From Planctomycetota bacterium (GTDB lineage: Bacteria > Planctomycetota > Planctomycetia > Pirellulales > PLA5), in the NCBI GenBank assembly GCA_029259895.1, contig JAJDEG010000271.1:1-33078 (forward strand): a DNA stretch of 33,078 nt, in the 5' to 3' direction. Shown here in pieces: positions 1 to 33,078 of this stretch (positions are counted from its first letter, which is position 1; every line of letters starts with the position of its first letter). The notes under the pieces were generated by a model. It was not told the DNA's origin, searched no databases, and saw nothing but the letters and a program-made list of their open reading frames with translations. The position numbers and the translations under genes were made by a program.

Positions 1-394
1 TGTCGGCGTCATAGGGCCGCATCCGCGCGACGAGCATCTTCGCTGCGTTGGAAAGCAATCCCGCGCCGAGCGAAAGCACGCCCAGCCTCAGTACGTGTCG
101 ACGATGGGCCGGGTCCAATACCAGGACGATCACCAGGATCAAGCTAACGCCAACGCCGTGTGCGAAGATTTCGGACCAAGTCACCAGGCTGTCGAAGTCA
201 CCGAGCCGGCTGAAACCACCACTCTTGATCCAACGGGCGACAGGTATATCAACCAACAACGCTGCCAGCGTGGCCAGCGCGAACGCGACGGCACCCATCA
301 GGAATCGGCGACGCAACGGATCAGGTGCTAGCACGGCAATCTCCGCCAACTGGCGAAAACGAACGGTAAGGCCGCACAGCGTACCAGTCTGCAT
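1..394 (-). CDS. PAP2-family membrane phosphatase, N-terminal part (runs off the left edge)
   Basis: I translated this minus-strand frame by hand because the ORF track lists only its plus-strand shadows. It opens as MQTGTLCGLTVRF and remains open to base 1, giving about 131 residues. It has a hydrophobic segment (FLMGAVAFALATLAALLV), a second one (HGVGVSLILVIVLVL), and then KMLVARMRP, which fits the K-X6-RP first signature of PAP2 phosphatases. The remaining PAP2 motifs (SGH and the second His) would lie outside the window. Members of this family remove phosphate from lipids such as undecaprenyl diphosphate at the membrane. The gene diverges from an ArnT-like glycosyltransferase that would use polyprenyl-phosphate donors, so a link through that lipid is likely but inferred. 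The start is uncertain. ATG at 394 has no clear ribosome site, and an in-frame GTG about 19 codons later is preceded by GGAG. Confidence 0.72.
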   Translation of the reverse strand, partial: MQTGTLCGLTVRFRQLAEIAVLAPDPLRRRFLMGAVAFALATLAALLVDIPVARWIKSGGFSRLGDFDSLVTWSEIFAHGVGVSLILVIVLVLDPAHRRHVLRLGVLSLGAGLLSNAAKMLVARMRPYDAD

Positions 395-444
395 TTAAGG
401 GTGCAATCCAAACGGCGAAGGTAAACCGCGAATCCAAATCACCG

Positions 445-474
445 TTGCCCGCGCGGCGCGTTGTGGCCTAGACT
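445..474 (+). promoter_or_regulatory. candidate sigma70-type promoter for the ArnT-like gene
   Basis: TTGCCC (445-450) and TAGACT (469-474) are separated by 18 bp, about 80 bp upstream of the glycosyltransferase start. The -10 half lies in TTGTGGCCTAGACT, which is close to TTGTGGCTAGAAT upstream of the lipoprotein peptidase at 31.9 kb. The match is moderate and was found by eye. Confidence 0.3.
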
Positions 475-552
475 GCCTCTCGCGCCAATGCGTCCAGACC
501 CGCGATTCGCCCGGCGGCCGCGACCGAGCCAGTCAAGAACGACGAGCACGCC

Positions 553-2415
553 ATGGATCGGCGAAGGCTACTCTATCCTTTAATCGTCGCGGGAGTCGCG
601 TCTGCGGCACTGCTGACGAACCTGGGCAAGCCCCGGCTGTGGGATCGCGACGAGCCGCGCAATGCGCAGTGCGCCGTGGAAATGCGGGCGCGCGGCGATT
701 GGGTCGTGCCGACGTTCAACGACGAACTTCGCGCGCACAAGCCGGTGCTGCTCTATTGGCTAATGCTCGCGGCGTACGAGGCGTTTGGCGAGACGGAATT
801 CGCGGCCCGGCTTCCATCGGCATTGCTGGGCATGGCGACGGTGTTGGTCGTCCTAGCGATGGGGTGGCGGCTGTTTTCGCCGCGCGCCGGCCTGTGGGCA
901 GGATTGATTCTGGCTACGTCGCTGAGTTTCGATATTGCCGGCCGCGCGGCTACGCCGGACGCGGCGCTGTTGTTCTGCGTGACGGCGACGATGGGGGCGT
1001 TCGTTCTTGCGGCGAAGTGGCCGACGGGCGATTCGAGAAGTTCTAGCGTTGGCGTCTTCGTGCCGCCGAGTTTCGTTGGTTGGATTGGTGTCTATGCGAT
1101 GCTGGGGCTGGCCGTTCTAGCGAAAGGGCCGGTGGGATTGGTGCTCGGCGTTGCGATTATCGGTCTCTATTTGCTAGTTTGCCGCGAATCGAATCATTGC
1201 GGGGGGCGGATCCTTTCGCCGAATACGTTTGTCGGCAAGACGGTCGGCGAAAGGATTCGCCTCCTACAATTGCGTCAACTCGCGAGCCGATTGGTGACGG
1301 AGATCGCGGTCACCATGCATCCACGTCGCATTGCGACGACGGCGTGGCGGATGCGGCCGCTGACGCTTGCGGCCGTCGTGCTCGCTGTCGCCGCGCCGTG
1401 GTACGTCGCCGTGCATCTGGCGACCGGTGGCGCGTTTACCGACGAGTTCTTCTTCCGCCACAACTTCGAGCGAGCAACCAGCGCGATGGAAGGCCATCGC
1501 GGGCCGGTCGTGTATTACTTCGGTGCAGCGCTGGTCGGTTTCTTCCCGTGGTCGATATTCGCGGCACCGGTTGCGATTGAAACGTTTTACTTGCTGCGGT
1601 TGCGTGGGCGAGAATCGGCTGGCGCGACGTTCGCGCTATGCTGGGCTGGCGTTTGGGTGGCTGCGTTTTCGTTGGTTGGCACGAAATTGCCCAGCTACAT
1701 CACGCCGGCATACCCTGCGTTGGCGTTGCTTGCCGGTTTGTACGTCGATCGATGGCTTGCCGGAACGTCCGCCGCCGCGGCGCGTTGGACGCCGTGGGTG
1801 CTCATCGCGCTGGCGACGGTGGGCGGAGGAATTGCGTTGGGACTGCCGGTCGTGGCGCGGCACTTTCTGCCAGGCGATGAAGTGTTGGCGTTGCTGGGAC
1901 TCATTCCTCTGGTGACGGCGGGGGCCGCTTGGTGGTGTGTGCGGCGTGGCAATGCTTCGTTCGCCGCGACGACGCTGGCCGTCGGTGCAACCGTGCTGGT
2001 CGTCGCCACATTTGGCTTTGCTCAGGTGCGGGTCGATCGCCGGCAGATCAGCGAGGAACTGGCAACGCTCGTGCGGCGCGATGGCGGTGAGCGTTGCCAA
2101 TTCGCGGCGTTTCGGGAACTCGAACCGAGCATGGTTTACTACGCCGGCCAACCGATCGCGACGCTCGTTGATCCATCGGCGGCCGGAGAGATGTTCGATA
2201 AGCACGAACGAGCGTATTTGCTGGCTAGCGGCGACGACCTTGCCGAACTTCGCCTGTATCTACCGACGGACGTCGACGTTGTCGCTCGGCGGCCCAAGTT
2301 CTTGAAAGAGGGCGACGTCGTCTTGCTCGCCCGCACGCCGCAGACACTGGCGCGTCGGCGTGAGGCGGCCAGGGCGATTCGCATCGCGGAAGACAAAGAC
2401 ACTAGCGTACGCTGA
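553..2415 (+). CDS. ArnT-like (GT83/PMT family) polytopic glycosyltransferase
   Basis: The 620-residue product is a multi-pass membrane protein. An N-terminal membrane helix is followed by WDRDEPRNA (about residues 31-39), the acidic catalytic loop typical of ArnT/PMT GT-C enzymes. KPVLLYWL and ARLPSALLG next to it are also typical of this family. Some ten or more hydrophobic segments follow to about residue 500, then a short soluble tail. ArnT-type enzymes transfer a sugar from a polyprenyl-phosphate carrier to lipid A, lipid or protein on the outer face of the membrane. The acceptor here cannot be told. A hydrophilic stretch at about residues 216-240 is encoded by an inverted-repeat element (listed separately), so this loop is probably an insertion. 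The gene is followed after 56 bp by a secreted propeller protein on the same strand and diverges from a PAP2 phosphatase. Confidence 0.85.
   Translation: MDRRRLLYPLIVAGVASAALLTNLGKPRLWDRDEPRNAQCAVEMRARGDWVVPTFNDELRAHKPVLLYWLMLAAYEAFGETEFAARLPSALLGMATVLVVLAMGWRLFSPRAGLWAGLILATSLSFDIAGRAATPDAALLFCVTATMGAFVLAAKWPTGDSRSSSVGVFVPPSFVGWIGVYAMLGLAVLAKGPVGLVLGVAIIGLYLLVCRESNHCGGRILSPNTFVGKTVGERIRLLQLRQLASRLVTEIAVTMHPRRIATTAWRMRPLTLAAVVLAVAAPWYVAVHLATGGAFTDEFFFRHNFERATSAMEGHRGPVVYYFGAALVGFFPWSIFAAPVAIETFYLLRLRGRESAGATFALCWAGVWVAAFSLVGTKLPSYITPAYPALALLAGLYVDRWLAGTSAAAARWTPWVLIALATVGGGIALGLPVVARHFLPGDEVLALLGLIPLVTAGAAWWCVRRGNASFAATTLAVGATVLVVATFGFAQVRVDRRQISEELATLVRRDGGERCQFAAFRELEPSMVYYAGQPIATLVDPSAAGEMFDKHERAYLLASGDDLAELRLYLPTDVDVVARRPKFLKEGDVVLLARTPQTLARRREAARAIRIAEDKDTSVR
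1202..1268 (+). repeat. in-frame inverted-repeat element inside the glycosyltransferase gene
   Basis: Bases 1202-1222 and 1244-1264 form a 21-bp inverted repeat around a 21-base loop. The 13-bp core, ATCCTTTCGCCGA against TCGGCGAAAGGAT, is perfect. The only two mismatches are G-T pairs that would still pair in RNA. The right arm and its flank (1244-1268) match 23 of 25 bases at 20188-20212, in a gap without genes. The element encodes a hydrophilic loop (about GRILSPNTFVG and GERIRLLQ) in a protein that is otherwise mostly membrane segments. This suggests a mobile palindromic element that landed in frame. Confidence 0.7.
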
Positions 2416-2471
2416 CCCGAAATGTGCGACGCGGCCAATCGCGACGCGAAGAATCGAGATTAGAGGAAATC

Positions 2472-5400
2472 ATGATCGCACGAAGGATGTCCACGAAGCC
2501 GGTGCATGTCGCGCTTGCGTTATTTGTCGCCGTGTTCTTCATTCCGTCGGCGGCGGCAAACGGGGCCGACGAAATCCCGTCGGCTTGGCTGCACGACGCC
2601 GAGTTGACGGCCGTCGAATTCGTCGACGCCGAACACGGCTGGGTCGTTGGCGACCGCGGCGTGGTGTGGCGTACCGACGACGGCGGCAAGGTTTGGCACT
2701 TGGTGAAGACGCCCGTGAGTTGCCGGCTCGAAACCGTGTCGTTCGCCGACGCCGAACGGGGTTGGATCGCCGGTGGCGACGCGATGCCTTACGTTCACAC
2801 GAGTCGCGGCAAGCTGTTGACTACGGTCGACGGAGGTCGAACCTGGACGAACGAGTTGAAAACCGAATTGCCTCGCATTTGGAAATTGCAACTGCGCGGC
2901 AACGTGGGGTGGGCGTTCAGTGAGCCTTCGCCGCTGCACGGCGACGGCATTCTTGCCACGCGCGACGCCGGTCGCACGTGGTCGGCGGCCGTGCCTGAAG
3001 CTCCGCTACCGGCTTGGACGGCGGCCGACGCTCCGCGCGGTGATTTCGCCGTCGTGGCCGCGGCGAACGGGGTGTACGCCGTGGCTCCGGCTGGGCGAGC
3101 GATAATTGCGGCCGGTCCTGATCTCGCCGTTTGTCGGCCGCGAAGCATCAAGTTCGCTGACGCCACGGACGGCTGGCTGGTCGGCGATCGGGGCTTATTG
3201 TTGTGGACGAACGACGGCGGACGTACTTGGCAGGACGTTCGCGACCGGTTGCCGGATCGTGCGGGGCGATGCTTCGACTTTCACGCCTTGGAAGTGCGCG
3301 GCCGCGACGTCTGGATTGCCGGTTCGCCCGGCACGCTGGTCTGGCATTCGACCAACGGCGGCGAGACGTGGACCGCACGGCCGACCGGACAGACCGCGCC
3401 GCTCAAGGCGATTACTTTCGTCGACCGGCACCGCGGCTGGGCCGTAGGATCGCTAGGACGGATTCTCGCTACGCGCGACGGCGGACATACGTGGCGCGTC
3501 CAACTTAGCAGCGCCGAGCGGGCCTCGCTACTGGGCATTCATGCCACGAACGCAGACGTTCCGCTCGCCGCCTATGCGCATGCGTCCGGCAATGACGGCC
3601 ACCTGGCGACGGCGATCGTGATGCACGAGCCGTACAGTTCCGCCGGCACCGCCTCGCCGGATGCTCAGTCGCGTAGATTGCACGACGCGGTCGTGGCCGT
3701 GGGCGGTAGTGGGGCAATCGCGGCGTCACAGTTTCCGCTGCCCGACGATGGCGTGTTCTGGTCGACGACCGCGCTCGTCGAGGCGTGGAATCAATCGGCC
3801 CAACGGGATGAATCCGATGCGATGACGCGGTACGAAGAGTACTTAGTGCGGCAGATTCGCACCTGGCGGCCCGAGGCGATCGTGACGCACGATCCGGCCA
3901 ACGCCGCCGGCCGCGACTCGCTTCGCGGCCTCGTGGCAACGGTCGCTTTGAGCGCGGCCCAGAAAGCCGGCGATCCACGGGCGTATCCGCAACATCTCGC
4001 GCAAGCCGGTTTGCAGCCGTGGCGCGTGAAGCGTATCTTCGGCGAACTGGCCGCCGAAGAAGCTGGTCCGATCGAACTTCCGCCGGCGAAAGTCGCGCCG
4101 CGGCTGGGCAAATCGCTCGGCGAGGCGATCGCCCGGCCACAGGGTCAGCTCGTGGACACGTTCGCGCCGCCGGAGTCGCTGGCATTCCGCACGCTGGTCG
4201 ATCAGGCGACGCCGTCGGCGGCACGCCGCGATTTCTTTAGTAACACCGGTCGCGACGACGGCCACGGCGGTCGCCGGGCGTCCGACAGTGCCGCACCGGC
4301 CAGTCTGTCGGCCGTCCAGCAGCGGCTCGTCGCGCGCCGCAACGCCCAGGGTATTCTCGTCCATGCGGCCAAGAATCGGACGAGTACGCTCGGCTGGCTC
4401 GGCCAACTCGACGCGCTGGCCAAGGGCCTGGACGACGAAGGGACGGCCGAAATCGTTCGTCAACTTGCCGACCAATACGAGACACAAGGACAGTGGGAGA
4501 TGGCAGCGGAAGCGCATCGAGTGATCGCGCAGCGATACGCAAATTCACCGCTCGGGCCGTCATCGCTCGTTTGGCTTATCGCGTTTGAATCGAGCGGCGA
4601 GATCGCACTGCGCTCGCGCGGCAACCCAGGCTTTGCCGTGCGGCAGGCGTCGGCCGAGGAACCACCTCAGAATGCAAGGGCAGGCGATAATACTTCGCGT
4701 GGCGACGATGCGGCTACATCGCGACGTTTGGGGCCGTTGTTGGCACTCGTCGCGCAGAGCGACAGCCGTTTTGCCGCGCAAGCGGACGTTCGGTTTCCGG
4801 TGGCGGCGATTCAACGCAAGGCGGACGAGGAACGCGGGCAAGCGGATGCTGCGGCGACATTTGCCGGATTGGCCGACGTGCGTTTGGGTGCTTCGTGGGC
4901 GAGCGCGGCCGAGGCCGAGCGCTGGCTGACCACGCGGCGTGGGAAGGCTCCGGTTTCGATTTGGTCGTGTGCCGCGGTTGACGAAAAGCCGTTCCTCGAC
5001 GGCAGAATCGACGACGCGCTGTGGAAAGATGCTGCTATCGTGACGTTGGCGTCGGGCGCTGGCGGAGAACTTCGTCTGGCCCACGACGGAGAGTTTCTTT
5101 ACATCGCCGGAACGTTTCCGACGGTCGTCGACAAAGCCAATTTGAATGAAAACGGTACGGCGGATCGGCGTGGCGAAGGGCGCGACGCCGATCTTGTGCA
5201 TCGCGACCACTTGGAATTGGCGATCGACGTCGATCGCGATTACGTCACGTCTTTTTCGCTGGCGGTGGACGCCGCCGGTCGCACGCATGATCGTTGTGGC
5301 CGCGACGCGACGTGGAATCCGCAGTGGTTCGTCGCCACGCGGCGCGAAGCTGGCCAGTGGAACGTCGAGGCCGCTATTCCGCTGTCGGAGTTGACTCGTT

Positions 5401-5534
5401 CGCCGCCGCCGGCGGGCACGATCTGGGCTGTGGCTGCCCGCCGAATTCAGCCGGGCGTGGGCATCCGTTCGGCCACCGACGATGCTTCGGTGCCGTTGAG
5501 ACCAGCGGCGTTTGGCTGGTTGGAATTCAAGTAA
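2472..5534 (+). CDS. exported protein with Ycf48-like propeller repeats, PIG-L-like middle region and CBM9-like C-terminus
   Basis: I start at ATG 2472 rather than the track start 2424 because AGAGGA lies five bases upstream and a signal peptide follows (VHVALALFVAVFFIPSAAANG). The product has about 1020 residues. Residues 35-350 hold six Ycf48/BNR-type repeats ending in motifs such as GGRTWT, GGRTWQ and GGHTWR. Residues about 350-530 resemble a PIG-L/LmbE deacetylase core (VTHDP; SLRGLVATVAL; PWRVKRIFG), but the zinc motif AHPDDE is replaced by AHASGND, so activity is unlikely. After a low-complexity linker with a tetratricopeptide-like patch, residues about 840-1020 (FLDGRIDDALWKDA, LELAIDVDRD, WNVEAAIPLSEL) match CBM9/DOMON-like sugar-binding folds. 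It is probably a periplasmic or surface binding protein in an operon with the preceding glycosyltransferase. Its function is unknown. Confidence 0.8.
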   Translation: MIARRMSTKPVHVALALFVAVFFIPSAAANGADEIPSAWLHDAELTAVEFVDAEHGWVVGDRGVVWRTDDGGKVWHLVKTPVSCRLETVSFADAERGWIAGGDAMPYVHTSRGKLLTTVDGGRTWTNELKTELPRIWKLQLRGNVGWAFSEPSPLHGDGILATRDAGRTWSAAVPEAPLPAWTAADAPRGDFAVVAAANGVYAVAPAGRAIIAAGPDLAVCRPRSIKFADATDGWLVGDRGLLLWTNDGGRTWQDVRDRLPDRAGRCFDFHALEVRGRDVWIAGSPGTLVWHSTNGGETWTARPTGQTAPLKAITFVDRHRGWAVGSLGRILATRDGGHTWRVQLSSAERASLLGIHATNADVPLAAYAHASGNDGHLATAIVMHEPYSSAGTASPDAQSRRLHDAVVAVGGSGAIAASQFPLPDDGVFWSTTALVEAWNQSAQRDESDAMTRYEEYLVRQIRTWRPEAIVTHDPANAAGRDSLRGLVATVALSAAQKAGDPRAYPQHLAQAGLQPWRVKRIFGELAAEEAGPIELPPAKVAPRLGKSLGEAIARPQGQLVDTFAPPESLAFRTLVDQATPSAARRDFFSNTGRDDGHGGRRASDSAAPASLSAVQQRLVARRNAQGILVHAAKNRTSTLGWLGQLDALAKGLDDEGTAEIVRQLADQYETQGQWEMAAEAHRVIAQRYANSPLGPSSLVWLIAFESSGEIALRSRGNPGFAVRQASAEEPPQNARAGDNTSRGDDAATSRRLGPLLALVAQSDSRFAAQADVRFPVAAIQRKADEERGQADAAATFAGLADVRLGASWASAAEAERWLTTRRGKAPVSIWSCAAVDEKPFLDGRIDDALWKDAAIVTLASGAGGELRLAHDGEFLYIAGTFPTVVDKANLNENGTADRRGEGRDADLVHRDHLELAIDVDRDYVTSFSLAVDAAGRTHDRCGRDATWNPQWFVATRREAGQWNVEAAIPLSELTRSPPPAGTIWAVAARRIQPGVGIRSATDDASVPLRPAAFGWLEFK

Positions 5535-5575
5535 GTGCCTATCTACGAACTGTAGGGACTGCGATCGTCGCGAAG

Positions 5576-5604
5576 TTGGCGCTATCGGGCCGGTCGGCTA
5601 TGAT
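5576..5604 (+). promoter_or_regulatory. candidate sigma70-type promoter for the RNase HII-like gene
   Basis: TTGGCG (5576-5581) and TATGAT (5599-5604) are exactly 17 bp apart. They match the -35 and -10 consensus at 4/6 and 5/6 positions. The site lies just after the stop of the propeller gene and about 95 bp before the RNase HII-like start. It is the best promoter match seen in the window. Confidence 0.45.
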
Positions 5605-5702
5605 CCTTCTCACGCGGCTGAATCCTGCGCTTTCGCGCCGTCGCGGTATTCGGATGGCGACGACCAGTCAACTCTTGATTTGCCAACGACACGGTCGCTG
5701 CA

Positions 5703-6674
5703 ATGCCATTTCTCGTCGGCATGGATGAAGCCGGTTACGGACCTAATCTCGGACCGCTCGTCGTGGCGGCGACGGTCTGGCATATGAATGACTCTCCGCC
5801 GGGCGATCTCTATTCTCTGCTCGGCGACGCCGTCACGCGCGACGCCGCGGACGCCAGCGCGACCGGCCGGCTGGCGATCGCCGATTCCAAGCAGCTTTAT
5901 CAGCCGCAACGTGGGTTGGCCGATCTGGAACGGGGTGTGTTAACGGCGCTCGCATCGCTCGACATCGTGCCGCGATCGTTCGACGCGTTACTGGCAGCCA
6001 TCAACGTGGATCGGTGCGCTGCGATGGGCGCGAAGGATTCGAGTCCGTACTTGTTGCGTCGCGACGAAGTTCTGCCGGTCGCAGCGGAGTCGAGCGATTG
6101 CGACGCGGTGGCGATTCGTTTGCGCGAGGTAATGCGATCCGCCGAATGTCGCCTGGAATGTATACGAACCGCCGTCGTCCAGCCGCAGACGTTTAACGAT
6201 CTGATCGACGAGTATGGCGGCAAGGGGGCGGCGCTTTCTGAAACGACGCTGGGATTGTTGGCAACGGTGCTAGCGCAACTGCCGCCGGAGCCGGTGTTCG
6301 TTACCTGCGACAAGCACGGCGGCCGCAATCGCTACGGCGAGTTGCTGCATGGCCGCTTCGGCGACGATTTGATTGAGGTGCGCCGCGAAAGCCGCGAAGC
6401 GAGCGACTATCGATGGGGGAAGTGCGACCGGCGCGTTGAGATTTCGTTTCGCAGCGGCGGCGAAGCGTTCTTGCCAGCCGCATTGGCGTCGATGACGGCC
6501 AAGTACATTCGCGAGCTATCGATGAGGGCGTTCAACGCGTTTTGGCAATCGGAATTGCCGACGCTGCGGCCGACGGCGGGCTATCCGGTCGATGCGAAGC
6601 GCTTTCGCCGCGACATCGCCGAGACGCAACGGCGGCTGGGGATTTCGGATCGTGTGCTGTGGCGGAATCGATGA
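5703..6674 (+). CDS. divergent ribonuclease HII-like protein
   Basis: The 323-residue product begins MPFLVGMDEAGYGPNLGPLV, which matches the RNase HII opening motif G-x-DEAGRGP-x-x-GP with Arg replaced by Tyr. Later pieces also follow the family order. VFVTCDKHGGRNRY supplies a likely third acidic residue, ASMTAKYIRELSM corresponds to the usual ASIVAKV-x-RD segment, and GYPVDAKRFRRDI corresponds to the GY-x-T-x-x-H region. RNase HII cuts RNA in RNA-DNA hybrids and removes single ribonucleotides from DNA. At 323 residues it is longer than typical RNase HII (about 200-220), with an insertion in the middle (residues about 60-160). It may therefore be a lineage-specific paralogue with a different substrate. 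No good ribosome site precedes the ATG. An in-frame ATG lies six codons further on. Confidence 0.72.
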   Translation: MPFLVGMDEAGYGPNLGPLVVAATVWHMNDSPPGDLYSLLGDAVTRDAADASATGRLAIADSKQLYQPQRGLADLERGVLTALASLDIVPRSFDALLAAINVDRCAAMGAKDSSPYLLRRDEVLPVAAESSDCDAVAIRLREVMRSAECRLECIRTAVVQPQTFNDLIDEYGGKGAALSETTLGLLATVLAQLPPEPVFVTCDKHGGRNRYGELLHGRFGDDLIEVRRESREASDYRWGKCDRRVEISFRSGGEAFLPAALASMTAKYIRELSMRAFNAFWQSELPTLRPTAGYPVDAKRFRRDIAETQRRLGISDRVLWRNR

Positions 6675-6836
6675 TGCTGCTTTGAGGGACGCGATAGTTG
6701 TTATTTAGCGCGGGGACACGGAAGTTTCGCAGCGGTCGCGAAGTAGATATGTCGATGTGGCGTGCGGGACCAACCGGCGACGCGCGCGGCGAAATCGTGG
6801 CTCGACCTGCCGTTTCGGGAATCGCCGCGATGCGGT

Positions 6837-7883
6837 ATGTTCATCGTCGACGTACCGGCGTCCAAGTCCGTGCATCCCGCCACACTCACTGCGAAACGCG
6901 AGTTTTCCGTGTCATCGATCAAACGTATTCTCGTGACCGGCGGGGCCGGGTTCTTGGGGTCGCACCTTTGCGAACGGCTGGTCGACGAAGGGCACGACGT
7001 CGTTTGCCTCGATAACTTCTTCACCAGCCAGAAGAGCAACGTGGCGCACCTGCTCGGTCGGCAAAACTTCGAGTTGGTCCGGCACGACATTACGCAGCCG
7101 CTGTGGTTGGAAGTCGACGAGATTTACAACCTCGCTTGCCCCGCCGCGCCGGGCCACTATCAGTTCAACCCCATCAAGACGGTCAAGACATCCGTGCTCG
7201 GCGCGATTCACGTGTTGGGAATGGCGAAGCGGTGCCGCGCGAAGGTGCTGCAAGCCTCGACGAGCGAAGTGTACGGCGATCCCGAAGTTCATCCGCAACC
7301 GGAGTCGTATCGCGGCGCGGTCAATACGCTCGGTCCGCGAGCGTGTTACGACGAGGGGAAGCGGGTGGCCGAGACGCTGTTCATGGACTATCACCGCTCG
7401 AACGGCGTCAACGTGCGAATCGTGCGAATTTTCAACACGTACGGCCCGCGGATGCACCCTTACGATGGCCGCGTGGTGTCGAACTTCATTCGCCAGGCGC
7501 TAGGCGGCGAGGATATCACGATTTTCGGCGACGGCCGGCAGACGCGGTCGTTCTGCTATCGCGACGACTTGATCGAGGGCATGGTACGGATGATGAACGG
7601 ACCGGACGAGTTCGTCGGACCGGTGAACATCGGCAACCCGGACGAATTCACGATTCGGCAGTTGGCCGAGTTGACGTTGGAATTGACGAGCTCGAAGTCG
7701 ACGCTGATCGAGCGGCCGTTGCCGGAGGACGATCCGACGCAGCGCAAGCCCGACATTACGCTGGCCCGCGCGCGGCTCGGCTGGGAGCCGACCATAAAGC
7801 TGCGCGACGGACTTAGCAAGACGATCGAGTGGTTTCGCACGATCGACATGAGGCACTACCGGGCGCCGACGCCGAATTACTAG
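6837..7883 (+). CDS. UDP-glucuronate decarboxylase (UDP-xylose synthase), extended SDR family
   Basis: The enzyme converts UDP-glucuronate to UDP-xylose using bound NAD+. The Rossmann nucleotide motif [14 protein letters not shown] is near the start. [17 protein letters not shown], characteristic of UXS enzymes, follows. STSEVYGDP and YDEGKRVAE contain the catalytic Ser/Thr and the Tyr-x-x-x-Lys pair. [23 protein letters not shown] and a C-terminal TIEWFR segment complete the family pattern. Start choice is uncertain. The track begins at a GTG at 6762. I use the first ATG (6837), but a GTG at 6909, just before [11 protein letters not shown], would give the usual length and N-terminus. UDP-xylose feeds polysaccharide synthesis, which fits the envelope-glycan genes upstream. 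There are 162 bases between the previous stop and this start. Confidence 0.92.
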
Positions 7884-7941
7884 CAGCACGATTTGTTAGA
7901 CGGGCGACCGTCGTCATAACACGGAATTGCGATTCACGCTT

Positions 7942-8304
7942 ATGGACGTTTTGTTGCTATCCGCGGATTTGGCGACGTCCTCGACGGTGTCTGGCGCGGC
8001 GGCCCGTTGCGGGGTCTCTTGCGAAACGGCGTGGTCGGTCGGCGACATCCTAGAGAAAGCGAAGGCTCTCGCGCCGCGGTTGGTGGTGCTCGATTTGAGT
8101 ACGCCGGGCGTCGATGCGGCTGTGATCGTGCCGCAGTTGCGGGATTTGGCGGCAGCGCCGCGGCGAATCGTGGCGTTTGGGCCGCACGTACACGAGACGC
8201 GCCTGGCGGCCGCCCGCGAGGCGGGTTGCGACGAAGTCGTTTCGCGTGGGCGGTTTCACGCGGACCTCGACGAGATTCTTACATCGTCGACGCGCGACTT
8301 GTAA
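7942..8304 (+). CDS. small stand-alone receiver-like protein (degenerate CheY-type)
   Basis: I use ATG 7942 in place of the TTG track start, giving 120 residues (MDVLLLSADL...). The length and hydrophobic pattern fit a single response-regulator receiver domain. LVVLDLSTPG places Asp-51 at the phosphorylation position. Other receiver residues are altered. The acidic pair after strand 1 is reduced to SAD, the Thr/Ser after strand 4 is Gly (VAFGPH), and the conserved Lys is Arg (VVSRGRF). It may bind partners without normal phosphoryl switching. It has no output domain and no kinase beside it. It lies 58 bases after the UXS stop and converges on aroB with a 25-base gap. Confidence 0.65.
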   Translation: MDVLLLSADLATSSTVSGAAARCGVSCETAWSVGDILEKAKALAPRLVVLDLSTPGVDAAVIVPQLRDLAAAPRRIVAFGPHVHETRLAAAREAGCDEVVSRGRFHADLDEILTSSTRDL

Positions 8305-8329
8305 CGAACGACTGTGTTTCGTCGCACGT

Positions 8330-9418
8330 CTAAGGATTGACGAGCGCCGCGCGGACGTCGGCTGGTTCGATGTTCGCGGCGAGTTCGACGTGGCCGAGTT
8401 TCGTCGGCAGCACGAATCGCAGTCGGCCGTGTTCGACCTTCTTGTCGCTCGACATCGCGGCAATTAGTTCGTCGTGGTCGAGCGGCGGCACTTCGATGGG
8501 CAGGGCGAGCGCGACGAGCAAATCGTGCTGTCGGCGCACGAACGTTTCGTCGACGCGACCGAGGCGCTGAGCGAGCCGCGCGGCACACATCATGCCAATC
8601 GACACTGCTTCGCCGTGCAGCAATTGACCATAGCCGGCCACGGCCTCTAGCGCATGAGCGAACGTGTGACCGTAGTTGAGTACGGCGCGAAGGCCCGTCG
8701 TCTCGCGTTCGTCTTGCTCGACGACGTCGGCTTTAAGGCGGCAACAGCGCTCGATTGTCGGAATAAGTACGCCGGACTCGCGGGAATTGAGTCCAGCGAC
8801 GTTGGCTTCGAGGAAGGCGAAGAAGTCGGCGTCGAGAATCACGCCGTATTTGACGACTTCGGCCAAGCCCGAGCGGTATTCGCGGTCGGCGAGCGTGGCG
8901 AGAACGTCGACGTCGATCAGCACGCCGCGCGGCTGCCAGAACGCCCCGACCATGTTCTTGGCCTTGGGGAGGTTGATGCCGACCTTGCCGCCAACCGAGC
9001 TATCGACCATAGCGAGGAGCGTGGTGGGAATCTGGATGAATTCGAGTCCACGGGCGTAAGTGGCGGCGACGAAGCCGGCCAGATCGCCAACGACGCCCCC
9101 TCCAACGGCGGCGATGACGCTGGTGCGGGACGCGCCAAGGTCGAGCAGTTTTTGCCACAATTCCGCGGCGACCTCGACGGATTTGGACGGCTCGCCCGGC
9201 TCGACGACAACGATATCGACGTCTAGTCCGCGCTGGGCGAGGCTTTCGGCAACTTGCACGGCGTGCGGCGATTCGACGTTTGCATCGGCGATGACCACCG
9301 TATGGCTGGCGTCCGATCGTGCGGCAAAGAACGCGCCGGCGTCGGAGAGGTTGCCCTGCGCGATTTCAATGGAATACGCCCGCGATCCGAGGCGTACGTC
9401 GACGTTTACGGCGTTCAC
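8330..9418 (-). CDS. aroB: 3-dehydroquinate synthase
   Basis: AroB converts DAHP to 3-dehydroquinate, the second step of the shikimate pathway to aromatic amino acids, using NAD+ and a divalent metal in the cytoplasm. The 362 residues match the family's usual length. GGGVVGDLAGFVAATYARG is the NAD-binding glycine-rich region. IPTTLLAMVDSSVGGKVGINL and KNMVGAFWQP are strongly conserved family motifs. EVVKYG, LNYGHTFAHALE and the HGEAVSIGM segment carry metal ligands. The start appears to be GTG at 9418, with a weak GGGA site upstream. No other shikimate gene is adjacent, and it converges on the receiver-like gene. Confidence 0.96.
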   Translation of the reverse strand: MNAVNVDVRLGSRAYSIEIAQGNLSDAGAFFAARSDASHTVVIADANVESPHAVQVAESLAQRGLDVDIVVVEPGEPSKSVEVAAELWQKLLDLGASRTSVIAAVGGGVVGDLAGFVAATYARGLEFIQIPTTLLAMVDSSVGGKVGINLPKAKNMVGAFWQPRGVLIDVDVLATLADREYRSGLAEVVKYGVILDADFFAFLEANVAGLNSRESGVLIPTIERCCRLKADVVEQDERETTGLRAVLNYGHTFAHALEAVAGYGQLLHGEAVSIGMMCAARLAQRLGRVDETFVRRQHDLLVALALPIEVPPLDHDELIAAMSSDKKVEHGRLRFVLPTKLGHVELAANIEPADVRAALVNP

Positions 9419-9844
9419 GATGTTTCCCAGTTAGCGTGCGTGCGGTCGTGCGGTCGAACGCGAGGTTTAACACGGCTTCGACGCGAATGGAAGCGGCCGA
9501 TTAGCGGTCGCACGCGGGATATGTGTCGGTTTGTATCAGCCAAGTGAGGATGAATGGGCACTATTCCCTGTGGATTGCCGCAAAATCGTATCGAGCCACC
9601 AAAACCCGCTTACCGGGTTCTAGCGAATCCTTCCCTACCGATGGTACGATGACGCGCAGTACCCACCCGAAAGGTTAGACGCAGGTCCGATTAGGCCATC
9701 GAATGCGTTGCCATCGTGAAAATGAACGCGATGGTAGTTGTGCGACCCTAATGGGCATTGCTTCTAGAGGGTGGGTTGGTTCGCATTGGGGCAGCGCCCA
9801 CTAACAAGTGGAGCATGTGACAAGAAACGAAGGGAAGTGCTGTG
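9419..9844. other. gene-poor divergent region between aroB and the LuxR-type regulator
   Basis: No convincing ORF was seen in these 426 bases. A short hairpin, AACCCG and CGGGTT around a five-base loop, lies at 9603-9619 without a T-run. The region must hold divergent promoters for aroB and the regulator, but no promoter match by eye was convincing. GGGAAG just before ATG 9845 is a likely ribosome site for the regulator. The long leader leaves room for regulation. Confidence 0.4.
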
Positions 9845-10480
9845 ATGAGTATTCGAGTAGTGATCGCCGATGAGCAGGAGATCGTGCGGCTTGGATTGAA
9901 GAATCTATTGGAGAGCAACAGCGAGATAAAGATCGTCGCTCAGGCGTCGAGCGGCGATCAGGTTTTGGATTTGGTGAAGAAGCACAAACCGGACGTTGTG
10001 CTGCTCGAGTCGAAGTTGCCCGGCATGGACGGGTTGCAGATTCTCGGTCGCATCAAGCTCGACTCGCCCGAAATGCGGGTCGTTCTGTTCACGGGTCAGG
10101 AAAACGCCCGGCATCTTGCCCGCGCCGTCGCGCTCGGAGCCGAAGGCTACCTGAGCAAACAGGCGAAGAAAGAGGACTTAATTCGCGTGGTAAAGGCCGC
10201 AGCGCAGGGCGAACAGACTTGGTCGCGGTCTGAGTTGCGGCGCGTTGGCGCGGCGATGGCGAGTCCTACGGGCGTCGAGAATGTCGACGTTTCATTGACC
10301 AAGCGCGAGATCGAAGTGCTTCGGTTGATGGTCGACGGGGCAACGAATCGCGACATCGCCAAGGAATTGAAGATTAGCTACGAAACGATCAAGGAGCACG
10401 TGCAGCACGTGCTGCGAAAGGTCGGCGTTACCGACCGAACGCAAGCGGCCGTTTGGGCCGTACGCAACAACGTGATCTGA
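9845..10480 (+). CDS. NarL/FixJ-type response regulator with Glu at the phospho-acceptor position
   Basis: The 211-residue product has a receiver domain (residues 1-120) and a C-terminal LuxR helix-turn-helix (residues about 145-211; LTKREIEVLRLMVDGATNRDIA, ISYETIKEHVQHVLRKVGV). Such regulators bind DNA as dimers when phosphorylated. The receiver keeps its acidic pair (D9, E10), Thr-83 and Lys-105, but the acceptor site reads VVLLESKLPGMDG, with GAG (Glu-55, bases 10007-10009) in place of Asp. Asp-to-Glu changes here often mimic the phosphorylated state, so it may be constitutively active or controlled at expression level. I use ATG 9845 (GGGAAG upstream) rather than GTG 9842. No histidine kinase is nearby. 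A GC-rich hairpin follows the stop. Confidence 0.92.
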   Translation: MSIRVVIADEQEIVRLGLKNLLESNSEIKIVAQASSGDQVLDLVKKHKPDVVLLESKLPGMDGLQILGRIKLDSPEMRVVLFTGQENARHLARAVALGAEGYLSKQAKKEDLIRVVKAAAQGEQTWSRSELRRVGAAMASPTGVENVDVSLTKREIEVLRLMVDGATNRDIAKELKISYETIKEHVQHVLRKVGVTDRTQAAVWAVRNNVI

Positions 10481-10800
10481 TCGCCTTGGTTCGGGTTTCG
10501 GTCTCGCCGCGCGTCGTGCATCGCGCGGCGAGCCGAGTTCGTCCTAGGTGTGCGTTTTCTGCGCCCCCCGGTCGTCGCATATCAACGTGCGTGCGTCGGG
10601 GCTAGTGCTACCCACTCGTTCGGGCGGAGGAATTCTCCGTGCTTTCGAGTGTGATAGTCACATAGGGCGTTTGCTGTTGCGGCGTTCCGTTTTCGGAAGC
10701 CGGCCGATCAGAAAACCCCCTCAGAGGAGCGGATTCGCTACGGTCTAGGCTTTGCGCCGTTATTCTGGGCAGCGTTAGGGCAGCATCAAGGAGGTGGCCG
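10481..10800. other. 320-base stretch without a supported gene
   Basis: It contains the GC-rich hairpin at 10504-10531 and otherwise nothing I can identify. The track ORF at 10548-10748 has no recognisable motif and an unusual composition, so I do not call it. The 3' end of a small minus-strand ORF begins at 10801. Confidence 0.4.
10504..10531 (+). terminator. GC-rich hairpin after the regulator
   Basis: TCGCCGCGCG and CGCGCGGCGA form a perfect 10-bp stem with an 8-base loop, starting 24 bases after the regulator stop codon. There is no T-run, so it would be a weak intrinsic terminator or a transcript-stabilising structure. Confidence 0.45.
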
Positions 10801-11025
10801 TCAAGGTGAGACGCGGGCGACGTCGTCCGCGGTCACGGTGATCTGCCGGCAAAACCCGGAATGGATGCGGACGTATTCGAGGTTCGCGGCGGAATCGGGT
10901 GTTCCGTGCAAAGCCGTTTCGATGCGTGCGCGATCCGATGGTTCGACGTGGTCGAACTCGTCCGGCCAAATCGTGTTCGTCTCGACGATCAGCTTTTCAC
11001 GATAAGGATCGAAGGTGTCGGGCAT
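10801..11025 (-). CDS. small hypothetical protein (about 74 residues)
   Basis: I take ATG 11025 as the start, giving MPDTFDPYREKLIVETNTIWP and so on. The track's longer version begins with an Arg/Pro-rich stretch that looks like read-through of non-coding DNA. The product is acidic and soluble, with no membrane segment. It has a compact pattern (LEYVRIHSGFCRQITVTADDVARV) that looks like a genuine protein rather than a shadow. I do not recognise a named family. There is no clear ribosome site and no operon partner: it faces the regulator's 3' end and diverges from the metallopeptidase. Confidence 0.5.
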   Translation of the reverse strand: MPDTFDPYREKLIVETNTIWPDEFDHVEPSDRARIETALHGTPDSAANLEYVRIHSGFCRQITVTADDVARVSP

Positions 11026-11509
11026 GGCCGGAGTGGCAACGGTTGCCTTTCGGGGGAATTTCGGTCGCACACAATAGCGACGGGAGCGATTGGCGGGCAC
11101 TGCCAATCCGGGACGGACCGTCGAGCGGTCAGTTTAGCGTAATTCTCGCCGGGCCGGGAAGGGGGCGTTGCCGACGGACGAAGGTGGCGCGCACTTGGCT
11201 TGCCGAGACGGTCGATCCGCGTTCTCGCGTTGACGAATCTCGGCGCGGACGCGGCCATAAGACGCATGGCCGTCCGTGCCAATTTGGCGATTCGCGTCCG
11301 TAAACGTCGCGATTCGGCTCCGTATGGTGATGTTCGTTCGCCGATATATACTTGGTACGCCATCGTGCTGAACGCCATGCGAATCTAGAATCCGGCGGCG
11401 GAACGATCGGGGCAATTTGGGATATTGCGTCGAGCTTTGGCTAAACGGGCTGTTGGCCCAAGACGAATTTTGAAATTGGTATCGGAACGCGGTTGAGGTC
11501 TTGCAGACT
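11026..11509. other. 484-base gap before the metallopeptidase
   Basis: No ORF here has recognisable features. The track ORFs are Arg-rich and unsupported on either strand. The only structure noticed is the strong imperfect hairpin at 11242-11280. The region probably carries divergent promoters for the small minus ORF and for the metallopeptidase operon. Confidence 0.35.
11242..11280. repeat. intergenic hairpin with two-base bulge
   Basis: GGCGCGGACGCGGCCAT (11242-11258) pairs with ATGGCCGTCCGTGCC (11266-11280). This gives 15 pairs, including one G-U, with a two-base bulge and a seven-base loop. It lies about 230 bases upstream of the metallopeptidase start. It could be an RNA element or a decayed repeat; no T-run follows. 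Confidence 0.4.
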
Positions 11510-12541
11510 ATGGTGCGACGGCGAAAACGCGAGCCTCGATGGGCGGAATACACGGCCGATAAACTGCTCGAAATGCGGTTTTGCGACCTCGGGTTGCGGC
11601 TGGAAGACAGTCCGCTGTGGGAACGCGTGGAACGGCTTTACGACGAGCTCGAACATCGCGAGATTAACTTCCGCCCGCACTGCTGGCTGGCGGAAGAGTG
11701 GTTTTCGCCGGATGGCGTGCCGGGCATCGCGATACCGTTTTATTTGGCGCACCCTCGTTTAACGCGGCTCGAGAAGCAACAGATGCTCGAGGCCGAGGGG
11801 GGCAACGAAGATTGGTGCATGAAGATTTTGCGGCACGAGGCGGGGCACACGTTGGACACGGCGTATCGGCTGCACCGACGTTTGCGTTTTCGCGAGATAT
11901 TCGGCAAGGTTTCCGATCCGTATCCGGAATACTATCAGCCGAAGCCGTACAGCCGCAGCTACGTGCTGCATCTCGACCTGTGGTACGCCCAGAGCCATCC
12001 GGCCGAAGACTTTGCCGAGACGTTTGCGGTGTGGCTGCGGCCGAGATCTCGCTGGCGTTCGCAATATCAAGAATGGCCGGCGTTGGCGAAGTTGGAATAC
12101 GTCGATGAGTTGATGGACGAAATCGCCGGAAAGACGGCCGCAGTGCGTTCGTCGCGGCACGTGGAACCAATCCGCGATAGTCGCAAGACATTGGGCGAGC
12201 ATTACGCGGAAAAGCGCAAGCGCTATCTTTACGATACGCCGCCGATATACGACCGCGAACTGCGCCGACTATTTTCCGATGCGCCGGAGCACGTCAAGCG
12301 ACCGTCCGCGGCGGCGTTTCTGCGCCGCATTCGCGTCAAGCTCCGTCGCGTCGTCGGCCAATGGACCGGACAGTATCAATACGTCATCAATCAAGTGTTA
12401 GGCGAAATGATCGACCGCTGCCGCGAGTTGAATTTGCGTCTGACGACGCCGGCCCGGCAGGCCGAGCGGGACGCGCTGGTGATGGTTACGGTACAAACGA
12501 TGAACTATCTTCACGCCGGGCACCATAGGCTGGCACTATGA
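11510..12541 (+). CDS. putative zinc metallopeptidase (gluzincin type)
   Basis: The product has about 343 residues from ATG 11510, which I prefer over the TTG at 11501; GAGG lies 11 bases upstream. It has no signal peptide, so it is probably cytoplasmic. KILRHEAGHTLDT (about residues 106-117) carries the HExxH zinc motif. HPAEDFAETFAVWL (about 163-176) offers the third Glu ligand in the context seen in 'putative zinc-binding metallopeptidase' families. The C-terminal third is basic and helical. Its stop overlaps the next start by four bases (ATGA), so it is almost certainly translated together with the ATP-grasp enzyme. A joint role in making and trimming a peptide bond is inferred. The substrate is unknown. 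Confidence 0.72.
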   Translation: MVRRRKREPRWAEYTADKLLEMRFCDLGLRLEDSPLWERVERLYDELEHREINFRPHCWLAEEWFSPDGVPGIAIPFYLAHPRLTRLEKQQMLEAEGGNEDWCMKILRHEAGHTLDTAYRLHRRLRFREIFGKVSDPYPEYYQPKPYSRSYVLHLDLWYAQSHPAEDFAETFAVWLRPRSRWRSQYQEWPALAKLEYVDELMDEIAGKTAAVRSSRHVEPIRDSRKTLGEHYAEKRKRYLYDTPPIYDRELRRLFSDAPEHVKRPSAAAFLRRIRVKLRRVVGQWTGQYQYVINQVLGEMIDRCRELNLRLTTPARQAERDALVMVTVQTMNYLHAGHHRLAL

Positions 12542-13569
12542 AAAAGCTGCGAATCCTCGTGCCGATGCACGTCACGCTGGTGCCCCCGGACACGCTCGAC
12601 GGATACAGCGAAAAGGAAATCGCCGAGTGGAAAACGGAATTCGACGTCGTTCACACGCTTCGCGAAGCCGGCCACGAGGTGCGCCCTCTCGGATTGATCG
12701 ACGACCTGACGGAATTGCGGAAGGCGATCAGCGACTGGAAGCCGCACGTCGCGTTCAATCTGCTCGAAGAGTTTCACAGCGTACCGACGTACGATCAGCA
12801 CGTCGTGAGCTATCTCGAGTTGATGCGGCAGCCGTACACCGGTTGCAATCCGCGGGGTCTGATGCTGTCGCACGACAAGGAGCTTTCCAAGAAACTGCTC
12901 ACGTATCATCGGATCGCCACGCCGGGCTTCGTCGTGTTTCAGCGCAACCGGACGGTCAAGCGGCCGGTAAAGTTGAAGTTTCCGCTGATCGTGAAATCGG
13001 CGACCGAGGATGCGTCGCTGGGCATTTCGCAGGCGTCGATCGTAACGAGCGACGAGAAACTCAAGGACCGCGTGGCATTCATATTCGATCAGCTCAACTC
13101 CGACGCGCTCGTCGAGGAATACATCAACGGGCGCGAATTGTACGTCGGCATGATGGGAAACGAGCGGCTGCAAACGTTTCCGGTCTGGGAGATGTCGTTC
13201 GCGGGCATGCCCGAGGGTGCCCCGAAGATCGCCACACGGCGCGTGAAGTGGGACTACGTCTATCAAAAGAAGTACGGCATCATGACCGACGCCGCGGTCG
13301 ATTTGACGCCGGAACAAGAGCGGCGCATTGCCGCCATTTGCAAGCGAGTGTTTCGAGTGCTGGGGATGAGCGGTTACGCGCGAATGGATTTGCGGATGAC
13401 CGAAGACGGTCGCTTCTACGTTCTCGAAGCGAATCCGAATCCCAACCTTTCCTACGGCGAAGATTTTTCCGAGTCGGCGGAGAAATCCGGCGTCCAGTAC
13501 GGCGAACTTCTGCAGAAGATTATCAGCCTCGGCATGAACTACCGAGCGGCTTGGGCTCAGCAAGATTAG
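12538..13569 (+). CDS. ATP-grasp ligase related to D-alanine-D-alanine ligases
   Basis: The 343-residue product has the D-Ala-D-Ala ligase architecture. An N-terminal pre-ATP-grasp domain (MKKLRILVPMHVTLVPP) is followed by YTGCNPRGLMLSHDKELSKKLL, then FPLIVKSATEDASLGIS, VEEYINGRELYVGMMG and the metal-binding end YARMDLRMTEDGRFYVLEANPNPNLS. ATP-grasp enzymes activate a carboxylate as an acyl-phosphate and join it to an amine. It is probably not the cell-wall Ddl. The neighbours are not peptidoglycan genes, and the gene is coupled by a 4-bp overlap to a zinc metallopeptidase. Homologues in such contexts are usually annotated only as ATP-grasp proteins. It converges on moaD with an 18-base gap. 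Confidence 0.85.
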   Translation: MKKLRILVPMHVTLVPPDTLDGYSEKEIAEWKTEFDVVHTLREAGHEVRPLGLIDDLTELRKAISDWKPHVAFNLLEEFHSVPTYDQHVVSYLELMRQPYTGCNPRGLMLSHDKELSKKLLTYHRIATPGFVVFQRNRTVKRPVKLKFPLIVKSATEDASLGISQASIVTSDEKLKDRVAFIFDQLNSDALVEEYINGRELYVGMMGNERLQTFPVWEMSFAGMPEGAPKIATRRVKWDYVYQKKYGIMTDAAVDLTPEQERRIAAICKRVFRVLGMSGYARMDLRMTEDGRFYVLEANPNPNLSYGEDFSESAEKSGVQYGELLQKIISLGMNYRAAWAQQD

Positions 13570-13587
13570 CCTAGCGGTTCGTTGGCA

Positions 13588-13842
13588 TCACCCGCCGCTT
13601 ACGGGCGGAATGACGGCAATCTCCTCGCCGCCTGCTAAGACGGCAGCGTCGGCCGCATATTCGTGCCCGACAGCGAGCATCGAATGCCGCAGCAGCGAGG
13701 CGAGCGACGGAAACTCCTCTGCGAGCTGGTTCTTCAGCAGCGCAATGGTGCAACCGGCTGGCAAATCGCGCTCGACGGACTCGCAGCCGGCAAGATCGCG
13801 GGCCGCAGCGAAAAAGCGAACGGTGACTCGAGTGGTCGGCAT
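13588..13842 (-). CDS. moaD: MoaD/ThiS-family sulfur carrier (molybdopterin synthase small subunit)
   Basis: The 84-residue ubiquitin-like protein starts MPTTRVTVRFFAAARDLAGCES, the typical MoaD first strand and helix. It ends GEEIAVIPPVSGG, with the C-terminal Gly-Gly needed for adenylation and thiocarboxylation. MoaD donates sulfur to precursor Z within molybdopterin synthase after activation by a MoeB-type E1. A MoeB/ThiF-like enzyme is encoded at 28.7 kb. The partner MoaE was not seen in this window. The gene lies 45 bases after the stop of the large FAD/Fe-S oxidoreductase on the same strand, so it may be co-transcribed with it. Confidence 0.9.
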   Translation of the reverse strand: MPTTRVTVRFFAAARDLAGCESVERDLPAGCTIALLKNQLAEEFPSLASLLRHSMLAVGHEYAADAAVLAGGEEIAVIPPVSGG

Positions 13843-13887
13843 GCTTGCGCGTTCGGGCTTTGGGAGTGCTGGCTTGGCGATGATTGC

Positions 13888-16878
13888 TTAGGTAACGATC
13901 AACTCGGAGCCGCGGGCTTTTAGGATCGCGTCGCCCTGCGGCATGCGTCCGTAGGCGAGCGCGAGCAGTTTGAGCGGATGGACCGTGGGCCGGGTCGTGC
14001 CTTGTTCCATTTGGATCTTGCACGCGCTGCACTCGGTGGCACCGGCGTGCATTTGGCCTTGTCGGAGCCAAGAGATCAAGTCCCAGCCCGCCCGGAGGCT
14101 GGTGCGATAGTTCTTTCGCGCGAGTCCAAACGTGCCGGCCATGCCGCTGCAACCATGTTCTTCGGACAGCACATTCAAGCCAGGGATGAGGCGCAACAAG
14201 TGCTCGCCGGGCGTGCCGACTCGCAGCGCACGGACGTGGCACGGTTGGTGATAGGCGACCGTGGCGTCGATGCGACGCAGATCGTCGAGCCGCAGTCGCT
14301 TATCGAGGTGCATTCGCCAGACGTACGTGCAGGCTTCGCTCGTATTTGCCGCGACCAGCCGGGCCTCGTCGTCGTCGAGAAGATTGGGATACTCGTGCGT
14401 AAGGCACAGCGCGGCGGCCGGTTCGGTGGCAACGATGTGATAGCCCTGCCGCACGGCATCCGCGAGAATTGCGATGTTGCGTTCGGCGAGGCGACGCGCC
14501 CGTTCGACCGCGCCCATGGCGATCATCGCCATACCGGATTGCATCGACTGGGCAGGGACGAGTACGGAGACGCCGTTGTGCTCGAGAATCGCGACCAACG
14601 CCTCGCCGACGTGCGGATCGAAATAGTTGGCGTATACGTCGGCGAAGTAGAGAACTTTGTGTTCGGCGGCGAGGTTGGGGCGCGTTAGCTTGCGTTTTGC
14701 GGCGAGACGGTGAAAGGATCGCCGCGCCAGCCGCGGCAGTTTTCGACCGTGCGCCAGACCAAAAAACCGTTCCATGAGCCAGCGCATCGGTCGGTTGCCG
14801 ATGGCCCAGTTAGAAAGTGGTCGGACCAAGCCGGCCAGAGCGGCGACGAGATCGAGCCTGGTAAGCAGCCACTCGCTGGGACGCAAGCCGCTGTTTGCGA
14901 CATGGGCCGCGCGGGCTTCGACCATGAGCTTGGGAATGTCGACTTCGGCGGGGCATTCCAGTCGGCACTGGTGGCAATGAACGCATAGGTCGGCCAACTG
15001 CTTAAACCCGTCGCCAGCAAGGAGCTCGTTTTCGAGCCGGCCCGTGAGGATCGAGCGAAGCAGGTTGGCCTTCGCCCTGGGAGAGGCCTCTTCGCGAGGG
15101 GCAGCGCGAAAAATGGGGCACATGCGCTCGGTATCGAGTTGCGTTCGGCATGCGCCGCAGCCGTTGCACGCCCGGGCAGCGTGAACGATGGACTGCTGCG
15201 CCCAGTTCAGTTCCAGCGGCACGACCTCCGCCCGCGCGTCGACTCCGGTCGGTTTGGTGGTCGGTTCGTCGGACCGTATGTCGGACGCGCTCGTGGCGGC
15301 TTGGACACGGCGGAGATTTCGTGTGAGCTGGTGTGGGTCGCCGCCGACGACTTTGCCGGGGTTTAGTATGTTTTGAGGGTCGAAGGCCTGCTTTACTTCG
15401 GCGAAGACGTCGCAGAGCTTGCCGTGCTGGCGGGGTAAGAAGCCGGTGCGGCTGAGGCCGGCGCCCAACTCGCCGCCGATCGCTCCGCCGAGGTCCAGCA
15501 CGGTGCGATACAAATCGTCGGCCAACACACGCATGCGGCCGACGTCGTCTTCGTTGGCCAAGTCGAGAAATGGTCGCACGTGCAAGCGGCCGTGGGCGGC
15601 GTGCCCGTAGACCGACGCCGTGACGTGCCGTTGCTTAAAAATGTTTTGCAACTCGACGAGAAACTCGGCCAGCCGCGGCGGCGGCACGACGACGTCCTCG
15701 ACGAACGGCAGCGGCCGGGACGTGCCTTGCAAGCGATACAAGCGCGGCACGACACGCGTGGCCAGTTGCCAATACAGGTCGACTTCCTGCGGGTCGATCG
15801 TCGATCGCGCGTCGACCGCCAGGCGATGCTCGTCGCGGGCCAGTCGCGCAATCGCGGCGACTTTGTCCCGCAGTTCGGCCGGCGAATCGCAATCGACCTC
15901 GACGACCAGTGCGGCCTCGATCGTGGCGGGAACGAGGAGATCGAAGCGGACGTCGGACTCGCGGGCGAGGCCCAAGTGCCGTCGGTCGAGTAAGTCGCAC
16001 GCTGAAAGTCCGATCGGCAGCACGACCTCGACGGTGCGGGCGGCGTTTTCGAGCCGATCGAACAATAGCAGGACGACACCGACATGCTGCGACCGGGGGG
16101 CGGTTTCGACCGTGACTTCGGTAATTGCGGCGAGTGTGCCCTCCGATCCGCTGAGCAGTCGACCGAAGTCGAGGCGTCCGTCGGCCAGCGCGCCGCGAAG
16201 CTGGTATCCGGACGAGGGGACGCGCGTGGCGGGTTGATGCTCGACGATGGTTTCGTGATGCTCAAGCAGCACGGCCGCCAGGTCGGCGGTGAGTTGCGAC
16301 CGGCGGCGCGACGATTCGTCGTCGCCGATGGCACCGAGCGAGTCGCGGCCGAGCTCGACGATTTCCCCGTCGGACAAGACCACCTGGAGGCTGCGGACGT
16401 AATCGCCGGCCGCGCCGAAGCGGAGAAAACGACTTCCCGAAGCGTTGAGTGCGACGACGCTCCCCATCGTGGTGACGGAAGCGTTTGCCGGGTCTGGCCC
16501 GAAGCGGTGTCCGTGGGCGGCTAACTGCTTGTTGAGCGAGGCGAGGACGACGCCGCTTTGAACGCGGGCCGTGCCTTCCTCGGTGTGGAGAATTCGCCGC
16601 ATGTGGCGCGAGAAATCGAGCACCAAGCCGGGCCCGAGCGCCCCGCCGGCAAGTCCGCTGCCTGCGCCGCGGGGATGGATCGAAAGGTCGTTTTCGGCGG
16701 CGTAGCGGACGCAGGCGGCGACGTCGGCGACGCCGCGGGGGCAGATCACGCCCAAAGGCTGGATTTCGTAGACGCTGGCGTCGCCGGAGTACATGGCGAG
16801 CGTCAGGTCATCGCAACGGACCTCGCCTGCCAAAAGGCCGCGCAGGTCGTCCTGAATCCGCTCGCGCTGCTGGTCCAT
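13888..16878 (-). CDS. FAD-binding and 4Fe-4S-binding oxidoreductase (YdiJ / D-2-hydroxyacid dehydrogenase type)
   Basis: The 996-residue fusion protein begins with an FAD_binding_4 domain (ICPRGVADVAACVRYAAEN, HPRGAGSGLAGGALG; residues about 40-200). The FAD-oxidase C domain follows to about residue 510, including VYGHAAHGRLHVRP. Next come two ferredoxin clusters, CNGCGAC...CP near residue 570 and CVHCHQCRLECP near residue 630. The end has CCG-type cysteine motifs (YHQPCHVRAL, CSGMAG, ECSACKIQME), as in GlcF/HdrD. Such proteins oxidise D-lactate, D-2-hydroxyglutarate or similar acids and pass electrons to quinones or other carriers. The exact substrate cannot be read from sequence. It is transcribed away from a GlcD-like gene. 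A zinc-ribbon membrane protein lies 81 bases upstream and moaD lies downstream. Confidence 0.93.
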   Translation of the reverse strand: MDQQRERIQDDLRGLLAGEVRCDDLTLAMYSGDASVYEIQPLGVICPRGVADVAACVRYAAENDLSIHPRGAGSGLAGGALGPGLVLDFSRHMRRILHTEEGTARVQSGVVLASLNKQLAAHGHRFGPDPANASVTTMGSVVALNASGSRFLRFGAAGDYVRSLQVVLSDGEIVELGRDSLGAIGDDESSRRRSQLTADLAAVLLEHHETIVEHQPATRVPSSGYQLRGALADGRLDFGRLLSGSEGTLAAITEVTVETAPRSQHVGVVLLLFDRLENAARTVEVVLPIGLSACDLLDRRHLGLARESDVRFDLLVPATIEAALVVEVDCDSPAELRDKVAAIARLARDEHRLAVDARSTIDPQEVDLYWQLATRVVPRLYRLQGTSRPLPFVEDVVVPPPRLAEFLVELQNIFKQRHVTASVYGHAAHGRLHVRPFLDLANEDDVGRMRVLADDLYRTVLDLGGAIGGELGAGLSRTGFLPRQHGKLCDVFAEVKQAFDPQNILNPGKVVGGDPHQLTRNLRRVQAATSASDIRSDEPTTKPTGVDARAEVVPLELNWAQQSIVHAARACNGCGACRTQLDTERMCPIFRAAPREEASPRAKANLLRSILTGRLENELLAGDGFKQLADLCVHCHQCRLECPAEVDIPKLMVEARAAHVANSGLRPSEWLLTRLDLVAALAGLVRPLSNWAIGNRPMRWLMERFFGLAHGRKLPRLARRSFHRLAAKRKLTRPNLAAEHKVLYFADVYANYFDPHVGEALVAILEHNGVSVLVPAQSMQSGMAMIAMGAVERARRLAERNIAILADAVRQGYHIVATEPAAALCLTHEYPNLLDDDEARLVAANTSEACTYVWRMHLDKRLRLDDLRRIDATVAYHQPCHVRALRVGTPGEHLLRLIPGLNVLSEEHGCSGMAGTFGLARKNYRTSLRAGWDLISWLRQGQMHAGATECSACKIQMEQGTTRPTVHPLKLLALAYGRMPQGDAILKARGSELIVT

Positions 16879-16959
16879 GGCGTGTTTGCACGCGTCGGGT
16901 TGTTGGCGTCGGTTCGTTCGCGCGTTTTGGGAAGCTCGTGCCGCGTCGCGTTTCGCGAC

Positions 16960-17436
16960 TTAGGGCGCGGTCGCGTTTTGCCGATCGCTGAGCCTTGCGG
17001 CTTCTTGCCGGTAGCGTTCGTGCGTTTCGAGGTTAAACGGCGCGTGCCCGTCGAGTCCGGCGAGCATTCTATAGTGCGTTTGGCATCGATAGCAGACCAG
17101 GGCCTGGCCGACGACGTAGTACAGCACAAAATCGATCGCGGCGCAGGCGAATAGCAGGCCGTAAGTCAGGTAAATGTGGCCGAAGTAGTAGGCGATCGTG
17201 CTCGATACGATTCCCAGCGCGACGACCGCGACGCCGAGGCTTTGTGGGAAGTCCTTGCGGAGAAACAAATCGGTGCTGGGGCACACGACGCAACGGGTGA
17301 GGCGGCCGCTGGACCAAGCGCCCGGCGGAAATCGCAGCTTGGCGTGGCAATGCGGGCAGGCGATCGCCTGCGTGGCGTCGGGCACATCGAGGCGCGCGGG
17401 CTGCTCGCAATGAGGGCAACCGAAGGTCACGTTCAT
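16960..17436 (-). CDS. small membrane protein with zinc-ribbon motifs
   Basis: The product is about 158 residues from ATG 17436 (MNVTFGCPHCEQPARL); ATG 17454 would add six residues. Two CPHC knuckles near the start (CPHCEQ...ACPHCHA) form a likely zinc ribbon. A second pair, CVVC and CYRC, flanks two transmembrane segments (LGVAVVALGIVSSTIAYYF and YGLLFACAAIDFVLYYVV). A hydrophilic tail (HERYRQEAARL) follows. It may be a redox or metal-sensing membrane protein. I do not recognise a named family. It sits upstream of the FAD/Fe-S oxidoreductase on the same strand and shares the divergent region with glcD. Confidence 0.75.
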   Translation of the reverse strand: MNVTFGCPHCEQPARLDVPDATQAIACPHCHAKLRFPPGAWSSGRLTRCVVCPSTDLFLRKDFPQSLGVAVVALGIVSSTIAYYFGHIYLTYGLLFACAAIDFVLYYVVGQALVCYRCQTHYRMLAGLDGHAPFNLETHERYRQEAARLSDRQNATAP

Positions 17437-17530
17437 GTGCCCATCATAGTGCATCGGGCTTTGATGCGAATAGTGGCCGAGCGGCGCGGTACATGCCCGA
17501 CCGCGCCTTATGCTTTGCCGCCGCGCCTAC

Positions 17531-17536
17531 TACAAT
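17531..17536 (+). promoter_or_regulatory. possible -10 element for the glcD-like gene
   Basis: CTACTACAATTGCC contains TACAAT, a 5/6 match to the -10 consensus, about 60 bases before the chosen start. No good -35 lies 17 bases upstream. Similar TACAAT strings occur before uvrA (24556) and at 20109, so this may be a lineage-typical core promoter. Confidence 0.25.
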
Positions 17537-17597
17537 TGCCGGTTTCCTAGCTGTTTTGAATCGAATTTGGTCCGAGCCTTCGCGAGAATCATGGGCG

Positions 17598-19028
17598 ATG
17601 GTATTACGCGATTTGGTCGACGAACTGCGCGAGGCGGTGGGCGTCGAGAACGTGCTTTCTAGTCACAGCGATCTGGTGGTGTACGAATGCGACGGGTTCG
17701 TGATCGAGAAGAACTGCCCTGATGTGGTGGTGTTTCCGCGATCGGCCGAGCAAGTTGCGGCCGTCGTTCGGCTGGCGAATCGACACGACGTGCCGTTTCT
17801 GCCGCGTGGAGCGGGGACGAGCCTTGCCGGCGGGTGTCTGCCAGTGGGCGGCGGCGTGATGATCGTGCTGACGCAAATGCGGGAGATTCTGGAAATCAAC
17901 ATTCGTGACCGCTACGCCGTGGTGCAGCCGGGCGTGGTCAACGTGTGGCTGACGAACGCGCTGCGAGGGAGCGGGTATCACTATGCACCGGATCCGTCTA
18001 GCCAAGGCGCATGCACGATCGGCGGGAATGTGGCGACGAATTCCGGCGGGCCGCACACGCTGAAGTATGGCGTGACGGTGAACCACGTGCTCGGAGTTGA
18101 GGTCGTGCTGGCCGACGGGCGAATCGTGGAGATCAACGGCGCGGCGGACGATCCGCACGGCCTCGACCTGACGGGCGTCGTCGTTGGGAGCGAGGGGACG
18201 CTGGCGATCGTCACGAAGGTTTGGGTGCGACTGACGCGCGATCCGCAAGGTTGCCGCACGATGCTCGGCGTGTTCGAGTCGGTCGACGACGCGACGAATA
18301 CGATCAGCGAGATCATCGGGGCTGGCATCGTGCCGGCGGCGCTGGAGATGATGGACCAGGGCATCTTGGTCGCCCTCGAGGAAGCGTTCAAGTTTGGATT
18401 TCCGCTCGACGCGCAGGCGATTCTGCTGATCGAGGTCGACGGGCTGGAAGCCGGGCTGGACGAGCAGCGCGACCGCATCGTCGAATTGTGCCAGCAGTGC
18501 GGCGCTCGCGAGGTGCGGCAGGCGAATGACGCCAAGCAGCGGCAGTTGTTGTGGAAGGCGCGAAAGCAGGCGTTCGGCGCGGTCGGTCGACTGAGTCCGA
18601 GTTATTGCACGCAAGACGGTGTTGTGCCGCGGACGAAGCTGCCGCACATTCTCAAGCGGATCTATGCGATCGGCGCGAACTATGGAATTCGCGTCGTGAA
18701 CGTGTTTCACGCCGGAGATGGGAACATCCATCCGATCGTGCTGTTCGACGAGCGCGACGCGGAGCAGGTTCGGCGGGCGCTGAAGGTCAGCGAGGAGATT
18801 CTCGACGAGTGCATCGCTTGCGGTGGCAGCGTGACCGGCGAACATGGCATCGGCGTCGAGAAGGTCAACTTCATGGCAAAGATCTTCACGCCAGACGATC
18901 TCGACGCGATGGGGCGACTGCGCGACGCGTTCAACCCGACGAATCGCCTAAGCCCGGATAAGATGCTGCCGACGTCGGCGGGCTGCGGGATGGAGATGAA
19001 GCATCCTGGGCGAAGAGCGGCGCTTTGA
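17598..19028 (+). CDS. glcD: FAD-linked oxidase, GlcD type (glycolate / D-lactate oxidase subunit)
   Basis: The product has about 476 residues from ATG 17598. The track's 511-residue version adds an N-terminus with no family similarity. The FAD_binding_4 domain covers residues about 35-200 (VVFPRSAEQVAAVVRLAN, LPRGAGTSLAGGCLP, GGNVATNSGGPHTLKYG). The substrate-binding C domain follows (FHAGDGNIHPIVLFDE, GSVTGEHGIGVEK). The enzyme would oxidise glycolate or D-lactate to the keto acid with FAD. GlcD normally works with GlcE and GlcF. Neither is encoded separately here, but the divergent FAD/Fe-S fusion carries a GlcF-like Cys-rich end. It converges on the FabG-like gene with a 49-base gap. Confidence 0.93.
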   Translation: MVLRDLVDELREAVGVENVLSSHSDLVVYECDGFVIEKNCPDVVVFPRSAEQVAAVVRLANRHDVPFLPRGAGTSLAGGCLPVGGGVMIVLTQMREILEINIRDRYAVVQPGVVNVWLTNALRGSGYHYAPDPSSQGACTIGGNVATNSGGPHTLKYGVTVNHVLGVEVVLADGRIVEINGAADDPHGLDLTGVVVGSEGTLAIVTKVWVRLTRDPQGCRTMLGVFESVDDATNTISEIIGAGIVPAALEMMDQGILVALEEAFKFGFPLDAQAILLIEVDGLEAGLDEQRDRIVELCQQCGAREVRQANDAKQRQLLWKARKQAFGAVGRLSPSYCTQDGVVPRTKLPHILKRIYAIGANYGIRVVNVFHAGDGNIHPIVLFDERDAEQVRRALKVSEEILDECIACGGSVTGEHGIGVEKVNFMAKIFTPDDLDAMGRLRDAFNPTNRLSPDKMLPTSAGCGMEMKHPGRRAAL

Positions 19029-19077
19029 GCGTTACCTTTCCCTGGCCCACATCCCCGAAACCCTCCAGGCCCGGATA

Positions 19078-19830
19078 TCATCCCCACCAGCCGCCGTTTA
19101 CATGAAGCGTTTGGCCGGTGACGTAACTGGCCGATTCGCTGGCGAGGAACAGTATTACGGCAGCGACTTCGTCTGGTTCGGCGAATCGACCGAGTGGGAT
19201 TTGGGCCAGCATCTGCGTTCGGGCGGCTTCGGGGATCGATAGACCCATGTCCGTTAGGACGACGCCCGGCGCGACGGCGTTGACTGTGATATTCCGTCGG
19301 GCAAGTTCGCGGCTGAGCGTTTTGGTGAGGCCGATGACGCCTGATTTGGCGGCCACGTAGTTCGCTTGTCCGAACGTGCCGACCATCGCCGAGACGGACG
19401 CAAGGTTGACGATGCGGCCGCCGTCGCGGAGCCGTTCGACCGCGATTTTGCAGCCGTGGAAGACGCCGGTGAGGTTCGTGTCGATGACCGATTGCCATTC
19501 GTCCTCGGTCATTTTCGCGACGGTGCGGTCGCGGAGGATGCCGGCGTTGTTGACCAAGATGTCGACGCCGCCGAACTGTTTGGCCGCGTGGTCGAACACG
19601 CTGCGCAATTCGTCGGGGCTTCGCACGTCGCCGGCGGCGAGGGCGGTGCGATTCTGGAGGCTTTCGACGACCGTCTTGGCTTTTTCGCGGTTGACGCCTT
19701 GGTCATCGTCGAAAAAGTTCACGACGACGTTCGCCCCGGCGCGGTGGAGCATGCCGGCGGCGGCCGCGCCGAGTCCTTGGCTGGCGCCGGTAACGATGGC
19801 GGTTCGGCCGGTCAGATCGATGGGGATCAC
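19078..19830 (-). CDS. fabG: 3-oxoacyl-ACP reductase-like short-chain dehydrogenase
   Basis: The track ORF of 324 residues is over-extended. The real start is probably GTG at 19830 (VIPIDLTGRTAIVTGASQGLG), preceded by AGGAG at an 8-base distance, giving 250 residues, the normal FabG length. It has TGASQGLG for NAD(P)H binding, NNAG, the catalytic Ser in NLASVSAMVG, YVAAK for Tyr-x-x-x-Lys, and VTGQTLHVNGGWWG at the end. FabG reduces 3-oxoacyl-ACP in fatty-acid elongation. SDRs are versatile, however, and no fab gene is near, so another 3-oxoacyl or hydroxy substrate is possible. Confidence 0.9.
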   Translation of the reverse strand: MIPIDLTGRTAIVTGASQGLGAAAAGMLHRAGANVVVNFFDDDQGVNREKAKTVVESLQNRTALAAGDVRSPDELRSVFDHAAKQFGGVDILVNNAGILRDRTVAKMTEDEWQSVIDTNLTGVFHGCKIAVERLRDGGRIVNLASVSAMVGTFGQANYVAAKSGVIGLTKTLSRELARRNITVNAVAPGVVLTDMGLSIPEAARTQMLAQIPLGRFAEPDEVAAVILFLASESASYVTGQTLHVNGGWWG

Positions 19831-20346
19831 GGTCGACGCTCCTGGGCATATTGCCCGACTTTGGCGTGCCCGGTCTCCGAAGATGCCGAGTTCGCGCCGG
19901 CGAGATTCATTGCGGCGATGTAGGAGGATACCGGAAACGTACGTGGCGTTGCAGCGGGATAGCGCGCGGGGGTACTGCGATCTGCGTGAATTCGTGCGGC
20001 GTCTGGCCGCGCAGAGCGTGATTGCCAAAATGGGGGGTGCGGGCTTTGGCATGGCGATTGGCTAGCTTTGACGGTATATAAAGCTGCGCTGGATCGTCGG
20101 CGAATGACTACAATTGCGATTAACGCGACGAACATGCGGCGGTGTCGGCGTGGCCGATTGCCGTTGAAGCGTCGATTGGCGGTATCTTCGGCGAGGGGAT
20201 TCGCCTCCTACAGCCAGAAGCACACGCCAGCCAGTAGCACACGCGATTTCTTTCCGGATAGACACTAAAAGTTTTTTTCGGGCGGTTCTTATCGGGTCGC
20301 CGCTTGATACTGCAAGCTCTGAGCGGTTATCGCCGCATTAAAAGTC
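19831..20346. other. 516-base gap between fabG-like and sulfite reductase genes
   Basis: No supported ORF was found; short track ORFs lack motifs. The gap holds one arm of the repeat found in the glycosyltransferase gene (20188-20212), a TACAAT box at 20109-20114 and an isolated T-run near 20270-20277 with no hairpin before it. TTGATA at 20304 has no good -10 partner. No riboswitch consensus was recognised ahead of the sulfite reductase. Confidence 0.4.
20188..20212 (+). repeat. single-arm copy of the repeat inside the glycosyltransferase gene
   Basis: These 25 bases match 1244-1268 at 23 positions; both share GGATTCGCCTCCTACA. The left arm of the palindrome is not seen here, so this is a solo or decayed copy. 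It shows that the sequence is dispersed and not specific to the membrane protein gene. Confidence 0.6.
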
Positions 20347-22140
20347 ATGTCCGATTCAACTATCGATACGCCCGTTACGTCTGCCGCTAAGAAACCGAGC
20401 GCCGTTGAAACCGCGAAGCTTTCGAGCGACTATCTTCGCGGTCCGATCGCCGAGGAACTCGTCGACGATCAGGATTTTTTCGGCAAGGCGAGCATCAATC
20501 TGCTCAAGCACCACGGCACGTACCAGCAGGACGACCGGGAGAATCGCGTAAAGACGGAGGGTGGCAAGTCGCAAAAGTCGTACATGTTCATGGTCCGTAC
20601 GAAGATACCCGGCGGCAAGTTGACGGCGGATCAGTTGCTGGCGGAACTCGACCTATGCGACGAGATTGGCGACACAACGCTGCGCGTCACTACGCGGCAA
20701 GGATTGCAGCTTCACGGCGTGATCAAGCGGAATTTGAAGCAGGCGATCGCGCGGATTAACGAGGTGCAGCTTTCGACGCTGGCGGCTTGCGGCGATGTGG
20801 AGCGCAACGTGATGTGCTGCCCTGCGCCGCACCGCCAAGATGCGGTGCATCAGCAGTTGCAGGATTTGGCCGACGCGCTAGCCGCGCACCTTTGCCCACG
20901 GACGACCGCGTATCACGAAATCTGGCTGCGCGATGGTGAGAGCGGCGAAGACACGCTGGTGGGCGGCGGCGCGAATGGGCAAGCGGCCAGCGGCGACCAC
21001 ACGCCGGGCGGTGATGAGGTCGAACCGATCTACGGTAAGACATACCTTCCGCGCAAGTTCAAGACGGCGATCGGTCTGCCGGACGATAACTGCGTCGATC
21101 TCTATGCCAACGACCTGGGGTTCATGGCGATCTGCGAGGAATTCAAGATCGTCGGCTACAACGTGCTGGTGGGGGGCGGGTTCGGCGTTACGCCGAGCGC
21201 AAAGAAGACGTTTCCGGCGATCGCAAAGCGGATGGCCTACTGCACGCCCGAGGACGCCGTCGACGTGGCGACCGCGGTGGTAAAGGTGTTTCGCGACTTC
21301 GGCAATCGGAGCGACCGCAAGCAAGCCAGACTGAAATATCTGATTCACGAGCGCGGGCTGCCGTGGTTTAAGGCCAAGGTGGAGGAGTATCTGGGGCACG
21401 CGCTGGCCGACCCGCACGCCGACGACGTTCGCGGATTCGACGATCATCTCGGTTGGAGCGCGCAGGGCGACGGACGTTGGTGCTATGGTTTGAACGTCGA
21501 GAACGGGCGGATTGCCGACCGCGACGGCTGGAAGCTGAAATCTGCGCTGAGGGCGATCTGTCGCGAATTGAAGCCGGGCATTCGGCTAACGTCGCATCAG
21601 AGTATCCTGTTCACGGATATTGCGGCCCATCAACGTGGGCGGTTGCAGGAGATTCTTAGCGGCCACGGCGTGAAGCTGTCCGAAGAGGTTTCGACGGTTC
21701 GTCGCTGGTCGATGGCGTGCGTTGCCTGGCCGACTTGCGGCTTAGCGATTACGGAGAGCGAGCGTGCGCTGCCGGGGCTGATCGATCAGTTGGAAATCGA
21801 GCTAGCGCGGCTAGGGCTGTCGGACGAGGCGTTCACGGTTCGGATGACGGGCTGCCCGAACGGCTGTGCACGTCCGTACAACAGCGACGTTGGCCTGGTG
21901 GGGAAGGCGCAGGGGAAGTACACGGTTTTGCTGGGCGGGCGGCTGTTGGGCGATCGGCTAAATGTCATCTACAAGGACCTCGTGGCGGCCGAAGATATTG
22001 TGCCGACGCTGGTGCCCGTGCTGGCGTATTTCAAGCACGAGCGGACGTCTGGGGAGAAATTCGGCGATTTCTGCGATCGCAAGGGCGTCGATGATTTGGG
22101 ACGCTGGAGCGAGCAGTATGTTGCGCGTTCGTCACCGTAG
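20347..22140 (+). CDS. assimilatory sulfite reductase, siroheme/4Fe-4S hemoprotein
   Basis: The 597-residue protein is of the nitrite/sulfite reductase family and reduces sulfite to sulfide with six electrons. TTRQGLQLHGVIKRNLKQ is the substrate and siroheme loop of the first half. ERNVMCCPAP follows. The [4Fe-4S]-siroheme ligands are Cys-458 and Cys-464 (CVAWPTC) and Cys-503 and Cys-507 (TGCPNGCARPY), with canonical spacing. TGCPNGCARPY followed by a GLVG-x-x-x-GKY region is more like sulfite than nitrite reductases. The start has no good ribosome site. A Gly-rich segment (DTLVGGGANGQAASG) before EPIYGKTYLPRKF appears to be a local insertion. No CysJ flavoprotein lies beside it, so ferredoxin may be the donor. 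It converges on the CopZ-like gene with a 25-base gap. Confidence 0.92.
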   Translation: MSDSTIDTPVTSAAKKPSAVETAKLSSDYLRGPIAEELVDDQDFFGKASINLLKHHGTYQQDDRENRVKTEGGKSQKSYMFMVRTKIPGGKLTADQLLAELDLCDEIGDTTLRVTTRQGLQLHGVIKRNLKQAIARINEVQLSTLAACGDVERNVMCCPAPHRQDAVHQQLQDLADALAAHLCPRTTAYHEIWLRDGESGEDTLVGGGANGQAASGDHTPGGDEVEPIYGKTYLPRKFKTAIGLPDDNCVDLYANDLGFMAICEEFKIVGYNVLVGGGFGVTPSAKKTFPAIAKRMAYCTPEDAVDVATAVVKVFRDFGNRSDRKQARLKYLIHERGLPWFKAKVEEYLGHALADPHADDVRGFDDHLGWSAQGDGRWCYGLNVENGRIADRDGWKLKSALRAICRELKPGIRLTSHQSILFTDIAAHQRGRLQEILSGHGVKLSEEVSTVRRWSMACVAWPTCGLAITESERALPGLIDQLEIELARLGLSDEAFTVRMTGCPNGCARPYNSDVGLVGKAQGKYTVLLGGRLLGDRLNVIYKDLVAAEDIVPTLVPVLAYFKHERTSGEKFGDFCDRKGVDDLGRWSEQYVARSSP

Positions 22141-22165
22141 TCGTTTGCCGTCGCGCGGGTGTGCG

Positions 22166-22618
22166 CTACTCTTTGGTGCGGCCGACGCGCGATAGATAGT
22201 ACTTCTGTACGGCGGCCGTACACGGGCGGCCATTGGCGGCAGCGGCTTCGCAACGTGCGTCGGTGGAGTTGGCCTTTTCGAGGTGGGCGCGGACACGCGT
22301 CGGCGCGCCTGCGGCGAGATCGGCTTCGATGTCTTCTTCCAAGAGGCCGAAGCAGCCGCAGATCGGCGCATCGCGATCCTTGGGATACACGGGACGCACG
22401 AGGGCGTCGGTGATGGCGGTGCGATCGAATTCGTCGAAATAGGCCACTTCGCACCTTGGCGTGGGGCAGAAGAACGCCACGTCGGCGATCGCGCCGCGGC
22501 TTTGCTCGCGAAGGTGAGCTTCGAGCGTGGCGGAGCCGACCGGTTCGCCGAGGGCACCGCAGCGTGGGCAATAGCGCTTGCCCGTATCTTCCGGTTCGCG
22601 GACAAAAGCCTTATTCAT
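22166..22618 (-). CDS. stand-alone CopZ N-terminal-like [2Fe-2S]/zinc protein
   Basis: The 150-residue protein resembles the N-terminal domain of the Archaeoglobus CopZ metallochaperone. RYCPRCG (Cys-17, Cys-20) and CPTPRCEVAYFDEF (Cys-51, Cys-56) come first. ICGCFGLLEEDI (Cys-87, Cys-89) and a BFD-like end with Cys-123 and Cys-133 follow. In the CopZ domain these residues bind a zinc ion and a [2Fe-2S] cluster. The C-terminal HMA copper domain of CopZ is absent, so a copper role is uncertain. It may be a ferredoxin-like redox or metal-handling protein. The start overlaps the upstream amidohydrolase stop by 8 bases, so the two are likely co-translated, although no functional link between them is obvious. 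Confidence 0.78.
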   Translation of the reverse strand: MNKAFVREPEDTGKRYCPRCGALGEPVGSATLEAHLREQSRGAIADVAFFCPTPRCEVAYFDEFDRTAITDALVRPVYPKDRDAPICGCFGLLEEDIEADLAAGAPTRVRAHLEKANSTDARCEAAAANGRPCTAAVQKYYLSRVGRTKE

Positions 22619-24422
22619 CGCGATTCTCCGCGCGCTCGTACAGTATTTTTCCGCCGACGATCGTATAGTCGACGCGGGCGTCGCGGATTTTCTCGTCGGC
22701 GACGGTCATGATGCCCTCGGACAATACGACGACGTCGGCCAGCTTGCCTTCGGCGAGCGAGCCTTTGATGTCGTCCTCGAATGCGGCGTAGGCGGCGTCG
22801 CGCGTGTAGCTGATCAGCGCTTGCTCGCGGGTCATGCATTGTTCTGGAAAGAACGTGCCGCCGTCGGGCATGCGGCGCGTCACGCTGGCGTAGAAGCAAT
22901 CGATCGGGTTGAGCGGCTCGACCGGGGCGTCGGTGCCGTTGATGACCATCGCACGATGCTTGAGCAGAGTTTGCCATACGTATGCCCCGCGCTGCGCCCG
23001 GCGATGGCCAAGCCGAGCGACGACAAACGGCCCGTCGCTCGTGGCGTGGCAGGCTTGCATTGAAGCGATGACGCCCAATTCGGCGAACCGCGGGACGTCG
23101 TCGTCGTGTAAATGCTGGGCATGCTCGATTCGCCAGCGGAGATCGCGTTGATTGTCGTCGGACGCCGGGAGGCGATTGCGCATGGCGCTGGCAAAAACAT
23201 CGAGCACTTCGCGGTTCGCCCGATCGCCGATGGCATGTACGCAGAGCTGCCATTCGAGTCGAAGGGCCAATTTGGCCGACGCACGCAACGACTCGACGGA
23301 CGTGACGTTGTGCCCGACGCTTTGCGGCAGGTCGTCGTATGGCGCGAGCAGCCACGCCCCGTGGGTGCCCAGTGCGCCGTCGAGCATTCGCTTAATTCCG
23401 CCGACCGTGAGATGGGCATCGGCGTGGCGGCGGATGCGGTATCGAGACAGGTTGGCGGCGATGGCGCCGTCGCCGTCATTGGTCATGACCCACAGTCGAA
23501 TAGGCAGACCTGCCGTGCCGGCCAGTTCGCGGAAGGTCTCGATCTCGCCGAGACTCGATCCGGCGTCTTGAAAGCTCGTCACGCCCAGCCGTAGACATTC
23601 GTCGCTGGCAAGGCGGATCGCCTTGCGACGCTCTTCATCGCGTTCGGCCTTCGTACGGCGAGCTTGCTCGCGATCGAAGGCGCGATCCACGACGGAAACG
23701 GCATTCTCGCGCAGCGCACCGGTCGGCAGGCCGTCTTTGTCTCGAAGCACGCGGCCGCCCTTGGGGTCGCGCGTGTTGTTGGAGATGCCGGCCAGTTGCA
23801 TCGCCTTGGCGTTGACCATCGTCATGTGGCCGGTGCCGTGGACCAACAGCACGGGGTTGGCGGGCGTCGCTTGGCTGAGCTTGGCGTGGGTCGGGTAGCC
23901 CTCGACGTTGGGCTGCGGAGGCGCGGTCCATTTTGCCTGATGCCAGCCTCGACCGACAATCCAGCGGCCCCTCGGGTAACGCTTCTTGTCGGCGGCGGCT
24001 TCGGCGACGCGAGCGATGACTTCGTCCCAACTCTTGCAGGCCGAAAGATCGACGTCGAGCTTCATGCGGCCGAGGGCGATGAAATGTCCGTGCCCCTCGA
24101 TGAAGCCGGGGATCGCCAGACGCCCTTGCAGGTCGATCACGCGCGTCGATTCGCCGACGTGCTCGCGAATCGCGTCATTCGTGCCGACGGCGGCGATGCG
24201 GTCGCCGCGGATGGCCAAGGCTTCGGCCTGGGGGCGTTCTCGATCGAGCGTAAGAATCTTGCCGTTGAGCAAGGCAAGTTCGGCGACGGGCGGCGATGGC
24301 GGCGTTGGACTGTCTTGGCCGCGCGCGACAACGCTGGAGATCGCTATGGCGGCAAATATGCCAGCGACGGTGGATCGGACAGCCGGGGAGCCGACAACGG
24401 TGCGAAATTGGCTTGGTGTCAC
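22611..24422 (-). CDS. exported amidohydrolase, YtcJ-like family 3
   Basis: The 603-residue protein has an N-terminal signal-like helix (VAGIFAAIAISSVVARGQ). It has the amidohydrolase composite domain around ELALLNGKILTLDRERP and the metal-binding strand PGFIEGHGHF (His-111, His-113). CVHAIGDRA, RIEHAQH and NGTDAPVEPLNP supply further metal and catalytic residues. The end, LAEGKLADVVVLSEGIM, is typical of the family. YtcJ-like enzymes cleave amide or related bonds of small molecules; their natural substrates are mostly unknown. The GTG start at 24422 has GGAG seven bases upstream. The gene diverges from uvrA and overlaps the CopZ-like gene downstream. Confidence 0.9.
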   Translation of the reverse strand: MTPSQFRTVVGSPAVRSTVAGIFAAIAISSVVARGQDSPTPPSPPVAELALLNGKILTLDRERPQAEALAIRGDRIAAVGTNDAIREHVGESTRVIDLQGRLAIPGFIEGHGHFIALGRMKLDVDLSACKSWDEVIARVAEAAADKKRYPRGRWIVGRGWHQAKWTAPPQPNVEGYPTHAKLSQATPANPVLLVHGTGHMTMVNAKAMQLAGISNNTRDPKGGRVLRDKDGLPTGALRENAVSVVDRAFDREQARRTKAERDEERRKAIRLASDECLRLGVTSFQDAGSSLGEIETFRELAGTAGLPIRLWVMTNDGDGAIAANLSRYRIRRHADAHLTVGGIKRMLDGALGTHGAWLLAPYDDLPQSVGHNVTSVESLRASAKLALRLEWQLCVHAIGDRANREVLDVFASAMRNRLPASDDNQRDLRWRIEHAQHLHDDDVPRFAELGVIASMQACHATSDGPFVVARLGHRRAQRGAYVWQTLLKHRAMVINGTDAPVEPLNPIDCFYASVTRRMPDGGTFFPEQCMTREQALISYTRDAAYAAFEDDIKGSLAEGKLADVVVLSEGIMTVADEKIRDARVDYTIVGGKILYERAENRDE

Positions 24423-24555
24423 GGCCGGTCTCCACGGTCGAGGGGCGCGCGTTGCGTGGGTTCGGCCGAAGGCACGCGCGGTACGTCATCAGAATACCGC
24501 TCGGACGGGCGACGGGCAAATCGCACGGCACCATACGCGCAGGTCCGCGGGGAGG

Positions 24556-24561
24556 TACAAT
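24556..24561 (+). promoter_or_regulatory. possible -10 element for uvrA
   Basis: GGTACAATCGCGGG contains TACAAT about 50 bases before the chosen uvrA start. A convincing -35 is missing. If real, it places the transcript start near 24568 and argues against the long track N-terminus. Confidence 0.25.
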
Positions 24562-24607
24562 CGCGGGTTTGTCCGTCGCCGATTCCCGCACGCAGAGACT
24601 TTCGCCG

Positions 24608-27499
24608 GTGTCCCACGGTTCGATCGAGTTGCGTGGCGTTTGCGTGCATAACCTGAAGCACGTCGACCTGGATTTGCCGCGGGGGAAGTTGATCGTGTTT
24701 TGTGGGGCGAGCGGCAGCGGGAAATCGAGCCTGGCGCTCGATACGCTGTATGCCGAAGGGCAGCGGCGGTACATCGAGAGCTTTTCGGCCCATACGCGGC
24801 AGTTTCTGGAGCGGCTGGAGAAGCCGGCGGCGGAACGGATCGATGGAATTCCGCCGGCAATCGCCGTCACGCGGGCCGGGCATACGCGGTCGAGCCGATC
24901 GACCGTCGGCACGGCGACCGAGACGAACGAGTATCTGCGGCTGCTGTACGCCAAGATCGGGCGGATGCACTGTACGGGCTGCGGTCGCGAAGTGCGTCGC
25001 GATTCGCCCCAGAGCATTGCGGAGGTGTTGACGCGGTTTTCCGCCGGGGCGAGGGCGATGATCGCTGCGCCGCTGGTGGTGGAGGACGCGGGTGAAGAGG
25101 CCGTGGACTGGCCGGCACGGGTGGCGGAGTTGCGCGAGAATGGGTTCGTTCGCGTTGTGGCGGGCGGTAGGACCGTATCGTTCGACGATGCTGGTGCCGC
25201 CACGGCAATTGCCGCGGCTTGTGATGATCGGTCGACCTGCGATGTGCTGGTGGTCGTCGACCGCATCGCCACGGCCGCGGCGGTCGAGCCGCCGTGGAAC
25301 GATTCGATCGAGACGGCGCTGGCCGAGGGTGAGGGGCGTTGCGTGTTGCTGGTCGGCGGTGAAACGATTGGCGTCGGCGATGTGGGCAAGGTCGGCGGTG
25401 GCGAACGTGCCGAAAAGGCGACGAACGTCGACGGGCGGACTTGGCGGCGGTTCGATTTCAGCACGCGGATGGAGTGTGCGGCGTGCGGCATCGAGTATCC
25501 GCCGCTGGAGCCGAAGCGGGTGAGTTTCGATAGTCCGCTGGGCGCGTGCCCGCGGTGCGAGGGTTTCGGCAACGTACTCGAAATCGACATGGACTTAGTC
25601 GTGCCGGATGGGAACAAATCGATCCGCGATGGGGCGGTTGCGCCGTGGAACACGAAGGCTTATCGGCACGAACTTGAGGAACTGCTTGCGCTTGCCGGCG
25701 ATTACGATCTGCGCGTCGATGTGCCGTTTCAGTCGCTCGATGAGCGCGAACTGGCGATTGTGCGCGACGGCGTGACCGTGCGCGACGGCGTGGACGAGCG
25801 GAAGTTTGGCGGGCTGAATGGGTTCTTTGCGTGGCTCGATCGGCGCAAATACAAAATGCACTTGCGCGTGTTCTTGAGCCGCTGGCGGAGTCAGACTGTT
25901 TGTGCCGAGTGTGGCGGGGCGCGATTGCGGCCGGAGGCGTTGGCGGTCCGCGTGAGTGGGCGGAATCTGGCCGAGGTGTCGGGCCTAAAGATTCGCGATG
26001 CGGCGACGTTCTTTCGAGAATTGACGCTGGACGAGCACGAGCGGCGGATCGGCCGGACGATGTTGGAACAGGTTATCGCTAGGTTGGGATTTCTGGAAAC
26101 CGTTGGGCTGGGATACCTGACATTGGGCCGCTCGATGAACACGCTTTCCGGCGGCGAAGCGCAGCGGGTGACGCTGACCACGGCACTGGGGTCGAGCCTG
26201 GTAAATATGCTGTACGTGCTGGATGAGCCGTCGGTTGGGCTGCATCCTTGCGACGTCGAGCGGTTGGTCGCGGTGGTCCGCGACTTGGCTAGACGGTCGA
26301 ATACGGTCGTGGTCGTCGAGCACGAAGAGGCGATGCTGCGAGCGGCGGATCAGCTCGTCGAGATCGGTCCGGGCGCGGGCGAACGGGGCGGCACGATCGT
26401 GTTTCAAGGAACGCCGGCGGAAATGATTGCCGACGAGGCGAGCCTGACGGGACAATATCTGGCCGGCAAGCGGGGCGTGCGGAGCTCTTCGTCGCGGCGG
26501 CCGACCGGTCGCGGGGCGATCAAGCTCGTCGGAGCGCGAGGGAACAATCTCAAGAATCTCAGCGTCGAGTTCCCGCTCGGCGTGCTGTGTGTGGTGACGG
26601 GCGTGAGCGGAGCCGGCAAGAGCACGTTGGTCGAGGATACGCTCTATCCGGCGGTGTGCCGGCGATTGCGCAAGACCGCGCCCAAGGCAGCCGAGTACGA
26701 CGACGTGTACGGCGTGCATCAAGTCGACGACGCGATGCTGGTCGACCAAAGCCCGATCGGCCGCTCGCCGCGGTCGAACCCGGTGACGTATCTCAAGGCG
26801 TTCGACGAGATTCGCAAGGTGTTTTCCGAGACGATCGAAGCGCGGACGCACAACTTCGACGCGGGGCATTTTAGCTTCAACGTCGATGGCGGCCGCTGCA
26901 ATACGTGCAAGGGAGACGGCCATCTCGAAGTTGATATGCAGTTCCTGGCCGATGTGTATATGAAATGCCCGCAGTGTCGAGGACAGCGGTATCGTCCGGA
27001 GGTGCTCAAGGCGAAGTACCGCGGGCGGAACATCGCCGAAGTGCTGGACATGACCGTGCGCGAGGCGTTCACGTTCTTTCGCGGGCAGAAGAAGGTGCAG
27101 CAGCGGCTGCGGCGGTTGATCGACGTGGGACTGGATTATGTGCGACTTGGGCAGCCGGCCAATACGCTTTCCGGCGGCGAGTCGCAGCGACTGAAGCTGG
27201 CCGCGCATTTGACGACGATCAAGCGTGGGCGGTCGCTGTTTATTCTCGACGAGCCGACGACCGGTTTGCATTTCGCCGACGTGGCGCAACTGCTGGATTG
27301 TTTCGATGCGCTGCTCGATATTGGGCATTCGCTGGTGGTGGTCGAGCATAATCTGCAAGTGATTCGCGCGGCGGACTATGTGATCGATCTTGGACCGGGG
27401 GCGGCGGACGAAGGGGGCGAAGTGGTGGCGACGGGAACGCCGGAGGAGATTGCGGGGAGTGTGCGTTCGCTGACGGGGAAGTGGCTTTCGGCGAAATGA
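24608..27499 (+). CDS. uvrA: UvrA-family excinuclease ATPase, apparently a divergent paralogue
   Basis: I start at GTG 24608 (VSHGSIELRGVCVHNLKHV), giving about 963 residues. The track's extra 104 residues overlap the divergent promoter region and lack similarity. Two ABC modules are complete. The first has GASGSGKSS (33-41), LSGGEAQRV (about 513) and LDEPSVGLH. The second has GVSGAGKST (about 665), LSGGESQRL (about 855) and LDEPTTGLH. Zinc-ribbon cysteines are present (CTGCG; CAACG...CPRC; CNTCKGDGH...CPQC). UvrA finds DNA damage and loads UvrB. The otherwise near-invariant segment after PAI (usually QKTTSRNPRST) is TRAGHTRSSRST here, and other positions deviate, so it may be an accessory UvrA. 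The gene is followed after 27 bases by a GH2-like gene. Confidence 0.9.
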   Translation: MSHGSIELRGVCVHNLKHVDLDLPRGKLIVFCGASGSGKSSLALDTLYAEGQRRYIESFSAHTRQFLERLEKPAAERIDGIPPAIAVTRAGHTRSSRSTVGTATETNEYLRLLYAKIGRMHCTGCGREVRRDSPQSIAEVLTRFSAGARAMIAAPLVVEDAGEEAVDWPARVAELRENGFVRVVAGGRTVSFDDAGAATAIAAACDDRSTCDVLVVVDRIATAAAVEPPWNDSIETALAEGEGRCVLLVGGETIGVGDVGKVGGGERAEKATNVDGRTWRRFDFSTRMECAACGIEYPPLEPKRVSFDSPLGACPRCEGFGNVLEIDMDLVVPDGNKSIRDGAVAPWNTKAYRHELEELLALAGDYDLRVDVPFQSLDERELAIVRDGVTVRDGVDERKFGGLNGFFAWLDRRKYKMHLRVFLSRWRSQTVCAECGGARLRPEALAVRVSGRNLAEVSGLKIRDAATFFRELTLDEHERRIGRTMLEQVIARLGFLETVGLGYLTLGRSMNTLSGGEAQRVTLTTALGSSLVNMLYVLDEPSVGLHPCDVERLVAVVRDLARRSNTVVVVEHEEAMLRAADQLVEIGPGAGERGGTIVFQGTPAEMIADEASLTGQYLAGKRGVRSSSSRRPTGRGAIKLVGARGNNLKNLSVEFPLGVLCVVTGVSGAGKSTLVEDTLYPAVCRRLRKTAPKAAEYDDVYGVHQVDDAMLVDQSPIGRSPRSNPVTYLKAFDEIRKVFSETIEARTHNFDAGHFSFNVDGGRCNTCKGDGHLEVDMQFLADVYMKCPQCRGQRYRPEVLKAKYRGRNIAEVLDMTVREAFTFFRGQKKVQQRLRRLIDVGLDYVRLGQPANTLSGGESQRLKLAAHLTTIKRGRSLFILDEPTTGLHFADVAQLLDCFDALLDIGHSLVVVEHNLQVIRAADYVIDLGPGAADEGGEVVATGTPEEIAGSVRSLTGKWLSAK

Positions 27500-27526
27500 C
27501 GTGCGGCTATTGACGAGTGATGAAGG

Positions 27527-28456
27527 ATGAGCGGAGTGCTCGACGATCTACAGGTGTTTCACGGCGCGGCGTCGACGACGCTGGCCTGCGTTTATGCGCG
27601 GTTGCCGGCGCGCGAGGCGACGGCGGGCTGCGAGCTTGTGGGGCGCGTGGTGGGGCCGCGATGCCGTTGGTCGCAGACTTTGACGGCGGCGAATCGGTTG
27701 GTTGGGCGGGCGGCGAGTGGCAATGCTTTGTTCGCGGAGGCGTTGTTGGCGGAGGCGGTTGTGCCGGACCCTTGTTTTTGGTCGGACGCGTTGCCCATGC
27801 TTTACTCGGTTGAAGTTCAATTGCGACGGGGCGGCGAGACGATCGCGGCGACGGAGCGGCCGATTGGATTTCGTGGCGTGGGGCGTCGAGGGCGAAGCTT
27901 GTTTCAAGAGGGACGGCGGTGGGTGCCGCGGGGAATGCATGCGGCATCGGTGGTGAGCGAGGAACGTGACGATTTGACGGCTTGGCGAAGCGCGCCGGCG
28001 GTAATGGCCGTAGTGCGGCCGACCGACGCGGTGTGTGCATCGGCGAGCGAGGTTGGCGTGTGGCTGATGGCGGACGTTGGCGGCGAACATCATGGCCGCG
28101 GAAACGCGCTCGATTCGGAACTGTCTCGGCTGGCGCGGCATACGGCCGTGTTCGTGGCCGTCTTGCCGATCGGGACGCCAGCGACGCGGTCGATGCGGAT
28201 GGCTGCGCCGAATTTGTTGTTGGCCGAGCGACCGGTGATGGCCGGCGCGGTTGAGGCGTCGCCATATGCAGACTGTCTCGTCCTTGATGCAACCGACGCC
28301 GAAGCTTTCGCCGTCGCAGTGCGTGAGACTACACTACCCATCATCGCCCAGCGCGCGCTAAAGGCCGCCGTAACGCTTGTCGACGCTCGGCGGGCGAGCG
28401 ATGGGTTGCAGCGCGACTTGGCCCAATTCGGTGACTTTGGTGGCTATATTGTGTGA
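27527..28456 (+). CDS. GH2-like protein lacking a catalytic domain (hypothetical)
   Basis: The 309-residue product is soluble and has no signal peptide. Residues about 84-138 (CFWSDALPMLYSVEVQL, TERPIGFRGVGRRGRSLFQEGRRWVPRGM) resemble the immunoglobulin-like domain and the loop leading into the barrel of family 2 glycosidases. The following region lacks the usual catalytic acid motifs and looks like a short degenerate barrel or a new domain. It could be a remnant of a glycoside hydrolase or a planctomycete-specific protein using the same fold. It follows uvrA after 27 bases on the same strand, with no clear functional tie. A stretch of high GC and biased codon use is normal for this window. 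Confidence 0.6.
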   Translation: MSGVLDDLQVFHGAASTTLACVYARLPAREATAGCELVGRVVGPRCRWSQTLTAANRLVGRAASGNALFAEALLAEAVVPDPCFWSDALPMLYSVEVQLRRGGETIAATERPIGFRGVGRRGRSLFQEGRRWVPRGMHAASVVSEERDDLTAWRSAPAVMAVVRPTDAVCASASEVGVWLMADVGGEHHGRGNALDSELSRLARHTAVFVAVLPIGTPATRSMRMAAPNLLLAERPVMAGAVEASPYADCLVLDATDAEAFAVAVRETTLPIIAQRALKAAVTLVDARRASDGLQRDLAQFGDFGGYIV

Positions 28457-28524
28457 CGTATCACGTTATCGCGGCGGAAAATCGGCGGCTTGACGCAAAT
28501 CGTTTCGCGGACAAGTTCGAGGGG

Positions 28525-28671
28525 CATCCGCAGATTGCGCAGATTTCGCAGATGGGATGTTGGTCGACCGTGATTGCTCGCCGGACACTATTCGTTGTCG
28601 CTTACGGCAAGAATGGGCATTCGGAAAACCTACGGAACGCCATCTGCGAATATCTGCGGAATCTGTGGATG
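28525..28671. repeat. MITE-like inverted-repeat element
   Basis: The left arm 28525-28555 (CATCCGCAGATTGCGCAGAT and on) pairs with the right arm 28640-28671 (CCATCTGCGAATATCTGCGG and on). There are only about two mismatches and a one-base gap over 31-32 bp, around an 84-base centre. Its lower-GC composition (runs of AGATT and ATCTG) differs from the neighbouring genes. It lies in the 265-base gap between the GH2-like and MoeB-like genes. Track ORFs 28453-28683 and 28466-28693 are merely its translations. The shape fits a non-autonomous palindromic element. Confidence 0.7.
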
Positions 28672-28721
28672 ATTCCCATTTGATAACTCCCAATTAACGC
28701 CAAGACCTTACGCCCTATCCA

Positions 28722-29750
28722 ATGAATCTTGACCGCTACGTTCGCCAGATGCGCTATGCGCCGCTGGGCGAAGCTGGGCAGCAGAAGTTGTCAACGGCGC
28801 GCGTGCTGCTGTGCGGCTGCGGGGCGCTGGGTTCCGTGCTGGCCAATACGCTGGTTCGCGCGGGCGTGGGCTTCGTGCGGTTGGTGGATCGCGATTTCTT
28901 GGAGCTGAACAACTTGCAGCGGCAAGTGCTGTACGACGAGGAGGACGTGCGGGCGGAACTGCCCAAGGCGATCGCGGCCACGGAAAAACTGCGGCGGATT
29001 AACTCGCAGGTCGAGATCGAACCGCTGGTGGTGGACGTCGATGCGACGAACATCGAGAAGCTGTCGGGCGATGTCGACATGATTCTCGACGGCACGGACA
29101 ACTTCGAGACGCGGTTCTTGATCAATGACGTGGCGGTGAAGCGTGGTCTGCCGTGGGTGTATGGCGGCGTGATCGGCAGCGAGGGGCAGACGATGACGAT
29201 TCTGCCGGGGGATACGGCATGCTTGCGGTGCTTGATGAGCGAGCCGCCGCCGCCGGGCGCGACGCCGACGTGCGATTCGGCGGGAATTCTGGGGCCGGTC
29301 GTCAATATCATCGCTTCGATGCAAGCCAGCGAGGCGATCAAGATTCTGAGCGGCAACGCGAAAGCGGTGAGCCGGTTTCTTACGGTGTTCGAACTGTGGG
29401 ACAACCGCATCCGGCAGATCGACGTATCGAAGCTGCGCGAGTCGGTCGACTGCGCGACGTGCAAGCGGGGTGAGTACGATTGGCTCGACGGACAGCGCGG
29501 CAGCCAAACGGCCGTGCTGTGTGGGCGGAACGCCGTGCAGCTTAGTCCGCCGGAGCCGACGGAGCTTTCGCTCGATGCGATGGCCGAAAAGCTGGCGGGC
29601 ATAGGCCGCGTCACGCGGAATAAGTATCTGCTGCGGCTGGCGGTGGACGATTATTTGATCACGCTGTTTCCCGACGGCCGGGCGATCGTGGGCGGGACGG
29701 ACGATATTGCGGCGGCGCGGACGGTGTACGCGAAATATATTGGGAGTTGA
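28722..29750 (+). CDS. MoeB/ThiF-family adenylyltransferase (E1-like)
   Basis: The 342-residue enzyme activates the C-terminal Gly-Gly of MoaD or ThiS by adenylation. GCGALGSVLANTLVRAGVG (residues 32-50) binds ATP. LVDRDFLELNNLQRQVLYDEEDV and LDGTDNFETRFLINDV are family hallmarks. Cys-167/Cys-170 and Cys-244/Cys-247 are the two zinc knuckles. Cys-184 in TCDSAGILGPV is the likely active cysteine. The C-terminal 80 residues extend beyond E. coli MoeB and have no recognised domain. They are not a clear rhodanese, which MOCS3-type proteins carry. MoaD at 13.6 kb is the obvious substrate candidate, but a ThiS elsewhere cannot be excluded. No ribosome site is evident. Confidence 0.92.
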   Translation: MNLDRYVRQMRYAPLGEAGQQKLSTARVLLCGCGALGSVLANTLVRAGVGFVRLVDRDFLELNNLQRQVLYDEEDVRAELPKAIAATEKLRRINSQVEIEPLVVDVDATNIEKLSGDVDMILDGTDNFETRFLINDVAVKRGLPWVYGGVIGSEGQTMTILPGDTACLRCLMSEPPPPGATPTCDSAGILGPVVNIIASMQASEAIKILSGNAKAVSRFLTVFELWDNRIRQIDVSKLRESVDCATCKRGEYDWLDGQRGSQTAVLCGRNAVQLSPPEPTELSLDAMAEKLAGIGRVTRNKYLLRLAVDDYLITLFPDGRAIVGGTDDIAAARTVYAKYIGS

Positions 29751-29779
29751 GGGCGCGGTCGATGCGGCAAAAGCTTGTG

Positions 29780-29873
29780 GGGTGGGTCGAACGAAGTGAG
29801 GACCATCGTCTCGCCCACCGTGCTTTTCGTCCTACAGCGGCGCGTGGTGGGCCTCACTTCGTTCGACCCACCC
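29780..29873. repeat. MITE-like element with perfect 22-bp terminal inverted repeats
   Basis: GGGTGGGTCGAACGAAGTGA and two further G bases (29780-29801) are perfectly repeated in inverse at 29852-29873, around a 50-base centre. CCCACC and GGTGGG inside the centre could extend the fold. It lies between the convergent MoeB-like gene and the secreted dockerin-like/MBL gene, where the hairpin may also end transcription from both sides. Track ORF 29747-30148 begins with its translation (VGWVERSEDHR). The sequence style matches dispersed palindromes common in planctomycete genomes. Confidence 0.8.
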
Positions 29874-29884
29874 TACGTTCGTTA

Positions 29885-31678
29885 TCAATACCAGTCGAGC
29901 AATCGGACTTGGATATCGAGGTCGTGGCCGACGAGCGTCTTGAAGCGGGCAAGATCGGCGAAGGAATTGTTCTGGTTGCGGTAGTGGTACGGGATGACCA
30001 TCGCGGGCTGCATGTCGCGGGTGACGCTGGCCGCTTCGTCGACGGTCATGGTGAATGGGACGTTCATGCAGAGGAAAGCGACGTCGATGTTGGGGAGTAC
30101 GCGGATTTCGGCGACCGCGCCAGTGTCGCCAGCGGCGTAGAAGCGTAGGTCGTCGATGGTGACGACGTAGCCGTTGCCTGCGTTCAGCGCGTGATTGCCG
30201 TTGTATGCGTGAACGGCCTCGACGCTGAGACCTAGTACGTTCGTCGACTGGCCGTAGCCGAGGATGGTCGTTCGGGTGCGATACGGCGAATAGGAACTGA
30301 TGTTGTTCACCGTCTGCGACGTGATGAATCGCGTGTCGGCGTCGCTGATCGCGTTGATCGTACTCGCGCTGTAGTGGTCGCCGTGCGAATGCGTGACGAG
30401 GATCAGATCGGCGGTCGGCAGACCTGTGTAGAGTGCGCCGCCGCCGACTGGATCGACGTAAATCGTGACGTCGTTCCAGAGCATGACGAAGCTGGCGTGG
30501 TCGATGGGAATGACTTGTACGCTGCCGACGGTGATCTCGGCCAGCTCGAACAGGTTGAATACGACTGCTTCGTGCGTCGCCGGATCGCTCTGGTCGCTAT
30601 TGGCCGTGGCAGTGCTGATGAGGTCGACGCCGGCGCTGAGATCGGCCTGCGTAACCGTGTAGCTTGCCGTATACCGCCACGATTCGCCGACTTCCAGCAG
30701 GTCGTCGCCGTTGCCGGGGTTGTCGGCTTGTCGCACGAGCGCGAGCGAACGGCTGTCTTCGACGGCGACGTCCGACAGCGGTACTTCGCCAGCATTGCGA
30801 GCCGCGTAGGTGTAATTCACCAGGGCGCCCACGGTCGAGACACTTGCCACGCTGGCCGTGTGCTCGACGGAAATGCTGCCGGTTGGCTGCGTGGCGATGG
30901 TGAACTGCCAGCCGTTGTTCGTTGCGTCGGTCGGGTTGCCGACGTCGTCGTATGCTCGCACGCAGGCGTAGTAGGTGCCGTCGGCAAGGGCATCGAACGC
31001 GGCGCTGGTGGCGCTAACGTCGTGGCGACTTTGCACGACCGACGTTCCTTCGCAACCGACCTCGGTCTCGATGGCCGCGTCGTAACGCACTGCGCCCGGT
31101 GACGCGGTCCATGCGACGTCGGGCGTGTCGTCGTTGGACGTGCCCGATGGCGCGTTGATGTCGAACGAGCCGGGGCCGAATCGCATGCCGGCCAAGTCGG
31201 CCAAGGACACCGTGCCGTCGTCGGTCAGATCGCCAGTGGCAAAGCTCGCATCCGTCGTGCGGCCGAAATTCGCGGCGAGAATCGCGGCGTCGGCGCGGCC
31301 GACTTTGCCGTCGCCGTTGAAGTCGCCCCGCGGGGCGGTGGGCGCGGCAGCATTCAGAACGATCGCGGCGGGGGCTTCTGCGGCTCGTTGAGCGATTCGG
31401 ACGCGCGAAGGCACTTCGGCAGGGAATTTGATTGCCGCTAGACGCCTTGGCAGCGCGCGATGATCGCGATCGATCACCACGGCTTGCAGCGGCGATGATT
31501 GGACCAATGCGGCGGTCTCGTCGGGCGAGTCGCTAGCGACGTCAATGTCCGCTGCCGGTCTGGCTGCGGCGGACAGCGCCAAACGCGATTCGAGTCCCTC
31601 GAAGGACAATCGCAGGGGCGAAGATATTCCGTGGCGGGTCGGTACAACGGACCGCCCACGTCGCGTTTGAAGTCGCAT
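29885..31678 (-). CDS. secreted multidomain protein: dockerin-like pair plus metallo-beta-lactamase-fold domain
   Basis: The 597 residues begin with a basic leader and FEGLESRLALSA, a motif typical of exported planctomycete proteins. A dockerin-like calcium pair follows (GDFNGDGKVGRADAAIL, GDLTDDGTVSLADL; residues 118-165). A fibronectin-like region comes next (about 185-262; DGTYYACVRAYDDVGN). A DUF11/CARDB-like repeat (about 270-375; NYTYAARNAGEVPLSDVAVED) leads to a UlaG/L-ascorbate-lactonase-like MBL domain (residues 380-597). The MBL domain has THSHGDHYS (430-435 HxHxDH), AYNGNH, FYAAGDTG and IPYHY as metal ligands. The enzyme would be a secreted or surface-bound metal hydrolase tethered by its dockerin or repeat part. 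The substrate is unknown. It diverges from the lipoprotein peptidase. Confidence 0.88.
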   Translation of the reverse strand: MRLQTRRGRSVVPTRHGISSPLRLSFEGLESRLALSAAARPAADIDVASDSPDETAALVQSSPLQAVVIDRDHRALPRRLAAIKFPAEVPSRVRIAQRAAEAPAAIVLNAAAPTAPRGDFNGDGKVGRADAAILAANFGRTTDASFATGDLTDDGTVSLADLAGMRFGPGSFDINAPSGTSNDDTPDVAWTASPGAVRYDAAIETEVGCEGTSVVQSRHDVSATSAAFDALADGTYYACVRAYDDVGNPTDATNNGWQFTIATQPTGSISVEHTASVASVSTVGALVNYTYAARNAGEVPLSDVAVEDSRSLALVRQADNPGNGDDLLEVGESWRYTASYTVTQADLSAGVDLISTATANSDQSDPATHEAVVFNLFELAEITVGSVQVIPIDHASFVMLWNDVTIYVDPVGGGALYTGLPTADLILVTHSHGDHYSASTINAISDADTRFITSQTVNNISSYSPYRTRTTILGYGQSTNVLGLSVEAVHAYNGNHALNAGNGYVVTIDDLRFYAAGDTGAVAEIRVLPNIDVAFLCMNVPFTMTVDEAASVTRDMQPAMVIPYHYRNQNNSFADLARFKTLVGHDLDIQVRLLDWY

Positions 31679-31865
31679 GGCGCAAAGCTCTCAGAAAGCA
31701 GGCAACTCGAGGCCGATCCGCTCCCACCACGCGTTCTCGTCACGAGTGATCGTAACTGCCGGGAGGTGCTAGCGTCAAGAAAAGACCTTGCCGGTCGCGG
31801 GGGATTTGTGACGACGCTAGCAGTCGCGAGAGGGACGATAAACTCCGGTGTACGGTGTAGCCGGT

Positions 31866-31877
31866 TGTGGCTAGAAT
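31866..31877 (+). promoter_or_regulatory. candidate extended -10 for the lipoprotein peptidase
   Basis: TGTGGCTAGAAT ends 39 bases before the chosen start ATG 31917. The TAGAAT hexamer matches 5/6 of the -10 consensus. It resembles TTGTGGCCTAGACT ahead of the glycosyltransferase. No convincing -35 was seen. Confidence 0.3.
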
Positions 31878-31916
31878 CCGCCTCCCTCGCTTGCTGTACC
31901 AACGTATCGCGTGGCT

Positions 31917-32771
31917 ATGCGGCATTTGGCGAACCTCTCTCTGGTGGAATCGGTGCTCTCGAGTGCGGCGCTGTGTGGCGTTCGCGCGGCCGTTGCCTTT
32001 GCGCTGGTGGGAATCGTTGGGTGCCGGGCTTTGGCGCCTACCGTTTCGCTGCCCGCGCGAAATACGGTCGTGCTGGAACAGTTGGTGGTGTACACGGACT
32101 TTCAATTGCCCAAGCAGCATCGGTTGATGGGCGAGCTGACGGCGTTGCGGACCGATCTGAGCGCGAAGCTGTCATTGCCCGTGTCGGACGAGCCGATTCA
32201 CGTTTACTTGTTCGAATCGGCCGATCAGTTTCGCCGATTTATGCAGCGGAATTATCCCGAATTTCCCAGCCGGCGGGCGTTCTTTGTGGAGACGGATACT
32301 CGGCTCGCCGTGTATGCGTTCTGGGGCGACCGGATCGCCGAAGACTTGCGGCACGAAACGGCGCACGGATATCTGCATTCGGTCGTTCCGGATTTGCCAC
32401 TGTGGCTCGACGAGGGGTTGGCCGAGTATTTCGAAGTATCCCGCGGCCACGAAGGGGTCAACGCGCCGCACATCGAGGAGCTGATGCTGCGGTTCAATCA
32501 GGGCGGTTGGCGTCCGGACCTGGCACGTCTCGAGCGGCTCGAATCGGTGGCCGACATGACGCAGTTCGACTACGCCGAAAGCTGGGCGTGGGTCCACTTC
32601 ATGCTGCACACGACCAAAGAGCGCCGCGACGTGCTATTTCGTCACCTGACGCAGCTTCGCGAGCGCGTGCCGCCGACACCGATTTCGGTGACGATACGCG
32701 AGACCGGCCCGCGCGTTCACGAATCGCTGGTCGAGCACGTCATGGAACTCGAGCGGCAGGCGAATCGCTAA
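31917..32771 (+). CDS. lipoprotein zinc peptidase (DUF1570-like gluzincin)
   Basis: From ATG 31917 the product has about 284 residues; a GTG two codons earlier is the track start. A hydrophobic stretch ends in the lipobox IVGC (Cys-36), so the mature protein is probably a membrane-anchored lipoprotein. RHETAHGYLH (His-146, Glu-147, His-150) is an HExxH zinc motif. WLDEGLAEYFE (residues 163-173) supplies the downstream Glu, as in the DUF1570 and related MA-clan peptidases. The middle helices (ESWAWVHFMLHTTKERRDVLF) are also family-like. The substrate is unknown. It is transcribed away from the dockerin-like/MBL gene, with a possible extended -10 at 31866-31877 and a terminator-like hairpin downstream. 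Confidence 0.8.
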   Translation: MRHLANLSLVESVLSSAALCGVRAAVAFALVGIVGCRALAPTVSLPARNTVVLEQLVVYTDFQLPKQHRLMGELTALRTDLSAKLSLPVSDEPIHVYLFESADQFRRFMQRNYPEFPSRRAFFVETDTRLAVYAFWGDRIAEDLRHETAHGYLHSVVPDLPLWLDEGLAEYFEVSRGHEGVNAPHIEELMLRFNQGGWRPDLARLERLESVADMTQFDYAESWAWVHFMLHTTKERRDVLFRHLTQLRERVPPTPISVTIRETGPRVHESLVEHVMELERQANR

Positions 32772-32786
32772 CGGGGCGGCGGGGAT

Positions 32787-32818
32787 CGCGGCTGGCCCAG
32801 CCGCGGCCGGCGATATTT
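32787..32818 (+). terminator. likely terminator of the lipoprotein peptidase
   Basis: CGCGGCTG and CAGCCGCG form an 8-bp stem with a three-base loop 15 bases after the stop codon. A short T-run (ATTTTTA) follows about 10 bases later. The distance between stem and T-run makes it an imperfect intrinsic terminator. Confidence 0.4.
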
Positions 32819-32853
32819 TTAGGTAGACGCTGTACGAGAATTCGCACGAGGTC

Positions 32854-32914
32854 CAAAAAAAGTCCCGGCCCGCGTCAGGTCTGGCGGAAGACCTGACGCG
32901 AGCCGTCACGGGAC
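32854..32914 (-). terminator. rho-independent terminator on the minus strand
   Basis: Reading the minus strand, GTCCCG...CGGGAC forms an outer stem around a perfect 11-bp inner stem (CGCGTCAGGTC with GACCTGACGCG, 8-base loop). It is followed directly by seven T residues. This is the clearest intrinsic terminator in the window. It must end a minus-strand transcript that enters from the right, possibly a short RNA starting near 33020. Confidence 0.7.
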
Positions 32915-33022
32915 TGCGACTCGGCCCCAGGCAAGGACCGAGAAAGAGACCAAACGGATTGTCTGTTCACGAGCCTTTGGCGTCGCCGCTGGGTGCGACG
33001 CTCCAACATGCCCGCGAACGGA
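32861..33022 (-). ncRNA. hypothetical small RNA of about 165 nt
   Basis: A TATAAA box (33032-33027, minus strand) lies just upstream of a run of three hairpins. The first has GCGTCGC arms (33001-32980), the second CTCGG arms (32942-32920), and the last is the strong terminator with U-run. No ORF fits well. The -35 is poor and no known RNA family was recognised; it is not 4.5S, tmRNA or RNase P as far as can be judged. Alternatively, the terminator simply ends a protein gene that lies beyond the window with a long 3' region. Confidence 0.3.
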
Positions 33023-33078
33023 CAGCTTTATAAGCAACCGCGATGCCGGATCGACGCGGCGGCCGCTGCTTACGTTGA

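Follow-up and report, generated by a model that had tools for sequence, protein, structure and literature searches.

An in-frame REPIN, probably spread by a RAYT transposase, in a loop of an ArnT-like glycosyltransferase gene of a planctomycete

The palindromic repeat inside a glycosyltransferase gene of the window (the whole 33,078-nucleotide stretch of planctomycete DNA that was analysed) is a REPIN, consisting of two inverted GTAG-headed REPs with the layout of GTAG-tagged REPs. We propose, with a probability of roughly 0.9, that REPINs of this family were spread by a RAYT transposase, that one copy was tolerated in a loop of the ArnT-like protein with the reading frame kept, and that this copy is now decaying. 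Within genomes of this genus, RAYT/TnpA-REP would have spread the REPIN copies, probably by acting on single-stranded hairpins and cutting beside the GTAG head. One copy would then have landed in a variable inter-helix loop of the glycosyltransferase, where it would have added 24 residues and left the gene unbroken, because the frame used contains no stop and the downstream frame is kept. It appears to persist there as a tolerated, probably near-neutral insertion in which decay has begun. The features on which this reading draws are listed in Table 1.

Table 1. Features of the repeat family in the window and in other coding sequences. Positions are those of the window unless a locus is given; G000 is the window's own genome and G001 the same-genus MAG PLA5.
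Feature	Position	Strand	Description
Host gene	553..2415	+	Polytopic ArnT/PMT-like glycosyltransferase, 620 aa; ORF, Pfam and PDB match
Whole palindrome	1196..1270	.	Imperfect; includes ATT/AAT beyond the GTAG heads
REPIN	1199..1267	+	Inverted REP doublet, 69 bp, inside the codons for CGGRILSPNTFVGKTVGERIRLLQ (residues 216-239)
Left REP	1199..1222	+	Degenerate; head GCGG, not GTAG; 4 mismatches to consensus
Spacer/loop of REPIN	1223..1243	+	21 nt, variable between copies
Right REP	1244..1267	-	Perfect consensus GTAGGAGGCGAATCCTTTCGCCGA
Lone REP	20188..20211	-	Intergenic, same family, 2 mismatches, unpaired; a minus-strand ORF on one side, the ORF that begins at 20347 on the other
Lone REP	L122:1976-1999 (G000 C431)		In frame, AddB/UvrD-like helicase gene
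REPIN	L146:2065-2133 (G001)		In frame, 4-alpha-glucanotransferase (MalQ) gene
REPIN	L074:1455-1524 (G001)		In frame, peptidase U32 gene
REPIN	L131:1919-1988 (G001)		In frame, FabA-like gene

The initial annotation had placed the repeat within the coding sequence of a polytopic membrane glycosyltransferase, and this was borne out, since the ORF stays open throughout the repeat, with coding-like codon scores on either side of it. The host protein scored above the cut-off for both PMT_2 (46.5 bits) and PMT (37.9 bits) in Pfam, and in the PDB it matched ArnT 5ezm (E=1.7e-24). A related-locus search of the named genomes with the glycosyltransferase confirmed no relative.

The 21-bp arms first described (1202-1222 and 1244-1264) do pair with two mismatches, both of them G.U-compatible. 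The natural unit of the element is 1199-1267, the first three bases of which (1199-1201) fall just short of the bounds originally given, 1202-1268. The arms of the whole palindrome are 27 nt long and 85 % complementary, and its folding was compared with that of shuffled sequences, giving z-scores of -8.2 for RNA and -6.1 for DNA; none of 200 shuffled sequences reached the same stability. A single consensus arm also folds alone, as GTAG-GA-[GGCGAA]-TCCT-[TTCGCC]-GA. In the window copy this structure is intact only in the right arm, the left REP having lost its own hairpin. Read as codons, the changes in the left REP were TGT>TGC and CGA>CGG, both synonymous, and AGG>GGG, which occurred twice. 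The modal doublet length was 69 bp in the window's genome and in G001 alike. An Rfam scan of the window gave no match.

Genome-wide counts of the arm revealed a dispersed repeat family. In the 7.19-Mb genome of the window, the right arm had 64 matches at up to 3 mismatches, almost evenly divided between strands (33 plus, 31 minus), compared with 0 for a reversed control pattern; the possibility that the genome holds no further copies was thereby excluded. The same-genus genome G001 contained 200 arms. The reported similarity of the right arm to an intergenic site at 20188-20212 was reproduced exactly, with 23 of 25 bases identical. Extracted copies showed inverted pairs of the form TGTAGGAGGCGAATCCTTTCGCCGA-N21-TCGGCGAAAGGATTCGCCTCCTACA. 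Doublets made up 24 of the 50 distinct elements read in the window's genome and 67 of 78 in G001, the latter being a sample taken from the best matches, and nearly all measured 68-71 bp from GTAG to CTAC. Many copies, including that of the window, had unrelated flanks. At up to 2 mismatches the REP pattern was present in 7 of the 98 genomes searched, indicating that the REP sequence itself is narrowly distributed.

The peptide encoded by the REPIN was absent from homologues of the host protein. It had been suggested that residues of about 216-240 might be missing from relatives, and indeed none of 29 homologues (the G001 orthologue and 28 more distant proteins) possessed the 24-residue peptide (216-239), ruling out a loop shared among orthologues. 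The G001 orthologue (63 % identity) aligned to residues 1-211 and 253-608 and was without the peptide, and the window's own protein aligned normally with the homologues once the peptide was removed. Between the conserved anchors lie 75 residues in the window's protein, or 51 once the REPIN peptide is left out; the sister species has 41, and the homologues have a median of 58. Two homologues had loops equally long or longer but unrelated in sequence. In ArnT 5ezm, host residues 212 and 265 map to residues 227 and 231, which are only four apart. This general variability in loop length would account for the toleration of the insertion. No DNA-level empty site was seen for the host gene, the nearest genome being ~63 % identical in protein and its loop also shorter.

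The repeat family was linked to a RAYT transposase in the sister genome. The RAYT gene of G001 (C26:6889-7413; MAG Planctomycetota bacterium PLA5, contig QEVJ01000074.1) scored 119 bits on profile NF047646 (cut-off 80), and its best PDB match was TnpA-REP 4er8. It is flanked by one REP ~20 bp upstream of the ATG and by a REPIN that ends ~17 bp beyond the stop. RAYT homologues with 44-58 % identity were found in six further genomes from this order, and REPs of the same layout, headed GTAG or GTGG, were near all six and at both ends in five; their stems were altered yet paired (GGCGGC/GCCGCC, GGCGTC/GACGCC, GGCGAC/GTCGCC, GGGCTC/GAGCCC). Among the 59 RAYT loci with full flanks in the named genomes, a GTAG/GTGG hairpin lay within 250 bp on both sides in 25, compared with 1 of 59 control windows placed farther out. 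Across 7 RAYTs, neither the HxH motif nor the tyrosine that aligns to Y115 of E. coli varied. The dinucleotide preceding GTAG in G001 was mainly CT (C at 110 and T at 120 of 133 ends), and this CT in the REP family of the PLA5 genus corresponds to the published cleavage site of TnpA-REP, which cuts in vitro at a CT dinucleotide (PMC8266576). In the window copy, however, the preceding dinucleotide is TT.

A Pfam search of the window's own genome with PF01797 (Y1_Tnp) returned nothing, in an assembly 92.75 % complete and divided into 791 contigs. The only RAYT-like ORF there (C686:4430-4885, L217) encodes a distant protein of 186 aa with 28-37 % identity, and no copy of the window's REP was found near it. 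Other short repeats, bearing GGTCTCC/GGAGACC motifs, surround this ORF. Loss of RAYT with persistence of the REPs is one explanation that would account for the missing cognate transposase. Such a loss from the window's lineage is possible, as is a gap in the assembly, and the incompleteness of the latter leaves the absence unproven. With a left head that has decayed to GCGG, and with no cognate RAYT found in the assembly that carries it, the window copy is probably immobile and near-neutral.

Copies of the family largely avoided genes. A test of codon scores placed 6 of the 128 elements inside a coding ORF, whereas for random segments of 69 bp drawn from the same loci the genic share was 58 % (G000) and 70 % (G001), a more than 10-fold depletion. 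The in-gene copies therefore look like rare tolerated insertions, that is, survivors. Of the original picture of a mobile palindrome able to enter genes without breaking them, the dispersal and the in-frame insertion were upheld, and extended to other genes (Table 1), but any tendency to seek genes was contradicted by the low genic share. For MalQ, an empty site was sought in two genomes; G000 has a different, shorter filler at this place without a REP remnant, and G002 has no filler at all. The MalQ comparison is supportive of insertion, though without an exact empty site. In each of the four clear in-gene doublets (the window copy and three in G001), translation reads the left arm in one and the same frame. 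A fixed reading-frame preference was considered on this account and set aside, since with two frames open, four cases do not reach significance. A more far-reaching proposal, in which the REPIN population outlived its transposase in one lineage and supplied housekeeping enzymes (ArnT-like, AddB, MalQ, FabA-like and U32 peptidase) with new in-frame loops, of which some became functional, appears to us very improbable.

Other origins of the in-gene repeat were weighed against the same observations. If the loop were ancestral and functional, and its palindromy coincidental or due to a selected RNA structure, the open ORF and the synonymous nature of two of the four left-arm changes would be expected; however, the peptide occurs in 0 of 29 homologues and the same DNA is found at dozens of unrelated places, and the genome-wide copies refute this reading, to which we give practically no credence. 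Co-option of the inserted REPIN under selection, for example as a regulatory mRNA hairpin or as a protein loop, would be in keeping with the very stable hairpin of the coding strand and with arms that pair along their whole length, but we judge it quite unlikely given the 4 mismatches in the left arm, the vanished GTAG head and a loop that varies freely among homologues. Misjoining of a repeat into the gene during assembly is a concern with 791 contigs, since repeats break assemblies, yet both flanks belong to the same gene and are collinear with the orthologue (1-211, 253-608) with the frame kept, and the window copy is diverged from the consensus in its left arm; an artefact is accordingly extremely unlikely.

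It is also very unlikely that the element is a MITE of a classical DDE insertion sequence, with outer inverted ends CTTAGNGCCTATCCCA and the whole unit moved by a DDE transposase. The outer end did have 18 matches in the window's genome at up to 2 mismatches, mostly adjoining the repeat, but the control for this pattern gave 10, so that part of the matches could be due to chance. Moreover, the outer ends are present on only a minority of copies and absent from many, including the window's, no parent insertion sequence with such ends was identified among the data examined, and it is the REP that is found flanking RAYT genes in several genomes. Around ten copies carry the extra outer end (G000 C25, C427, C305, C613 and others; L233-L250), some of them with deleted cores. 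These ends were considered as the trace of a parent insertion sequence and set aside, being confined to a minority of copies, perhaps partly fortuitous and in some cases on deletion derivatives.

REPINs were described in Pseudomonas fluorescens SBW25 as two inverted REPs forming a hairpin (PMC3116915). The family described here resembles them in its inverted REPs, its hairpin, its tens to hundreds of copies and a RAYT flanked by the same REP, and the doublet size is similar to that of SBW25 (GI spacing peak 71 bp, PMC3116915). It differs in its REP sequence, its planctomycete-like host, the intragenic position of the window copy and the fact that no cognate RAYT was found in the window genome. 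The GTAG-tagged REP superfamily, characterized by a GTAG head and a short stem-loop, extends to the PVC superphylum including Planctomycetes (PMC3733652). Intragenic GTAG and CGTC REPs, among them dimers coding 20-30 aa, were reported in 2013, many of them in DNA repair genes (PMC3733652). The GTAG head, the stem-loop and the intragenic dimer are shared with that superfamily, and the AddB copy fits the excess in repair genes; the host genes differ from those reported, and the kinship with the superfamily, of which 24 GTAG families are published, is one of layout.

The parallel initially drawn with the palindromic elements (RPEs) of Rickettsia applies to the outcome, as both are palindromic and lie in frame inside ORFs of likely functional proteins, but does not extend to membership. 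A CGTC tag marks the Rickettsia RPEs, and REPs of the CGTC type are without a dedicated transposase (PMC3733652), whereas the present family has a GTAG head and no CGTC tag, is linked to RAYT and has copies that avoid genes.

The basic phenomenon of intragenic REPs and REPINs is already published, and the present case adds to that kind. It contributes a REP/RAYT family in Pirellulales-related planctomycetes, in which the stems vary between RAYT homologues yet stay paired, together with clear cases of REPINs translated as protein. As the transposase is present in one of the two genomes and apparently missing from the other, comparing them could reveal how REPIN populations decay once RAYT is lost.

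The window holds another palindrome at 29777-29876, likewise with arms headed by GTAG (GTAGGGTGGGTCGAACGAAGTGAGGCCCA). Its arms had 135 matches in the genome at up to 3 mismatches, against 0 for the control, and some formed inverted pairs ~52 bp apart. This palindrome likely represents a second REPIN family.
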